Shown: piece by piece, positions 1 through 64,000 of the stretch
Layout of the letters: each line of letters begins with the position of its first letter
Numbering within the stretch: position 1 is the stretch's first letter
Assembly (NCBI RefSeq): GCF_000222485.1
Contig: NC_015914.1
Location: 5,810,001 to 5,874,000, forward strand
DNA: 64,000 nucleotides
DNA from: Cyclobacterium marinum DSM 745
GTDB lineage: Bacteria; Bacteroidota; Bacteroidia; Cytophagales; Cyclobacteriaceae
Reading direction: 5' to 3'
The notes under the pieces: model-generated
Database searches by the model: none
What the model was told of the DNA's origin: nothing
Seen by the model: the letters and a program-made list of their open reading frames with translations, nothing else
Translations under genes and position numbers: made by a program

Positions 1-319
1 CATAATACATCAGAAAAGGAGATTTGTCTTCCGGGTCTGGAGCCTCAACCAAAATTGATTTCTCTCCTGCTTCTTCAGTTACTTGAACCTTTAAACCGGT
101 CTCCGGCTCCGGTCCACCAAAAAATGTTTCATATTCCAACAATGAAACAATGCGTTTGGGCTCCAAAAACAATGTCTCGCTAGTATCTGCCTCCTTTTCT
201 CTAGCTTTTTCCGTATAGCCTATGAAAGCCGGAATTGCGGTTTCTACTTGGGCTACGGATGGGGGAAATTTCGATATTTCCTCAATGTATACACCTGGGG
301 TTCTATAATTTGCTGCCAT
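1..319 (-). CDS. Contractile tail sheath protein of an eCIS, N-terminal part (cut by window edge)
   Basis: The minus strand is open from an ATG at 319 to the window edge, about 106 residues. The N-terminus reads MAANYRTPGVYIEE, and the TPGVYIEE box is the hallmark start of contractile phage-tail sheath proteins. It is followed by a PSVAQVETAIPAFIGYTEKA-type segment typical of Bacteroidetes sheath proteins. In the family, the sheath polymerises around an inner tube and contracts to drive it into a target. The gene lies 11 bp after the 285-aa gene and is third in the operon after the DUF4255 gene, an order seen in extracellular contractile injection systems. The C-terminal two thirds lie outside the window, so completeness cannot be judged. 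Confidence 0.9.
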   Translation of the reverse strand, partial: MAANYRTPGVYIEEISKFPPSVAQVETAIPAFIGYTEKAREKEADTSETLFLEPKRIVSLLEYETFFGGPEPETGLKVQVTEEAGEKSILVEAPDPEDKSPFLMYY

Positions 320-330
320 GGTTCAACCTG

Positions 331-1188
331 TTAAATATAAATTTCTGAATAATAATTGTTTTCTTCTATCTTGATACGCTCAACACTTGGGTTGGGAAAT
401 TGTAATTCACTCAAATCATCATTGGGTTCATCAAAATCTGAATCCGGGTGGATCTGAACGAAACCGTTTTTAGTCAGTGGCTTTGGAGAGTTGGTTGTTA
501 CACTGGTATTGATCGCTTGCTGGTGGTAAGTCCAAAAAGTACTCCTATTATCAAAATTAACTTTGAAAACCGTTGGGTTAATTTTGAGGGTACCATTTAC
601 ATTCGTAATATTTAAGTTTCCATTTTCCCCTTGCATTCTAAACAATAGTAGCCCTTTTGCCAAATTACTTTCTCCGGGATTTAGGCCGTCAGCAAAATAA
701 GAGTCTATACTTTCTCTGGAAACAACAAAGGAATCTGAAAAAATGGCGTTATCACTTTCTATAGGCATTAAATCAAAACTCTCTTCTTGAAAATGCACCG
801 GTAGAAAATTTGAAAGTAAAATCTTCTCATTCGATAAGGGTCCAATGGCAGTATAGTTTTCAAAATAGGGATCCTTATAAGCAATAAGAAAAGACAACAC
901 CAAATCTTGATCTAAACTGATAAAGCTTTCTTGAACGTTCTCTTCCATGACCCGAGAAAAAATGATTATTCCTTCGCTGGTATTTCTAAATAGTAATTGA
1001 TACTTCTTGAAGTTTTTTAAGGTTGCTTGAGTTGGTGTTATCTTTAAGAAATCCTGCCAGTTGTATTTTCTTAAATTAGTCCGCTTATCATTTTCATCTA
1101 AATCGTCAAAGGAGACCATTCCACTATTGAGGAAGTATGCATGATACACCTTTAGAAAAAACAGTTTTTTATATTGGGCAGCTACCAT
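331..1188 (-). CDS. Uncharacterised eCIS operon protein (285 aa)
   Basis: I do not recognise a family. It is a soluble-looking protein rich in Asn, Phe and Ser, with no signal peptide or membrane segment. The C-terminal 60 residues are acidic and low in complexity, with several Asp, Glu and Asn clusters. It starts 2 bp after the DUF4255 stop codon and ends 11 bp before the sheath start, so it is almost certainly co-translated with a contractile injection machine. By position it could be a second cap or tail-terminator component, since two cap-type proteins have been described in a related Algoriphagus system. That is an inference from gene order, not from sequence similarity. Confidence 0.75.
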   Translation of the reverse strand: MVAAQYKKLFFLKVYHAYFLNSGMVSFDDLDENDKRTNLRKYNWQDFLKITPTQATLKNFKKYQLLFRNTSEGIIIFSRVMEENVQESFISLDQDLVLSFLIAYKDPYFENYTAIGPLSNEKILLSNFLPVHFQEESFDLMPIESDNAIFSDSFVVSRESIDSYFADGLNPGESNLAKGLLLFRMQGENGNLNITNVNGTLKINPTVFKVNFDNRSTFWTYHQQAINTSVTTNSPKPLTKNGFVQIHPDSDFDEPNDDLSELQFPNPSVERIKIEENNYYSEIYI

Positions 1189-1190
1189 GG

Positions 1191-1787
1191 TCAGTTTTTC
1201 TTTTTGACTTCTGAGTACACACTTTCTATCAAAGGCCCTTCACTATGTGTCAAATCCCTCTCTATCGAAAGTATATTGAGTTGGTATAAAACTGAAGGCA
1301 ATTGTTTACCTCCCAATGTTCCCCATATAAAATTCATCTCTTCAAAAGTGGGGGTATATAACTCCAAAGTAAAATCAAAGTCGCTAACATCCTCCATTGC
1401 CTCCAATTCTCTGTTAAATACAGTATTGTATTGATTAAATCTTTTCTTTCCCTGAAAAAACTTAATTACTGCAGACAGGTCCTTTAAAGAGTTGCTATAA
1501 AGATTTCTATTGGCAGAGAAAAGCAAGAATAAATGAAGATTGATTACCCTATTTTTGTACTGCACCTTCCCATCATTAAATTGATGGTTAGGAAAGTTTT
1601 TTAAGGCACCTTCCTCGTGCAAATTTACAAGTGTCAAAACCATTTTGTCTCGCATTGCATCAGCCGCATCAGAGGTTCCTTCGGCCATAGCGATATTGTC
1701 TATCACGACATCAGAATTCTCCAACCCTTCTTCCTCAAAATAATGGTTAATCTGCTCTTTTAATATTTGAAAAACTTCAAAAATCAT
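1191..1787 (-). CDS. DUF4255 (Pvc16/Afp16-like) tail cap protein of an eCIS
   Basis: The 198-aa length and layout fit DUF4255: an N-terminal helix (FEVFQILKEQINHYFEEEG), a central VNLHEEGALKN segment and a later NLHLFLLFSANRNLYSNSL strand/helix block. The family includes Pvc16/Afp16, which terminates the tube-sheath trunk of PVC and antifeeding-prophage particles. It is the first gene of a leftward operon followed by an unassigned protein and the sheath gene. The 823 bp upstream carry no convincing gene except one tiny ORF, so the operon promoter should lie there. I am confident of the family. The cap role is transferred from homologous systems. Confidence 0.87.
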   Translation of the reverse strand: MIFEVFQILKEQINHYFEEEGLENSDVVIDNIAMAEGTSDAADAMRDKMVLTLVNLHEEGALKNFPNHQFNDGKVQYKNRVINLHLFLLFSANRNLYSNSLKDLSAVIKFFQGKKRFNQYNTVFNRELEAMEDVSDFDFTLELYTPTFEEMNFIWGTLGGKQLPSVLYQLNILSIERDLTHSEGPLIESVYSEVKKKN

Positions 1788-1905
1788 CAGTCAGTAAAAC
1801 AGAAATGAAATAATAAACAATAGGAATTAAAAAATCCCCCAATTGTCAGATTGAAATAATAATAGTTAGTTTAAAAGTATTTATAAAGGCTTGGGAAAAA
1901 TATTG

Positions 1906-1929
1906 AATTAACCCGAACTAAGGTTAATT
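1906..1929. repeat. Inverted repeat upstream of the eCIS operon
   Basis: Perfect 8-bp arms AATTAACC and GGTTAATT are separated by 8 bp. The element lies about 120 bp upstream of the DUF4255 start, in the spacing range of a regulator site. It has no T-run that would make it a terminator. It could be a dimeric regulator operator or chance in AT-rich DNA. Confidence 0.35.
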
Positions 1930-2451
1930 GTTACAGTTGGTTATCTCAAAACCTTATTTTTAACTCTTCTCCAATTTGCGTGAAATTTATAATAATTCCA
2001 AACCTTTAAGAGTAAAAATTCAATTAAAAAAATAGGTATTAATACACTATTGAATTATTGATTTGATTATAATAAGTAATATTATAAATAATTTAATTTT
2101 ATATGAAAAATTGAGAAATACATACTATTTGATTCCTACTATAAAGATAAAGCAAGACATCTTTTTTAAAATAATATTTTAACTTTCAAATTAGAACTAT
2201 CGGTCTCGTTTTTGTGTCATGCAATATTTAAAAATCCGCCCCTTTTAGGTTCCAATCTCTTTTATTTCTTGAGTACTTTCATCCAATCTTTGAATAATTC
2301 CCGGATTTCTGAATTAATCAAATAGTAGCTGATTTCAAATTAAATACTTGTCCGTTACAGGTAAAGCTTTCCTAATCTATGCAAAAAAATAACTAGCTTT
2401 GTCTATAATAAACTTTCTTTAGGCCATAATTAACAACTATCAGTGTACTAG

Positions 2452-2568
2452 ATGGCCTTCGAAAAGATTGGTGGAAGCTATGATTATGGCATCCATCCTA
2501 ATCTTGTAAGATTAGTTCCCAAACAAAACCAGCCCATTGACTTGGAAACTTTCACTGATTGCAATTAA
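2452..2568 (+). CDS. Possible 38-aa small protein or gene remnant
   Basis: An ATG-initiated frame of 38 codons starts right after an in-frame TAG and ends at TAA. It begins MAFEKIGGSYDYG and ends with ETFTDCN. Its base composition is visibly less AT-rich than the flanks and its codon use looks ordinary for the genome, which argues for present or past coding. There is no recognisable ribosome-binding site and no known domain. A near-palindrome lies inside it. It could be a real small gene, a decayed fragment or chance. Confidence 0.25.
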   Translation: MAFEKIGGSYDYGIHPNLVRLVPKQNQPIDLETFTDCN

Positions 2569-2610
2569 TTCAGATTCCTAAAATGTTGTTTTTCCTTATT
2601 TAAATAGAAT

Positions 2611-3195
2611 ATGAAAAATATATTGGTCCTTATAGCCCACCCCAAATTGGAACATTCAAAGGTAATCGCTAACCTTCTGGCTTCCATTAAGGATTTGGAG
2701 AATGTCCAAATTACAGATCTATACGAGCGCTATCCGGATTTTAATATTGATGTTCAGCACGAGCAAGAATCTCTCTTTGGGGCCGACATTATCGTTTGGA
2801 TGCATCCATTTTATTGGTATGCAGCACCTCCATTGTTGAAACATTGGATGGACTTGGTCTTGGAATACAATTGGGCTTATGGTCACAATGGTATCTACCT
2901 CAAAGGAAAATACCTATTCAATACCATTAGTACAGGAGGCTCCCCGGACGCATATAGTGACAAAGGTCATCATGGCTATCCTCTAAAGGATTTTCTGCTG
3001 CCTTATAAGCAAACAGCAAGCCTTTGTAACATGACCTACTTGCCACCATTTCACGTTGCTGGAACACATAACCTAAGCATACTTAATTTGCAAAAAGAAG
3101 CTGACGACTTTAAGTCCCTTATCCTTCACCTAAGGGATAAGAATGAAATAGAAAGTTTAGTGAAGCTTAACTTTTTAAACGATTTCAACCAATAG
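2611..3195 (+). CDS. KefF-like NAD(P)H:quinone oxidoreductase (flavodoxin fold)
   Basis: The 194-aa length suits the KefF/MdaB group of FMN-dependent NAD(P)H:quinone oxidoreductases. Visible family features are the N-terminal phosphate-binding strand-loop LVLIAHPKLEHSK, the central MHPFYWYAAPPLLKHWMDLVL block and the GKYLFNTISTGGSPDAY segment. In the family, KefF is a cytosolic ancillary subunit that activates the Kef potassium-proton antiporter and reduces quinones or electrophiles. It sits 4 bp before a KefC-like antiporter gene, exactly the partner expected, so the two are probably one operon responding to electrophile stress. Confidence 0.88.
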   Translation: MKNILVLIAHPKLEHSKVIANLLASIKDLENVQITDLYERYPDFNIDVQHEQESLFGADIIVWMHPFYWYAAPPLLKHWMDLVLEYNWAYGHNGIYLKGKYLFNTISTGGSPDAYSDKGHHGYPLKDFLLPYKQTASLCNMTYLPPFHVAGTHNLSILNLQKEADDFKSLILHLRDKNEIESLVKLNFLNDFNQ

Positions 3196-3199
3196 TATC

Positions 3200-5074
3200 A
3201 TGGAAAACGGATTTTTATTTCAGGCCATTATTTATCTGTCTGCGGCAGTAATATGTGTACCCCTAGCCAAAAAAGTAGGGATGGGTTCAGTCTTGGGTTA
3301 TTTGCTAGCCGGCATTATCATTGGTCCTTATGTTTTTGGTTTTATTGGGGAGGAAGGAGAAGACATAATGCACTTTGCTGAATTTGGAGTCGTCATGATG
3401 TTATTTCTTATAGGCCTAGAACTAGAGCCTTCCAAACTATGGAAGATGAGACAGATGATTACCAAGGTAGGGCTTTTTCAAGTTTTGTTAACCACCCTAA
3501 TATTTTTTGGTATCCTGTATTTAATTGGTACCGGTTGGAGACAATCCCTAGCCATAAGTACTTCATTAGCCCTTTCTTCTACAGCCATAACATTGCAATC
3601 CCTGAAAGAAAAAGATCAAATGAATACTGCTGCAGGAAGAAATTCTTTTGCGGTGCTTTTGATGCAAGACATTGCTGTGATTCCAATTCTGGCCATCTTA
3701 CCATTAATTGCTCTGGCTGCAAGTTCTGATGGAGACATGGGGCACATGAGTCCAATCTCTCAATTTCCCGGTTGGTTGCAAACAATTTTGGTTTTCGGCG
3801 CAGTAATATTAATTGTGGTGGCGGGACGCTATGTGATTATCCCCATGCTAAGTTTAGTTGCAAAAACAAGACTTAGAGAGCTTTTCGTGGGAGGGGCTTT
3901 GCTGGTAGTGTTGGGCATTGCTTTCCTTATGGAAATGGTGGGCCTAAGTCCAGCCTTAGGTACTTTTCTTGGTGGGGTGGTTTTGGCCAATTCACAATTC
4001 AAACATGAACTTGAAAGTGATCTAGAGCCTTTTAAAGGTTTACTATTAGGATTATTTTTTATCGCTGTAGGCGCCTCCATTAACTTTGGGTTGATAAGTG
4101 AAAATGCATTGATGGTTTTTGCGATCGCCCTTTCTGTATTATTAATTAAGAGTCTTGTACTTTTTGGTATTGGTAAGGTGAATAAAATTAGTACGGATCA
4201 AAACCTAATTTTTGCTTTAGGTCTAAGTCAAGTAGGTGAATTTGCCTTTGTTACTTTTTCCTTTGCCACTGAATTACATATCATGAATGCCAAAACGACG
4301 GAGATTTTTATGGCAGTGACTGCCATAAGCATGACATTTACTCCTTTGCTATTGTTGTTCAATGAGCGGCTCTTACTCCCCTATATCGGCACCAAAGAGA
4401 AAGATGATAAACCGCATGATGAAATGGATGAAACCAACAAGGTAATTCTAGCAGGTTTTTCTAATTATGGCAGTACAGTAGGAAGGTTTTTAAGAGCAAA
4501 TGGAATAAAAGCTACCATATTGGACAACGATTCAGACCGAGTAGACCTGTTAAGGAAAATGGGCTTTGAGGTATATTATGGGGATGTTACTCGGGTTGAT
4601 CTTCTGGAAATGGCCGGTGCAGGAGAAGCAAAAATTCTTATTTCCGCCATCAGGAATCCTGAAACCAATTACCGGTTGGTGTCATTAGTCAAGAAGCATT
4701 TCCCAAACTTGGAACTAATGGTACGAGCCAAAGACAAGAAGGAAGCCGTAGAGTTAAAAGAGTTAGAGGTCTCCCACGTTTATGTACAAAATTTGGAAAG
4801 TGCAGTAAAAATGGGAAAAGATGTTTTGGTGAAACTTGGTTTTCGTGCCCACACAGTACATGTGTTAGGACAGAATTTTATTAAATATGACGAAGATTCT
4901 TTGGAAGAATTGGTCAAGGTAAAACATGACAAAAATGCCTTTATCACCACAATGAAAAGGTCTATAGAAATGCAAGAAAACCTCCTTTCTTTTGAGCTAA
5001 ACCGGCGCTTCAGTATCAACGATCATGCATGGGATTCGGAAGGAAAAAAGAATGTAGAAAAGAATAAAGAGTAG
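3200..5074 (+). CDS. KefC/KefB-type monovalent cation:proton antiporter (CPA2) with RCK domain
   Basis: The 624-aa protein has about 12 hydrophobic segments over residues 1-395. They include the LGYLLAGIIIGPYVFG and FAEFGVVMMLFLIGLELEP signatures of CPA2 antiporters and the SLALSSTAITLQSL region. A cytosolic RCK (TrkA-N) nucleotide-binding domain begins near residue 412 (VILAGFSNYGSTVGRFL), followed by a basic C-terminal tail. The glycine motif is GFSNYG rather than the usual GxGRxG, so nucleotide binding may be altered. The gene follows a KefF-like oxidoreductase by 4 bp, supporting a glutathione- or electrophile-gated potassium efflux system at the inner membrane. Substrate ion is inferred. 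Confidence 0.9.
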   Translation: MENGFLFQAIIYLSAAVICVPLAKKVGMGSVLGYLLAGIIIGPYVFGFIGEEGEDIMHFAEFGVVMMLFLIGLELEPSKLWKMRQMITKVGLFQVLLTTLIFFGILYLIGTGWRQSLAISTSLALSSTAITLQSLKEKDQMNTAAGRNSFAVLLMQDIAVIPILAILPLIALAASSDGDMGHMSPISQFPGWLQTILVFGAVILIVVAGRYVIIPMLSLVAKTRLRELFVGGALLVVLGIAFLMEMVGLSPALGTFLGGVVLANSQFKHELESDLEPFKGLLLGLFFIAVGASINFGLISENALMVFAIALSVLLIKSLVLFGIGKVNKISTDQNLIFALGLSQVGEFAFVTFSFATELHIMNAKTTEIFMAVTAISMTFTPLLLLFNERLLLPYIGTKEKDDKPHDEMDETNKVILAGFSNYGSTVGRFLRANGIKATILDNDSDRVDLLRKMGFEVYYGDVTRVDLLEMAGAGEAKILISAIRNPETNYRLVSLVKKHFPNLELMVRAKDKKEAVELKELEVSHVYVQNLESAVKMGKDVLVKLGFRAHTVHVLGQNFIKYDEDSLEELVKVKHDKNAFITTMKRSIEMQENLLSFELNRRFSINDHAWDSEGKKNVEKNKE

Positions 5075-5222
5075 TTCAAATATGAAGCTGAGGTTTTTAA
5101 AAGCCCGACGTCAACCGGAAAATCCTCCTGTTGGTGAGGGAAGCATTGGTCCAGTTTTAACAATCGCTTAAATAGAAAGGCAAGGGTTTATGGGTTTAGG
5201 AACAATTAAATAAAACAAGCCT

Positions 5223-5333
5223 TTAGTTATCTCTGTCTTCAAAGTCTTCCCTTTCTTTGATATTGATCCGCCTAAAAATCAGATAAATGAAGATTATTAG
5301 AAAAACAACCCAAAAAAATGACTGAATACCCAT
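5223..5333 (-). CDS. Small single-span membrane protein (36 aa)
   Basis: An ATG at 5333 opens a 36-codon frame, too short for usual gene calling. It starts MGIQSFFWVVFLIIF, forms one strongly hydrophobic helix (residues 5-20) and ends in a charged tail (RRINIKEREDFEDRDN). The alternation of membrane helix, Arg-Arg stop-transfer and acidic tail is unlikely to arise by chance. It starts 25 bp after the stop of the YbjQ-family gene on the same strand, so the two are probably co-transcribed. Function is unknown; it could be a membrane anchor or a regulator of its neighbour. Confidence 0.6.
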   Translation of the reverse strand: MGIQSFFWVVFLIIFIYLIFRRINIKEREDFEDRDN

Positions 5334-5358
5334 GTTATTTTAAAAATAAGGTTTTTGA

Positions 5359-5682
5359 TTAAGTAAATTTCACAGCCGTTCCATAAGCTAAAATTTCTGA
5401 TGCTCCTTCCATTACCATAGAGGTTGAGAGTCTAACGCTAACAATTGCATCTGCACCAAGGAGCTGTGCATCATGGACCATTCTTTGCATAGCCTGTTCC
5501 CTTGAATGAGCCTGTAATTTGGTATACTCCTCAATTTCCCCGCCAATAATATTTTTCAGTCCTGCAAAAATATCTCGGCCTATATTTCTAGATCTAACAG
5601 TGCTACCTCTGGCAATTCCTAAAATTTCGGATATTTCTTTTCCCGGAACTGTGTCTGTGGTGGTAATAATTATTTTATTCAT
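5359..5682 (-). CDS. YbjQ family (UPF0145, heavy-metal-binding domain) protein
   Basis: The conserved core is clear: ITTTDTVPGKEISEILGIARG, then GRDIFAGLKNIIGGEI, then EYTKLQAHSREQAMQRM, LGADAIVSVR and a terminal LAYGTAV. I chose the ATG at 5682 because the family begins right at this point and is about 107 residues long. An upstream in-frame start would add 11 residues (ILKIQNTIKK) not typical of the family. YbjQ proteins form small oligomeric rings and have been called heavy-metal-binding, but their cellular role is unsettled. A small membrane protein gene follows directly. Confidence 0.9.
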   Translation of the reverse strand: MNKIIITTTDTVPGKEISEILGIARGSTVRSRNIGRDIFAGLKNIIGGEIEEYTKLQAHSREQAMQRMVHDAQLLGADAIVSVRLSTSMVMEGASEILAYGTAVKFT

Positions 5683-5928
5683 TTTCTTTATTGTATTTTG
5701 GATCTTCAATATCAACTTTAATTATAGACTTCGATTAAGCTGCTACCTGTATTTTCTAATATTTATACTTTTCCCTAAGGTGTCCTTCTTTTGACTGTTT
5801 TCTTATGCAGTTGGGAAATAAGTTAACCTAACAACAGCAGTTAAGGTCGTATGCTAGTATAATCTCTAATAATGAATCAATTCAAAGCTATCTCAATTGG
5901 AAAAAAATGCATTCATATCATTTTCAAC

Positions 5929-6453
5929 TTAATTCACCAATTTAAATTTAAAAGGTAAATCTATCCAAACTTTTACAGTTTCTCCTGCTTTCATTGCAGG
6001 AGTAAATCGAAGATTTTTCACCTCAAGATCTACCGGATCACTCAGCAAAGGGTGTGCATGTGTGATAATCTTATGCTTTAAATATTCGCCATTTTCCCCC
6101 ACGAGGACGCTGACAACTACACTGCCTTCAATTCCTGCTTCTTTGGCTTTGGAAGGGTAGCCAATAGCTTGATAAATTTCGCCTAAATTTAATGGTTTTG
6201 GATCTTCATCTACCAAAATAATAGCACTTATTGAAGGCTCAACGTCCAAGGTATCTTTAGAGGCTTCTTTATCTATTAACACATTTGTGTCTAGCATATC
6301 TTTAGTAGAGGCAGTATCAATATTTGTATCAGCAATTGCATCAACCTCTTCATCTTTATTCGGTTCAGTATGCTCACTATTTTGTGGATTTGAGGAGCAA
6401 GATATAATAATTAATCCCAGTACAAGCACAATAAAAAAATGGGTGATTTTCAT
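5929..6453 (-). CDS. Lipoprotein with TonB C-terminal domain
   Basis: The protein starts with a lipoprotein signal (hydrophobic LVLGLIIISC then SS, cysteine at residue 20). An acidic Asp/Glu/Thr-rich linker of about 70 residues follows. The C-terminal 80 residues resemble the TonB_C/energy-transducer domain: YPSKAKEAGIEGSVVVSVLV, VDLEVKNLRFTPAMKAG and a final WIDLPFKFKL strand. Unlike true TonB it lacks a membrane-spanning proton-motive anchor and is predicted to be lipid-attached. It may therefore act as a periplasmic adaptor rather than an energy transducer. It is monocistronic with no informative neighbours. Confidence 0.83.
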   Translation of the reverse strand: MKITHFFIVLVLGLIIISCSSNPQNSEHTEPNKDEEVDAIADTNIDTASTKDMLDTNVLIDKEASKDTLDVEPSISAIILVDEDPKPLNLGEIYQAIGYPSKAKEAGIEGSVVVSVLVGENGEYLKHKIITHAHPLLSDPVDLEVKNLRFTPAMKAGETVKVWIDLPFKFKLVN

Positions 6454-6954
6454 TGAAAGAACTATTTATTTGATTGTTTAAACTAAATTATTTATAGTTC
6501 CTGAATGTCAACAACTACTTTATATTCCAATTTAACCAAATCTTCTATAAATCTAAGACTTATCGAACATTTGCATGAGAAAAGTTAATATTAATGTATT
6601 AATCGCTGACCTACCTGAAAATAGATTTACTCATTTACAAAAGAAAAAAAATGCCAAGGTACTCAGGAACGGACAGAAATTCACAAAGGAAATACCCATA
6701 AAACCTCAAATTAAGTCAAGAGATTTTATGGGATAAGATGAATTTCAGGTTTTGATAATCTTTATAAAAATAGCAGCCTTAATAATAAAATTCTTTTAAT
6801 ATTATAAGGCTACATAAAAAGTTAACTTCAGGGCAATAGAAGATCCCGGCTAATTTTACTTCGGATCAAGTACAGCGCTGAAATCTGAAAATAAGCTTGT
6901 ATGAATAGGCTCAAATATGTCTAGAAGCAAACTTACAATTTTGTATTGTATGTC
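6454..6954. other. Intergenic spacer with possible terminator
   Basis: No coding pattern was found on either strand. The only structure noted is the hairpin at 6775-6811, which would follow the deacetylase gene read leftward. The part next to 6453 should contain the promoter of the TonB-C lipoprotein gene. Confidence 0.6.
6775..6811 (-). terminator. Possible Rho-independent terminator after the ChbG-like gene
   Basis: An 11-bp stem with one bulged base (AGCCTTA-ATAAT against ATTATAAGGCT) encloses a 14-nt loop. Read on the minus strand it is followed within 3 bases by a TATTTTTAT tract. It lies about 145 bp past the stop codon of the deacetylase gene. The stem is AT-rich, so strength is uncertain. 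Confidence 0.4.
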
Positions 6955-8573
<1,619 letters not shown>

Positions 8574-8999
8574 TTAAACATTTTCAGGGTTATAATTCAC
8601 CATCCAATTGATGCCAAATTTATCAGTAAAACTCCCAAAATAATCTCCCCAAAATTGATCTTCCATTGGCATTTCGATTTCCCCTCCCTCTGATAGTCCA
8701 TTAAAGAGTCGGTCTGCCTCTTCTTTGCTTGTCGGATGTATGGAAATATAATTGGTATTTCCTTTTTTAAGGGTCTGTCCCATGGAAGGCATGATATCAG
8801 AAGCCATCAGAATAGTATCCTTTCCAATTGGCAGAGAGATATGCATTATTCGGTTTTGCTCTTGTTTGGGCAATTTTTCAGCTTCAGGGGCCTCACTCAT
8901 TTTCATTAGGGCGATAAATTCACCACCAAAAACAGATTTGTAAAAATTGAATGCCACTTCAGCATCTCCGTCGAAATTTAAATAAGGATTGATTTTCAT
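8574..8999 (-). CDS. PhnB-like VOC family protein
   Basis: The 141-aa protein is a two-module vicinal-oxygen-chelate fold. The N-terminal INPYLNFDGDAEVAFNFYKSVFGGEF motif is diagnostic of the PhnB-like group, and the C-terminal EDQFWGDYFGSFTDKFGINWMVN is its second-half signature. Members of this group often have unknown substrates and were once linked to phosphonate metabolism or to demethylubiquinone methyltransferase. The gene is isolated. The ATG at 8999 fits the family start exactly. Confidence 0.92.
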   Translation of the reverse strand: MKINPYLNFDGDAEVAFNFYKSVFGGEFIALMKMSEAPEAEKLPKQEQNRIMHISLPIGKDTILMASDIMPSMGQTLKKGNTNYISIHPTSKEEADRLFNGLSEGGEIEMPMEDQFWGDYFGSFTDKFGINWMVNYNPENV

Positions 9000-9387
9000 G
9001 ATGTAGTATATTTATATTTAGTAAAATTAAAGAAGCATTTTTATTTCAAGGTATACAAGTCAATAACATCCACTTCATTATCATTTAACATAGGATCAAT
9101 TCCGAGATTAACAATACGAAATCTAGTTTTAAAGTTTTTCATTTTCTTTCATTTCAAGCCAATTTTCTTCTCAAGTAAAATCTTTACTTGAAAATTATAT
9201 CCCAGAACTGCTTCCCTATGGATGAGCTTTATCCACTTTCACTATAGCTTTATTCAAAGTTACCTGAATAGATTCATTAAAATGATGGTAGAATCCGTCA
9301 ATCTAACGGGTTGATTGCGACATATTCTTTGTTTATCTTTCTAATAAGAAAACCGGGACAAAATTTATTATTTTTAAGAGAGAGAAG
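9000..9387. other. Divergent intergenic region between VOC gene and GlxA-type regulator
   Basis: This 388-bp spacer should contain promoters for both flanking genes. A minus-strand start at 9143 was followed codon by codon and hits a stop after 11 codons, so it is not a gene. A purine-rich GAGAGAGAAG immediately precedes the regulator start. Confidence 0.6.
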
Positions 9388-10365
9388 ATGAAACATGTAT
9401 CCATCCTTATTCCAAGAGGTCATACAAGCATGGTAAATATTAGCGGCAGTCATCAAATGTTAAATTGGGTGAACGAATTCTTTATACAAAGTGGAAGAAA
9501 GCCGCTATTTACAATTCAACTGGTAGGGCTTGAAAAACAAACCAAACAAAGCCATGGGCTTTTCATTGTCAATCCAGAAATATTAATTGACCAAGTAAGC
9601 AAAACAGACCTTATTATCATCCCTGCAATCCATGGGGATTTTAATCAAAACCTTAAAATTAACAGCCCATTTCTTCCTTGGATTATCGACCAACATAACC
9701 ATGGCGCAGAAGTAGTCAGCCTTTGCGTGGCTTCATTTTTTTTGGCCGAAACCGGACTATTGGATGGTCGACAATGTTCGACACACTGGCAATTCGCCAA
9801 TGAGTTTAGAAAACGATACCCCAAAGCAACATTAAAAGACGATAAAATAATGACTGAAGCCGATGGTATCTATACCAGTGGTGGGGCGTATTCTTATACC
9901 AACCTTATTTTATATCTAATAGAAAAATTTGCGGGAAGAGACACAGCTGTTGCGGCTGCCAAAGGGTTTATGATTGATATAGACAGAAACAGTCAGTCTC
10001 CTTTTATGGTCTTTTCCGGACAAAAATCGCATCAAGACAAGGAGATATTAAAGGCACAAGAGCATATAGAGAAACACTTTAATGAGAAATTGGTGGTAAA
10101 CGAGCTCTGTAAAGAATTGGCAATTAGCAGGCGTACTTTCGAAAGGAGATTCAAAAAAGCTACAGGCAATACAGTTGTTGAGTACCACCAAAGGGTGAAA
10201 GTGGAGGCAGCAAAAAGAGCATTGGAAACAGGTAGAAAGCACATCAACGAGGTAATGTATGATGTTGGATACAATGACCCTAAAGCCTTTCGAGATGTAT
10301 TTAGAAAAATCACCGATATGACTCCATTAAACTATATGACCAAATACAGTAAACAAGCAATATAA
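9388..10365 (+). CDS. GlxA family transcriptional regulator (DJ-1/PfpI domain plus AraC HTH)
   Basis: The 325-aa protein has an N-terminal DJ-1/PfpI-like domain (residues 1-200) with the nucleophile-elbow Cys in VVSLCVASFFLAETGLLDG and a following THW box. The C-terminal AraC/XylS domain (about 220-320) has two helix-turn-helix units: VNELCKELAISRRTFERRFK and INEVMYDVGYNDPKAFRDVF. Proteins of this type are ligand-responsive activators, for example of amino-acid catabolism, and the DJ-1 part is usually a sensor rather than an enzyme. A purine-rich site GAGAGAGAAG ends 1-2 bp before the ATG. Target genes are unknown. Confidence 0.93.
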   Translation: MKHVSILIPRGHTSMVNISGSHQMLNWVNEFFIQSGRKPLFTIQLVGLEKQTKQSHGLFIVNPEILIDQVSKTDLIIIPAIHGDFNQNLKINSPFLPWIIDQHNHGAEVVSLCVASFFLAETGLLDGRQCSTHWQFANEFRKRYPKATLKDDKIMTEADGIYTSGGAYSYTNLILYLIEKFAGRDTAVAAAKGFMIDIDRNSQSPFMVFSGQKSHQDKEILKAQEHIEKHFNEKLVVNELCKELAISRRTFERRFKKATGNTVVEYHQRVKVEAAKRALETGRKHINEVMYDVGYNDPKAFRDVFRKITDMTPLNYMTKYSKQAI

Positions 10366-10763
10366 GATAAAGTCCGTCTAAAATATCGGTATTAAAATAA
10401 GTGGTTTTCATTTCAGTTTAGCAGCCTTTTATCATAATTGTCAATGGTGTGATTTGCCATTTGAACCATAGGGAAAGTTAATAAAAATAAACCCAAATTT
10501 TGAAATAGGATCAGCAACGAATGTTGTGAATCAGTAGGTTTAAAGCTATGACTATAGCATAGCTCATGTAAACCTATCTGCCGACAGACGGTGTTGAGAA
10601 CAGCAAAGAAATGGTTGATTTAGAAATGAATTCAGCAAGTATAAAAATTAGCCTATATCATGGCCCTAATTTTAGCCCAAGGACTTGCATCCGAAAAACC
10701 ACAGTCCTCTTATGTTGGGCTTTCCCCTTTTCCTTATTATATTCAATCAAAAATATTTTATTT
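10366..10763. other. Intergenic region with nested inverted repeat
   Basis: This covers the spacer between the GlxA-type gene and the chosen start of the muramidase. The frame 10611-10763 is open in phase with the muramidase, but its product has no signal-peptide character and is taken as untranslated leader. A 42-bp nested inverted repeat lies at 10535-10576. Confidence 0.6.
10535..10576. repeat. 42-bp interrupted palindrome
   Basis: The outer arms TAGGTTTA/TAAACCTA (8 bp) and inner arms AGCTATG/CATAGCT (7 bp) share one centre, giving about 15 paired bases with a 7-nt loop and an asymmetric internal bulge. There is no T-run, so it is a poor terminator. A second short inverted repeat (CCG-acaga-CGG) follows at once. 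It may be an RNA structure in the muramidase leader, a regulator site or a small repeat element. Confidence 0.5.
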
Positions 10764-11984
10764 ATGAACTTTGCATTTAAAAACCTTTGCTTTATTTTTT
10801 GCTTGCTTACAATTACTTTTATTAAGGCAGATGCACAAGCAGGTTGGGAGAAAGAAGGTGAAATTTTAACAGGGGCCGATCAAACTGAAGAATACCTACC
10901 CTATCTGCAAGGGAAAAAAGTAGCCATTATGGCCAATCCCACAAGTATTATTGGGCAGAAGCACTTAGTAGACAGTTTGCAATCCCTAGGTGTAGATATA
11001 ATTAAAGTTTTTGGGCCTGAGCATGGTTTCCGAGGTAATGTGGGGGCAGGAGTTCATGTAAAAGATGAAATAGACAGTAAAACAGGCATTCCTATAGTAT
11101 CGCTCTATGGTGCCAAAAGAAAGCCTTCCAAAGAGGATTTAAAAGAAGTTGACCTTCTTATTTATGACTTGCAGGACGTTGGCTGCAGATTTTATACCAA
11201 TATCAATGTTCTGGCACGACTAATGGAAGCCTGTGAGGAGAATGATTTGGAATTGCTTATCCTTGACCGGCCTAACCCCAATGGTTATTTGATAGATGGT
11301 CCGGTTTTAGATATGAAGTACAAATCCGGTATAGGACAGTTTCCTCTGCCCATGTCTCATGGATTAACTGTGGCCGAGTTTGCTTTGATGGCGAATGGAG
11401 AAGGTTGGTTAAAAAATAAGGTGCAATGCAAATTGAAAATTATTCCTGTAGCCAATTATTCCCATGATATGTCTTACACCTTACCTGTTTCTCCCTCTCC
11501 TAATCTAAATACTCAACAGGCGGTGCTATTGTATCCATCCACTTGTATGTTTGAGGGCACCTATATCAACCATGGTAGGGGTACTTATTTTCCGTTTACA
11601 GTTTTTGGTAGTCCGGCCTATAAAGGTATTTATTCGTTTTCTTTTACCCCCAAGAGCATCAAAGGTATGTCCCTGGCTCCATTGTTTATGGATCAAAAAT
11701 GTTTTGGTCTTGATCTACGTGACTACGATACAGACTTATTGAGGAAAACAGGACAAATTAATTTAAAATGGATCATGGAACTTTATAAAAACAGCCCTGA
11801 GAAGGAAAAGTTCTTTGATGGAAGTCTTAGCAATCAAATGAATAATATTGAGATCCAAATAGGCTCAGGGCTATTCAGACAACAAATTATTGATGGGGTA
11901 CCTGAAAGTGAAATTAGGGCAAGTTGGGAACCGGGTTTATCAAATTATAAATCTATGAGAAAGCAATACCTGCTTTATCCATAA
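10764..11984 (+). CDS. namZ: Exported DUF1343 / NamZ-type exo-beta-N-acetylmuramidase
   Basis: The DUF1343 core runs from about residue 30: GKKVAIMANPTSIIGQKHLVD, VFGPEHGFRGNVGAG, IYDLQDVGCRFYTNINVL and LLILDRPNPNGY. The family includes NamZ, which releases MurNAc from the non-reducing end of peptidoglycan fragments (GH171). I chose the ATG at 10764 because it gives a clean signal peptide (NLCFIFCLLTITFIKADAQA). The longer upstream frame from 10611 has a poor N-terminus. The protein is about 406 aa, probably periplasmic, and suggests recycling or scavenging of cell-wall sugars. Confidence 0.9.
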   Translation: MNFAFKNLCFIFCLLTITFIKADAQAGWEKEGEILTGADQTEEYLPYLQGKKVAIMANPTSIIGQKHLVDSLQSLGVDIIKVFGPEHGFRGNVGAGVHVKDEIDSKTGIPIVSLYGAKRKPSKEDLKEVDLLIYDLQDVGCRFYTNINVLARLMEACEENDLELLILDRPNPNGYLIDGPVLDMKYKSGIGQFPLPMSHGLTVAEFALMANGEGWLKNKVQCKLKIIPVANYSHDMSYTLPVSPSPNLNTQQAVLLYPSTCMFEGTYINHGRGTYFPFTVFGSPAYKGIYSFSFTPKSIKGMSLAPLFMDQKCFGLDLRDYDTDLLRKTGQINLKWIMELYKNSPEKEKFFDGSLSNQMNNIEIQIGSGLFRQQIIDGVPESEIRASWEPGLSNYKSMRKQYLLYP

Positions 11985-12120
11985 GGCATCTCTAGGAAAA
12001 TATGTCTTAATAAAAAAGTCAAGATGGCATTGATATTGATAGGTGACCCTTGAAAGTAATAATATTACTTATTATTAGATATTAAGCATTAATAATATTT
12101 TATTTTAAAAAATTTAGGTC

Positions 12121-12828
12121 ATGAAAATTGATTGGTTAAAAACACTTCTTTTCAGTATTGCTGTGATTATTGCAGGTTTTTTTATTGGAAATATGCACAA
12201 AATAGGCAAGCAATATGACAGATCAGTTCAAGTCAAAGGCTTGTCAGAAAGAGAAGTTGATGCCGATTTAGCAGTATGGCCTATTAATATTTCTTTAGCG
12301 GCAAACGACCTTAACATTTTAAGTGGAGACATCGAAAGACAAAATAAGGAGGTTTATGACTTTTTTATTGCCCAAGGTTTTACTGAAGAAGAATTGACCA
12401 AAGGAAGCACCAATATTAGCGATGTTCAAACAGACAGGTACAATTCTAATGCACAATACAGTCCTTTTCGCTATTTAGCAAAATCCGAATTTACCGTCAG
12501 AACAAATGACTTGCCGAAACTGCAAAAAGCCCTTTCTGAATCCTTAACCCTAATGTCTAAGGGGATACTTTTGGAATCAAAAAACACTTGGAGACCCATT
12601 GAATATATTTTTACCGGGCTAAATGACCTAAAACCGTCAATGATCGAAGAAGCAACAAAAAATGCTAGAGAAGTAGCTGAGAAATTTGCGCGGGACTCTG
12701 ATGCCAGTGTTGGAAAAATCAGAACTGCAAGACAAGGGTTGTTCACAATCAACGACCGTGACGAAAACACACCTCAAATAAAAACGGTGAGGGTGGTAAC
12801 TACCATTGATTTTCAATTGGAGGACTAA
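12121..12828 (+). CDS. SIMPL (DUF541) domain protein, membrane-anchored
   Basis: This 235-aa protein has an uncleaved N-terminal hydrophobic helix (LLFSIAVIIAGFFIG) followed by a periplasmic SIMPL domain. Family features are VQVKGLSEREVDADLAVWPINISL near residue 37, EEATKNAREVAEKFARDSDASVGKI near residue 178 and the final VRVVTTIDFQLE strand. SIMPL proteins are widespread periplasmic proteins of ill-defined role, one being linked to signalling complexes in mammals and others to oxidative stress in bacteria. The stop overlaps the stop of the convergent gene by 4 bp, leaving no room for a terminator between them. Confidence 0.88.
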   Translation: MKIDWLKTLLFSIAVIIAGFFIGNMHKIGKQYDRSVQVKGLSEREVDADLAVWPINISLAANDLNILSGDIERQNKEVYDFFIAQGFTEEELTKGSTNISDVQTDRYNSNAQYSPFRYLAKSEFTVRTNDLPKLQKALSESLTLMSKGILLESKNTWRPIEYIFTGLNDLKPSMIEEATKNAREVAEKFARDSDASVGKIRTARQGLFTINDRDENTPQIKTVRVVTTIDFQLED

Positions 12829-14495
12829 ACTTCTGCTATTTTTTCAAGTATTTTATAGGTGATCAAATAGGCAGGTCGGACCCCATCCATTCCCAAGGCA
12901 CCCGATGCCAAAGTACTTCCTGTCTCCAAAGGATTGTCTGAGGCATAATAGGCATACATCACTTTAACGTTCTTGCGGATGCTGTTTCTAATTTTGCTGG
13001 CAGATTGAATGGCTTTTTGGTAATGGGCACCTTCCATTTCCAAGCCCGCGGCTTTCCATGAAGACTCCATAAAATAGCCCAATACCTCCTTATTCTGAAG
13101 GGAGGTCCCCAGTACCGTTATCATTGGCCCATCATAAACACCAAGTCCATAACCTTCAAAATCGCTGGCACTTAATTCGTTCTTAAATGGATAATTATCA
13201 GCTGTTCCCTCGAAAACGTGAGCATTTGGGATCATTATATCTCCTTTTTTTCCTTCCAATATCCCTGCTTTACCCATTATTGAGGTACTGATAATATTTA
13301 AAGGAACCTTTTTCTCACCCACTTCATATGGTTTCAATAATTCATCAAAACATTCATAGGCTTGTTCTCCAAAAGCATAGTCCATCACAATTAAAACCGG
13401 CTTCTTCTTTTTATTTTCAGGAAGTTTCACTCCAGGTATCAGCGCATCGGAAACCATCTTATCTGTATCTATAATTTGAACGCCAATATTGGTACCTGAA
13501 GAATCAGGTAATTGTGTCAACCCGTGCTTTAGGGCATAAGCTAAAACTTCCTTTCCCTTATTGCCCTTTCCATTGACACTAATTTTTAAAGCCATATCCT
13601 CTATGGTTTCATAATCCTCTAGCCCGAAAGCTTGGTAACCATAGATGGTATTGAGTACACTGTGTAAATTGGCACTTATCACATGTATAGGCCTTCCCAA
13701 TAAATCTTGTTCCTGCAAAACTGTTTTAATAGTGTTGGCCCACGACTCACCATACACATGATGACCTACCCTCTCTCTCAAGGTGGCTGAAAAAGAAATC
13801 TCTCTGTCCCGGTCTTCTATCAATTCCTCCATAGATAACCTCCCCATGTGATAAATAATAGAAAAAAGACTGTTGCTATTTTGGGAATTGCCAAACTTTT
13901 GTACAGCCATCTTTGTCTCTTCAAATGTTCTTCCAGTGATGTGACTTAAATAAGAACAAGCAGCTTCCCTATTGTACTCTTCTCCTTTAATTTCCTTTTC
14001 TACAACTTCCTTCAATTTTTTCCAATTGAGGTTAATTCTTCCCTTGGGGTCTGTACTGTTTTTTCGGATTTTTTCCGACTCAATGTATAAAAAAGTTAGG
14101 TGTGTAAGGATGTCGTAAATATCACTCTTCCCGCGAGTCATCTCCACATACATCTGTTCCTCATCCACCCTATAACAATTGCGTTTACGCTTGGATGGCA
14201 CCAAAGGTAAGAACCCTGAGTCTTCATAACCTTCTCGACTAATTAGCCGAATGTACCTACATTCTTCAATCCCTTGAGGAAGGCGCTCCATCACATACAA
14301 CAGGCCCTCTAATTCAAGTTTTTCAGGGTCGTTAACCAAACCATAAATCTCAGGGCTAAGGGTAAGCAAAGCATCCACCAAGGATTCCCCTGAAACCCCG
14401 GTTGGTTTGTAATTGCCGCGCATAAAAAGGTGTCGCATGGTGATGTACAAACGTTCTATGGCTGCTCTGGATTCCTGTGCTTTGGTCCTTTTCAT
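12825..14495 (-). CDS. Large conserved Bacteroidetes protein with nucleoside-phosphorylase-like C-terminus (556 aa)
   Basis: The N-terminal half (1-300) is helical and charged and has no motif I know. The C-terminal half resembles the nucleoside phosphorylase/nucleosidase fold: VFEGTADNYPF, YDGPMITVLGTSLQNKE and especially AAGLEMEGAHYQKAI, which matches the MEx(E/G) purine-binding and catalytic strip of that superfamily. From memory this family is listed as DUF6909, but I could not check. No signal peptide is present, so it is cytosolic. It is monocistronic and convergent with the SIMPL gene. A nucleoside or AMP nucleosidase-like activity is only an inference. Confidence 0.7.
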   Translation of the reverse strand: MKRTKAQESRAAIERLYITMRHLFMRGNYKPTGVSGESLVDALLTLSPEIYGLVNDPEKLELEGLLYVMERLPQGIEECRYIRLISREGYEDSGFLPLVPSKRKRNCYRVDEEQMYVEMTRGKSDIYDILTHLTFLYIESEKIRKNSTDPKGRINLNWKKLKEVVEKEIKGEEYNREAACSYLSHITGRTFEETKMAVQKFGNSQNSNSLFSIIYHMGRLSMEELIEDRDREISFSATLRERVGHHVYGESWANTIKTVLQEQDLLGRPIHVISANLHSVLNTIYGYQAFGLEDYETIEDMALKISVNGKGNKGKEVLAYALKHGLTQLPDSSGTNIGVQIIDTDKMVSDALIPGVKLPENKKKKPVLIVMDYAFGEQAYECFDELLKPYEVGEKKVPLNIISTSIMGKAGILEGKKGDIMIPNAHVFEGTADNYPFKNELSASDFEGYGLGVYDGPMITVLGTSLQNKEVLGYFMESSWKAAGLEMEGAHYQKAIQSASKIRNSIRKNVKVMYAYYASDNPLETGSTLASGALGMDGVRPAYLITYKILEKIAEV

Positions 14496-14634
14496 ATTGT
14501 CATGATTTAAAAATTAGGGTAAAGCTACAAAATTATATGATGCTTATAAAAAGCTTTGGGTATAGCGTTAAATATATCCATTCTCTAATCTGAGAAAATG
14601 AATCAGGACCTTATAATAAAAAAGAAAATTAAAC

Positions 14635-14925
14635 CTAAAGCCCAATGTTATTCACACCAAGTTTGATTTTATTTCCTCCTTCCATTGCACTTTTACTTAT
14701 ACTGGCTCCTTCATCTTCTAAGGCAATACAACCTCTTTCATGCAACCAATTGACTGCCTTATACTCTTCATCAATAAAACTTTGCCAGTCGGTTGGATAA
14801 ATCCATTTCAGTACATCAGTAGGGCAAAATGCGTTTCCCCTTTTTCTTTTCGCCATTTCCATAGTGGCCTGTACCAATATTCCATTCTCAAGATAGTCCA
14901 TACTAAAAAAGTTTTGTTTGTCCAT
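14635..14925 (-). CDS. DUF3253-like small protein
   Basis: This 96-aa protein has the layout of DUF3253: a basic MAKRKRGNAFCPTDVLKWIYP segment, then a DWQSFIDEEYKAVNWLHERGCIALEDEG winged-helix-like stretch. DUF3253 proteins are small, of unknown function, with a predicted HTH-like fold. Its start lies 23 bp inside the end of the radical SAM gene, so the two are translationally coupled. It is therefore the last gene of a three-gene leftward operon (methyltransferase, radical SAM, DUF3253). Confidence 0.7.
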   Translation of the reverse strand: MDKQNFFSMDYLENGILVQATMEMAKRKRGNAFCPTDVLKWIYPTDWQSFIDEEYKAVNWLHERGCIALEDEGASISKSAMEGGNKIKLGVNNIGL

Positions 14926-15961
14926 TACCTATAAATTGACTAAAGTCAAAAGCAGGCATTTTTGCGTCTTTAGGTAGATGTTTCCTGATGGAAATCTGGA
15001 CCAGGTCTGAAATTGTTTGAGCCAACACCCCTTCACCTTTAAGCCTCCTCCCCCAATCAGAATCATTTACATTCCCACCGTGCAGCGCTTCTATTTGGTG
15101 CATAACCTTTTCTGCCCTGTCAGGAAAATGTTCCAATAACCAATTGTGAAACAAATCTTTTACATGCCCATTTAACCTAACTACGGTATAACCCACTTTT
15201 TTGGCGCCTGCTTTAACTGCCAACTTAATTATTTTCGGAATAGCATCTGTATTAATTCCGGGAATAATTGGTGCAACCATTATGCCAATAGGAATGCCTG
15301 CTGTAGAAAATTTCCGAATGATTTCAATTTTTTTCCCTGCAATTGCAGTTCTAGGTTCTAAAAGCAGTTTTAATTCATTATCTAAATGATTAATAGAAAG
15401 ATAGACGTGCACTAGATTTTTACTTGCTAATTTTTTCAACAGTTCAAAATCTCTTTCTATCAAACTATTCTTTGTGATAATGCTTACGGGATGTTTGTAT
15501 TCTAGGCATGTCTCAAGAACTTTTTTCGTCAGCTTAAATTTACTTTCTGCCGGTTGATAACAATCAGTGTTTCCGGAAAGCATGATTGCTTGGGCTTGGT
15601 AAGTTGGCTTTTCAAATTGTCTCTTAAGCTGTTCAATAATATTGGCTTTTACCAATATATTAGTTTCAAATCCTAAACCGGAATCATATCCCCAATATTG
15701 GTGTGAATTTCTTGCATAGCAGTAGATACAGCCATGTTCACAACCTTGGTAAGGATTTATGGAGTAGCTAAGTGGTAAATCGGGACTATCATTTACACTA
15801 AGTGCTGACTTAGTATTGATTTTAATAAACTTTGTTCGAGGATTTTCTTCATATATAGGAAGGTCTACTCCCTCCATATGTTCTTGAACAAAGTCATTTT
15901 TTTCGTATACATTACCCGGCTGTTGACTAGTGCCTCTTCCCTTAAAACTCGCTACTTTCAT
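14903..15961 (-). CDS. PA0069-type radical SAM protein (SplB-related)
   Basis: The radical SAM cluster motif is C-x3-C-x2-C, in QGCEHGCIYCYARNSHQYWGY near residue 80. It is followed by LSGNTDCYQPAE, SIITKNSLIERD and MVAPIIPGIN segments shared with the PA0069/Rv2578c group related to spore photoproduct lyase. The ATG at 15961 (MKVASFKGRG) is preferred because the GRGTSQQPGN start is the conserved beginning of the family; an alternative start lies 3 codons upstream. Function is unproved, although nucleic-acid repair has been suggested from similarity to SplB. The gene follows the methyltransferase by 37 bp and overlaps the DUF3253 gene. Confidence 0.88.
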   Translation of the reverse strand: MKVASFKGRGTSQQPGNVYEKNDFVQEHMEGVDLPIYEENPRTKFIKINTKSALSVNDSPDLPLSYSINPYQGCEHGCIYCYARNSHQYWGYDSGLGFETNILVKANIIEQLKRQFEKPTYQAQAIMLSGNTDCYQPAESKFKLTKKVLETCLEYKHPVSIITKNSLIERDFELLKKLASKNLVHVYLSINHLDNELKLLLEPRTAIAGKKIEIIRKFSTAGIPIGIMVAPIIPGINTDAIPKIIKLAVKAGAKKVGYTVVRLNGHVKDLFHNWLLEHFPDRAEKVMHQIEALHGGNVNDSDWGRRLKGEGVLAQTISDLVQISIRKHLPKDAKMPAFDFSQFIGNGQTKLF

Positions 15962-15998
15962 CAGAAGCAATTTATAAAATTAAGTGGAAAAAACCTTA

Positions 15999-16544
15999 TC
16001 AGCTATTACAGACCATTATGAAAGCCGGAGGAAAATTCTTTAAGGTAAAGGCTGTCTTTATGGTGCTAAAATGACTAGCAAATTGGAAACGCAATAGGTA
16101 GGAATAACAAATTTGGATAAAATATCCACTTGGCTTCAGCATCAGGCTGCTTTTTTCATAAATAGCAGTTCTGGACTCTTTGGCAATAAGACTAAAAGGC
16201 AGAGAAGATAAGATCAAATCAACAGGCTCCCCTTTCAGGTGTTTGTCCATATTTTCTGCAGAATCACAAATAATTACTACGTTGTCTGAGGCAAATTCTT
16301 TTTTAAGGTTTTCACAAAAGTGCTCACTAATTTCAAAAACATACAGCGTGGCATCCTTGTCCATCCTTTCAATGATTCCTTTGGTAATACTACCATCTCC
16401 TCCACCAAGTTCTACAATGACCTTTGCACCTTTAAACTCGGCAAAAGATAACATTTTATTCACAAGAGACTTTGAACTAAATGTTACTGCGCCAGTAGTT
16501 TTAATATTGACAAACAATTCTTTAAAAAGCGAACTTTTACTCAT
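15999..16544 (-). CDS. Class I SAM-dependent methyltransferase (phospholipid N-methyltransferase-like)
   Basis: The 181-aa protein carries SAM-binding motif I as VIVELGGGDGSITKGI (about residue 41), an acidic motif II in LYVFEISEHFCENL and a motif IV region VDLILSSLPFSLI. The ELG-GxGxxT pattern and the SSLPFS motif resemble PmtA/KsgA-like enzymes, in particular bacterial phospholipid N-methyltransferases, which are of similar size. An rRNA adenine methyltransferase relative is less likely because the usual NPPY motif is replaced by SLPF. It heads the operon with the radical SAM gene. Confidence 0.78.
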   Translation of the reverse strand: MSKSSLFKELFVNIKTTGAVTFSSKSLVNKMLSFAEFKGAKVIVELGGGDGSITKGIIERMDKDATLYVFEISEHFCENLKKEFASDNVVIICDSAENMDKHLKGEPVDLILSSLPFSLIAKESRTAIYEKSSLMLKPSGYFIQICYSYLLRFQFASHFSTIKTAFTLKNFPPAFIMVCNS

Positions 16545-16813
16545 TAGTTAATTGAATTAAACCAGGGTTTAGCTTTAAAACCTTCTGTGACTGAATTTTA
16601 TAAATATTTAATTACCATCACAAATTTCAAAGTTACTAAAATCAACTTCATATAATTCATTTTTATTCAAAAAAAGAAAAATTCATTTTGATAAACCGGC
16701 AATTGTGAAAGAAAAGCTATTCAATATAGGATGCTAATATTTAACGAATATCTATTCTTAAATTGAGTTTAAAAGCTTAATTTTAGCTTTTAGTTCAGTA
16801 CAAATTCTTAAAA

Positions 16814-18496
16814 ATGAAGTCAAAAAATCAACTCATTTTACCCTATTTTACTGCCATTCTTCTAGGTTTGCTTATAAATACCAGCCTATCACAGGCCCAG
16901 AGTGACAATAATGGATCCAAGAGGGTAACGACAAGTTATTTCCTTTCAGGGGCCACAATAATCCCCTATCCTGGTAAAATACTTAGCGAATATGACATTC
17001 TTTTTAAGAATGGAGTTATTGTGAAAATTGGAAAAAATCTTCAACCTCCTTCAAATGCAAAAGAGATCAATGGCAAGTCCCTCTTTGTATATCCCGGATT
17101 TATAGATTTCGGAAATAAAACCGGGGTTCAAGCACCTGAACTTCCCGAGAAACCCAGTAATTTTGATACCTCCAATCCAAGTCCGGAAATTGCTGGCATC
17201 CACCCACATTTTTCAACAACTAAACATTATAAATTTGATGAAAACCTTGAAGAAGAGTGGAGAAAGCTTGGTTTTAGTATGGGGCAAAAACTTCCCGAAG
17301 GTCAAGGAATGTTGCCCGGTTCAACGGCAGTTGTAATTTATGGCAATGCAGAAAACAACAACCTACTGTCATCCGTGCAATCACAATATTTCCAATTCAG
17401 CACCATCAGGGGGCTTTATCCTCACACCAAACTTGCCGTAATGGCAAAGTGGCGTGACTTGTATCAAAACACTGTGTTGTACCAGGAAAGCCTTAAGCTT
17501 TATGGGAAAAATAAGCACATTGGGCGGATAAAGGAAGACCCTGTATTGGATGCGCTGATTCCTGTAACACAAAACAGCAAATCTTTATTGGTTTTGGTAA
17601 ATAGTGAATTGGATCAAAGAAGGGCCATCAAAATGAAAGATGAAAACAATCTTAAGCTTATCTTACTTGGTGTAAATGAAGGAAGTTCAGTAATCCCTTT
17701 AATAAAATCTAAAGAAATTGGTGTTGTTTTAAGCTTGGATCTACCCAAGGATAATTTTACAGATTCCCTACCCAAAACCGAGCAAGGTGAAGATTACGAC
17801 GCCCTCATCAAACGTGGCAAAAACGCCTTTCAAGAAGCGCTAAGCCTGGCTTCTAAGTACGAAAAAGAAAATATTCCCTTTGCCTTTAGCAGCCTTGGGG
17901 TTGACAAAAAAGACTTATTTAAAAACATAAGTTTAATGATAGAAAATGGTCTATCTAAAGAGGCTGCACTAGCTGCTTTGACTACCAACCCGGCAAAACT
18001 TTTGGGAATAGATGAAATTAGTGGTAGCATTTCTCCCGGAAAAATGGCCAATATGGTAGTGATGACTGATAGTCTTTTCACGGAGGAAGGAAAGGTGAAA
18101 ATGGTCATTAGTGATGGTTACCTTTTTGATTACAGTGAAGATACTAAGTTAAGCAATGCTAAAAGCCAAGTTTGGAATTATGCAGCAGAAACTCCTGTGG
18201 GACAATCTAAAGGAACATGGGAATTTTTTCAAAAAGACAACAAATGGGAAGGGACCGTTTCTTATGACAGTCCTAAAGGAACCGGAAATAAAAAATCCGA
18301 AATGAAGGACTTGGTTAAAACCGAAGAAGGTTTGTCTTTTTCATTTACAGTTGAGACGAACGAGGAAGTCCTTGAGGTAACGGTATCCGGAGACATTGAT
18401 CAAAATAAGTTCGATGGCAAGATGAATATTAAAGGCTATAGTCAGTTTATTGTAAAAGCTTCAAAAGAAGAAAAACCGAATAAAAACCATGAATAA
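16814..18496 (+). CDS. Exported amidohydrolase-like protein lacking the HxH metal motif
   Basis: After a signal peptide (LLGLLINTSLSQAQS) the protein has the amidohydrolase N-domain (SGATIIPYPGKILSEYDILFKNG) and the C-terminal imidazolonepropionase-like block (ALTTNPAKLLGIDEISGSISPGKMANMVVM). Where active members have PGFIDxHxH this one reads YPGFIDFGNKTG, so the first two metal ligands are absent. A roughly 100-residue C-terminal extension (about 460-560) of beta character follows. It overlaps the next amidohydrolase by 8 bp. It is probably a non-catalytic partner of that enzyme; this is inferred from the missing residues and coupling. Confidence 0.82.
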   Translation: MKSKNQLILPYFTAILLGLLINTSLSQAQSDNNGSKRVTTSYFLSGATIIPYPGKILSEYDILFKNGVIVKIGKNLQPPSNAKEINGKSLFVYPGFIDFGNKTGVQAPELPEKPSNFDTSNPSPEIAGIHPHFSTTKHYKFDENLEEEWRKLGFSMGQKLPEGQGMLPGSTAVVIYGNAENNNLLSSVQSQYFQFSTIRGLYPHTKLAVMAKWRDLYQNTVLYQESLKLYGKNKHIGRIKEDPVLDALIPVTQNSKSLLVLVNSELDQRRAIKMKDENNLKLILLGVNEGSSVIPLIKSKEIGVVLSLDLPKDNFTDSLPKTEQGEDYDALIKRGKNAFQEALSLASKYEKENIPFAFSSLGVDKKDLFKNISLMIENGLSKEAALAALTTNPAKLLGIDEISGSISPGKMANMVVMTDSLFTEEGKVKMVISDGYLFDYSEDTKLSNAKSQVWNYAAETPVGQSKGTWEFFQKDNKWEGTVSYDSPKGTGNKKSEMKDLVKTEEGLSFSFTVETNEEVLEVTVSGDIDQNKFDGKMNIKGYSQFIVKASKEEKPNKNHE

Positions 18497-19859
18497 GAAA
18501 ATACTACTACTTGCTGGTTTATTAATTTGGTTGGGCAGCCAGGGCTTCGCTCAGGAAAACCCTGTTGCTGATGTTTTGATAAAAAACGCCAAAGTCCTTA
18601 CCATTACGAATGGCACATTAGAAAATACGGACGTACTCATTCAAAAAGGTATAATAACAGAAATCGGAGCCGATCTTAAAGCAAAAAAAAGCATCCCTAT
18701 TATAGATGCTGAAGGTCAATATTTAATGCCGGGGATTATAGACGCACATTCTCATCTGGCACTTGAAATCATCAATGAGGCCAGTAGCCCAATCACCTCA
18801 GAAGTTCAAATGAGGGATGTAATTGACCCTTTTGATATTTCTATCTACAGGGCATTGGCCGGAGGAACCACCATCTCCCATGCCATGCATGGATCTGCCA
18901 ATGTAATCGGAGGTCAAAATGTAACTTTGAAACACCGTTATGGAACAGCTGATCCCGGGAAACTGATCATGGATGAGGCACCACGTACCATTAAATTTGC
19001 ATTAGGAGAAAACCCGACTAGGGTGCATGGAATTGGCAAAAACCTACAACCTAGGTCTAGAATGGGCGTAGAGGCCGTAATTCGTAATGGATTTGAAGAA
19101 GCACTACAATATAAAAGAGCCTGGGAAAAATGGGAAAGGGATAAAAAAGACGAAAAAATTGCTTCGGCCCCACCAAAGTACAATTCCAGGTTGCAAACGC
19201 TTGTTGACATATTGGAGGGTGAAATAATTATTCACTGTCACTCTTATAGAGCAGATGAAATTTATATGCTTATACAGGTATGTCAGGAATATGGCATAGA
19301 GAATATTGTCTTTTCACATGTAAATGAAGGGTTTAAAGTGGCTCCGGAGCTGGCAAAATACACTATGGGAGCTTCAGTATTTTCGGATTGGTGGGCTTAC
19401 AAGTTTGAGGTGTATTACTCCACGGCTTATAATGCGGCCATACTAACCAAAAACGGCGTAGTGACATCCATTAATTCAGACTCAGATGAGCTGATTCGCC
19501 ACCTTTATCATGAGGCTGCCAAGACCCAAAGATACGGAGGGCTTTCTGATGAAGAAGCCTTGGCTTTGATAACCATTAATCCTGCAAAACAATTGGGCAT
19601 TGACCAATTTGTAGGATCCATTGAGGTGGGGAAACAGGCTGATTTGGTATTGTTCGACAAGCACCCACTTTCCATATATGCCATCCCACAAATGACATGG
19701 GTAGATGGAGTCAAATATTTCGATAGAGCATCTGATGATGCCGACCAAAGATTAAAGATCAACGTTAATAGATCCCTTGATCCGTTTCGTTTAAGTACAG
19801 GTACACATAATTGCATGCAGGATGTTGACATGTTGTTTACTGAAAACCAACACTATTAA
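18489..19859 (+). CDS. Exported amidohydrolase with intact metal site
   Basis: A signal peptide (LLAGLLIWLGSQGFAQ) precedes a 430-residue amidohydrolase domain. The metal ligands are visible: MPGIIDAHSHLALE (HxH), later HCHSYRADEI and VFSHVNEGFKVA, and a downstream SINSDSDELIRHL carrying the catalytic Asp. The C-terminal ITINPAKQLGIDQFVGSIEVGKQADLVLFDKHPL closes the composite beta domain. It is the middle gene of three tandem paralogues and the only one with a full active site. The substrate is unknown; imidazolonepropionase- or prolidase-like cyclic amide hydrolysis is possible. It is probably periplasmic. Confidence 0.9.
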   Translation: MNKKILLLAGLLIWLGSQGFAQENPVADVLIKNAKVLTITNGTLENTDVLIQKGIITEIGADLKAKKSIPIIDAEGQYLMPGIIDAHSHLALEIINEASSPITSEVQMRDVIDPFDISIYRALAGGTTISHAMHGSANVIGGQNVTLKHRYGTADPGKLIMDEAPRTIKFALGENPTRVHGIGKNLQPRSRMGVEAVIRNGFEEALQYKRAWEKWERDKKDEKIASAPPKYNSRLQTLVDILEGEIIIHCHSYRADEIYMLIQVCQEYGIENIVFSHVNEGFKVAPELAKYTMGASVFSDWWAYKFEVYYSTAYNAAILTKNGVVTSINSDSDELIRHLYHEAAKTQRYGGLSDEEALALITINPAKQLGIDQFVGSIEVGKQADLVLFDKHPLSIYAIPQMTWVDGVKYFDRASDDADQRLKINVNRSLDPFRLSTGTHNCMQDVDMLFTENQHY

Positions 19860-19910
19860 TTGCTTAAAATGAAAAGACTGCTCAATTTCTTCTGCAAAAA
19901 TAGAATTTCA

Positions 19911-21200
19911 ATGAAAGAGTTTAAGTTGTTATTAGGGATCTGTTTTTTATTCCTAAATCAAAGCCTTATGGCCCAAATTGAAGGAGAAGTTATCAAACCA
20001 TTCAAGGCCAATTTCTTGCTAACCAACGCAACAATCCATACGGTTACAAACGGAATTTTAGAAAACCATGACTTACTAATAGAAAATGGACTTATAAAAG
20101 CTATAGGAATAGATCTTCCTGAGCAAAATCATACTGTCATTGACTGCACTGGCAAATTTATTTACCCGGGATTTATTGATGGAGGTACGAGTTTAGGAAT
20201 AGTAGAAATAAACTCTTTGCGTGAGACACAAGATTATATGGAATTGGGTAAAGTGACCCCACAAATGCAAGCACTTACCGCGGTAAACCCAAATGGGGTA
20301 GCCATTCCGGTTACTCGAGTTAGTGGAGTCACTACAGTACTAACCCAACCTAGAGGTGGTTACTTCCCCGGAACTGCGGCACTTATCAATTTAAACGGAT
20401 ACACTCCTGAACAAATGTATGGAGGATTTAAGGGATTAAATATGAACTTCCCCTCAGCAGCAAGGTCCGGAAATTATGACAACCGATCCTTGTCAGATTT
20501 GGAAAAGGTAGCCGAAAAATCACTAAAAGAAATCGACAAACTTTGGGAAAAAGCCTCCACTTATCTTGCCATAAAGAATAGAGGTGGTGAATTGGAATAT
20601 TACCCTGAGATGGAGCAACTTTCACAAGTAGTGGCTAATGAATTACCCTTACTTATTGAAGTCAATGCTGCCAAAGATATCATTTCAGCCCTCGCTTGGG
20701 CAAAAGAAAAGCAGATCACACCAATTCTAACAGGAGTAGCTGAAGGGTGGAAAGTGGCTGATAAAATTGCTGCTGCCGGGATTCCAGTCATAACAGGACC
20801 GGTATTGGCCTTACCTACTAGAAATTCAGACAACTACGATGCCCCTTACAATAACCCTGCGTTACTCCAAAAAGCAGGAGTAAAAGTGGCCTTAAGAACA
20901 ATGGAGGCTGAAAATGTCAGGAACCTACCCTTTCATGCCGGTTTTGCTGCTGCCTATGGAATGGGTACAGAGGAGGCTTTAAAAGCCATTACCATAAATT
21001 CCGCTGAAATATTTGGTTTGAGTGAGCAAATAGGTTCTCTTGAGGAAGGAAAAAATGCCACGCTCTTTATTTCAGATGGAGATCCCTTTGAACCCAAAAC
21101 TCAGATTCAGCAAGTATTTATAAAAGGTTATAGAATACCTATGACCAATAGGCACATTCGGCTTTATCAAGAATTTTTGAATAGGGAAATGCAACCCTAA
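19911..21200 (+). CDS. Second amidohydrolase-like protein lacking HxH
   Basis: I place the start at the ATG at 19911 because it gives a clean signal peptide (KLLLGICFLFLNQSLMAQ). Earlier in-frame starts at 19869 (ATG) or 19860 (TTG) add a basic segment. The domain begins ANFLLTNATIHTVTNGILENHD and ends with the usual ITINSAEIFGLSEQIGSLEEGKNATLF. The metal loop reads YPGFIDGGTSLG, with no His pair, and the later His ligands are also not evident. It is therefore a second predicted inactive paralogue, following the active enzyme directly. All three are likely exported together. Confidence 0.82.
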   Translation: MKEFKLLLGICFLFLNQSLMAQIEGEVIKPFKANFLLTNATIHTVTNGILENHDLLIENGLIKAIGIDLPEQNHTVIDCTGKFIYPGFIDGGTSLGIVEINSLRETQDYMELGKVTPQMQALTAVNPNGVAIPVTRVSGVTTVLTQPRGGYFPGTAALINLNGYTPEQMYGGFKGLNMNFPSAARSGNYDNRSLSDLEKVAEKSLKEIDKLWEKASTYLAIKNRGGELEYYPEMEQLSQVVANELPLLIEVNAAKDIISALAWAKEKQITPILTGVAEGWKVADKIAAAGIPVITGPVLALPTRNSDNYDAPYNNPALLQKAGVKVALRTMEAENVRNLPFHAGFAAAYGMGTEEALKAITINSAEIFGLSEQIGSLEEGKNATLFISDGDPFEPKTQIQQVFIKGYRIPMTNRHIRLYQEFLNREMQP

Positions 21201-21269
21201 ATCGAGAACTCTTCCTAATTATTTGATTTTAACCTTTCTCTGTGCTAGAGATAACAAGCGTATTTGACT

Positions 21270-22430
21270 ATGAAATACCCATTTTATATCTATTTATTTT
21301 TGATGACTTCGTTCTTTGCTTGTAACAGTGAAGACCAGAAATTAGAAATTGACAATGCCATTGCCGAAGTAAAAGAAAATTTTGCTCCGGATAAGCGCGT
21401 GGCCTTATTTGAGGTGCAATGGGAAGATGGTAAGTTATTAGGAGAAACCAATCTACCTGAAGCCCATGTTGCTTTGCTATCAAAGTTAAAAGCTAATAAT
21501 ATTGAATTCAGTGACTCTATCCAACTTCTGCCTAGCCCCGAACTTGGATCCAAGCATTTAGCTTTGGTTACCAATTCTGTAGCCAATATAAGAAGTGCAC
21601 CCAAACATTCTGCAGAATTAGCCACTCAAGCTTTAATGGGCACCCCCTTAAAGGTTTTAAAATCAAATGGGAGTTGGTATCTAGTTCAGACTCCTGACGA
21701 TTATATCTCATGGGTAGATGCTGCAGCCATTGTATTGGTGGACCAAGCCACCTTGAATGAATGGTTTGAAAAAGAAAAAGTTGTGGTCACAGAAATGATA
21801 AGCAGTGTTTATACCAATGACAATTTTGAGGATATTGTAAGCGATATCACTGCAGGAAATGTATTGGAGGTTAATGGCTATGAAAATGGGAATTACTTGG
21901 TGACCCTTCCGGATCAAAGGAAAGGTGTTATTCAAGGAGACCATGCCATTAATTATGAGGTCTGGAAAAACAGCAGAAATACCAGTGATGCTAACCTTAT
22001 TCAAACCGCACGAAAAATGATGGGATCACCTTACCTATGGGGAGGGACTTCCCCAAAAGGTATAGATTGTAGTGGGTTTACAAAAACCATTTATTTTCTT
22101 AATGGAATGGTCATCCCAAGAGATGCTTCACAACAAGTAAATGAAGGTGAACTGATAGATGAGGATAAAAACTGGGAAAATTTACAAGTGGGAGATTTAT
22201 TGTTTTTTGGTGTTCCCGCCACAGAAACAAGTAAAGAGCGCGTCGTCCATGTAGGCATGTGGATAGGTGATGGAAAATTCATTCACTCAAGAGGAAGAGT
22301 TAGAATCAGCAGTTTTGATCCGGAAGATGAGCACTTTGATGCTGCTGAACTCAATAGATATTTACGAACCAAACGTATCAGAAATCAACCAAGTGAGAAT
22401 ATTCTAACGGTTGAACAGGTGCTACAATAA
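21270..22430 (+). CDS. NlpC/P60 (C40) lipoprotein with SH3-like domains
   Basis: The start at ATG 21270 gives a lipoprotein signal (FLMTSFFAC-NS); a TTG two codons earlier is less likely. Two SH3b-like units are visible: SVANIRSAPKHSAELATQALMG near residue 110 and a second around 180-240. The C-terminal NlpC/P60 domain carries the catalytic Cys in GGTSPKGIDCSGFTKTIYF, the His in ERVVHVGMWIG and a polar residue in FIHSRGRV. Such enzymes cut D-Glu-diaminopimelate-type bonds in peptidoglycan stems. It lies 69 bp after the amidohydrolases and its C-terminal coding end nearly touches the peptidase gene. Confidence 0.92.
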   Translation: MKYPFYIYLFLMTSFFACNSEDQKLEIDNAIAEVKENFAPDKRVALFEVQWEDGKLLGETNLPEAHVALLSKLKANNIEFSDSIQLLPSPELGSKHLALVTNSVANIRSAPKHSAELATQALMGTPLKVLKSNGSWYLVQTPDDYISWVDAAAIVLVDQATLNEWFEKEKVVVTEMISSVYTNDNFEDIVSDITAGNVLEVNGYENGNYLVTLPDQRKGVIQGDHAINYEVWKNSRNTSDANLIQTARKMMGSPYLWGGTSPKGIDCSGFTKTIYFLNGMVIPRDASQQVNEGELIDEDKNWENLQVGDLLFFGVPATETSKERVVHVGMWIGDGKFIHSRGRVRISSFDPEDEHFDAAELNRYLRTKRIRNQPSENILTVEQVLQ

Positions 22431-22437
22431 TTTAAAC

Positions 22438-24543
22438 ATGAAAAAAATACTTTTAATTTATTTATTTCTAGGATTGATTTTTAAGCTGCAGGCCCAAAGC
22501 CCACTGGATGGCTATTCAGAAAGTGGAAGCAGAACACAGACCGACCTAGAAGAGCTGTTCCTAAAGATGGTGGATTTCCCAAGCTTTAAAAGCCACCTTA
22601 AAACCATTACCTCCAACCCTCACACCGCAGGCTCTAAAGCCAATGAAGAGGTAAGAGATTACCTTGTTGAGGTGATGACTAAAGCCAACTTAGAGACCAA
22701 GCTATACCCTTATGATGTTTATATTCCTAAAAGTCCCGGTACCTCAATCGTAGAAATTGTCACGCCCAAAAGGAAACCATTGAATCAGATGGAGGATGTG
22801 ATACCTGAAAATCCTTACTCATCCCACCCAAACCTTGACAAAGGATGGAATGCTTATTCAGGTTCGGGAGATGTTATTTCCGAGGTCGTCTATGCAAACT
22901 ATGGAACCAAAGAAGATTTCGAAAAACTGGAAGAGCTTGGCATTAACATCCAGGGAAAAGTAGTAATGGCCAGGTATGGAAAGAACTTCCGCGGTTTTAA
23001 GGCAAAATATGCCGAACAATATGGAGCCGCCGGAGTACTCATCTACACAGACCCGAAAGATTATGGATATAGCAGAGGGTTAGTTTATCCGGAGGGTAAT
23101 AATTACAGCGAGAGTGCAATTCAAAGAGGCTCTGTATTAACTGAAACCTTTACAGGAGATCCTTTGACACCCTTTGAACCTGCTCTTCCTCTGGATGGTA
23201 AAATTAAGGTAAAGCGTCTCGATCCCAAAGAAACAAATTTACATTCAATTCCTGTAACCCCGATCGGCTATGGAGCTGCCAAAGAAATTATGGAGTTAAT
23301 GAAAGGTAAACCCGTGCCGGGCGGATGGCAGGGTGGTCTGCCTTTTACCTACCGACTAGAGGGAGGAGCTGAATTAAAGGTAAGGTTAGCCGTTTCTCAA
23401 CCAAAGGAAATTGTCCGAATTAATAATGTAATAGGTACAGTAAAAGGCAGTATGTATCCGGATGAATGGATCATTTTAGGTTGTCACTACGATGCTTGGG
23501 CATTTGGTACCACCGACCCGGGGAGCGGAACCGCCATGCTATTAACCTTGTCTGAGGCATTGGGTAAATTGGTAGAAGAAGGGTTAAGTCCTAAAAGGTC
23601 TATAATGATTGCGCACTGGGATGGTGAAGAATATGGTGTTATCGGTTCCACAGAATGGGTAGAACAGATGAAAGAAGAGTTAGGCAGTAAGGCTGTCGCT
23701 TACCTCAACTTTGATGCTGGTGTTTCCGGAAGAAATTTTGGGGGAGCTGCTGCTCCTACCTTAAAGAAAATAATGCAAGATGCTGCCAAAAGAGTAACCT
23801 ACCCTGACTCGTCCAAAACAGTCTTTGACATGTGGTCCAAAAATGGTGAAAATATTTCTATTGGAAATCTCGGAGGAGGATCAGATCATATCGGTTTTTA
23901 TATGCATACAGGCATCCCTTCATTAAGTGGAGGGACAGGGGGTAAAACACTCTATCATACCAATTACGATGATTTTAATTTCTATGAGAAATTTATTGAT
24001 CCAAGTTTAAAGATGGGTGGTGCTGTTGCTCAATGGGCCGGAATAATGGCCTTGAAATTAGCTAATGCCACATTCATACCTTATGATATACCTAGGTACG
24101 CTGAAGATCTAAGTAAACATTTCGCCACTTCCACAAAAAAAATAAAAACCTATTTCCCTGATTTTTCCGGCTTTCAGCATGCTGAAGATGCCATCCAATC
24201 CTTAGCTGAATCCACCAATTTACTCAGCGAATTAATGCCCCAAGTATTGGAACACAGAAATTTCAATAAAAAAGAAATAAAGGAAATCAATTTAGCATTG
24301 ATCCAACTTGAAAAAAGTTTTATTTATCAAGAAGGAATGCCATATGGCCCTTGGTATCTCTCATTATATGCTTCTTCTGATCCTTATAGTGGCTATGCAT
24401 CTTGGATTCTTCCTGCCATAGAATATCAGATAGCAAACAGCAAAACGGAAAATTTGGACCATTGGGATGAAGTATATGCAAAAGCCATTCTAGATCTGAA
24501 CCAAAAAGTCATCAACATCAGTCAAAAGTTAAAAAATCCTTAA
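22438..24543 (+). CDS. Exported M28 peptidase, glutamate carboxypeptidase II-like
   Basis: The ATG at 22438 gives a signal peptide (ILLIYLFLGLIFKLQAQS). The order is an N-terminal region, a PA insert (INIQGKVVMARYGKNFRGFKAKYAEQYGAAGVLIY), the M28 zinc core and a helical C-terminal dimerisation region. Metal and catalytic residues are in ILGCHYDAW (His), GTTDPGSGTAM (Asp), HWDGEEYGVIG (Glu-Glu), LNFDAGVSG (Asp) and TLYHTNYDDF (His). About 700 aa is the usual length for the PSMA-like group, which removes C-terminal residues, often acidic ones, from peptides. It starts 7 bp after the NlpC/P60 gene and ends the exported hydrolase operon. Confidence 0.92.
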   Translation: MKKILLIYLFLGLIFKLQAQSPLDGYSESGSRTQTDLEELFLKMVDFPSFKSHLKTITSNPHTAGSKANEEVRDYLVEVMTKANLETKLYPYDVYIPKSPGTSIVEIVTPKRKPLNQMEDVIPENPYSSHPNLDKGWNAYSGSGDVISEVVYANYGTKEDFEKLEELGINIQGKVVMARYGKNFRGFKAKYAEQYGAAGVLIYTDPKDYGYSRGLVYPEGNNYSESAIQRGSVLTETFTGDPLTPFEPALPLDGKIKVKRLDPKETNLHSIPVTPIGYGAAKEIMELMKGKPVPGGWQGGLPFTYRLEGGAELKVRLAVSQPKEIVRINNVIGTVKGSMYPDEWIILGCHYDAWAFGTTDPGSGTAMLLTLSEALGKLVEEGLSPKRSIMIAHWDGEEYGVIGSTEWVEQMKEELGSKAVAYLNFDAGVSGRNFGGAAAPTLKKIMQDAAKRVTYPDSSKTVFDMWSKNGENISIGNLGGGSDHIGFYMHTGIPSLSGGTGGKTLYHTNYDDFNFYEKFIDPSLKMGGAVAQWAGIMALKLANATFIPYDIPRYAEDLSKHFATSTKKIKTYFPDFSGFQHAEDAIQSLAESTNLLSELMPQVLEHRNFNKKEIKEINLALIQLEKSFIYQEGMPYGPWYLSLYASSDPYSGYASWILPAIEYQIANSKTENLDHWDEVYAKAILDLNQKVINISQKLKNP

Positions 24544-24628
24544 GCGAATTTGAGTACGGGTAATTTTTAAGGCTTGTTTTCTATTAGTCCTAATTATGCG
24601 TCGGTTTACCCGAGGTTAAAAATAAAAA

Positions 24629-24670
24629 AAAGACGGGGTTGTAGCTATCTATGCCAACAACTCCGTCTTT
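24629..24670. terminator. Strong bidirectional Rho-independent terminator
   Basis: Arms AAAGACGG-G-GTTGT and ACAAC-T-CCGTCTTT form a 13-14-bp stem with a single mismatch and a 14-nt loop. On the minus strand it is followed by TTTTTTTTATTTT, an ideal tail for the RlmL operon. On the plus strand it is followed by a weaker TTTATTTG tail, which would serve the M28 peptidase gene. Confidence 0.85.
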
Positions 24671-24718
24671 ATTTGTGAGAAACTGGAACAAAAGATCCAT
24701 TTCCATAAAACTCAATTA

Positions 24719-24790
24719 TTAATCATAATCCACTTTTACACCGTACTTGACCGTAAATCCCCGGCCAATTTGAGTAAGCCAACCTTCAAA
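24719..24790 (-). pseudogene. Possible C-terminal remnant of a lost gene
   Basis: Read leftward, about 24 codons run open from just after an in-frame TAA (near 24800) to a TAA at 24719. They translate to a protein-like tail containing GWLTQIGRGFTVKYG and ending VKVDYD. The segment is GC-richer than its flanks, and there is no start codon. It is best explained as the last piece of a decayed reading frame lying between the RlmL gene and the terminator. I cannot name the parent gene. Confidence 0.35.
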
Positions 24791-24822
24791 GCAGCTTTAT
24801 TGTAGACAGTCGTTAGGATAAA

Positions 24823-26013
24823 CTAACTATTTTTCTCAGGGCTCTTGTAGGACACCGTTTTAGATCCTTTATACAATTCAAAAACCAGAAGTCTACAGTC
24901 GATGGTCCCATTATAAAAAGGAATCCTTCTTTTAGGCTTTAGCCCTATCCGTTTACCCAAATCTAGATTCCCTGTAAAAACCAGGCCTGTATATCCTGCA
25001 CAACTTTTTTTCATAAAATCACCGATTTCTCTGTAGGTCAATTCAAGCTCATCTTCCTCTCCCAACCTTTCGCCATATTCAGGGTTAAAAAACACCGCTC
25101 CTTTATCCGCTTCCGGTATGGTAGCTTCTCTAAAATCACAAACTTCAAACTGAATGTATTCTGCTACTCCTGCTTGCCTAGCATTAGCTTTACTTGCATT
25201 TATGGCTCTTTCACTTATATCTGAAGCAATGATAGGAAAATCAGGACTTGGTTTAATTTTCGCCTCTAAATCCTTTTTTAAGCTATAATAAACACCCGCA
25301 TCATAACCATTGATGTACATAAAAGCATAATCATCTCTAAATAATCCGGGATACCTGTTAGTCGCCATTAAAGTCGCTTCAATGGCAACTGTCCCTGAAC
25401 CACACATAGGGTTGACAAAGGGGCTGTTTTGGTCCCAACCGGAGGCTATTAAGGAAGCAGCCGCAAGAGACTCCATCATGGGAGCACTTCCCGGTATTTT
25501 TCTGTATCCATGTTTGATTAGGGTGTCCCCGGAAGTATTGATATAAATGCTTGCTTGATCTCCTTTCCAAAAAAACTGAAAAACTGCTTCATTTAAATCT
25601 GATCCGGAATCCGGTCTTTCACCGAATTTATCTCTAAACCTATCGGCAATAGCATCTTTTATTTTAACATTGACAAACAATGGGTTGTCAACCGTTTCAT
25701 GCTTTACATTACTGATAACTGAGAAATACCCATCAGTTTCTATATATTCTTCCCAAGGTAATTCATTGATAACCTTGTAAAGGTCCTTAATGTGATCTAA
25801 AGAAAAGCTATGAATTTCGTACAGCACATGACTGGCAGTCCTTAAATGCATGTTCAAAAAAATACAATCATTTAGGCTACCTCTCAACGCTACATGGGTA
25901 CGAAAAACCCCATCGATTTTAAAGTCTAAAGCCTCTAATTCTGCTTCTAAAAATGGCGCATTCCTATCGTAACAAGTAATGACTATTTTTCCTTCCTTAG
26001 TAAAATCTTTCAT
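24823..26013 (-). CDS. rlmL: RlmL-type 23S rRNA guanine-N2 methyltransferase (THUMP plus UPF0020)
   Basis: The N-terminal 165 residues contain a ferredoxin-like and THUMP region (FVNVKIKDAIADRFRDKFGERP), then SGDTLIKHGYRK, and a Rossmann methyltransferase with FVNPMCGSGTVAIEA (motif I, near residue 200) and IIASDISERAINASKANA. The motif IV is FFNPEYGERLGEE: residue 312 is Glu where the family has the second Pro of NPPY. The family makes m2G in 23S rRNA (position 2445 in E. coli). At 396 aa it is RlmL without the RlmK half. It is last in a leftward operon before a strong terminator. Confidence 0.88.
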   Translation of the reverse strand: MKDFTKEGKIVITCYDRNAPFLEAELEALDFKIDGVFRTHVALRGSLNDCIFLNMHLRTASHVLYEIHSFSLDHIKDLYKVINELPWEEYIETDGYFSVISNVKHETVDNPLFVNVKIKDAIADRFRDKFGERPDSGSDLNEAVFQFFWKGDQASIYINTSGDTLIKHGYRKIPGSAPMMESLAAASLIASGWDQNSPFVNPMCGSGTVAIEATLMATNRYPGLFRDDYAFMYINGYDAGVYYSLKKDLEAKIKPSPDFPIIASDISERAINASKANARQAGVAEYIQFEVCDFREATIPEADKGAVFFNPEYGERLGEEDELELTYREIGDFMKKSCAGYTGLVFTGNLDLGKRIGLKPKRRIPFYNGTIDCRLLVFELYKGSKTVSYKSPEKNS

Positions 26014-26071
26014 GCTACAAATATACCTTAAAAAATTGGCTTGGAACGCAAAACGAAACCAGCCTTACCTT

Positions 26072-27250
26072 TCATATCTTTTCTTTTTTTATTGTTTTTA
26101 TGGCAGACGCATAGGCCTCAGGATCATTTATATTTTGAAATTCTTGCACATCCGGTGCTTTCAAAACCTCCACATCTGAATTGATCAAAACCTTTCTAGG
26201 GCAACTATACCCCTGACTCAAATATCTTAATAATACCGGATAAGCCCTGGGCTCCCATATTGTAATCAGGGGCTCAGGGAACTTGCCTTCTGAATCCAAA
26301 AACACGGTAGCTAATTTTGAGGGGTTTCTATTTGTCAACAAGTAGGCGATAGTTTCTTCAGATAAAAAGGGTAAATCACAAGCGACTGAAAGCCATGCTG
26401 CATCCGGATTTTCCATGAATGCAGATATAATACCACCCATTGGACCTAAACCCGTAATTTTATCTTTGATCATTAAGTAATTTCCATTGAATTTTTCATG
26501 CTGTTCTTGATTACAAGACAAGAATACATCCTTGCAATATTTTTGCAACATGTCGTTTACATGGTCTTTCTGGCTTTTTTCATGATAAGTCAATCCGGAT
26601 TTATCCCGGTCCATCCTACTGCTTTTACCACCTATCAAAACCAATCCATTAACTATTGCTCGGTTTGAATCTGTAAATTCTTTTATAAAATCCATGATTT
26701 TATCCACCTCTGAAATATTAATCACAGGTAATTGATCCCAATCGGGGATATGGTTCTTAATATATTCCGGAATATCAGATTGTCCTTTTTGCAAAACCAG
26801 TAATCGTACATGTGTAATTTTACTGAGTTTTTTATCCATTGGCTTTTTCGGATCAATAACCAATATTTGATCTTTCGCTTTAAAATGATTGGCATTGATT
26901 AACACCAATTCTTGATTATTGAGCCATTCGCGTTGTTCAAAAACAGAGACTTCTTCCTGTCTTCTATCAATACGCTTAAATACAATCTTATCCCTCAACT
27001 CAACTGTATTGGGGAATTCCATTAAGCTTTCTTTATCTCCCTTACCGGCCAACAAGGCATCACCTTCTTTATGGTCAGCATCAACATATGCTATTTTGTA
27101 AGTTAAAGACAATCGTTCGATAACAAGTTGGGCTAATTTTTGGATGTTCCCGCAAGAAGTTCCTAGGAATCCCAATTCAATCCGACCATAATCCCCCATA
27201 TCGGGCTTAGCCAGATGAACATGTTTTTGGTGTTTATCTTTTGAAGTCAC
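26072..27250 (-). CDS. mobA: MobB-like/MobA fusion, molybdenum cofactor guanylyltransferase
   Basis: The C-terminal half is MobA: VNGLVLIGGKSSRMDRDKSGL (nucleotide-binding loop), then GLGPMGGIISAF and LSVACDLPFLSEE. MobA attaches GMP to molybdopterin. The N-terminal 190 residues look like MobB (ELGFLGTSCGNIQKLAQLVIERL, then YVDADHKEGD), but the P-loop is degenerate, GTSCGNIQ instead of GxSGxGKT. I chose the GTG at 27250 because GGAGG stands 5 bases before it; the only upstream alternative in frame is a TTG at 27274. It overlaps the end of moaC by 17 bp, indicating coupling. Confidence 0.85.
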   Translation of the reverse strand: MTSKDKHQKHVHLAKPDMGDYGRIELGFLGTSCGNIQKLAQLVIERLSLTYKIAYVDADHKEGDALLAGKGDKESLMEFPNTVELRDKIVFKRIDRRQEEVSVFEQREWLNNQELVLINANHFKAKDQILVIDPKKPMDKKLSKITHVRLLVLQKGQSDIPEYIKNHIPDWDQLPVINISEVDKIMDFIKEFTDSNRAIVNGLVLIGGKSSRMDRDKSGLTYHEKSQKDHVNDMLQKYCKDVFLSCNQEQHEKFNGNYLMIKDKITGLGPMGGIISAFMENPDAAWLSVACDLPFLSEETIAYLLTNRNPSKLATVFLDSEGKFPEPLITIWEPRAYPVLLRYLSQGYSCPRKVLINSDVEVLKAPDVQEFQNINDPEAYASAIKTIKKEKI

Positions 27251-27719
27251 GTTTACCTCCAGTTTTTTCTTCAAGTTTCACTTCCTTAATTAAAATATCA
27301 TGAGAAAAACCTTTGCACATGTCATAGATGGTCAAAGCCGCTACAGAAGCTCCGGTCATGGCTTCCATTTCCACTCCGGTTTTCCCAGTGACCTTCGTAG
27401 TACAGGTGATTAAAATCTCCTCTTCCCCAATGGCTTCTATGGTCACTTTACAATCATCCATACCCAAGGGATGGCAAAGCGGAATTAGCTCAGCTGTTTT
27501 TTTTGCTCCCATGGTTCCTGCGATAATCGCAGTTTGAAAAACAGGTCCTTTTTTCGTAATCAGCTCTGAATTATCATTAAGAGATTGCATTATTTCTTTT
27601 CCAAGAACCACTTTACAGGAAGCTTTAGCAAAGCGCTGTGTTAATTTCTTTTCTCCTACATCCACCATTGCAGGATTACCGGTAGCCTTATCTAGGTGGG
27701 TAAAGTCTTTCTTTGTCAT
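27234..27719 (-). CDS. moaC: Cyclic pyranopterin monophosphate synthase MoaC
   Basis: The 161-aa length is standard. Family motifs are HLDKATGNPAMVDVGEKKLTQR at the start, MGAKKTAELIPLCHPLGMDD in the middle and TGVEMEAMTGASVAALTIYDMCK near the end, with the catalytic Lys and Asp in the last block. MoaC, with MoaA, converts GTP to cyclic pyranopterin monophosphate, the first step of molybdenum cofactor synthesis, in the cytosol. It sits between a cysteine desulfurase (9 bp upstream) and the mobA fusion (overlapping). The rest of the moa/moe genes are not in the window. Confidence 0.95.
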   Translation of the reverse strand: MTKKDFTHLDKATGNPAMVDVGEKKLTQRFAKASCKVVLGKEIMQSLNDNSELITKKGPVFQTAIIAGTMGAKKTAELIPLCHPLGMDDCKVTIEAIGEEEILITCTTKVTGKTGVEMEAMTGASVAALTIYDMCKGFSHDILIKEVKLEEKTGGKRDFKR

Positions 27720-27728
27720 AATAATAAA

Positions 27729-28883
27729 TTAAGATGCTAGCGTTCGCAAATCCTTTACAACACCACTGATGTATTCAATAGCAAATTCTATATCAGCGGC
27801 AGTAGTAAATCGGCCAAGAGACACGCGTAAAGTGGCCATAGCTGTTGCTTGATCCAAGCCCATAGCAGTTAATACATGGGAGGGTTTGTCCGAGATACTA
27901 CTACAAGCAGCCCCCGAACTTATCGCTATTTTTTTATTCACCCTTATCATCAAGGATTTTCCAGATATATTATTGAATGAGACGTTGCATACATGCGGCA
28001 GACGTTGGCTGCTACCATTCAATTGACTTCCCTTTATTTGAAGTAAAGCTTTTTCTATTTGATTTCTTAAATTTAGAAGCCTTTGACCTTCCTCCTGCAA
28101 ATCGTCTAGGCAACGCACGGCAGCTTCCCCTAATCCCACAATTCCAGGAACATTTAGAGTACCACTTCTACGGCCTCTTTCCTGTCCGCCACCTGTTATC
28201 TGAGCTTTTAATTTGATTTTAGGCAGCCCTTTTCTTATATACAATGCCCCTACACCTTTTGGGGCATACATTTTATGACCTGAAAGTGCCAATAAATCCA
28301 CTCCCAACTCCTTGACATCTACCGGAATCTTTCCTACTGCTTGAACCGCATCCGTTAAAAAGATAGCTCCATGATTTTTAGCCAAGGCAGCCATTGCATT
28401 GATAGGGTGCAAATTGCCCGTTTCGTTGTTGGCCAGCATCGCAACCACCAACAAAGTGTTCTCTCTAAAACTTGATTTTAATTGGTCAAGAGAAACCTCA
28501 CCCTCAGCATTTACCGGCAAACAGGTCAGCTCAAAACCTTGATCTGTCAAACCTTCCAAAGTGTCTAGAACAGCCTTGTGCTCAGTAGCTATTGTAATCA
28601 GGTGATTTTTTCCGGAATCTGCCATCTGAGCAATTCCTTTTATTCCAAGGTTTATTGCTTCCGTGGCTCCACTCGTAAATACAATTTCACTAGCCTCTGC
28701 TCCTATCAATGTTGCCACTCGCTCTCTAGCCGTTTCAACAGCTTCTTCAGCCAACCATCCATATGGATGGTGGATACTAGATGCGTTGCCAAAAGCCGAG
28801 GTAAAGTAGGGTAAAATTGCCTCTACTACCTCCGGAAAGCAAGGTGTGCTTGCATTGTAATCAAAATAAATGGGTAAATCCAT
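27729..28883 (-). CDS. Cysteine desulfurase (IscS/NifS family)
   Basis: The 384-aa PLP enzyme has YFDYNASTPCFPEVVEAI at the start, TSGATEAINLGIKG, the PLP-lysine motif ALSGHKMYAPKGVGALY and the active-site loop AISSGAACSSISDKPS containing the persulfide Cys. It moves sulfur from cysteine to an acceptor as an enzyme-bound persulfide. It is 9 bp from moaC, so the sulfur may feed molybdopterin synthesis, although a general Fe-S or thiolation role cannot be excluded. The Ser-Ser after the loop Cys is typical of the class I enzymes. Confidence 0.93.
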   Translation of the reverse strand: MDLPIYFDYNASTPCFPEVVEAILPYFTSAFGNASSIHHPYGWLAEEAVETARERVATLIGAEASEIVFTSGATEAINLGIKGIAQMADSGKNHLITIATEHKAVLDTLEGLTDQGFELTCLPVNAEGEVSLDQLKSSFRENTLLVVAMLANNETGNLHPINAMAALAKNHGAIFLTDAVQAVGKIPVDVKELGVDLLALSGHKMYAPKGVGALYIRKGLPKIKLKAQITGGGQERGRRSGTLNVPGIVGLGEAAVRCLDDLQEEGQRLLNLRNQIEKALLQIKGSQLNGSSQRLPHVCNVSFNNISGKSLMIRVNKKIAISSGAACSSISDKPSHVLTAMGLDQATAMATLRVSLGRFTTAADIEFAIEYISGVVKDLRTLAS

Positions 28884-28905
28884 CTATGAGGCTTTTGCGT
28901 ACTGA

Positions 28906-30558
28906 CTATTGTGCCAATTCTTCTGCCATTTTAATGGCTTGATAAGCATTTACAATCCCACCGGTTTGGCTCAAATCTCCAAAACCAACCAATTCTTCAT
29001 TTCCCGGTTGATGAACTTTATCGTCTCCAACTTTATAAACAGAGCTAGTTAGAATTTTTCTTACTTCTGTAGGTTTAAGGTCCGGATAATAAGCCAGCAA
29101 AAGCGCTGCTACTCCGGCCACAGTAGGGGCTGCCATGCTCGTACCGCTATTGTTTTCATACCCCGAATCAGGAATAGTAGAATAAATATCTACACCAGGT
29201 GCAAATAAGTCCACACCTTCCTTACTGAAATTTGAAAATTCAGCAGCAAGATTTTCATCTTCTCTAGGTCCGGAAGCGCCTACTTCAATCCAAGCATCTG
29301 ATACTCCTCTTTTAGCAAACCACCTATTAGGAAAATTATTTCCGGGAGTAACTTCTTTGGAGCTATTCCCTGCTGCATGAATCAATAATACACCTTTTCT
29401 TTCTGCATACTTGACAGCTTTGTCTACGTATTTCTTGCCTGGAGAATAAGATTTCCCAAAACTCATATTGATTACATGAGCACCATTATCTACAGCATAC
29501 CTGATGGAGTTGGCAATATCCTTATCTCTTTCATCACCGTTTGGTACTGCCCGTATAGGCATGATTAATACATGATCGGCAATACCTTCAATTCCTAAAT
29601 CATTTCCTCTATTGGCTGCTATTATACCTGCTACATGTGTGCCATGAGAAGGGTCAGGACCTGTTGGGTCATTGTTTCCATAATACTTTTCTTTATAATT
29701 ATCCGGATCATCTCCTACAATTCCTCTAGGGTCAAAATCTGTATTATACGCATATTTTGCCTGCACTTCAAAATGTTTGACTGCTTTCCCAAGCTCAGCA
29801 AGGATGGTATTGATGCTTGCGTCTTCAAGTCTGATCATGCCAAACATTTGCTTTAGCATGTCAATGGCTGCAGTGATTTTTTCATCCTCGGACTCAAAAT
29901 TTGCTAAGTCCTCCAAGCTAAAATCTGCAACCTCAAACTCTTCTTTAACCAAGTCTGCCATGCTAGAGAAGCCTTCCATCATATTATTGTACATATTGTA
30001 ATTCGATGCAGCTTTTTCCTTGGCCTCTTCAAAGTTTTTGCTAACATTTTCCCAATATTCAAATTCTTCCCGATTACGGCGCTTCACATCTTCCTTTTTC
30101 ATGTCTCCATAAAGGGCCTTTAATCTTACATATTCTCTTGTCAATTCATGAGAATCATTATCTACCTGCGAACCATCTGCTCCTCCAATAAAATTCCAAC
30201 CGTGTACATCATCAATATAGCCGTTATTATCATCGTCAATTCCATTTCCGGCTATTTCATCCTCATTGGTCCATATTTTTCCCTGGAGATCTTCATGTTC
30301 TATGTCTATTCCTGAATCAATAACTGCTACCACTATAGTAGCTTTAGGAGACTTTCCCTGAAGTAATTTTTCATAGGCTTTTTCAGTACCGGTACCCATA
30401 ATCCCATCATCTATAGGATCCAATAAAAACCAATTGTCAGGAGTTTTAAGACTATCTTTTAAATAAGCCTCTCCTGAAAATGCATAACTAGACCCATAGC
30501 CACTGAGAAAAATCCCCAGTAAAAAAGCGTAAAAATACTTTTTGAAATTTCTTTCCAT
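28906..30558 (-). CDS. Exported subtilisin-like serine protease (S8) with long insert
   Basis: The ATG at 30558 gives a signal peptide (FKKYFYAFLLGIFLSGYGSSYA); the frame stays open 61 codons further upstream but without a secretory start. The triad is Asp81 in VAVIDSGIDIEH, His308 in DPSHGTHVAGI and Ser474 in NNSGTSMAAPTVAG. The Asp-His spacing is about 227 residues, versus roughly 30-40 in subtilisin. The gap holds a Lys/Glu-rich helical insert (about 140-290). It lies 22 bp upstream of the cysteine desulfurase, so it may share a transcript with molybdenum cofactor genes by chance of position. Confidence 0.92.
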   Translation of the reverse strand: MERNFKKYFYAFLLGIFLSGYGSSYAFSGEAYLKDSLKTPDNWFLLDPIDDGIMGTGTEKAYEKLLQGKSPKATIVVAVIDSGIDIEHEDLQGKIWTNEDEIAGNGIDDDNNGYIDDVHGWNFIGGADGSQVDNDSHELTREYVRLKALYGDMKKEDVKRRNREEFEYWENVSKNFEEAKEKAASNYNMYNNMMEGFSSMADLVKEEFEVADFSLEDLANFESEDEKITAAIDMLKQMFGMIRLEDASINTILAELGKAVKHFEVQAKYAYNTDFDPRGIVGDDPDNYKEKYYGNNDPTGPDPSHGTHVAGIIAANRGNDLGIEGIADHVLIMPIRAVPNGDERDKDIANSIRYAVDNGAHVINMSFGKSYSPGKKYVDKAVKYAERKGVLLIHAAGNSSKEVTPGNNFPNRWFAKRGVSDAWIEVGASGPREDENLAAEFSNFSKEGVDLFAPGVDIYSTIPDSGYENNSGTSMAAPTVAGVAALLLAYYPDLKPTEVRKILTSSVYKVGDDKVHQPGNEELVGFGDLSQTGGIVNAYQAIKMAEELAQ

Positions 30559-31053
30559 AGATTTGAATGTATATAAAATAAAATGGCATTCATCAATACC
30601 AGCCACTCTAAAAACCAAGATTGAAAGGTACCAAAGATTAAGTTTATAACAAATTTCAAAAACTTTTACGGTAAGATTATCCTTTTGTTGGTTTATTTTG
30701 AAGTTGGTCATTGAAACCAAGCAATATACTTGGCAATTCATGCAACGAAAGAAGGCTAGAATCGTTTGTTAAAAAACTTTAAAACCTGTAAAAAATAGGT
30801 TAAAAGATAAATTAAACAATCAATGCATTATTTATTACTGAAAGCAGAAATGGACAAAAGCATTTATACCTACTTGAGCCCGTTGTTATAGTATTCGTTT
30901 AACTTAAGTCAAAATACCAAATTTCAAGTACTGTTAACTCATTGATTATTTGACTCATTTACATTTTAACAGAAAAAAACATTGACATCTATTGGAAAAT
31001 TTGACAATGTGGCTTTATTTTGTACAATCCTTTTACTTTTTCTAAAGTAGTTA

Positions 31054-31165
31054 GGATTTATATAGAAGAGGCAAGAGACAGGCTCGGTGACCCTCTGGCA
31101 ACCTGGAAAATCCAAGGTGCCAATTCCTGCCAGATGAAATAGGTTACATCTGGGAATATAAATTC
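31054..31165 (+). ncRNA. SAM riboswitch (S-box type) upstream of metY
   Basis: The conserved core is present in order: AGAGGCAAGAGACAGGC, then CTGGCAACC, then AAGGTGCCAATTCCTG, then a P4 hairpin CAGATG/CATCTG. Outer arms GGATTTATAT and ATATAAATTC can close helix P1. These match the SAM-I aptamer, which binds S-adenosylmethionine and represses methionine genes. It lies about 180 bases upstream of metY, the expected target. No obvious intrinsic terminator follows at once, so the expression platform is unclear; a later hairpin at about 31284-31310 (GATTT, TCCT / AGGA, AAATC) may be part of it. Confidence 0.88.
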
Positions 31166-31174
31166 AAAACTTAT

Positions 31175-31279
31175 ATGAGCTTCATACACCATTCAATAAA
31201 GGATAACAACCCCGAAAATTTTCAACAATTATTTGATTTCTATTTAAATGGAAATACAAACCGGCAAAATTGCGTTTAG
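31175..31279 (+). CDS. Possible 34-aa leader peptide between riboswitch and metY
   Basis: An ATG frame of 34 codons begins 10 bases after the riboswitch closing stem and ends at TAG, 67 bases before metY. It reads MSFIHHSIKDNNPENFQ at the start and contains no domain. There is no good ribosome-binding site. It may be chance, but its position inside the expression platform makes it worth recording. Confidence 0.2.
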   Translation: MSFIHHSIKDNNPENFQQLFDFYLNGNTNRQNCV

Positions 31280-31334
31280 CTTATGCTGATTTCTCCTACA
31301 GGAAAAAATCAAACAGAATTGATAACAAACCTAA

Positions 31335-32651
<1,317 letters not shown>

Positions 32652-32661
32652 AACAATTAAA

Positions 32662-33717
32662 ATGAACCTTCAATCGCCGCATTTGACTATTGAAATGACG
32701 CAGGAGATTTTCTATTGCCAAGAAGCATTATCATTGGAATCCGGAGAATCATTTCCGGAATTCCAATTGAGCTTTACAACACAAGGCCAATTAAATGCAA
32801 ATAAAGACAATGTCATATGGGTTCTGCATGCCTTAACTGGAGATGCCAACCCACATGAATGGTGGTCCGGATTAATTGGAGAGGACAAATTTTTTGACCC
32901 CTCCAAATATTTCATTGTTTGTGCAAATTTCCTTGGTTCTTGCTATGGCTCTACCCAACCCTTGAGCAATAACCCTAATAATGGGAAGCCCTATTACTAT
33001 GACTTTCCCAATATAACAACGAGGGATATTGCTTCGGCATTGGATAAGTTGAGAATTCATCTGGGATTAGAAAAAATCAATACGGTTATTGGAGGTTCTT
33101 TAGGTGGTCAAGTTGGTTTAGAATGGGCTGTTTCTTTAGGGGAAAAGCTTGAAAATGCAATAATTGTAGCGTCCAATGCGAAGGCTTCCCCTTGGATTAT
33201 TGGTTTCAATGAAACCCAAAGGATGGCGATCGAATCGGATAGCACTTGGGGAAAAACGCAGCCTGAAGCAGGCAAGAAAGGACTTGAAACTGCTAGAGCC
33301 ATTGGCATGTTGAGTTATAGGCATCCCATGACTTTCCTTCAAAACCAAAGCGAAACAGAAGAAAAAAGAGACGACTTTAAAATAAGTAGTTACCTAAGGT
33401 ATCAAGGACTAAAATTGGCCAATCGATTCAATGCAATGTCTTATTGGATTCTTTCCAAAGCCATGGACAGCCACGATATCGGGAGAGGAAGAGGCGGAAC
33501 ACCTGTAGCCTTATCTAATATAAAATGCAAAGTACTTTCAATTGGGGTCGATACCGACATCCTATTTACAAGTGAAGAATCAAGGTATATCAGCAAACAT
33601 GTTCCAAAAGGAACCTACAGAGAAATATCCTCTATTTATGGGCATGATGCTTTCCTTATTGAATACGAACAGTTGCAATACATTTTAAAATCGTTTTATT
33701 TGGAGAACAACGGTTAA
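32662..33717 (+). CDS. metX: Homoserine O-acetyltransferase MetX
   Basis: This 351-aa alpha/beta hydrolase has WVLHALTGDANPHEWW near residue 50, the nucleophile motif VIGGSLGGQVGLEWA, the acid in SIGVDTDILFTSEE and the His in IYGHDAFLIEYEQ. MetX transfers acetyl from acetyl-CoA to homoserine, providing the MetY substrate. It is 10 bp downstream of metY and hence under the same riboswitch. The start could also be the later ATG (MTQEIF, residue 12), but the first ATG is better spaced from metY. Whether acetyl or succinyl is used cannot be decided by eye. Confidence 0.94.
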   Translation: MNLQSPHLTIEMTQEIFYCQEALSLESGESFPEFQLSFTTQGQLNANKDNVIWVLHALTGDANPHEWWSGLIGEDKFFDPSKYFIVCANFLGSCYGSTQPLSNNPNNGKPYYYDFPNITTRDIASALDKLRIHLGLEKINTVIGGSLGGQVGLEWAVSLGEKLENAIIVASNAKASPWIIGFNETQRMAIESDSTWGKTQPEAGKKGLETARAIGMLSYRHPMTFLQNQSETEEKRDDFKISSYLRYQGLKLANRFNAMSYWILSKAMDSHDIGRGRGGTPVALSNIKCKVLSIGVDTDILFTSEESRYISKHVPKGTYREISSIYGHDAFLIEYEQLQYILKSFYLENNG

Positions 33718-33735
33718 CCCTAGAAATCCCCTAGA

Positions 33736-34128
33736 ATGATCCCATACACTAGGATAAAAGAAACATGCCTGTACATAGATGATTTGGATATAGCAGAAAG
33801 ATTCTATCATCATGTTTTAGAAATGCCATTAATTTCTAAGGAGGATCAGAGGCATGTTTTTTTTAGATGTGGAGACAGTGTTTTGCTTTGCTTCTTACCT
33901 GAAGTAACCAAGCATGATAGCAATTTGCCTCCACATTATGCCTATGGAAAGCAGCACATAGCTTTTGAAGTGGAGCATAAAGATTATTCCGAGATTAAGA
34001 AAAAATTAAATGATAAAGGAATCTCCATCACTCACCAACAGGATTGGAAAAAGAATATCAGCAGTTTTTATTTTGAAGATCCTTTTGGAAATGTCCTAGA
34101 AATTGTCCCCACAGGTATGTGGGAATAA
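33736..34128 (+). CDS. VOC family (glyoxalase/bleomycin-resistance type) protein
   Basis: The 130-aa protein has the two-module VOC pattern: IKETCLYIDDLDIAERFYHHVLEMPLI at the start and DPFGNVLEIVPTGMW at the end, with HIAFEVEH in the middle supplying a metal-ligand His. It follows metX by 18 bp on the same strand and is probably transcribed with metY-metX. Its substrate is unknown; members act as isomerases, dioxygenases or binding proteins. Single-domain VOC proteins of this size usually form dimers to complete the metal site. Confidence 0.88.
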   Translation: MIPYTRIKETCLYIDDLDIAERFYHHVLEMPLISKEDQRHVFFRCGDSVLLCFLPEVTKHDSNLPPHYAYGKQHIAFEVEHKDYSEIKKKLNDKGISITHQQDWKKNISSFYFEDPFGNVLEIVPTGMWE

Positions 34129-34264
34129 TTATTTTTTTGCTAAATTAATTTTGCACCAACTTTTTATTGCAAACGCCATATTATTTTAATGATAAATTTT
34201 ATTTAGGAGTTGTGGATTGCATTAACTTTTAGAATATTGCAATAAAACCAATAATTACACTTAG

Positions 34265-35044
34265 ATGTCGAAACAATTTCTGTTAATAGTAGGCCTTTGC
34301 GCATGCCTTTTTTCTTGCTCAAATCAAAATATGAATTTTAATAATAACCAAGTAATCGCCCATAGAGGGGCTTGGAAAACCAAACCTCATCCCCAAAATT
34401 CTTTGGCCTCATTGCAAGAAGCTTTTGACTTGGGTTGCACAGGATCAGAGTTCGATGTTTGGATGACATTAGATGGCATCCTTGTAGTCAATCATGATGC
34501 TGATCATCATGGAATGGTCATTGAAGAAACCAATTATGCAGACCTACTCAAAGAGCCCTTGTCAAATGGGGAGAAAATACCTACTGTAGAAGAATATTTA
34601 ACTTATGGAATGAAACAAAATAAGACTAAACTTATTTTTGAAATAAAGCCTTCAAGTATATCCAAGGAAAGAGGAATCGAACTTGCAGAGAAATCTGTAG
34701 CTGCCGTGAAAAAACTAGGTGCCGAAAATTGGGTAGATTATATCACTTTTGGTTATGAAATGGGACTTAAAGTAATTTCTTTAGACCCGGACGCTAATGT
34801 TGCCTACCTAATGGGCGACAAAACACCCCAAGAATTAAAAGACAATGGTTTTTTTGGCTTTGATTACAATATCAAAAAAGTGAAAGAAAATCCTCAATGG
34901 ATCAAGGAGGCTCATGACCTGGGTTTAACTGTTAATGTTTGGACAGTTAATAAAGAAGAGGATATGAAATGGTTAATGGATCAAAATGTAGAATTCATCT
35001 CTACTGACGAACCAGAATTATTATTTTCACTTATCAATCAATAG
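34265..35044 (+). CDS. Lipoprotein glycerophosphodiester phosphodiesterase (GDPD)
   Basis: A lipoprotein signal (LLIVGLCACLFSC-SN) precedes a GDPD domain. The signature is visible: VIAHRGAWKTKPHPQNSLAS (HR and EN-like positions, here QN), GSEFDVWMTLDG (ExD) and LVVNHDADHHG (His). The end is LTVNVWTVNKEEDMKWL. The enzyme cleaves glycerophosphodiesters to glycerol-3-phosphate and an alcohol. The usual HRG...PENT reads PQNS here, so one metal-binding acid is replaced by Gln, which may shift activity. It touches the phosphodiesterase gene (stop at 35044, next ATG at 35045). Confidence 0.86.
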   Translation: MSKQFLLIVGLCACLFSCSNQNMNFNNNQVIAHRGAWKTKPHPQNSLASLQEAFDLGCTGSEFDVWMTLDGILVVNHDADHHGMVIEETNYADLLKEPLSNGEKIPTVEEYLTYGMKQNKTKLIFEIKPSSISKERGIELAEKSVAAVKKLGAENWVDYITFGYEMGLKVISLDPDANVAYLMGDKTPQELKDNGFFGFDYNIKKVKENPQWIKEAHDLGLTVNVWTVNKEEDMKWLMDQNVEFISTDEPELLFSLINQ

Positions 35045-36652
35045 ATGAAATCGATCAGTAGAATAGGTTGTGTTTTTTTCTTGTTTACAATTGCTGCATT
35101 TATAGCCATTTCCTGTAATGAACCTCCAAAGTCTACTAAGAAAGTTAATCATATTATCTTAATAGGATTAGATGCTTTTGGAACGAGAGGCTTTCAAAAA
35201 GCCTCCACTCCCTATATGAATAATATGACAGAAAACGGAGCCATGGCTCCGTTTTCTCGTTGTTTGCTCCCAACAAACAGTTCTCCAAACTGGACGGCAA
35301 TGCTTACAGGAGTAGGGCCTTTGCAACATGGCGTTTATGACAACGATTGGGAAAGAGATAAAATAAAGTGGCCTCCTGTATTAACTACGAAAGAAGCTGT
35401 TTACCCAAGTTTAATTAACTGGGTAAAGGAACAAATTCCATCTTCCAAGGTTCATTTTTTTTATGAATGGGAAGGCTTGGCAAGATTATTTGACCTCAGT
35501 GAGGTCGACAAAATTTACCATGGAAAAAAAGGAGATATTGTTTTTGAAAAAGCAGTAGATGCTTTTTTTGAAGAGAAACCGGATTTTCTATTTCTAAACA
35601 TCGATGAAATTGACCATCATGGGCACCACGATGGCCATGATTCCAAAGCTTATTTCAATGCCATCACGCATTATGATAGTCTAATTGGAAATTTCACCCA
35701 AAGACTTGAAGAGGAAGGGCTTTTAAATGAAACTTTAATTATGATAACGGGTGACCACGGAGGTATCAATAAAGGACATGGAGGCACCACTTTAAATGAA
35801 TTAGAAATACCTATAATCCTTTATGGGGCCGGGGTAAAAAAAGGGTTAATCATCGACAAGCCATGCTATATTTATGACGTTCCGGTTACCTTAGCCTATG
35901 CTCTAGGCATTACTCCTCCCCTCGCAGGGATTGGTAGACCCATTCTTGAGGCTTTTGACACCAATAGTATCTCTGCTCCATATGTTCCAATGCCTTTGGT
36001 TTCTCCGGTTTCCGGTTTGTTTCCACAATCCCCTCTTTCGGTAGAAATAAATGTAGATGATGCTGAAGCCGAAATATTTTATTCTTTAGACGGATCCATA
36101 CCTAGCAAAGAATCAGGAATACCCTATGACAAGCCCATTCAAATTTTGAAAAACTCTATTGTAACTGCCGTAACCTATAAAAATGGAGCTTATAGCCGTG
36201 CAGAAGTGAACCATTATCGTATAGGGAACGGTAAAGACGGTAAAATTTCTTGGGAATACTTTGAAGGGAATTTTACTAAAATTCCAGATTTCACACGTTT
36301 GAAAGTTTTAAAATCGGGGAAAAGTAAAGAATTGAGTCTAACACATATCCCTCATCGACCAGATCATTTTGCGATTAGGTTTAAATGTACTTTGGATCTT
36401 CCTGTTTCAGGTACCTATAGATTTTATACCCAATCAGATGATGGAAGTAAAATCTTAATAGATAATAAGGTCCTCGTGGACAACGATGGCTCTCATTCAA
36501 GTACCTCAAAAAGCAACCCTATTGAATTGCAAAAAGGCCTACATTCTATGGAGGTTTGGTACTTTGAAGACAATGCCGGTGAAGAACTTGAAATATATAT
36601 CGAAGGACCAAATATTTCCAAACAAATCATTACGGATGAGTTTATCCAATGA
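35045..36652 (+). CDS. Exported alkaline-phosphatase-superfamily phosphodiesterase with PA14 domain
   Basis: After a lipoprotein-like signal (FTIAAFIAISC-NE) the catalytic domain shows LIGLDAFGTRGFQKAST, the nucleophile region LLPTNSSPNWTAMLTG, LNIDEIDHHGHHDG and ITGDHGGINKGHGG, all metal-binding features of the nucleotide pyrophosphatase/phosphodiesterase group. Residues about 315-395 form a chitobiase C-terminal-like beta domain (EIFYSLDGSIPSKES). The last 140 residues resemble a PA14 domain (SGTYRFYTQSDDGSKILIDNKVL). It begins one base after the GDPD stop, so the two act as a surface phosphodiester-degrading pair. Confidence 0.86.
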   Translation: MKSISRIGCVFFLFTIAAFIAISCNEPPKSTKKVNHIILIGLDAFGTRGFQKASTPYMNNMTENGAMAPFSRCLLPTNSSPNWTAMLTGVGPLQHGVYDNDWERDKIKWPPVLTTKEAVYPSLINWVKEQIPSSKVHFFYEWEGLARLFDLSEVDKIYHGKKGDIVFEKAVDAFFEEKPDFLFLNIDEIDHHGHHDGHDSKAYFNAITHYDSLIGNFTQRLEEEGLLNETLIMITGDHGGINKGHGGTTLNELEIPIILYGAGVKKGLIIDKPCYIYDVPVTLAYALGITPPLAGIGRPILEAFDTNSISAPYVPMPLVSPVSGLFPQSPLSVEINVDDAEAEIFYSLDGSIPSKESGIPYDKPIQILKNSIVTAVTYKNGAYSRAEVNHYRIGNGKDGKISWEYFEGNFTKIPDFTRLKVLKSGKSKELSLTHIPHRPDHFAIRFKCTLDLPVSGTYRFYTQSDDGSKILIDNKVLVDNDGSHSSTSKSNPIELQKGLHSMEVWYFEDNAGEELEIYIEGPNISKQIITDEFIQ

Positions 36653-36670
36653 TTTACTTTTTAGGCAAAC

Positions 36671-37828
36671 CTATTTGATAACTGATCGGGGAATAGCAGC
36701 AGGAAGGCGACTTAACATTTCATTGTTTAAAAGCTGTGTGGCATTGGTGAAACTTGAAACATTGATTACATTGTTTTTTTGTCTTCCTATCAAAACCACT
36801 TCATCCCCTACTTCCACATTCTTAATATGCGTGATGTCTACCATAAATAAATTCATGTTAATTAGGCCTACAATTGGAGCTTTTTTCCCATGAATCAGTA
36901 CTTGCCCCCTATTGGATAGTGCCCTGGGATACCCATTGGAATATCCCAATGGAAGTACAGCAATCTTCATATTTTGAGTTGCCTGAAAGGCAGTACCATA
37001 ACCAATAAATTCACCTTGATCAACTGTTCTTATATCCATGATATCTGTTTTCCAGTTAAAAACTCTTTTCATTGTAGAGTCTGAGCTTTTATTGGTTTGG
37101 TGCAGGTGAGCATAATAAATATCAGGGCTAGGCCAAAACCCATATTGAGCCACTCCAATCCGTACCATATCATAAACCGTATCCTTCATGGCCAAGGCAG
37201 CAGCTGAGCAGGCGATATGTCGAATTTCAGGCAGTACTTTTTTCTCTTTACATGTTTTTAAAAACGCTTTGTATCTCTTGTGTTGCTGGTCAATTTTAAA
37301 TTGATTGGAGACACTTTCGGCACCACCAAAATGGGTACATAGTCCTTCAAATTTTAACCATTCAGCATGCTGTTTTAAAAAAGCCAGGGCCTTTGGGAAT
37401 TCTTGGGCATGCATCCCTGTTCGGTTGGCACCGGTTTCTACTTCCAAATGTACTAAAGCACGCTTACCCACCTTTCTGGCTTCCTCCAAAACTTTAGCAA
37501 GTCGATTAAAATTATAAACGAAAAAAGAAATCCCATTAGATATGGCCCACCCCAAATCTTCTTCATAGATAATTCCCATGATCAGTACCTGACTTTCTGC
37601 TTTGCATACACTCATAACTTGTTCCGCCTCAAAGGAAGAAGCAACACAAAAATGATTGATTCCACATCTTTCAGCCATAGGGACGAATGCTTCAATCCCA
37701 TGTCCATAAGCATTGGCTTTAACCACTGATGAGAGAATGGGCTTGTCTCCAATCTTCTTTCTGATAAAATTGATATTGCCTTTATAGGCAACTTGATTTA
37801 ATTCTATTCTTGAGGAATGTTTTACCAT
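36671..37828 (-). CDS. alr: Alanine racemase-like PLP enzyme (divergent)
   Basis: The N-terminal barrel carries the PLP-Lys motif SSVVKANAYGHGIEAF. The C-terminal domain has GEFIGYGTAFQA and VAVLPLGYSNGYPRALSN-type motifs. The ATG at 37828 (MVKHSSRIELNQ) overlaps the previous stop (ATGGTAA), giving strict coupling; the in-frame start 13 codons upstream is less likely. Two departures from standard Alr stand out: VETGANRTGMH where TGM(x)RxG is usual, and GLINMNLFMVDI where GR(I/V)xMDQxMVD is usual. It may therefore racemise a different amino acid for a dedicated pathway. Confidence 0.82.
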   Translation of the reverse strand: MVKHSSRIELNQVAYKGNINFIRKKIGDKPILSSVVKANAYGHGIEAFVPMAERCGINHFCVASSFEAEQVMSVCKAESQVLIMGIIYEEDLGWAISNGISFFVYNFNRLAKVLEEARKVGKRALVHLEVETGANRTGMHAQEFPKALAFLKQHAEWLKFEGLCTHFGGAESVSNQFKIDQQHKRYKAFLKTCKEKKVLPEIRHIACSAAALAMKDTVYDMVRIGVAQYGFWPSPDIYYAHLHQTNKSSDSTMKRVFNWKTDIMDIRTVDQGEFIGYGTAFQATQNMKIAVLPLGYSNGYPRALSNRGQVLIHGKKAPIVGLINMNLFMVDITHIKNVEVGDEVVLIGRQKNNVINVSSFTNATQLLNNEMLSRLPAAIPRSVIK

Positions 37829-39816
37829 TGTTTTTTTATTTCCAGCCAGGTATAGGATTTTCCCCAACTATTCTTAGCAAGTTCTTTTACTTTATCCACC
37901 TCATTTTGAGGTACCTCTTCCATTTTTGCGGTAGCATCAAGTGTGTTGTAATGAAAAGCGTAAATCCTCCCGGCAAATTCATGAATAGGAAGAGAAGATT
38001 CACCGTGATTTTCTCCATTACCATAAACTGATGGGCAAATTCCCTGCCCCCAATTTTGTCGTCCTTCATTGTTAGGATTCAAGAAGTAAGCCCTTGTTAT
38101 TCCTTGGGGGTCTTTTTCTACACGAAGTAAAGAGATCGCATGAAACCCCAGCATCTCTCCTTTAGCAGAGGTAATAAAAATCCCCACGGGATTTGGATAT
38201 ACGAGGCGGTGCCCTCCATTGTACTCAGGATGACACATTGCATAAAAAATCTTGACAAATCCTTCGAAATCAACGATTGCATTGGACAGATAATCATAGG
38301 CAGATGCAAAACCAATTTGAATCCACTGCCCATATAAGCCAGGATTTACCCATTTGTGTGGATCCTCACCCCTACCTGAAGCCCTTCTCATCATTTCATT
38401 GTAGATTTTATCCAGCATAGGCACCAAGGTTACAGATACCGCATCCAACTGATGATCCAAGTTTTGAACCAACCCTAAAGCTGTTTCCGAATACTTTATC
38501 TCTTTGCCTTCAAACCGAAAACTCAAATCATTATGGACCGCAGCAGCATGTACCATATGAATCAATTTCGCCGGTGCATGTTGACTCCACATGCTGATTC
38601 CTCTGGAACTTTGACAAGTGGGATTATTCCCTTGGCCAACCCCAAGCGGCTGACCTAGAATTCTTAGCAAAGCCCCAATTAAAAATTGTTTTGGGCTTAC
38701 CTCTGCCTTTGCACTCCCAACAGATTTTATAATTCGTTCTTTAACATTTGGATGTAAGGAGATGGTCTGAAGATTATGCAAACCGGCCCTGACAGCTGAT
38801 CGGGACAAAACGCCATTTTCCAGACTTTTGGCCAAGCCATAGATACATTGGGCATTGCTAGGATGGATTACATCTACAATTAAGGTGCAAACAAACTCTT
38901 GATACTCACTAAACAAAGCCAATCCGGATTCATTGAGTCCCAAGCATCTGCCTACCACTTCATAATGCTTATTTTTTACTAAAAATAAAAGAAGACTGGC
39001 ATGATAGCTACTCACCAATCCATTGGAAAGCATCCCCTCGCTCATCTGATCTGCTTCAACGATGAGCTGAGCTTCAGACAAAGTTTTTAAATAATCCTCA
39101 TACTCCTGATAGGTTTTTCCTTCTGTACCAATTGATGGGCGATATATAGACCGCTGAAAAGCCAATAAGTTTTCATCAGCAGGGTCTTTGGGATCAAGGT
39201 CTATTTTCTCTTTGACTAAGGCTATGATTCGCCTTTGCTTTTCCGTAACAACAGGCCGTTGTTCGCAAATCAACACAAGTTCATCCACTAAAGAAGCCTT
39301 CACTTTTGACAATTGGATTTGGTCTGAAATAAAGCCAAACAAGGAATGCACCTTGTTTAGCTCATGTTCACTCATCAATAGTCGGGTTTCTTCCTGGGGT
39401 TCGTTAAAAACAAACTCAAGGTTCAATACCAACACCTCTTGCAAATAAATCTCAGCCTCTTCCATTGAATTTTCGGAAGCCTGAATTTCACCACGTGCAA
39501 TGGCAAGCATCCTGAGTTCACTAAGCAGTTCATAGGTAGAATTAGGATGTCCACTCTTAAATGTACCGTTCACCAATTGCGGTACCAACTTCGAGGGGTT
39601 TTCCCAAGGCGTTCCTTTAAATATCCCGGCTTGGTTTAGGGCTGCTATTCGTTTGTAAATTTGAAGAATACCTTCTTTGTTTCCACACCAAGCGTCAAGT
39701 TGTCCAACTACTTTCTTTACTTTCTCTTCCCTTGTCAGCACTGTGGCTGATTGATAGCTCTCAAACAACTCATCAAAGGATTCAAGTTTATTTTTTGAGA
39801 TTATATTATCTTGCAT
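37822..39816 (-). CDS. Unrecognised 664-aa protein with possible cysteine-peptidase-like C-terminal domain
   Basis: No family is recognised. Residues 1-380 are alpha-helical and charged, possibly repeats. From 390 on, a conserved-looking core appears: GVGQGNNPTCQSSRGISMW with Cys401 preceded by Gln395, then GEMLGFHAISLLRVEKD with His559, then AYFLNPNNEGRQNWGQG with Asn580/582. The order Gln, Cys, His, Asn resembles papain-like fold enzymes (peptidase, transglutaminase or amidase); this is an inference. There is no signal peptide. It lies 9 bp after the ATP-grasp gene's end and overlaps the racemase start, so all three act together. Confidence 0.7.
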   Translation of the reverse strand: MQDNIISKNKLESFDELFESYQSATVLTREEKVKKVVGQLDAWCGNKEGILQIYKRIAALNQAGIFKGTPWENPSKLVPQLVNGTFKSGHPNSTYELLSELRMLAIARGEIQASENSMEEAEIYLQEVLVLNLEFVFNEPQEETRLLMSEHELNKVHSLFGFISDQIQLSKVKASLVDELVLICEQRPVVTEKQRRIIALVKEKIDLDPKDPADENLLAFQRSIYRPSIGTEGKTYQEYEDYLKTLSEAQLIVEADQMSEGMLSNGLVSSYHASLLLFLVKNKHYEVVGRCLGLNESGLALFSEYQEFVCTLIVDVIHPSNAQCIYGLAKSLENGVLSRSAVRAGLHNLQTISLHPNVKERIIKSVGSAKAEVSPKQFLIGALLRILGQPLGVGQGNNPTCQSSRGISMWSQHAPAKLIHMVHAAAVHNDLSFRFEGKEIKYSETALGLVQNLDHQLDAVSVTLVPMLDKIYNEMMRRASGRGEDPHKWVNPGLYGQWIQIGFASAYDYLSNAIVDFEGFVKIFYAMCHPEYNGGHRLVYPNPVGIFITSAKGEMLGFHAISLLRVEKDPQGITRAYFLNPNNEGRQNWGQGICPSVYGNGENHGESSLPIHEFAGRIYAFHYNTLDATAKMEEVPQNEVDKVKELAKNSWGKSYTWLEIKKQW

Positions 39817-39824
39817 ACAATTAA

Positions 39825-41045
39825 TTAATGGTAAAAATCTACATTTTCGTAATGTAACAATAGTTCTGCCATACGATCCGGGTCATCCCCTTTAAAGTTC
39901 ACAGTACCAAAATGGTTGCCAAAACCATCTCTTGAATTAACTTTTTGACTTGTTAATGGAGGGACCAAATTATGGTCTAAGAAGAAAGATTCTTCTTTAA
40001 GTTCTTCAGGAATCACCAAACGTGAAATTTGATTTTTGTGGGGATAAATCATTACATTTCCATAAAATGTTTTTGGTCTTGCATCTAATGGAGGTAACAG
40101 TTCATTAAGCTCTTCCTCGGTTAGCTCAGGGTCATGGCAACAAACAAATGCAGCCAATGCATCAAACCCGTAAGCTTGACTGCAAAGTTCCAAAATATGT
40201 CCGCCGGGAATTCTGCAGGCCACCTCACCAAAGCTTAATTCATCATTTTCAGTTAAAAACCATTCCGGATGAATCATTCCATATTGGATGCCAAATAGAT
40301 CCACCAACTTCTGCATCTCCTTCATAATCTTCTCCCTTTTGGTATGAAGGTAATTCCCCTCCGGAATAAAATTAGAATAACCCAATTTCACATACTCTGT
40401 GATATTTAAGAATCTGATTTTACCTCCATGAACAAAAGCCTCACAAGAGAATTCTTTTCCAGGCAAGTGACTCTCTGCCAAGCAAGGGAAATCATCGTCT
40501 TGACATTTCTCTTCAATATCTGCCTTAGATTTTAGAAGGCGGTGCCCTACGGTTCCAGCTGAGGCAAAAGGCTTGATATGGACCCAACTATCTTCTTCAC
40601 CGTCTACTTGCAAATTGGCCTGGTTAAGCCTATTCATAAAATTCACAACACCTTCTTTATTGTAAACCTCTTCAAAAAGACCAACTCTTAAACCCCCAAT
40701 TAAGGCTTTCCTCTTCATCATTGCCTTGTTTCTAAAGAGAAATGCCCTATTCAAAACTTTAGGATCATCTCTGTACAATGAGTTCAATGCACCGGCCCAT
40801 TCCACTGTTTCTTCAAAAAGAGGAACCGCCACATCCACATGATAAGGTTCAAGTTTGTCCTTTAAATCCAAAGAATTTGATGAATCACTCCATTCGTCAA
40901 ACTGGTACGGAACAAAAGGTATATTATTTTCTTGGGCATAATTTTCAAAGTCCGGAAATGAAACAACTACAAAAGATTTGTTGAGTTTTTGCATACTTTC
41001 TATAACAGGTAAACTCCAACCCATTAGTGCAAAACATTTTGCCAT
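39825..41045 (-). CDS. ATP-grasp carboxylate-amine ligase-like protein
   Basis: I start at ATG 41045 (MAKCFALMGWSLP); a TTG nine codons upstream is unlikely. The pre-ATP-grasp domain covers residues 1-110. The ATP-grasp core shows VHIKPFASAGTVGHRLLKS (ATP-binding Lys and flexible loop), AESHLPGKEFSCEAFVHGG and the metal-binding LSFGEVACRIPGGHI. These match the carbamoyl-phosphate-synthase-like ligase group that couples amino acids or peptides to carboxylates. It is the first gene of a leftward three-gene operon with an unknown protein and a racemase. The substrate is unknown. Confidence 0.85.
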   Translation of the reverse strand: MAKCFALMGWSLPVIESMQKLNKSFVVVSFPDFENYAQENNIPFVPYQFDEWSDSSNSLDLKDKLEPYHVDVAVPLFEETVEWAGALNSLYRDDPKVLNRAFLFRNKAMMKRKALIGGLRVGLFEEVYNKEGVVNFMNRLNQANLQVDGEEDSWVHIKPFASAGTVGHRLLKSKADIEEKCQDDDFPCLAESHLPGKEFSCEAFVHGGKIRFLNITEYVKLGYSNFIPEGNYLHTKREKIMKEMQKLVDLFGIQYGMIHPEWFLTENDELSFGEVACRIPGGHILELCSQAYGFDALAAFVCCHDPELTEEELNELLPPLDARPKTFYGNVMIYPHKNQISRLVIPEELKEESFFLDHNLVPPLTSQKVNSRDGFGNHFGTVNFKGDDPDRMAELLLHYENVDFYH

Positions 41046-41603
41046 TTTTATTGTTATTTGGTTCAATTTCAATAGGCAACAAAAAATAGGCTAAAGTCAA
41101 TTTATTTTCAGATATAAATAAAATATCCTATTAAACTTCATTAAAATCTTTAAATAATCAATTTGTAACGGAAAAGGTCAAATTTAATACCAAATACAAC
41201 GGCACCTCAACTTCCAATAAATAAGAGGTAGGTTAAAAATTTTAGTCTAATGATCAAATCGTTCTCAACCTAAATCGCAATTCATTCACATTATATCCTT
41301 ATTTTACTTGTATTTCTGATAAAATAAATAAATATTTGCACGGTTTAGCATGAAGAAAGAAGTTAACATATCAAAAAAAAATTATCCGGCTCATAATTAC
41401 CTTTTTGAGTATCGGATATTGTGTCCTATTAAAACCTACAGGACCTTATTTAGGGCTTAGTCCCTACACTCTTTCATTATATCCTATGTGGATATTTCTA
41501 TTTCCAGAAGCATTTCAATCATTTATTTCAACTAATTCTCTTAAGGCTGACACTGTCAATTGCAATTTGATGGGAGATGACGGGCAGCCAAAAAAATGCT
41601 ACA
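41046..41603. other. Divergent intergenic region between ATP-grasp operon and arginine operon
   Basis: It holds the promoters of both operons. A small hairpin TAGGG-cttagt-CCCTA lies at 41451-41466. The open frame 41405-41611 has no start of its own that looks real and overlaps the first arginine gene, so I do not call it a gene. No ARG-box-like palindrome was recognised. Confidence 0.6.
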
Positions 41604-42293
41604 ATGTTTGACCAAAAATTTATAATAAAACCTGCGGGAGAGGAGCATTGCCAATATGCAGAAACCATTACAGATGAAATGGAGCGATCTGCACAGGCCA
41701 GAGGCACCGGTATAGCCAAACGATCCCCAGAATACATAAAGACTAAAATGCGGGAAGGTAAAGCTGTTATTGCGCTTACCAAAACCGGGGACTGGGCAGG
41801 TTTTTGTTACATTGAAGCTTGGGGCCATGGGAAATTTGTTGCCAATTCCGGCTTAATAGTGTCTCCCGACTATAGAAAATTCGGCTTGGCCAGAGAAATT
41901 AAAAAGGAAGTTTTCAAATTAAGTCGCAAAAAATACCCTGAGTCCAAGATATTTGGATTGACAACTGGAGCTGCCGTAATGAAAATAAATTCAGAATTAG
42001 GGTATTATCCGGTTAGCTATTCCGACCTCACCACAGATGAGGAATTTTGGAAGGGATGCCAAAGCTGCGTTAATTATCCCATACTTATGAGCAAGAACAG
42101 GTCTAATTGTTTGTGTACGGCCATGCTCTACGAACCCAAAAATGTAAAGAAGGCAGAGCAAAAGAAACGTTCTTCCGAATTCAAAAAGAATCTGAGTCTT
42201 TTTGAGCGATTAATCAATATCAAACGGGCCATGTTTCTTAATTTTGCAAAAGGGAAAAAGGCAATTGAAAAAGTTAAAGATAAAGTAAACTAA
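41604..42293 (+). CDS. GNAT-type N-acetyltransferase, probable N-acetylglutamate synthase of Bacteroidetes arginine clusters
   Basis: I chose the ATG at 41604 because the conserved part starts almost at once (KFIIKPAGEEHCQYAETITDEM); an ATG nine codons earlier (41577) is possible. Family features are ARGTGIAKRSPEYIKTKM, GKAVIALTKTGDWAGFCYIE, the acetyl-CoA loop in GLIVSPDYRKFGLAREIKK and Cys-rich segments GCQSCVNYPIL and NCLCTAML. The same gene heads arginine clusters in Bacteroides and relatives, where it is thought to acylate glutamate in place of classical ArgA/ArgJ. The basic C-terminal tail of about 50 residues is unexplained. It lies 56 bp before argG. Confidence 0.83.
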   Translation: MFDQKFIIKPAGEEHCQYAETITDEMERSAQARGTGIAKRSPEYIKTKMREGKAVIALTKTGDWAGFCYIEAWGHGKFVANSGLIVSPDYRKFGLAREIKKEVFKLSRKKYPESKIFGLTTGAAVMKINSELGYYPVSYSDLTTDEEFWKGCQSCVNYPILMSKNRSNCLCTAMLYEPKNVKKAEQKKRSSEFKKNLSLFERLINIKRAMFLNFAKGKKAIEKVKDKVN

Positions 42294-42349
42294 AAATAAT
42301 AAATGTGTTTCCTCTGGGCAACACATTTTAATTAAGACAATTTTATAAT

Positions 42350-43555
42350 ATGAAAAAAGTAGTTTTAGCATATAGCGGAGGCTTAGACACCACTTTCTGC
42401 GCCATTCACCTTAGCAAAGAAAAAGGCTATGAAGTACATGCAGTATTGGTCAACACCGGAGGATTTGAACAGGAGGAGTTAGACAATATAGGTGAAAGGG
42501 CAAAAAAACTAGGTGTTGCTTCATTTAAGGTGCTTGATGTGGTTTCTACTTATTACAATGAAGTCATAAAGTTTTTGATTTTTGGAAATGTATTAAAAAA
42601 CCAAACCTATCCTTTGTCTGTAAGTGCTGAAAGAATTTTACAGGCCAAAGCCTTGGCTGAATACAGTAAAAGCATAGGGGCAACTTCCATTGCTCATGGT
42701 AGCACAGGCGCAGGAAACGATCAGGTAAGGTTTGATATGATTTTCCACACCATCATTCCTGATGTTGAAATTATCACTCCAATTAGAGATTTAAAATTAA
42801 GTAGAGAAGAAGAAATTTCATTCTTGAAAAAACATGGAGTAAGCATGAATTTTGAAAAAGCTGCTTACTCAATAAATAAAGGGATTTGGGGAACATCTGT
42901 CGGTGGTAAGGAAACACTTACCTCTGATCAAGCCTTGCCGGAAAGTGCTTACCCAACTCAAGTAAGCGCAACGCAACCTGAGTCCATAACACTGACCTTT
43001 AATAAGGGTGAATTGGTAGCTGTAAATGGGGAGAAATTTGATCACCCTGTCCAAGCTATTTTGAAAGTTCAGGAATTGGCAAGTCCATTCGGCATTGGTA
43101 GAGACATCCATGTTGGAGACACCATCATAGGCATAAAAGGACGCGTTGGCTTCGAAGCAGCAGGTCCTTTGGTAATAATTAAAGCACATCAGCTATTAGA
43201 AAAACATACCCTAACCAAGTGGCAAAGCTATTGGAAAAACCAAATCTCTGAGTTTTATGGAAATCATTTGCATGAAGGTCATTATCTGGATCCTGTCATG
43301 CGAAACCTAGAAGCATTTATGACGGACACTCAAACTTATGTAAGTGGTGAAGTGAAAGTTTTACTTGCCCCATACAGATTCAGCATGATAGGCGTTTCTT
43401 CAAAACATGACCTAATGTCTTCCAAGTTTGGCAGCTATGGTGAAATGAACAAAGGTTATACTGCTGAGGATGTAAAAGGTTTTACAAAAATATTGGGTAA
43501 TCAAACTGCTATTTTCCATAAAGTAAATGAAAGTTTAGGCCATGAAAATGATTAA
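42350..43555 (+). CDS. argG: Argininosuccinate synthase
   Basis: The PP-loop ATPase motif VVLAYSGGLDTTFCAIHL starts the protein, followed by the HGSTGAGNDQVRFD substrate loop and GKETLTSDQALPESAYP. The 401-aa length is normal. ArgG joins citrulline and aspartate at the expense of ATP to argininosuccinate. The gene ends inside the beginning of argC (overlap of about 14 bp), which shows coupling. It stands second in the operon, although its reaction is the penultimate one. Confidence 0.95.
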   Translation: MKKVVLAYSGGLDTTFCAIHLSKEKGYEVHAVLVNTGGFEQEELDNIGERAKKLGVASFKVLDVVSTYYNEVIKFLIFGNVLKNQTYPLSVSAERILQAKALAEYSKSIGATSIAHGSTGAGNDQVRFDMIFHTIIPDVEIITPIRDLKLSREEEISFLKKHGVSMNFEKAAYSINKGIWGTSVGGKETLTSDQALPESAYPTQVSATQPESITLTFNKGELVAVNGEKFDHPVQAILKVQELASPFGIGRDIHVGDTIIGIKGRVGFEAAGPLVIIKAHQLLEKHTLTKWQSYWKNQISEFYGNHLHEGHYLDPVMRNLEAFMTDTQTYVSGEVKVLLAPYRFSMIGVSSKHDLMSSKFGSYGEMNKGYTAEDVKGFTKILGNQTAIFHKVNESLGHEND

Positions 43556-44510
43556 AACAGCTGTAGTTGGTGCTGCGGGATATACAGGAGGAGAACTGTT
43601 ACGTTTATTGGTACATCACCCAAATGTGGACTTGCTATGGATTCATAGCAACAGCCAAAAAGGTAAAAAATTAGAAGAGGTTCATCCGGATTTAATTGGG
43701 GATGCTTCCCTTACCTTTACTGATGAGATTGACCCCAATAATCTTGACCTTGTTTTTTTATGCTTACCACATGGACAGGCCAAACCGTTTTTAGAAAAAC
43801 ATGCTTTTGTTGAGGAAACAAAAATCATTGACCTGAGTACGGATTATAGGAATGAAAGCAATGGTTTTATTTATGGTTTACCCGAAGTAAACCGGGAAAA
43901 AATTAAAGGTGCTCAGAAAATAGCCAATCCCGGTTGTTTTGCTACCGGAGTTCAACTGGCTCTAGTACCTGCTATTCAGCAGCACTGGATAAAAAGCTCA
44001 CTGCATGTCACAGGAATTACGGGAAGCACCGGTGCCGGTAAAAAGCTTTCAGAAACCACTCATTTTAGTCAAAGAAACCAAAATGTCTCGGTTTATAAAT
44101 TATTTACCCATCAGCACCTGAAAGAGATCAACCAAACTTTCAAGCAGCTGACTCCAGGATTTGACCAGCAGGTATTATTTGTACCTTACAGGGGTAATTT
44201 TTCTCGTGGTATTTGGGTTACAGCGTACTTCCCGTTTGATGGAAGTTTGGAAGAAGCTTATGAAGCCTATTCTAAATTTTACCAAGATGCAGCTTATACC
44301 TATGTTAGCAAAAATGACATTGACTTAAAGCAAGTGGTTAATACCAACAAGTGTTTGGTGCATCTGAAAAAGGAAGCAGGCCAACTTGTTATTTATTCCG
44401 CCATAGACAACCTTTTAAAAGGTGCATCAGGGCAAGCTGTACAGAACATGAATCTGGCCTTTGGTCTGGATGAAAAAACAGGTTTACAACTAAAAAGTAC
44501 AGCTTTTTAA
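43542..44510 (+). CDS. argC: N-acetyl-gamma-glutamyl-phosphate reductase
   Basis: The NADPH-binding start KTAVVGAAGYTGGELLRLL, the HGQAKPFL loop and the catalytic Cys motif NPGCFATGVQLALVPA are clear, with 322 aa the usual length for this group. Two possible starts two codons apart (43542 and 43548) both lie inside the end of argG. It reduces acylglutamyl phosphate to the semialdehyde. In this pathway the acyl group could be acetyl or succinyl; the sequence of ArgC does not say which. Confidence 0.95.
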   Translation: MKMIKTAVVGAAGYTGGELLRLLVHHPNVDLLWIHSNSQKGKKLEEVHPDLIGDASLTFTDEIDPNNLDLVFLCLPHGQAKPFLEKHAFVEETKIIDLSTDYRNESNGFIYGLPEVNREKIKGAQKIANPGCFATGVQLALVPAIQQHWIKSSLHVTGITGSTGAGKKLSETTHFSQRNQNVSVYKLFTHQHLKEINQTFKQLTPGFDQQVLFVPYRGNFSRGIWVTAYFPFDGSLEEAYEAYSKFYQDAAYTYVSKNDIDLKQVVNTNKCLVHLKKEAGQLVIYSAIDNLLKGASGQAVQNMNLAFGLDEKTGLQLKSTAF

Positions 44511-44562
44511 ATAAAACGATTATCTGGCAACCAGAACCGGCTGCCTACAAATTACATACTAT

Positions 44563-45708
44563 ATGCAATTGTTTGACGTCTATCCTCTAATGAATGTCAC
44601 CCCTGAAAAAGCAAGTGGTGTTCACTTATGGGACAATACAGGGCAGAAGTACCTGGATTTATATGGTGGGCATGCTGTAATTTCAATAGGACATTCACAT
44701 CCTCACTATGTCAAAAGAATAAGTGACCAACTGAACAAGATAGGTTTCTATTCCAATTCTGTTCAAATCCCTTTACAAAGGGAGATGGCAAGCAAACTAG
44801 GAGAGCTTTCAGGCTATGATGCTTATAAATTATTTCTTTGCAATTCAGGAGCTGAAGCCAATGAGAATGCTTTAAAATTGGCCTCCTTTGAAACAGGGAA
44901 AGCGGGTGTTATTGCCTTCCACGGTGCATTCCATGGCCGAACTTCCGGAGCCGTTGCTATTACGGATAACCAAAAGATTGTGGCCCCTTTTAATAGTGGT
45001 CATAAAGTTTTCTTTGAAGCATTGGGGGATTTAGGTGCGGTAGAACAGAGGCTGAAGGATGGAGAAATAGCAGCGGTGATCATAGAAGGAATTCAAGGTG
45101 TAAATGGTATACAGGTCGCTGAACCCGGATTCCTCAGTGGACTATCCACACTCACCAAAAAATACGGTGCCAAATTGATTCTTGATGAAGTGCAGTCGGG
45201 CTATGGGCGGACAGGTAAGTTTTTCGCTCATCAATGGACAGCAGAATTGGCCCCTGATCTGATTACAATAGCTAAAGGTATGGGAAATGGTTTTCCCATT
45301 GGGGGCGTATTGATACATCCGGATATTGAGGCTAAATTTGGCCTCTTGGGCACCACCTTTGGTGGAAATCACCTGGCATGTGCTGCGGGCCTTGCAGTAT
45401 TGGAAATTTTGGAAGAAGAAAACCTAATGGCCAATGCTGAACAATTGGGAGATTTTCTTATTCAAGAATTAAATGAAGGCTTTCCTGAAATCCTTGCTGT
45501 TAGGGGAAAAGGGTTAATGATAGGATTAGACCTAAAAAATGAAGCTGCCCCCTACCGGTCTGAGTTAATCAAAAGTCATCACATTTTTACCGGAAGTGCC
45601 GCTTCAAAGAATACCATTCGCATCCTTCCCCCTCTCTGTGTGAAGAAGGAAGAGTTGCAGCTTTTTCTTAAGAGTTTAAGAGAGGTAATTAATCGAATGA
45701 ATCCCTAA
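44563..45708 (+). CDS. argD: Acyl-ornithine aminotransferase ArgD
   Basis: This class III PLP aminotransferase shows HLWDNTGQKYLDLYGGHAVISIGH at the start, FLCNSGAEANENALKLA, LILDEVQSGYGRTGKFFAHQ and the PLP-Lys motif LITIAKGMGNGFPIGGVL. The 381-aa length is typical. It converts the acylated glutamate semialdehyde to acyl-ornithine with glutamate as the amino donor. The gap to argC is 52 bp and the gap to argF' is 7 bp, so it is inside one operon. Confidence 0.95.
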   Translation: MQLFDVYPLMNVTPEKASGVHLWDNTGQKYLDLYGGHAVISIGHSHPHYVKRISDQLNKIGFYSNSVQIPLQREMASKLGELSGYDAYKLFLCNSGAEANENALKLASFETGKAGVIAFHGAFHGRTSGAVAITDNQKIVAPFNSGHKVFFEALGDLGAVEQRLKDGEIAAVIIEGIQGVNGIQVAEPGFLSGLSTLTKKYGAKLILDEVQSGYGRTGKFFAHQWTAELAPDLITIAKGMGNGFPIGGVLIHPDIEAKFGLLGTTFGGNHLACAAGLAVLEILEEENLMANAEQLGDFLIQELNEGFPEILAVRGKGLMIGLDLKNEAAPYRSELIKSHHIFTGSAASKNTIRILPPLCVKKEELQLFLKSLREVINRMNP

Positions 45709-45715
45709 AACAGTC

Positions 45716-46657
45716 ATGAAAAATTTCACAAAATTTGAAAATATTGACCTTGCCAATAAATTGATTGACAAAGCATTGGCTTTCAAAAAAGACCCACTGG
45801 TAAACGCAGTCAAAGGTAATGGCAAGCGTATTGGATTGATTTTCTTAAACCCGAGCCTTAGAACAAGAATGAGCACCCAACTCGCTGCATCCAATCTCGG
45901 CGTAGAGAGTTTTGTCTTGAATATGGACAAAGAAAGTTGGGCCTTAGAAATGCAGGATGGGGCTGTCATGAACCAGAACAAGGTGGAACATATAAAGGAT
46001 GCCGCAGCTGTTTTGGGTGGATATTTTGACATTTTAGCCATCAGGGCCTTCCCTACCCTTACCAATAAGGATGAGGACACCAATGATTTCGTTATCAATC
46101 AATTTATAAAATACTCAGGTGTGCCCGTTGTTAGTCTGGAAAGCGCCATCAGGCACCCTTTGCAGAGTTTGGCAGACATGGTGACCATCAAGGAAAATTT
46201 TAAAGAAAAAAGGAAACCTAAGGTTCTACTTACTTGGGCACCACATATCAAAGCAATTCCACATGCTGTGGCAAATTCTTTTTCTGAATGGTCCATTGGC
46301 TGCGGACATGACTTGACAATCACACATCCTCATGGATACGAATTGGACAGCAAATTTACAAAAGGAGCTAAAATCGAGTATGATCAAACCAAAGCGCTTG
46401 CGGAGGCAGATTTTGTTTATGTAAAAAATTGGAGTGCTTTTAGCCCTTACGGTAAAATTTTAAGCGTACCAGGAGACTGGCTGCTCAATGACGCCAAATT
46501 TGGTGACAATAAACATGCAAAAGTTATGCATTGCTTACCGGTTAGAAGAAACTTGGAACTAAGTGATGAAATTTTGGATAGTGAGCGTAGCCTTGTTCAA
46601 AATCAAGCTAAAAACAGAATTTTCGCTGCTCAATCAGTAATCGACAGCATGCTTTAA
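45716..46657 (+). CDS. argF': Acyl-ornithine transcarbamylase (ArgF'), acetyl/succinyl specificity uncertain
   Basis: Carbamoyl-phosphate binding motifs are NPSLRTRMST (residues 45-54), IRHPLQSLADM and the late HCLPVRRNLELSDE. The length and the AFPTLTNKDEDTND stretch place it with Bacteroidetes ArgF' rather than ornithine transcarbamylase. It carbamoylates acyl-ornithine to acyl-citrulline. The specificity loop is AVMNQNKVEHIKDA with Val90. Succinyl-ornithine enzymes have Pro at 90 and acetyl-ornithine enzymes have Glu at the equivalent place, so the substrate cannot be assigned from this site. It sits 7 bp after argD and 12 bp before argB. Confidence 0.92.
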   Translation: MKNFTKFENIDLANKLIDKALAFKKDPLVNAVKGNGKRIGLIFLNPSLRTRMSTQLAASNLGVESFVLNMDKESWALEMQDGAVMNQNKVEHIKDAAAVLGGYFDILAIRAFPTLTNKDEDTNDFVINQFIKYSGVPVVSLESAIRHPLQSLADMVTIKENFKEKRKPKVLLTWAPHIKAIPHAVANSFSEWSIGCGHDLTITHPHGYELDSKFTKGAKIEYDQTKALAEADFVYVKNWSAFSPYGKILSVPGDWLLNDAKFGDNKHAKVMHCLPVRRNLELSDEILDSERSLVQNQAKNRIFAAQSVIDSML

Positions 46658-46669
46658 TACTATTTCTTA

Positions 46670-47455
46670 ATGGATATCAGCGTAATTAAAATCGGGGGAA
46701 ATGTAATTGACCATCAGGAAAACTGTTCAGCATTTCTTAAGTTATTTGCTCATTTCCCCGGAGTAAAAATACTTGTACATGGAGGCGGTGTATTGGCTAG
46801 CCGTTTGGGTAGTTCATTGGGCATCAAACCTAATATGCACAATGGCAGAAGGATTACAGACAAGGAAACCTTGGACGTCGTGACCATGGTATATGCTGGA
46901 CTGATCAATAAAAACTTGGTAGCTGAACTTCAATCCTATGGTCAAAATGCCATCGGACTTACCGGAGCCGATGGCAATGCCATCACTTCTATTAAAAGGC
47001 CTATTAAGGAAGTCGACTTTGGTTTTGTTGGGGATGTTACAAAAGTAAACACCTCATTATTAGAAACCTTATTGGAACAAAATATCGCACCGGTATTTTC
47101 CGCCATCACTCATGACAACAAAGGGCAATTGCTAAACACCAATGCAGATACCATCGCCTCTGAATTGGCTACAGCATTGGCTACCAAACACAAGGTTGGG
47201 CTCTACTTTTGCTTTGATAAAAAAGGGGTACTTATGGATGCTGACAAACCTGAATCTTTGGTCCCGTTGATCAATGAAGATATTTTTAAAAAATTACTTG
47301 AAGAAAAGGTGATCCATTCCGGAATGATTCCAAAATTGGAAAATGCTCTCAATGCATTGAACAAAGGTGTGGCCAATGTTTGGATGGGTTTACCCGAAAA
47401 CTTATTGTTGGCTGCCAAAGGAGAAGAGGCCGGAACCATCATCAAACCTTTGTAA
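46670..47455 (+). CDS. argB: Acylglutamate kinase ArgB
   Basis: The amino-acid-kinase fold is clear: VIKIGGNVIDHQENC at the N-terminus, VHGGGVLASRLGSSLG, IGLTGADGNAITS and LNTNADTIASELATALA. The 261-aa length is typical of the family. It phosphorylates the acylated glutamate, the usual arginine feedback step. In the middle of the operon it lies 12 bp after argF' and 41 bp before the deacylase gene. An N-terminal extension, often linked to arginine-sensitive hexameric kinases, is not present. Confidence 0.93.
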   Translation: MDISVIKIGGNVIDHQENCSAFLKLFAHFPGVKILVHGGGVLASRLGSSLGIKPNMHNGRRITDKETLDVVTMVYAGLINKNLVAELQSYGQNAIGLTGADGNAITSIKRPIKEVDFGFVGDVTKVNTSLLETLLEQNIAPVFSAITHDNKGQLLNTNADTIASELATALATKHKVGLYFCFDKKGVLMDADKPESLVPLINEDIFKKLLEEKVIHSGMIPKLENALNALNKGVANVWMGLPENLLLAAKGEEAGTIIKPL

Positions 47456-47496
47456 ATTAATCTTAGAACAGCCTTTACCCCTTTATTAATAAAAAA

Positions 47497-48582
47497 TTGG
47501 AAGATTTAGCAAAATTAAAAATTGAGGCGATTGAATTACTTAAGGGCCTTATCAGTACCCCATCGCTAAGTAAAGCAGAGGATAAAACCGCTGAACTCAT
47601 CGCAGAATTTTTCTTTAAAAAAGGAATTGAAACGCATAGAAAAGGGAACAATATATGGGCCTATAATAAGCAATTTGATGATTCCTTGCCAACAATTTTG
47701 CTGAATTCGCATCATGACACCGTAAAACCCAACCGTGGTTATACCATTGACCCACACACACCTTTAGTAAAGGAGGGAAAGTTATTTGGTTTGGGATCGA
47801 ATGATGCAGGTGGTTGCTTGGTTAGCCTAATGGCTACTTTTGCATTTTACTATGATCAAACTATACCTGTAAACCTTGTGCTTGTGGCTTCTGCAGAAGA
47901 AGAAATAAGTGGTCGAGGAGGTATTGAATCTGTTCTCAGTGAACTTCCAGATTTAGAAGTTGCCATTGTAGGTGAACCAACCTTACTAAAGATGGCCGTT
48001 GCAGAAAAGGGGCTAATGGTTATAGATGCCGTGATCAGTGGTGTAGCAGGCCATGCTGCCCGTGAAGAAGGTACCAATGCAATCTATGAAAGTCTTGAAG
48101 ATTTATTAACGATTAGAGATTTCAAATTCAAAAAAGAGTCCCCATTCTTAGGGCCAAATAAGGTTTCGGCCACCATCATCACGGCCGGAAGTCAACACAA
48201 TGTGGTTCCCGACAAGTGCACCTATACGCTCGATGTTCGGGTAACTGATGCCTATACTTTGGAAGAAGCTTTTGCTGAATTAAAAAGCAATTTAAAAGCC
48301 GAACTAACCCCTAGGTCACTACGATTAAATTCTTCTTCCATTAAGGAGGACCATCCTATGGTAAGCACTGCAAAAGAGATGGGGTTAGAATTATACGGTA
48401 GCCCCACATTATCGGATCAGGCATTAATTCCTTTTCCTTCTGTAAAAATCGGACCCGGTGATTCTGCAAGGTCTCATACAGCAGATGAGTTTATTTTCGT
48501 TGAAGAAATTAAGGAGGGAATATCATTATATGTATCACTCTTGAAAAACTATTTTTCAAATACCAAAAGAAACACCCAATGA
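47497..48582 (+). CDS. argE: M20 family deacylase (ArgE-like)
   Basis: The zinc-peptidase motifs are LLNSHHDTVKPNRG, FGLGSNDAGGCLVS, LVASAEEEISGRGG and a terminal GPGDSARSHTADEFI; the dimerisation domain starts at GVAGHAAREEGTNA. The start is a TTG at 47497 because no upstream in-frame ATG exists and the frame has no earlier Met near the N-terminus; translation from TTG gives EDLAKLKIEAIELL. In this pathway it should remove the acyl group from acyl-citrulline. The stop overlaps the argH start (ATGA). Confidence 0.9.
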   Translation: MEDLAKLKIEAIELLKGLISTPSLSKAEDKTAELIAEFFFKKGIETHRKGNNIWAYNKQFDDSLPTILLNSHHDTVKPNRGYTIDPHTPLVKEGKLFGLGSNDAGGCLVSLMATFAFYYDQTIPVNLVLVASAEEEISGRGGIESVLSELPDLEVAIVGEPTLLKMAVAEKGLMVIDAVISGVAGHAAREEGTNAIYESLEDLLTIRDFKFKKESPFLGPNKVSATIITAGSQHNVVPDKCTYTLDVRVTDAYTLEEAFAELKSNLKAELTPRSLRLNSSSIKEDHPMVSTAKEMGLELYGSPTLSDQALIPFPSVKIGPGDSARSHTADEFIFVEEIKEGISLYVSLLKNYFSNTKRNTQ

Positions 48583-49907
48583 AACTTTGGCAAAAAGATA
48601 AAACCAGTAAAAAAGAAGTAGAAACTTTTACCATAGGCCGAGATCCTGAATTTGATATTTTACTTGCCCCATTTGATGTTACAGGATCCATGGCTCATGC
48701 CACCATGTTGGCATCCATTGGGTTGCTAACCCACAATGAGTTGGAAGTATTGAAAAAAGGCTTAACAGAAATCCGTGATGAGATTGCAGAAGGAAAGTTT
48801 AGCATAGCTCCCGGGGTAGAAGATGTACACAGTCAAGTGGAGTTTTTGCTTACAGAGCGGTATGGAGATGTAGGGAAAAAATTACATAGCGGAAGATCCA
48901 GAAATGACCAAGTTTTGGTGGATTTAAAGCTTTATTATAGAAAGGCAATAAAAGAGACAGTAACCGAAATAGAAAATCTATTCAATTTACTAACCCAGCT
49001 AGCCGAAAAACACAAAGATGACTTAATGCCGGGTTATACCCATACCCAATTGGCTATGCCTTCCTCTTTTGGATTATGGTTTGGCTCATTGGCTGAAGGT
49101 TTGGCAGAAGATATGGAACTATGGCAAACGGCTTATCGCCTGTCTAACAGAAACCCCTTAGGTTCAGCTGCAGGATACGGTAGTTCTTTTCCTCTTAACA
49201 GAACAATGACCACAGAACTTCTAGGTTTTGGGGACATGCATTACAATGTGATCAATGCTCAAAATAGTAGAGGGAAAACAGAAAAAACATTATCATTTGC
49301 AATGGCAGGTACTGCCGGCACTCTCAACCGCTTGGCTACAGATGCGATTATGTTTATGAACCAACATTTTGGATTCATAAGTTTTCCTGATGAGCTAACC
49401 ACAGGTTCTAGCATTATGCCACATAAAAAGAACCCTGATGTATTTGAATTAATCCGTGCAAAGACCAATCAAATCCAAAGTTACCCTCAGCAAATCATGA
49501 TGTTGCTTACAAACCTGAGTACCGGTTACCACAGAGACTTACAATTGCTCAAGGAGACCACCTTTCCTGCTTTTGAACAACTGAATGATTGTTTGAAAAT
49601 AACTCAATTGATGCTTGAAAACATCAGCATCAAAAAGGATCTTTTGGATGATAAATTTTATGCATATTTATTTAGTGTAGAAGAAGTCAACAGGTTGGTA
49701 TTGGAAGGTATGCCATTTAGAGATGCCTACAAAAAAGTGGGAATGGATATTGAAAAAGGGGATTTTACTCCGGGTAAAAAAATCAAACACAGCCATGAAG
49801 GCAGCATTGGACAACTTTGTTTGCCTGCTATCAAAAATAAAATGGAAAAATCAAAGGTAAACTTTGAAGAAGCGGAAAAAGCTGAAGAAAAGCTTTGGAC
49901 AATATAA
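48579..49907 (+). CDS. argH: Argininosuccinate lyase
   Basis: The fumarase-superfamily signature TGSSIMPHKKNPDVFELIRAKT is present, with upstream motifs GVEDVHSQVEFLL, LHSGRSRNDQVLVD and GYTHTQLAMPSSFGLWF. The 442-aa length is ordinary. It splits argininosuccinate into arginine and fumarate. The start overlaps the argE-like stop by 4 bp (ATGA), and it ends 3 bp before the end of the convergent small gene. It closes the arginine operon. Confidence 0.95.
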   Translation: MKLWQKDKTSKKEVETFTIGRDPEFDILLAPFDVTGSMAHATMLASIGLLTHNELEVLKKGLTEIRDEIAEGKFSIAPGVEDVHSQVEFLLTERYGDVGKKLHSGRSRNDQVLVDLKLYYRKAIKETVTEIENLFNLLTQLAEKHKDDLMPGYTHTQLAMPSSFGLWFGSLAEGLAEDMELWQTAYRLSNRNPLGSAAGYGSSFPLNRTMTTELLGFGDMHYNVINAQNSRGKTEKTLSFAMAGTAGTLNRLATDAIMFMNQHFGFISFPDELTTGSSIMPHKKNPDVFELIRAKTNQIQSYPQQIMMLLTNLSTGYHRDLQLLKETTFPAFEQLNDCLKITQLMLENISIKKDLLDDKFYAYLFSVEEVNRLVLEGMPFRDAYKKVGMDIEKGDFTPGKKIKHSHEGSIGQLCLPAIKNKMEKSKVNFEEAEKAEEKLWTI

Positions 49908-49910
49908 GAA

Positions 49911-50132
49911 TCAAATAGAGTCTTGAATGATGTAAACCATCATTGAAGCAAGTAGGTACCCTCCAAGAAAAGAGAAAAAATAAGGCCATGTCAAATCATA
50001 ATGTTTGTACATGGCATTTTTCGTTTTATGGGTAAAATTACTAATTCTTTTAAGTGGTTTTACAGGAAAAAAGGAAAGGAATAACAAACCATAACAAATG
50101 GTGAAGATTAACAAGGTGACAAGTGTCTGCAT
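49911..50132 (-). CDS. Small two-span membrane protein (73 aa)
   Basis: Two hydrophobic helices are visible (LVTLLIFTICYGLLFLSFF near the N-terminus and FFSFLGGYLLASMMVYII near the C-terminus) joined by a basic cytosolic loop with KPLKRISNFTHKTKN. The ATG at 50132 is well placed, and the frame is convergent with argH with a 3-bp gap. I do not know the family. The topology and sharp helix boundaries favour a real small inner-membrane protein over a chance frame. Confidence 0.65.
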   Translation of the reverse strand: MQTLVTLLIFTICYGLLFLSFFPVKPLKRISNFTHKTKNAMYKHYDLTWPYFFSFLGGYLLASMMVYIIQDSI

Positions 50133-50248
50133 AACTCACTGGATTAAATGCAAATATAAAGTCTTAAATATAGCCTACAAACGATCATGCAGATTAATTT
50201 TAAGCAATTTACTCGGAGAAAATGGGTAATTAAAATTTTAAAACAGGA

Positions 50249-51529
50249 TTAACGTTTCAGCGTAAAAATATTAAAAAAATCGAATCTCCTATCACGTTTT
50301 TTAAATTTATATTTCATTTTTGCATAGGTATAATTAGGGATAATTCGAAAGGAAAGTAAAATGGCTACTGTCATCAATATCCCTGAGCTAATGAAAACAT
50401 ACTGGAAATCATATCCTGCATCTACGATAACACCATAAATAGCCGGTCCTATGGCTGAACTTAGCACCATTATAGAGGCAAATATGCTTCTTACCTTACC
50501 TATATAAGTTGTGCCAAAAAGTTCCACTTGCAAAGCAGACATGATAGAATTACCTACACCTGCAGAAGCTCCCATCAAAATCATATAGGGGAAAATCACC
50601 AATGGATTGTCCACCTTCCAAATAAAAATAATGGCGATTAGAAAAGGGATAAGATAATAAGGAAAAAAAGTCCTTGCTGAATACTTGTCGATCAAAGGTC
50701 CTGAAAACAAAATTGCAATAGACCCTGCGATGGCATAAAATGTAAGCCCTACAGCCATCCATTCCAGACTCCATCCCTTATAGTCTGCAATTGCAAATTG
50801 ATAGAAGAACAGGCCGGTTACAATAAAAGCCAAGACAAATAAATTGGGAGCCAAGATCCAAAAACTTTTAGATTTCATAATTTCCCACTGAGAGATTTCC
50901 TTCTTTGGCTCAGAATCATTGCTTCCCACTGATTCTTCATAAATTACGAGCTTTTTCTCATCAATAAAAAAGTACAAATACAAAGGCACCAGAATAAGCA
51001 CAATCAGCGCATTGACCAAAAGAGATTGTCTCCATCCGAAAACATTAATTAGTGCCACCACAATGATAGGAAGTGCAGCTTGACCAAAAGGATGCCCTAA
51101 AGAGGCCATGCTTATGGCTTTTCCCCTTCCTTTAACAAAGTATTTGGACATGGAAGTTATCGCGATATGACTAAACAATCCTTGCCCTGCTATCCTTAAA
51201 CCAAAAAAAGCTACCGGCAATAAATACCAATACTGATTGTAACTCATCAAAATCATGGATAGAATAAATACCACTGTGGTAAGCAAGGTATACTTCACCA
51301 GGCTTACTTTATCTATGTACTTGCCTACCTGTGGCAGAATAAAGGCACTAGCGATTGTGGCAATCATATAATAAACACTTATTTGTGCATTTTGAAGAGA
51401 AAACTCTTCTATCAAATAAGGTACATAAAGCGCCAATAAGTAGGTTTGACCATACCCTGAAAGACAAGTCATCAGCAAGCCAAAAATCAATAACTTTTTG
51501 TTCTCAAATACAAAACTCCAATAACTCAT
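50249..51529 (-). CDS. Major facilitator superfamily (MFS) transporter
   Basis: About 12 hydrophobic segments cover the 426-aa protein. The first helix region (FGLLMTCLSGYGQTYLLALYVPYLIEEF) and the paired-helix pattern with a cytosolic loop (residues 190-220, acidic, SNDSEPKKE) fit an MFS protein of the oxalate/formate or monocarboxylate type. The ATG at 51529 is preferred over a TTG three codons earlier. The substrate is unknown and no metabolic neighbour suggests one. It lies between two small membrane protein genes. Confidence 0.88.
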   Translation of the reverse strand: MSYWSFVFENKKLLIFGLLMTCLSGYGQTYLLALYVPYLIEEFSLQNAQISVYYMIATIASAFILPQVGKYIDKVSLVKYTLLTTVVFILSMILMSYNQYWYLLPVAFFGLRIAGQGLFSHIAITSMSKYFVKGRGKAISMASLGHPFGQAALPIIVVALINVFGWRQSLLVNALIVLILVPLYLYFFIDEKKLVIYEESVGSNDSEPKKEISQWEIMKSKSFWILAPNLFVLAFIVTGLFFYQFAIADYKGWSLEWMAVGLTFYAIAGSIAILFSGPLIDKYSARTFFPYYLIPFLIAIIFIWKVDNPLVIFPYMILMGASAGVGNSIMSALQVELFGTTYIGKVRSIFASIMVLSSAIGPAIYGVIVDAGYDFQYVFISSGILMTVAILLSFRIIPNYTYAKMKYKFKKRDRRFDFFNIFTLKR

Positions 51530-51834
51530 CTCAGGCAATTATTTTAAAGTAGAAAAATTCAAGCGGTCGGGTGTGCAAGCATGCTTATGAATCCCAAAAT
51601 TAAGTAATTAATTAGGTTTTAAAACCAATGAACCGAATGAAAATAAGATATATGCAAAATATAAATTTATAATAACCCAAATTGTTGGCAAAAAGGTAAT
51701 ATTATCCAAGTTTTAAAATTGTATAGCTCAACTAAGGGTAAGAGAATAATTAGCACAAAGCCACATAAAACTAATGGAATAATCGCTTTTTTTTACTTAT
51801 TTAGCCTTTTTAAACAAAGAAAATCAAAAGCATC
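51530..51834. other. Intergenic spacer
   Basis: This 305-bp AT-rich divergent spacer should carry promoters for the leftward MFS gene and the rightward cytochrome-b-like gene. I saw no repeat, hairpin or coding pattern worth naming. Confidence 0.6.
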
Positions 51835-52266
51835 ATGACTACCGGATTTCAGCATCTTCATTCATTTCTGGCCTACATCGTTTTGGCAGGTATAATATTC
51901 AGTTTTATTTCTGCACTTATCGGTGCATTGAGTGGCAAAGAGTTTACTGAAAAAGACCGTAAATTTGGATTAATAGGAATGATTTTAGCTCACATTCAAT
52001 TATTGGTAGGTATAGGAGTTTATTTTTTAAGCCCCCTCGGATTATCGAATCTAAGTGGTGAAACCATGGGTGATTCCATGAGTAGATTGTACGCCCTTGA
52101 ACACCCACTAATCAATATTATTGCCATAGCACTAATTACAATAGGCTATAGCAGGGCTAAGAAATTAACAGAAAGTAAGAGTAGGTTTAGAAGCATTTAT
52201 ATGTTTTATGGAATAGCTTTCGTAATGATATTAAGTAGAATCCCATGGGATGCTTGGTTAAATTAA
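51835..52266 (+). CDS. Four-span membrane protein, possible cytochrome-b-like heme protein
   Basis: The 143-aa protein has four hydrophobic helices and conserved-looking helix His residues: FQHLHSFLAYIVL (helix 1), LAHIQLLVGIGVYF (helix 2) and ALEHPLINIIAIAL (helix 3). Such spaced His residues could ligate b-type heme. Similar Bacteroidetes proteins are often labelled cytochrome b by similarity without experiment. The next gene (DUF3820-like) starts 12 bp later. The heme role is inferred. Confidence 0.7.
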   Translation: MTTGFQHLHSFLAYIVLAGIIFSFISALIGALSGKEFTEKDRKFGLIGMILAHIQLLVGIGVYFLSPLGLSNLSGETMGDSMSRLYALEHPLINIIAIALITIGYSRAKKLTESKSRFRSIYMFYGIAFVMILSRIPWDAWLN

Positions 52267-52278
52267 TTGACTAGCCCA

Positions 52279-52491
52279 ATGGATAAAAATATACTTTTAG
52301 ATCTCGTATCTAAAAAAATGCCCTTTGGAAAGTACAAAGACAGGTTAATTTGTGATGTGCCTGAACATTATTTAATCTGGTTTAAAAGGAACGGCTTTCC
52401 AAAGGGCAAATTAGGAATGTGGCTAGAAACAATGTATGAAATCCGTGTCAATGGACTTGAATACCTTCTAGACCCGCTCAAAAAATCCTAA
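52279..52491 (+). CDS. DUF3820 family small protein
   Basis: The core MPFGKYKDRLICDVPEHYLIWF is the DUF3820 hallmark (MPFGKxKGxxIxxLPxxYLxWF), followed by a GKLGMWLETMYEIRVNG segment. I use the ATG at 52279 because the upstream TTG at 52267 lies next to the previous stop. The protein is 70 aa and cytosolic. The family is widespread, often fused to or near exonucleases, and of unknown role. It is co-directional with the membrane gene before it and a TonB receptor after it. Confidence 0.85.
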   Translation: MDKNILLDLVSKKMPFGKYKDRLICDVPEHYLIWFKRNGFPKGKLGMWLETMYEIRVNGLEYLLDPLKKS

Positions 52492-52587
52492 CTAAGAATA
52501 AGTCAATCTTTGCCATTATGTTGCAATTATTGTTTGATAAGGATACCTTTGTTGTGAAAAAGTATTCCAATCATTCAATATACAATA

Positions 52588-54966
52588 GTGAGATTTATTT
52601 TTCTCCCAATTTTCGTACTGCTAACCTTTGGCGATTCCTTCCTCTTTGCACAAGCTAGCCCAAGATTTACTATCAGTGGTTACATTACAGATCCCTCCGG
52701 AGAAGCTTTGATGGCTACCATCCTTATTCATGAACTTGGATCAGGGGACTATGCCGATGAAAATGGACATTTTGAATTGAACAACCTAAATCCGGGTAAT
52801 TACCACCTTCATATTTCCCATTTAGGATACAAATCTATTACCCAAACCGTACACTTGGAAAACAAGGATTTGGAATTTAACTGGGTAATGGAACCTTCAG
52901 CCATTACTCTTCAATCCCTGACCATTGAGGCCAACCCCTTTAAAAACGGACCTGTGGAACAGTCTCAAACAATCGATGTAATTGATAGAAATTTCATTGA
53001 AAAGAACAACTCTGGTACCTTTTCTAATGCGTTGGCAAAGTTGCCGGGTATCAGCACCATAAATACAGGGGTTGGAATTAGTAAGCCTGTGATTAGGGGT
53101 ATGAGTTCCAATAGAATTCAAGTAAACGACAGGGGAATCAAACAAGAGGGCCAACAATGGGGTGCCGATCATGGCTTAGAAATAGATCCCTTTGATGTGG
53201 ACCGAGTTGAAATAGTAAAAGGCCCGGCCTCATTGATATATGGATCAGATGGAATGTCAGGAGTAATTAACATTTCTCCGGCACCTTTACCTATGGAAGG
53301 CGAAATTAGAGGGCATTTGATCAATAGTTATCAAACAAATAATGCCATGAGAAGCCATTCTGCCATGGTAGAAGGAAATGAAGATGGCTTCATATTTAAA
53401 GGAAGGGTAACATTTCAAGATTATCAAGATTATAGGGTTCCTGCTGATGAATTTACTTATGCCGGGTATGTTTTGCCCGTCTATGATAATCGACTAAAAA
53501 ATACAGCTGGAAAGGAGCGACACTTTTCTTTTATGACCGGGATACGTAAAAATTGGGGGAAATCCACCCTTACAGTAAGTAGGTTTGGCCAACAAGCGGG
53601 TCTATTTACAGGAGCAGTAGGAATACCAAGTAGTTATAATTTAAGGCACAATGGAGATTATAGCAATATAGAATTACCAAACCAAGATAACTCCCATCTT
53701 AAAATAATTTCTAATACAACCATTCAACTGAATAAAAATTGGTTGGAAATCGACTTGGCCTATCAGCGGAATGTTCGACAAGAAAATTCCTTACCCCATG
53801 CACATGGAATTAACTCCTCAGAATATGGAAATCTTGCTTTAGGCCTTTATCTGGATACTTATACCGCAAACTTGAGGTATAACCGACAGGTAAATGAAAA
53901 ACAACAGGTGATAATTGGCTTTCAATCCAGCCTGATGAACAATGATTTTAGTGGTTTTGAATTTCTTTTGCCTGAATTTCAATCAAAATCTGCCGGGATT
54001 TTTTATTTCCATGAATACCGTGTGAAAGAAAATTTCATTCTCAATGCAGGGCTTAGGCTAGACATTGCTCAACATCAAATTGAATCGCACTCTCAACCTA
54101 TCTATAACAGTTCCGGAGAAGCTACGGGGAATGAAATTCTGAGAAATCCGGAAATTGACCGCAACTATTCTAACCTTAGTGGTTCCACCGGTTTTTCATG
54201 GATCTTCAGTAGAAAAAGTAACTTGAAATTTAACCTAGGCAGTAGTTACAGAATTCCAACGCCTATAGAATTGGCAACCAACGGGATTCACCATGGGAAT
54301 TTTAGACATGAATTAGGAAATAGCTCTTTAGAAAGTGAACGTAGTTTTCAAGGGGATTTAAACTACACCTATTCCAAAGAGAATATATTGATTGGGATCA
54401 GCCCTTATTTCGCCTATTATAATAATTACATTTACCTTTCCCCTACTGCCGAATTTTCCACCTTACCGGGCGCCGGCACACTCTGGGAATACAGACAAAA
54501 CAATGCGATTTTTGCAGGAGGAGAAATTAAATTTCACTGGTCTATATCCCCTGCTTTACAATCCACAATTGCTGCAGAATACGTTTATAACCAAAACCTA
54601 GATACAAGTTTGCCCCTTCCTCTTACCCCTCCTGCAAGTATATTAACCGGTATTGAGTGGAAATTACCCTTAGAGACCTTTTGGTTGGATAACAATACTT
54701 TATATGTTGAGTACCGCCAAGTAGCTGCACAAAACAGGGTAGACAGAAATGAGAGAGTTACTGAGGGATATGGGCTATTAGAGGCCGGTCTAGGTTTAGA
54801 ATTTCAGCTTGGGAAGCAAATGCTTAAACTACGCATAAGTGGACAAAATTTACTCAATGAATATTACTTTAATCATTTGAGCAGATACAGATTATTAAAC
54901 TTACCGGAACAAGGGAGAAATTTTAATATCAACCTTAAAATCCCTTTTCAAATAAAAAATCAGTAA
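52588..54966 (+). CDS. TonB-dependent outer-membrane receptor, probable metal uptake
   Basis: The start is GTG at 52588, giving the signal peptide FIFLPIFVLLTFGDSFLFAQ. Next comes a carboxypeptidase-like regulatory domain (FTISGYITDPSGEALMATILI), then the plug (GTFSNALAKLPGIS, KGPASLIYGSDGMSGVINI) and a beta-barrel ending at QGRNFNINLKIPFQ. The plug, the barrel and the LPHAHG loop resemble ZnuD-like receptors. The very next gene codes for a His/Asp-rich lipoprotein (93 bp later), so zinc or another divalent metal is the likely cargo. That link is inferred from context. Confidence 0.88.
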   Translation: MRFIFLPIFVLLTFGDSFLFAQASPRFTISGYITDPSGEALMATILIHELGSGDYADENGHFELNNLNPGNYHLHISHLGYKSITQTVHLENKDLEFNWVMEPSAITLQSLTIEANPFKNGPVEQSQTIDVIDRNFIEKNNSGTFSNALAKLPGISTINTGVGISKPVIRGMSSNRIQVNDRGIKQEGQQWGADHGLEIDPFDVDRVEIVKGPASLIYGSDGMSGVINISPAPLPMEGEIRGHLINSYQTNNAMRSHSAMVEGNEDGFIFKGRVTFQDYQDYRVPADEFTYAGYVLPVYDNRLKNTAGKERHFSFMTGIRKNWGKSTLTVSRFGQQAGLFTGAVGIPSSYNLRHNGDYSNIELPNQDNSHLKIISNTTIQLNKNWLEIDLAYQRNVRQENSLPHAHGINSSEYGNLALGLYLDTYTANLRYNRQVNEKQQVIIGFQSSLMNNDFSGFEFLLPEFQSKSAGIFYFHEYRVKENFILNAGLRLDIAQHQIESHSQPIYNSSGEATGNEILRNPEIDRNYSNLSGSTGFSWIFSRKSNLKFNLGSSYRIPTPIELATNGIHHGNFRHELGNSSLESERSFQGDLNYTYSKENILIGISPYFAYYNNYIYLSPTAEFSTLPGAGTLWEYRQNNAIFAGGEIKFHWSISPALQSTIAAEYVYNQNLDTSLPLPLTPPASILTGIEWKLPLETFWLDNNTLYVEYRQVAAQNRVDRNERVTEGYGLLEAGLGLEFQLGKQMLKLRISGQNLLNEYYFNHLSRYRLLNLPEQGRNFNINLKIPFQIKNQ

Positions 54967-55059
54967 GATTGAACCCCTATCCACGTTAATCCGTTATTAA
55001 CCATATACAATTGCAACACTCGTGCAATTACAATATTATTGTATCTTAAAATATTATAG

Positions 55060-56016
55060 ATGAAATCAACCAACATTCTAATAGCATGCATTTTAGCTAT
55101 TGGTATTTCCTCGTGTGAAAACACCTCTGAAGATCCCCAAGACTTAGAAGCACCAATCATTGACCATGCATCATCAACGGATGAAATCAGTCCTGACCAT
55201 GGTGAAGTTTTTACAGAAATGATGAACCATATCCCGGTAAGCTTTTCTGTTGAAGACCCTTCAGGTATAGGGCAAATAAAGGTCAATGTTCATGCGAATT
55301 TTGATGGCCACAGCCATGCAAGGGTCCTGACGAATTTTGAAACACTAGCCATCGATGATATATATGCAGTAGATGCAAGTAACCCTGATTTTCAATTTCC
55401 TGAAAATTCAACCAGGGTAGAGGTAGGAACTGAAGCAACAGATATATATTGGTCGGGAGATAACTCTAGACTTGGCGGTCCAGTTTTGGCAGGTATGTAT
55501 GATTTTTCTATCACAGCAACTGATATTTATGGAAACCAAACCACTTTTGCAGATGGATCAAGTTATTTGACCACAATTCACATTAGAACTGAATACGCAC
55601 CAAAGGTTACTGTAAGCAATCTTAATGATGGAGAATTAGTTGGAACATTGGGAGAGTCCCTTACTGTAACCGGTGAAATTAGTAAACCTGATCACGAACT
55701 TAGTGGAGATCTGGCATTTATCTGGATTAAACTAGGAGAAGAAGATGAGGACCACGATCATGATCACGATGAAGAAAATAGCAGAATCAGTAATGATGAA
55801 TATGTTTTTGATAAAATGTGGGGAAGTTCACAGTGGATTGCAGAGGGTACTGGAGCAGATTTGCCGGACACACAAAATATAGACCTGTCTACCCTCCTTT
55901 CAGGTGATAATAAAATTATACTTCCTGAAAGTGGTGATCATTTGGATTTGACAATAAGAGCAGAAGATGTCAATGGAAATACCATTGAAAAAACATATGA
56001 GGTACATATGGATTAA
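55060..56016 (+). CDS. DUF4625-type His-rich lipoprotein
   Basis: A lipoprotein signal (LIACILAIGISSC-EN) leads into Ig-like DUF4625 repeats (VSFSVEDPSGIGQIKVNVHANFD, then the second unit near residue 185). A His/Asp-rich metal-binding stretch is visible at about residue 230 (EDEDHDHDHDEENS), with further His pairs near the N-terminus (IDHASS, FDGHSHARV). It follows the TonB receptor and is closed by an intrinsic terminator. It probably binds metal at the cell surface and delivers it to the receptor. Confidence 0.83.
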   Translation: MKSTNILIACILAIGISSCENTSEDPQDLEAPIIDHASSTDEISPDHGEVFTEMMNHIPVSFSVEDPSGIGQIKVNVHANFDGHSHARVLTNFETLAIDDIYAVDASNPDFQFPENSTRVEVGTEATDIYWSGDNSRLGGPVLAGMYDFSITATDIYGNQTTFADGSSYLTTIHIRTEYAPKVTVSNLNDGELVGTLGESLTVTGEISKPDHELSGDLAFIWIKLGEEDEDHDHDHDEENSRISNDEYVFDKMWGSSQWIAEGTGADLPDTQNIDLSTLLSGDNKIILPESGDHLDLTIRAEDVNGNTIEKTYEVHMD

Positions 56017-56041
56017 TTAAAAAAATCAAGACATTGACAGG

Positions 56042-56076
56042 AAAGCATATTGGCAACAATATGCTTTTTTGTTTAT
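56042..56076 (+). terminator. Rho-independent terminator of the receptor/lipoprotein operon
   Basis: A perfect 11-bp stem AAAGCATATTG/CAATATGCTTT with a GCAA tetraloop is followed by TTTGTTTATT. It lies 26 bp past the lipoprotein stop codon. Confidence 0.92.
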
Positions 56077-56151
56077 TCAATTGAAATCAATTATAAACAT
56101 AAATAAAATTGATCATCAAAATATAAATTAGCATCACCCTATACCATAAAC

Positions 56152-56325
56152 TTACTTCAATTCAAGTCTCACTTGATCAACCAGCAAATTTTGGGCTTGA
56201 ATAAAAAGATTTTCGATCTTTTTAATTTTTTCATCACTTCTATCTCCACTATTAAAAAGCGAATCATTGAAGCTCAGAATACAGAAAAATAAAATAATTG
56301 CGATATATTTAAAAGAAAGTTTCAT
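56152..56325 (-). CDS. Small exported or membrane-anchored protein (57 aa)
   Basis: The frame runs from ATG 56325 to TAA at 56152. It starts with a secretory or membrane helix (MKLSFKYIAIILFFCILSF) and continues as a charged amphipathic helix (DEKIKKIENLFIQAQNLL). Codon use is ordinary for the genome. No family is known, and it is too short for usual gene calling. It faces the terminator of the lipoprotein operon from the other side. The second helix could form a coiled coil. Confidence 0.55.
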   Translation of the reverse strand: MKLSFKYIAIILFFCILSFNDSLFNSGDRSDEKIKKIENLFIQAQNLLVDQVRLELK

Positions 56326-56706
56326 ACTTATAGTGTTTAATATATACCCAACAAAAGTTAAACATATTTGTTTTGGTAACTAAACAAAAACGATGCAAAA
56401 AATTCAATTCGGCGAAAAATAATTGCAAAAAAACCATTTGAGTTAACATTGATTATCGATAGCGCACTTATCAACCCGAGAAAGGCTTTGAAATACCGGT
56501 CACTTACAGTCTCTATTGAAAAATAAAAAGTGTGAGGCAATTTTGATAGGTCATCTCCAAATTTACCGGCAATAGGTCATTCCTTTTAAAATTTATTTTA
56601 TCACTCAGATTTTAACCAGTGGATTTTTTTTAATTACCTTTTTCTTCCATAGATATCTCATTATATATAGTATTTTTATCCTTTGAACCATTCTAACTTA
56701 TTTCCA
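56326..56706. other. Intergenic region, no supported gene
   Basis: AT-rich spacer with the promoters of the small leftward protein and the rightward oxidoreductase. A 60-codon minus frame at 56358-56540 is hydrophobic but has no ribosome-binding site and no protein-like start, and is not called. Confidence 0.6.
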
Positions 56707-57681
56707 ATGAAAGCACTGACCCTAGAGAAATATGGTTTACCCGAAGAAGTCTTAAGGTTCACAAATCAGAAAATCCCAACCTATCAGAAAAATGAAGTAT
56801 TGGTAAAAATTCATTTTACAGCTATTAATGATTATGATTGGAGTTTGGTTAGGGGAAAGCCATTCATTTACAGATTAATGTTTGGATTGGTTAAACCAAA
56901 ATCAAAAAGTTTGGGAATGGAATTATCGGGAACTGTGGAAGCAGTGGGGTCCGAAGTTACTGAATTTGATATTGGGGATGAGGTTTATGGTGATACCTCT
57001 GCTTACGGTTTTGGAACATTTTCAGAATATATAGCATTGCCTGCAAATGCATTGGTTCATAAACCAAAAAATATGTCGTTTGAGGAAGCTGCAGCCTTAC
57101 CTCATGCTGCTCTTTTGGCACTACAAGGATTGAAAGACATTGGAGGCATAAAGAATGGAATGAAGGTCCTTATCAATGGTGCCGGAGGAGGTGTAGGAAC
57201 CCTAGCTTTACAATTGGCAAAAACCCATCATTGTGAAGTTACAGGAGTTGATCTTCAGGAAAAATTCGAGGCTTTATCTAATTTAGGATATGATCATCTT
57301 ATCAACTATCAACATAAAAATTTTACGGAAAATGGTATTCAATACGATTTAATTCTAGATTGTAAGACAGATAAATCACCTTTCTCTTACTCAAGATCCC
57401 TCACAGCCAATGGGGTTTACGTTAGCATCGGCGGTAAAATCACCTACTTGCTTTCAACACTCATAATAGGAAAGGCTTTATCTGCATTTTCTTCTAAAAG
57501 GTTCGAAATTTTAAGTTTAAAACCAAATCAAGGCCTAAAAGAGATTGAGGAGATGTATGTAAATAACCAGATAAAACCTGTGATAGATGGTCCCTACCCT
57601 CTCTCATTAGGACCAGAAAAACTCCAAGAATTTGGAAATGGCTACCATATAGGTAAAATAATATTATCATTGGGTACCTAA
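56707..57681 (+). CDS. Medium-chain dehydrogenase/reductase, quinone-oxidoreductase-like
   Basis: The ATG at 56707 (MKALTLEKYGLPEEV) is the family start; a TTG 8 codons earlier would add a non-conserved piece. The NAD(P)H-binding loop VLINGAGGGVGTLALQLAK is clear, as is LGMELSGTVEAVGSEVTEFDIGDEVYG in the catalytic domain. There are no Zn-binding Cys residues, which points to the zeta-crystallin/quinone reductase branch. The 324-aa cytosolic enzyme reduces a quinone or enone at NADPH expense. It is monocistronic. Confidence 0.92.
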   Translation: MKALTLEKYGLPEEVLRFTNQKIPTYQKNEVLVKIHFTAINDYDWSLVRGKPFIYRLMFGLVKPKSKSLGMELSGTVEAVGSEVTEFDIGDEVYGDTSAYGFGTFSEYIALPANALVHKPKNMSFEEAAALPHAALLALQGLKDIGGIKNGMKVLINGAGGGVGTLALQLAKTHHCEVTGVDLQEKFEALSNLGYDHLINYQHKNFTENGIQYDLILDCKTDKSPFSYSRSLTANGVYVSIGGKITYLLSTLIIGKALSAFSSKRFEILSLKPNQGLKEIEEMYVNNQIKPVIDGPYPLSLGPEKLQEFGNGYHIGKIILSLGT

Positions 57682-57799
57682 TCATGGTGTCAGGATAATT
57701 TTTTTATAAATATTATTATATTTTAATTTATAATTATTCATTATGTTTACATTATAATACAAATTTTAAATATTTAATTTATAATTAAACCCAAAAATA

Positions 57800-58201
57800 A
57801 TGAATATCAATCTCAATCAAGCTGAAAAGATCATTGTAGCTGCTAAAAGTAAAGCCCAGGCTCTTGACACCAAAATGAATATTGCCGTAGTGGATGCCGG
57901 AGCCAACCTTCTTGCCTTTGCCCGAATGGATGGGGCTTGGTTGGGCTCATTAGACATATCGATAAAAAAAGCGAAAACCGCACGTTATTTTGATATGAAT
58001 ACCGGGGCTATAGGCGAGCTGTCCCAGCCCGGGGGATCTTTATACAATATCGAACATTCTAATAATGGCTTAATTACTTTCCCCGGAGGAGTTCCCATCA
58101 AAAATAGCTCAGGGGAAATTGTTGGGGCTATAGGAGTCAGTGGCAGTTCTGTAGAAAACGATCATGTGGTTGCTGAGGCCGGAGCTATTGCATTAAAATA
58201 A
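57800..58201 (+). CDS. GlcG/HbpS family heme-binding or cofactor-binding protein
   Basis: The 133-aa protein starts with [47 protein letters not shown] residues, the family's classic opening, and continues with [51 protein letters not shown]. The family includes HbpS, which binds heme and iron, and GlcG of glycolate operons. No signal peptide is present here. It is alone between an oxidoreductase and an AraC regulator, so its partner cannot be named. Confidence 0.9.
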
Positions 58202-58284
58202 AATCTCTGGTGGCTGGCAAATTCAATGGGTTAGCCGGCCACCTTTTGACATTTAGAACGCAACCTAAAATGAATATTAACCAA

Positions 58285-59163
58285 CTATTGATCAAATCTA
58301 GGTTGAAAGTCTCTTTTATACACTTTAGGAGTTACTCCCATTTTGTTTTTAAACTGCCGATTAAAATTTGAAAGCGTATTGAAACCACTTTCATAACTTA
58401 TCTCACTAATATTTAAATTTTCCGTATGCAACAATTTACAGGCATGGCTTATCCTAACTTCTGAAAGAAAATCGGAAAAGGATTTGTTCATGCGAGATTT
58501 AAAATACCTGGAAAAAGAGGTACTGGTCATGTTGATTAACTCAGCAACTTTTTCTTGTTTAATATCTTGTTGAAAATGATCCATAACAAATGCATGCACC
58601 TTGCTCATTCTATCTTTTTCTGATTCCTTATTGGCATTTATATAACCAGCCTGAACAATTGTTTTGACCTCGGTAGACCTAGAAATTAAAAGTAAAATTT
58701 CAAGCAAACCAATAATCCTATCCATTCCTTTTTTTTGTACCAACCGAATAAGTTTATCTTTAAGTATCTGGTTGGTTTTACCTATGATTTGAAGTCCCAG
58801 TGCAGCCCTTTTCAGTAAGGTTCTAAATTCTTCAAACTCCTCCTTCTCCAACATTTTTTCACCTAAAAAATCTTCAGGAAAATAAACGACAATTCCACGA
58901 GTCATTAGCACGCTATCCTTTTCAAAATATGCTTGATCATTTCTCCATAAATGAGGCAAATTAGGCCCTGTAAGTACCATATCATTTGGCTGAAAAGGTC
59001 GCATATCGTCCCCTACAAATCTGGTTCCATGTCCTTCCAGTACTAAAAATAATTGGTATTCAGGATGAAAATGCCAGTTTTTATCAAAACTCGGTGCCAC
59101 CAACTCCTTTATTATATAGGCATTGTGTTCAGGTATTCGAGATTTTTGAAAAGCTTTTTTCAT
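58285..59163 (-). CDS. AraC family regulator with N-terminal cupin
   Basis: The cupin domain shows KNWHFHPEYQLFLVLEGHGTRF and a NLPHLWRN box (residues 30-80). The C-terminal AraC domain has two helix-turn-helix units, EKVAELINMTSTSFSRYFKSR and ISEISYESGFNTLSNFNRQFK. Such proteins sense a sugar or related ligand and activate catabolic genes. It is divergent from the ThuA-dehydrogenase operon (gap 153 bp), so that operon is its likely target. Confidence 0.92.
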   Translation of the reverse strand: MKKAFQKSRIPEHNAYIIKELVAPSFDKNWHFHPEYQLFLVLEGHGTRFVGDDMRPFQPNDMVLTGPNLPHLWRNDQAYFEKDSVLMTRGIVVYFPEDFLGEKMLEKEEFEEFRTLLKRAALGLQIIGKTNQILKDKLIRLVQKKGMDRIIGLLEILLLISRSTEVKTIVQAGYINANKESEKDRMSKVHAFVMDHFQQDIKQEKVAELINMTSTSFSRYFKSRMNKSFSDFLSEVRISHACKLLHTENLNISEISYESGFNTLSNFNRQFKNKMGVTPKVYKRDFQPRFDQ

Positions 59164-59316
59164 TAGTAATTAAATAATGTTAAATAAATCGATAAAAGTA
59201 GATAAAAATGACAATAAACAGTCATTATCAGGCAAAAAACAGTAAGCATGGAGATTATAAAACCTTCAATTTAGTATTTTGATAGAATTTAAATAACAAT
59301 ACCCCAATTAGCAACA

Positions 59317-62300
59317 ATGAAAAACCTAGGAATATTTGCCGTTCTTATCCTGTTTTGGATGGCATGTGGCACAAAAAACAAGGAAATTGAATTATTTGAT
59401 GGTCCTAGAAGGGCAGAAATATTATTTCTTGGCCATGACAATACTCACCATGATTCAGAAAAATTAATGCCTATTCTTGCCAAGCATCTATTCCAGAAAG
59501 GTATCAATCTTACTTACACCTCTGACCTTAAAGATCTTAACGAAGAAAAATTAAGACTTTATGATGGGCTTATCATCTATGCCAATCATGAGGCTATTTC
59601 AGCAGAACAAGAAGTAGCGCTTAAAAATTATGTTGAAGGTGGTAAGGCTTTGATCCCTATTCACAGTGCCTCATTTTGTTTTCAAAATTCTGATTGGTTT
59701 ATAGAGACTGTGGGAGGTCAATTTTCTTCTCATGGAACGGGTGAATTTAGTACGACTATTACAGATCCTTCCCATCCTGTGATGGAGGGTATATCTTCTT
59801 TCACCACTTGGGATGAAACCTATGTGCACAGTCAATTAAACGAAGATATGACCATCTTGATGGAAAGGACTGAGGGAGATAGAAAAGAACCCTATACCTG
59901 GGTAAGAGAACAAGGAAAAGGACGTGTTTTTTATACTGCTTATGGTCATGACGAAAGGACATGGAATCAACCTGAATTTCAAAAATTAGTAGCCAATGGT
60001 GTATTATGGGCCATTGGAGACAAGGTGGCTAAACAGGTGGCTGAGTTTGATATACCTCAACCTCAATTTGAGGATGCGGAAATCCCCAACTATGAAAACA
60101 ATGAACCTGCCCCCAGATACCAACTTCCACTTTCACCTGAAGAATCAATGAAATTGGTGCAGGTCCCTGTAGGTTTTGAATTGCAGCTTTTTGCTTCAGA
60201 ACCGGACATTGTCAACCCAATGGCCATTACCTGGGATGATAAAGGACGGCTCTATGCCATTGAAACATCAGACTATCCCAATGAGGTAAGAAAAGAGGGG
60301 GGCAATGATAAAATCAAAATTTTAGAAGATACCGATGGAGATGGAAAAGCCGACAAAATTACTGTTTTTGCAGATGGCCTAAATATTCCTACTAGCATGG
60401 TCTATGTCAATGGAGGTATATTGCTTTCCATGGCTCCAGATTTCCTATTTCTAAAAGACACCGATGGGGACGATAAGGCAGATATTAGGGAAACCATCAT
60501 TACAGGTTGGGGAAAAAGTGACACTCATGCTGGTCCTTCGAATTTAAAATATGGTTTTGACAATAAAATTTGGGGTGTTTTAGGTTACTCCGGTTTTAAA
60601 GGAGAAACAGATGGCAAAGCCTTGTCCTTTAGTCAGGGAGTTTACCGATTTTCTCCTGACGGCAGCAACTTTGAGTTCCTCGGCAATACCAGCAACAATA
60701 CCTGGGGTTTAGGTTTCACTGAAGAATTTAACACCTTTATTTCCACTGCAAATGGCCAGCACAGCGCTTATCTTGCCATGCCCAATAAGTTTGTAAAACG
60801 ACCAGTAAATGGAGGCTCTGTCAATGCTGTTCATGGTATAGACAGCCATTACGACATGCCACACCTTACACCTTTTTTACGTCAGGTAGATTGGCATGGC
60901 AGCTATACGGCCGCTGCCGGACACAATTTTTACACCGCTAGAAGCTTCCCAAAAACATACTGGAACAAAGTCGCTTTTGTAGCAGAACCTACGGGTAGGG
61001 TTTTACACAATGCTATTATAACTCCTGAAGGATCTGGTTTTAAGGAGAAAAATGGCTTTAACTTATTAGCGAGTTCGGATGAATGGTTTTCTCCTGTTCA
61101 TGCTGAAGTGGGACCTGATGGCGCAGTATGGATCGCCGATTGGTACAACTTTATCATTCAACACAACCCTACGCCTAAGGGATTTGAAAACGGCGAAGGC
61201 AATGCCTATATTAATCCACTCCGAGATTCCAAACACGGCAGAATATACCGCCTAATCTATCAAGGAGGAGATTACAAAACCATGAACATCGATCCTTCGA
61301 ATAACAAAGACCTTATAAGTGGCTTGAAAAGCGGTAATATGTTCTGGAGAATGACCGCTCAGAAACTTATTGTAGAAAACCAAAATACCTCGATAATAGA
61401 CGATTTACTTCAACTCATAGCTGACCAATCAGTAGATGAAATCGGATTAAATTCACCAGCCATACATGCTTTATGGACCTTACATGGAATAGGTGCTTTG
61501 GATGGAAGTAATGCTAAAGCTATGGAAGGAGCAACAAAGGCGCTGAAACACCCTGCTGCAGGAGTTAGAAAAAATGCCATTCGGGTATTACCTAAGAGCA
61601 AAGAGGCCTTAAAAGCCATTTTAGGTGCCAATCTGATTAAGGATAAAGATCTTAACACCCGAAAAGAAGCAATACTTGCCCTTGCAGAAATGCCTTCTTC
61701 ATCTGATGTTTCAGATTTACTTTTAACTGCCTGTCAAGATGATGAAAATGCTGTTGATGAATATATTCCTCAAGCCTTATTCGCTGCAACGATCACCCAT
61801 CCTTCTGCATTTGATGCTTCTTCAACTGCACTTCAGCAGATTGACAAAGCCGATTCATTATTGACTTTAGAAGAGCGAGTAGCCAAGAGCCTTCTCGAAG
61901 AACAATACAGTTTAGATAGAAGATCTGGAGTTCCGTTCCCCCCCCAAATAGCCGCAAAGGAAATTAGAATTCAGGCCACCTTAAGCAAAACAGATAAACC
62001 TTTGGAAGGGATAATCGTGGCACAAGGTAACAAGACCAATGGTTATAGTTTGTATATTCAAAACAATTCAATATACTGGTTGGTAAAACAAAATGGAAAA
62101 ACCTACCAAGCTGTTTCAAGAGGAAAAATACCCAATCAACAATTTGTATTGAAAGCAAGCCTGAAGAAGGGTGGAACAATGGAAATAAGCATTGATGACA
62201 TTGCACTTGCAAAAAGCAATGCCCAAGGCCTTTTTACTGAAAATTTTGACCAAGATAGGGTTAGAATTGGGCATGATAACATGGGTTCTTCTCAGGTAGG

Positions 62301-62814
62301 AGAATACAAGGATCGTTTTTACTTTAATGGGAGAATGAATTCAAGGTCATCTTACCTCAACCTTAAAGTACCAATATTAGGGGATGAACTTAAATCCCTT
62401 GGATCAGAACAAACTCAGATTCCAACAAGCAGTGGTAATCCAGTAACTATCAAGATGGGAGTAATCGCCCATGAAATGAAATTTGATAAAGCCAGCTTTA
62501 AGGTGAAAGCAGGTCAACAGGTAACCATTGATTTCGTGAACAATGATTTTATGCAGCATAATCTATTGATAGGAAAAGTCGGAAGTTTGGAGGTCATAGG
62601 CAAAGCAGCAGATGAATTGGCGAGGGACCCCAAGGGCATCGATATAAATTTTACCCCAAAGATACCAGAGATAATTGCTGCTATTCCATTAGTGAATCCT
62701 GACAACAATGAAAGCTTGGTATTCATTGCTCCAAGAACCCCGGGAGAATACCCATTTTTATGTACTGTTCCGGGGCACTGGAGAATAATGAATGGAATAA
62801 TGATTGTAGAATAA
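59317..62814 (+). CDS. Giant lipoprotein fusion: ThuA domain, PVC-type dehydrogenase, HEAT repeats, laminin-G-like and cupredoxin domains
   Basis: The 1165-aa protein starts with a lipoprotein signal (VLILFWMAC-GT). Domain order is: ThuA-like glutamine-amidotransferase fold (about 30-240, IHSASFCFQNSDWF); a beta-propeller PVC-type dehydrogenase (290-650, LFASEPDIVNPMAITWDDKGRLYAIE); HEAT-like helices (660-850); a laminin-G-like jelly roll (870-1030); and a cupredoxin (1040-1165). The last keeps type-1 copper ligands: QHN for His, and CTVPGHWRIM as C-x4-H-x3-M. It may oxidise sugars with a copper-linked electron path. It heads a sugar-catabolism operon. Confidence 0.87.
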   Translation: MKNLGIFAVLILFWMACGTKNKEIELFDGPRRAEILFLGHDNTHHDSEKLMPILAKHLFQKGINLTYTSDLKDLNEEKLRLYDGLIIYANHEAISAEQEVALKNYVEGGKALIPIHSASFCFQNSDWFIETVGGQFSSHGTGEFSTTITDPSHPVMEGISSFTTWDETYVHSQLNEDMTILMERTEGDRKEPYTWVREQGKGRVFYTAYGHDERTWNQPEFQKLVANGVLWAIGDKVAKQVAEFDIPQPQFEDAEIPNYENNEPAPRYQLPLSPEESMKLVQVPVGFELQLFASEPDIVNPMAITWDDKGRLYAIETSDYPNEVRKEGGNDKIKILEDTDGDGKADKITVFADGLNIPTSMVYVNGGILLSMAPDFLFLKDTDGDDKADIRETIITGWGKSDTHAGPSNLKYGFDNKIWGVLGYSGFKGETDGKALSFSQGVYRFSPDGSNFEFLGNTSNNTWGLGFTEEFNTFISTANGQHSAYLAMPNKFVKRPVNGGSVNAVHGIDSHYDMPHLTPFLRQVDWHGSYTAAAGHNFYTARSFPKTYWNKVAFVAEPTGRVLHNAIITPEGSGFKEKNGFNLLASSDEWFSPVHAEVGPDGAVWIADWYNFIIQHNPTPKGFENGEGNAYINPLRDSKHGRIYRLIYQGGDYKTMNIDPSNNKDLISGLKSGNMFWRMTAQKLIVENQNTSIIDDLLQLIADQSVDEIGLNSPAIHALWTLHGIGALDGSNAKAMEGATKALKHPAAGVRKNAIRVLPKSKEALKAILGANLIKDKDLNTRKEAILALAEMPSSSDVSDLLLTACQDDENAVDEYIPQALFAATITHPSAFDASSTALQQIDKADSLLTLEERVAKSLLEEQYSLDRRSGVPFPPQIAAKEIRIQATLSKTDKPLEGIIVAQGNKTNGYSLYIQNNSIYWLVKQNGKTYQAVSRGKIPNQQFVLKASLKKGGTMEISIDDIALAKSNAQGLFTENFDQDRVRIGHDNMGSSQVGEYKDRFYFNGRMNSRSSYLNLKVPILGDELKSLGSEQTQIPTSSGNPVTIKMGVIAHEMKFDKASFKVKAGQQVTIDFVNNDFMQHNLLIGKVGSLEVIGKAADELARDPKGIDINFTPKIPEIIAAIPLVNPDNNESLVFIAPRTPGEYPFLCTVPGHWRIMNGIMIVE

Positions 62815-62835
62815 GCGCAAAAATATAAATAAGAT

Positions 62836-63696
62836 ATGGCTTTAAACATTAAATTAGGGGTAAGCACTTGGCTTTGGACCTCTCCATTTGACACAGCAAC
62901 TGTTTCTCTATTCCCTAAAATCAAGGAAATGGGTTTTGACACTGTAGAAATACCGGTAGAAGATCCCTACTTAATAGACACCAAAATAGTAAGCAAGGCT
63001 TTAAAAGACAATGGCCTCTCTCCTATCATTTGTGCTGCTTTCGGCACAAATAGAGACCTAACCCATGATGACCCTTCATTTCATCAAACCAGTTTAGATT
63101 ATATTCAGGCCTGTTTCGATACCAGTGCAGCCCTAGGAGCTAAATTTGTAGCCGGACCAATGTATTCAGCTGTAGGTAAAGCTCGCTTGGTATCTCCTGA
63201 GCAAAAAAAAATTGAATGGCAGAGAGCCGTATCCAATTTGGAGAAGGTTTGTCGGATGGCTGAGAATTCAGGTCAAAAAATTGCTCTAGAACCTTTAAAT
63301 AGGTTTGAAACCGACCTGATCAACACTACCTCTGATTTGATGAAGTTGATAGCAGACATCAATCATCCTGCTGCCGGAGTACTGCTTGATGGATTTCATA
63401 TGAATATTGAAGAACCAAGCATCGAAGCAGCAATTTTACAGGCAGGTGAAAAACTCATCCATGTGCAGGTGTCTGAAAATCACCGAGGAACTCCGGGAAC
63501 CGGGCAAACTCGATGGGAAGAATTTAGGACAGGACTCGAAAAAATCAATTATCAAGGAGCAGTAACGATAGAAAGTTTCACACCTGAAATAAAAGAATTG
63601 GCCGGGGCGGTATGCATATGGCGTAATTTTGCAGAGAGCCAGGACAAATTTGCGGCTGAGGGCTATAAATTTTTAAAGAATTGGTCTAATCAATAA
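62836..63696 (+). CDS. Sugar phosphate isomerase/epimerase (AP-endonuclease-2-like TIM barrel)
   Basis: The 286-aa protein starts LGVSTWLWTSPFDTATV and shows the barrel metal-site motifs IALEPLNRFETDLINTT (Glu), VLLDGFHMNIEEP (Asp and His), HVQVSENHRGTPGTG (His) and AVTIESFTP (Glu). This matches the D-psicose 3-epimerase/tagatose epimerase-like group. It follows the ThuA fusion gene by 21 bp and precedes a Gfo/Idh/MocA oxidoreductase, a common trio for sugar or inositol catabolism. The exact sugar is not predictable. Confidence 0.92.
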   Translation: MALNIKLGVSTWLWTSPFDTATVSLFPKIKEMGFDTVEIPVEDPYLIDTKIVSKALKDNGLSPIICAAFGTNRDLTHDDPSFHQTSLDYIQACFDTSAALGAKFVAGPMYSAVGKARLVSPEQKKIEWQRAVSNLEKVCRMAENSGQKIALEPLNRFETDLINTTSDLMKLIADINHPAAGVLLDGFHMNIEEPSIEAAILQAGEKLIHVQVSENHRGTPGTGQTRWEEFRTGLEKINYQGAVTIESFTPEIKELAGAVCIWRNFAESQDKFAAEGYKFLKNWSNQ

Positions 63697-63737
63697 ACCA
63701 AAATTAATCATAAGTTATAAACCCAAAATTTGTGGAA

Positions 63738-64000
63738 ATGAATAAAAAACTAAACATTGCAATCATAGGACTGGGATTTGGTGCAGAATTTATCCCTATC
63801 TATCAAAAACATCCTGAAGCAAATATATATGCCATTTGCCAAAGGAATAAAGAAAAATTGAATGAGATAGGTAATGCATTTGGGATAGAAAAAAGATATT
63901 CTGACTATGATGAATTGCTAAAAGACCCTGAAATCGATGCGGTTCACATTAACACACCAATACAAGCACATGCAGAACAATCCCTTAAAGCCTTACGGGC
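63738..64000 (+). CDS. Gfo/Idh/MocA family oxidoreductase, N-terminal part (cut by window edge)
   Basis: ATG at 63738 after a GGA box opens a frame that runs to the window end, 87 residues. The start NIAIIGLGFGAEFIPIYQKHPE is the Rossmann nucleotide-binding loop of this NAD(P)-dependent family, and RYSDYDELLKDPEIDAVHINTP follows the usual pattern up to the conserved (H)xxTP box. Members oxidise or reduce sugars. It lies 41 bp after the epimerase gene. The C-terminus is outside the window. Confidence 0.92.
   Translation, partial: MNKKLNIAIIGLGFGAEFIPIYQKHPEANIYAICQRNKEKLNEIGNAFGIEKRYSDYDELLKDPEIDAVHINTPIQAHAEQSLKALR

Follow-up and report, generated by a model that had tools for sequence, protein, structure and literature searches.

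A candidate ornithine-amide operon in Cyclobacterium marinum: an ATP-grasp ligase, a protein with a predicted papain fold and a divergent racemase

What might be made by three tightly packed genes of Cyclobacterium marinum that encode a putative ATP-grasp ligase, a protein of no named family (here called X) and a racemase? The genes lie in a 64,000-nucleotide stretch of DNA, analysed as a whole and referred to as the window, from a genome consisting of a single contig of 6,221,273 bases. An earlier note on this DNA proposed that they form a biosynthetic operon.

Layout and distribution of the locus

All three tightly spaced genes were present, on the minus strand, within the range that the earlier note had given:

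39825..41045, minus strand: putative ATP-grasp carboxylate-amine ligase, an ORF of 406 aa from ATG
37822..39816, minus strand: protein X, family without a name, an ORF of 664 aa
36671..37828, minus strand: alanine-racemase-family PLP enzyme, 385 aa from ATG (PF01168 and PF00842, TIGR00492)
37822..37828, minus strand: 7-bp overlap in which X stops and the racemase starts, ATGGTAA
41077..41100, minus strand: conserved 24-base element upstream of the ligase, 30-55 bases before its start

The ligase and racemase ORFs are also open from TTG codons at 41072 and 37867, respectively. The gap between ligase and X, given earlier as 9 bp, is 8 bp (39817-39824), and the second junction is the 7-bp overlap that had been described. 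The identical overlap was found in all 55 comparable loci, i.e., those in which the alignments reached the C-terminal residue of X and the first residue of the racemase. This observation argues for translational coupling under selection.

Among the loci fetched, the closest relatives came from Cyclobacterium species. The 24-base element was kept, with one variable base, in the window and in 10 Cyclobacterium loci, and is a probable promoter or operator. A wider regulon was dismissed since a search of the genome that allowed up to 3 mismatches gave a single occurrence of the element; none was seen by eye in the 300 bases preceding the ArgB gene discussed below. The best matches outside Cyclobacterium were in L018 (5 mismatches) and L033 (6 mismatches). 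No RNA element was detected at the trio: at gathering scores, Rfam matched the window only at a SAM riboswitch (RF00162, 31055-31164, 80.1 bits), which precedes the gene for an O-acetylhomoserine sulfhydrylase and a metX-like gene. Convergent with the racemase is a pair of genes (34265-36652) encoding a GDPD-family protein and then a phosphodiesterase/sulfatase-like protein that carries PA14 and chitobiase C-terminal domains. The trio was also considered as a defence system, which was ruled out by the lack of a PADLOC match at E<=0.1 for any of the three proteins.

Co-occurrence of the trio elsewhere, which had been suggested as a check on the operon, was borne out. We found 112 loci with X in species genomes and kept 80, in which the ligase adjoined X in 76 and the racemase in 66. 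In the four loci lacking the ligase, the match started late in X, and three of these were at a contig edge. Of the 14 loci lacking the racemase, 11 were Bacilli-type (ten with Bacilli labels, and L085), and the others were L073 (a Gemmatimonadetes-labelled MAG), L059 (an Oligoflexia-labelled MAG) and L052. The contig ended directly past X in L052 and in one Bacilli-type locus, L076. All eleven Bacilli-type loci had a GNAT-like gene divergently upstream of the ligase (e.g., L082:6012-6578), with a Pfam GNAT match and no NCBIfam match at E<=1e-10. Two labels disagreed with locus type: L085 is labelled Chryseobacterium, yet its locus is Bacilli-type, and L035 is a Rickettsiales-labelled MAG contig, yet its locus is Marinoscillum-type.

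Among 148 Cyclobacteriaceae genomes, X occurred in 34 and the ligase (scored at E<=1e-60) in the same 34. X was found in 4 of 395 genomes of a phylum sample and in 32 of 200 of a Planococcus-centred order sample, two of the latter by partial matches only. Nine genomes of the Planococcus-centred sample had a second X-like copy close by, and in some Bacilli both X-like enzymes carry the catalytic residues described below. In a Halomonas replicon, ligase and X were adjacent, with no racemase among the flanking ORFs listed. Because neither Bacilli nor Halomonas has a racemase beside the pair, ligase and X are the core two-gene module; the racemase is an addition of the Bacteroidota, and some Bacilli carry an additional X. 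The family is large: at least 2716 database proteins, of 7997 candidates scored, were related to the Halomonas copy of X at E<=0.001.

Separately, the genes directly after the racemase in a Marinoscillum-type and a Marivirga locus (L032:11128-11970 and L023:10939-11724) showed a similar layout. Their products (~150 aa, with an apparent membrane segment and, by eye, a coiled-coil-like tail) had no Pfam match over the cut-off.

The three encoded proteins

The ligase scored 24.4 bits against PF13535, slightly below the cut-off of 27, and some of its close relatives carry a precomputed PF13535 annotation. It also matched the L-amino acid ligase 4wd3 in the PDB (E 2.3e-6).

X, which the earlier note had described as unrecognised, had no match to Pfam or NCBIfam at E<=1. 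Searches against PDB sequences returned weak matches (ribosomal L5, E 0.25, and, in a further search, 4l82, E 0.83), and membership of a known family was rejected on these grounds. When 54 catalytic domains of the family, including four paralogues (alignment A2), were scanned for known families, matches were weak and scattered, with a best E of 0.018. The following features were assigned in X:

37936..38703, minus strand: predicted papain-fold region of X, ~residues 372-627, the range aligned with calpain and staphopain in the model
38632..38634, minus strand: codon of Gln395, invariant in 54/54 catalytic domains
38614..38616, minus strand: codon of Cys401, proposed nucleophile, invariant in 54/54
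38140..38142, minus strand: codon of His559, invariant in 54/54
38077..38079, minus strand: codon of Asn580, invariant in 54/54

The papain-like order of these four residues had been read correctly from the window, and all four were also invariant in the 58 rows of a further alignment (A1). Invariance in both alignments rules out a chance pattern. The Gln-Cys spacing of 6 is that of papain, and we infer that Gln395 is the papain-type oxyanion-hole Gln. Eight matches to the residue pattern in viral contigs were followed as possible viral copies of X, and none was related to it.

The AlphaFold model of X (pLDDT 89.9) agreed with this reading: the C-terminal half is predicted to adopt a papain fold and the N-terminal half to be long and helical. 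The papain-fold region modelled separately gave a pLDDT of 88.7. Papain-fold structures (calpain and staphopain) headed both structure comparisons, although Foldseek gave no match at E<=0.001. One listed structure, the PUF-like protein 5svd, aligned to the helical half instead, and the fold of another, 8ssk, was not evident from its title. BtrH, transglutaminases and glutathionylspermidine amidase were absent among the structure matches listed.

A biosynthetic role in making an amide or peptide is the best reading of the trio. The papain-fold relatives in the structure lists were mostly hydrolases, which suits another arrangement: the ligase would make an amino-acid conjugate that X hydrolyses, the module storing and releasing a metabolite, in the manner of glutathionylspermidine synthetase/amidase. 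Ligase and amidase pairs with this logic are known. A purely degradative enzyme would be more easily lost than X, which was kept in all 34 ligase-bearing Cyclobacteriaceae genomes; X is also co-translated with the racemase, and the two X-like enzymes of some Bacilli keep their catalytic residues. Storage and release thus seems to us unlikely, if still to be weighed seriously, and the retention of X in 34 of 34 genomes favours transfer of the acyl group over its cleavage.

The racemase of the trio passes the alr model (TIGR00492, 283.1 bits, cut-off 168). Like alanine racemase, it retains the PLP lysine, the catalytic Tyr and the PLP-binding Arg, roles that we take over from known Alr. It differs in three motifs, ADG being replaced by SNG, CMDQ by NMN(L) and the Tyr of the C-terminal PRxY by Val (IPRSV), and in its operon with the ligase and X. 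The SNG and NMN changes were present in at least 97% of 63 sequences at most of their positions. The earlier description of the motifs as non-standard therefore stands for these three, but not for the Glu that replaces the usual Lys of the H-x-K motif: the MurF-Alr fusion of the same genome has Glu as well, and the substitution was dropped as a mark of specificity. This fusion (NCBIfam PRK11930, 964 bits, cut-off 804) carries canonical ADG and CMD motifs, and a further Alr-like gene is located at 1.28 Mb. A search for a second alr, as had been suggested, was thus successful, and the trio racemase is not the sole alr of its genome. The Alr-like gene (L090:8477-11456) shares the E-for-K and MN features of the trio racemase and is on the same strand as its neighbours, genes of the M23 and M20 peptidase families.

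Enzymes of the racemase family usually serve cell-wall synthesis, and this raises the possibility that the ligase modifies a peptide stem or a protein with an amino acid (in Bacteroidota its D form), which X then removes or transfers; the long, predicted helical N-terminal half of X would then bind the target. However, the pair lacks an adjoining racemase in Bacilli and Halomonas, and no cell-wall gene family recurred beside the trio among the clusters that could be named. We regard cell-wall or protein modification as quite improbable.

Ornithine genes and saline habitats

Of the 66 loci with a racemase, 9 had an ArgB-ArgD-ArgC-ArgJ set, whole or in part, next to the trio. Four arrangements were seen, three of them with both groups on the same strand. 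In loci of the Marinoscillum type (L032, L034, L035 and L038), ArgD, ArgC and ArgJ followed the trio on the same strand, and ArgB was recognised in three of the four. In Saprospirales, ArgJ lay 32-33 bp before the ligase, within a full ArgB-D-C-J set in L054 and at the contig start in L051. In Phaeodactylibacter, the Arg genes came after the racemase: all four in L069, with 32-33 bp between the racemase and ArgB, and ArgC and ArgJ in L070. In L055 the set was divergent from the trio. The C. marinum genome has a separate set (L089:8472-12759), 1.13 Mb from the trio, each gene of which exceeds its NCBIfam cut-off.

The window also holds an arginine operon (41577-49907), which in Cyclobacterium stands beside the trio and is divergent from it, with genes for GNAT, ArgG, ArgC, an ArgD-like protein, a carbamoyltransferase, ArgB, an ArgE/DapE-like protein and ArgH. 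The carbamoyltransferase was closest to the N-acetylornithine type (277 bits, slightly below the cut-off of 288). The route through this enzyme releases no free ornithine. Judged from these genes, arginine synthesis here appears to follow the acetylornithine route, with no need for free ornithine, and the ArgB-D-C-J set therefore looks like a separate ornithine source. On the same gene content, two arginine/ornithine routes coexist in this genome.

Across the 148 Cyclobacteriaceae genomes, X and ArgJ occurred together in 28 and were both absent from 103, with X alone in 6 and ArgJ alone in 11 (Fisher p 1e-15, kinship ignored). Counted by genus, both were present in 16, X alone in 4, ArgJ alone in 6 and neither in 58 (p 4e-9, kinship again ignored). 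ArgJ was missing from 6 of the 22 genomes behind named X loci, some of which are evidently among the 148; the six were Marivirga, Ekhidna, Mangrovivirga, Marinigracilibium and two Planococcus.

Lifestyle may contribute to this association. Of the 34 Cyclobacteriaceae genomes with X, 26 had BCCT transporters, compared with 32 of the 114 without X (p 6e-7, kinship ignored), and ArgJ tracked them as well (28 of 39 ArgJ-positive and 30 of 109 ArgJ-negative genomes). X and ArgJ are both tied to BCCT, which points to lifestyle as a shared factor. The ArgB-D-C-J set could then serve polyamines, ornithine lipids or arginine, while the trio uses no ornithine and the link reflects shared lifestyle and ancestry. 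The association of ArgJ with BCCT fits this explanation, as do the 11 of 39 ArgJ-positive genomes without X, the 6 of 22 X genomes without ArgJ, and an ornithine/arginine-decarboxylase-like gene on the strand opposite ArgJ, 3.4 kb away from it, in the C. marinum genome. Against it stand the four arrangements that link the set physically to the trio, three of which are same-strand, and the persistence of the X-ArgJ association within BCCT-positive genomes (21 both, 5 X only, 7 ArgJ only, 25 neither) and BCCT-negative genomes (7, 1, 4 and 78). We therefore find an ornithine set unrelated to the trio distinctly unlikely, and continue with ornithine as a partner of the ligase.

Named hosts of X are mostly marine, soda-lake or otherwise saline-habitat or halophilic organisms, and some X-bearing Bacilli are soil isolates. 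Among the best 120 relatives of the Halomonas X, all named rows were Halomonas, Vreelandella or Halomonadaceae. Ectoine was set aside as an explanation: no ectoine synthase match was found in the C. marinum genome, and of the 148 genomes 3 had matches over the cut-off and 5 at E<=0.001. The available portions of two papers on salt in Halomonas elongata (PMC9006882, PMC10960403) mention no genes of this kind; the species may lack them. Taken alone, a product that serves life in salt is possible, and we lean somewhat against it; of all the steps proposed below, this one is the weakest.

A possible pathway and its known parallels

We propose, tentatively and with a little less than even confidence, that the three genes form a single, translationally coupled operon, and that its product, a small amide or peptide containing ornithine, serves life in salt. 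The separate ArgB-ArgD-ArgC-ArgJ set would supply free ornithine. The ATP-grasp enzyme would turn a carboxylate into an acyl phosphate and couple it to an amine, with ornithine as one of the partners. X, perhaps an acyltransferase (or amidase), would load the acyl group onto Cys401, aided by His559, Asn580 and Gln395, and hand it to a second amine, a transacylation comparable with that of phytochelatin synthase on glutathione; transfer to water would be less likely. In the Bacteroidota version, the racemase would provide one building block in its D form. The product, perhaps an osmolyte, would aid life in salt; the simplest case is a compatible solute. Free ornithine is cationic, and such an osmolyte would need its charge masked or balanced.

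Several known systems resemble parts of this scheme. Phytochelatin synthase (C83; Nostoc Alr0975, 2bu3, 6tjl), which acts on glutathione, is among the closest, but X has a long helical N-terminal half in its model and an operon with a ligase, and neither X nor the 54 catalytic domains matched PF05023 at E<=1. The third catalytic residue is Asp in phytochelatin synthase, compared with Asn in X. Glutathionylspermidine synthetase/amidase joins a ligase and a Cys amidase acting on one amide, and is linked to basic nitrogen metabolites. None of its Pfam families matched X at E<=1, and here ligase and X are separate genes. In butirosin biosynthesis, BtrJ is an ATP-grasp ligase. According to the available part of PMC10318531, BtrH is a papain-fold acyltransferase, and the resemblance to our locus lies in an ATP-grasp ligase that would work with such an enzyme. 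PF14399, used for comparison with BtrH, gave no match at E<=1 to X or the 54 catalytic domains, and, unlike in butirosin, no carrier-protein gene was recognised beside the trio among ORFs of at least 70 aa.

By analogy with these systems, a ligase with a papain-fold enzyme is an already known kind of pair; X falls outside the Pfam families of the parallels, which would make the trio a new version of that pairing. The trio is not described in the available parts of PMC2922099, PMC12838360, PMC1224877, PMC10318531, PMC9006882 and PMC10960403, and no description was found in the accessible portion of the literature searched, which did not include the amidoligase survey of Iyer and others (2009).

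In its fullest form, the proposal would describe a new osmolyte or stress-metabolite pathway common to marine Bacteroidota, planococci and Halomonas, in which the ligase makes an ornithine amide, a transacylase with a papain fold, from a new family, completes it, and Bacteroidota introduce a D-residue through a re-tuned racemase. We consider this complete version rather unlikely as it stands. The family nevertheless comprises at least 2716 proteins and has no Pfam or NCBIfam model that matches the window copy. Halomonas sp. TD01, a biotechnology organism, is among the listed carriers of an X copy. A two-gene cluster of ligase and predicted papain-fold enzyme should be easily expressed and assayed, making a direct search for the product feasible. 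If the product is an osmolyte, one more pathway would join a short list; if it is not, the papain fold would still have been put to a new use next to an ATP-grasp ligase.
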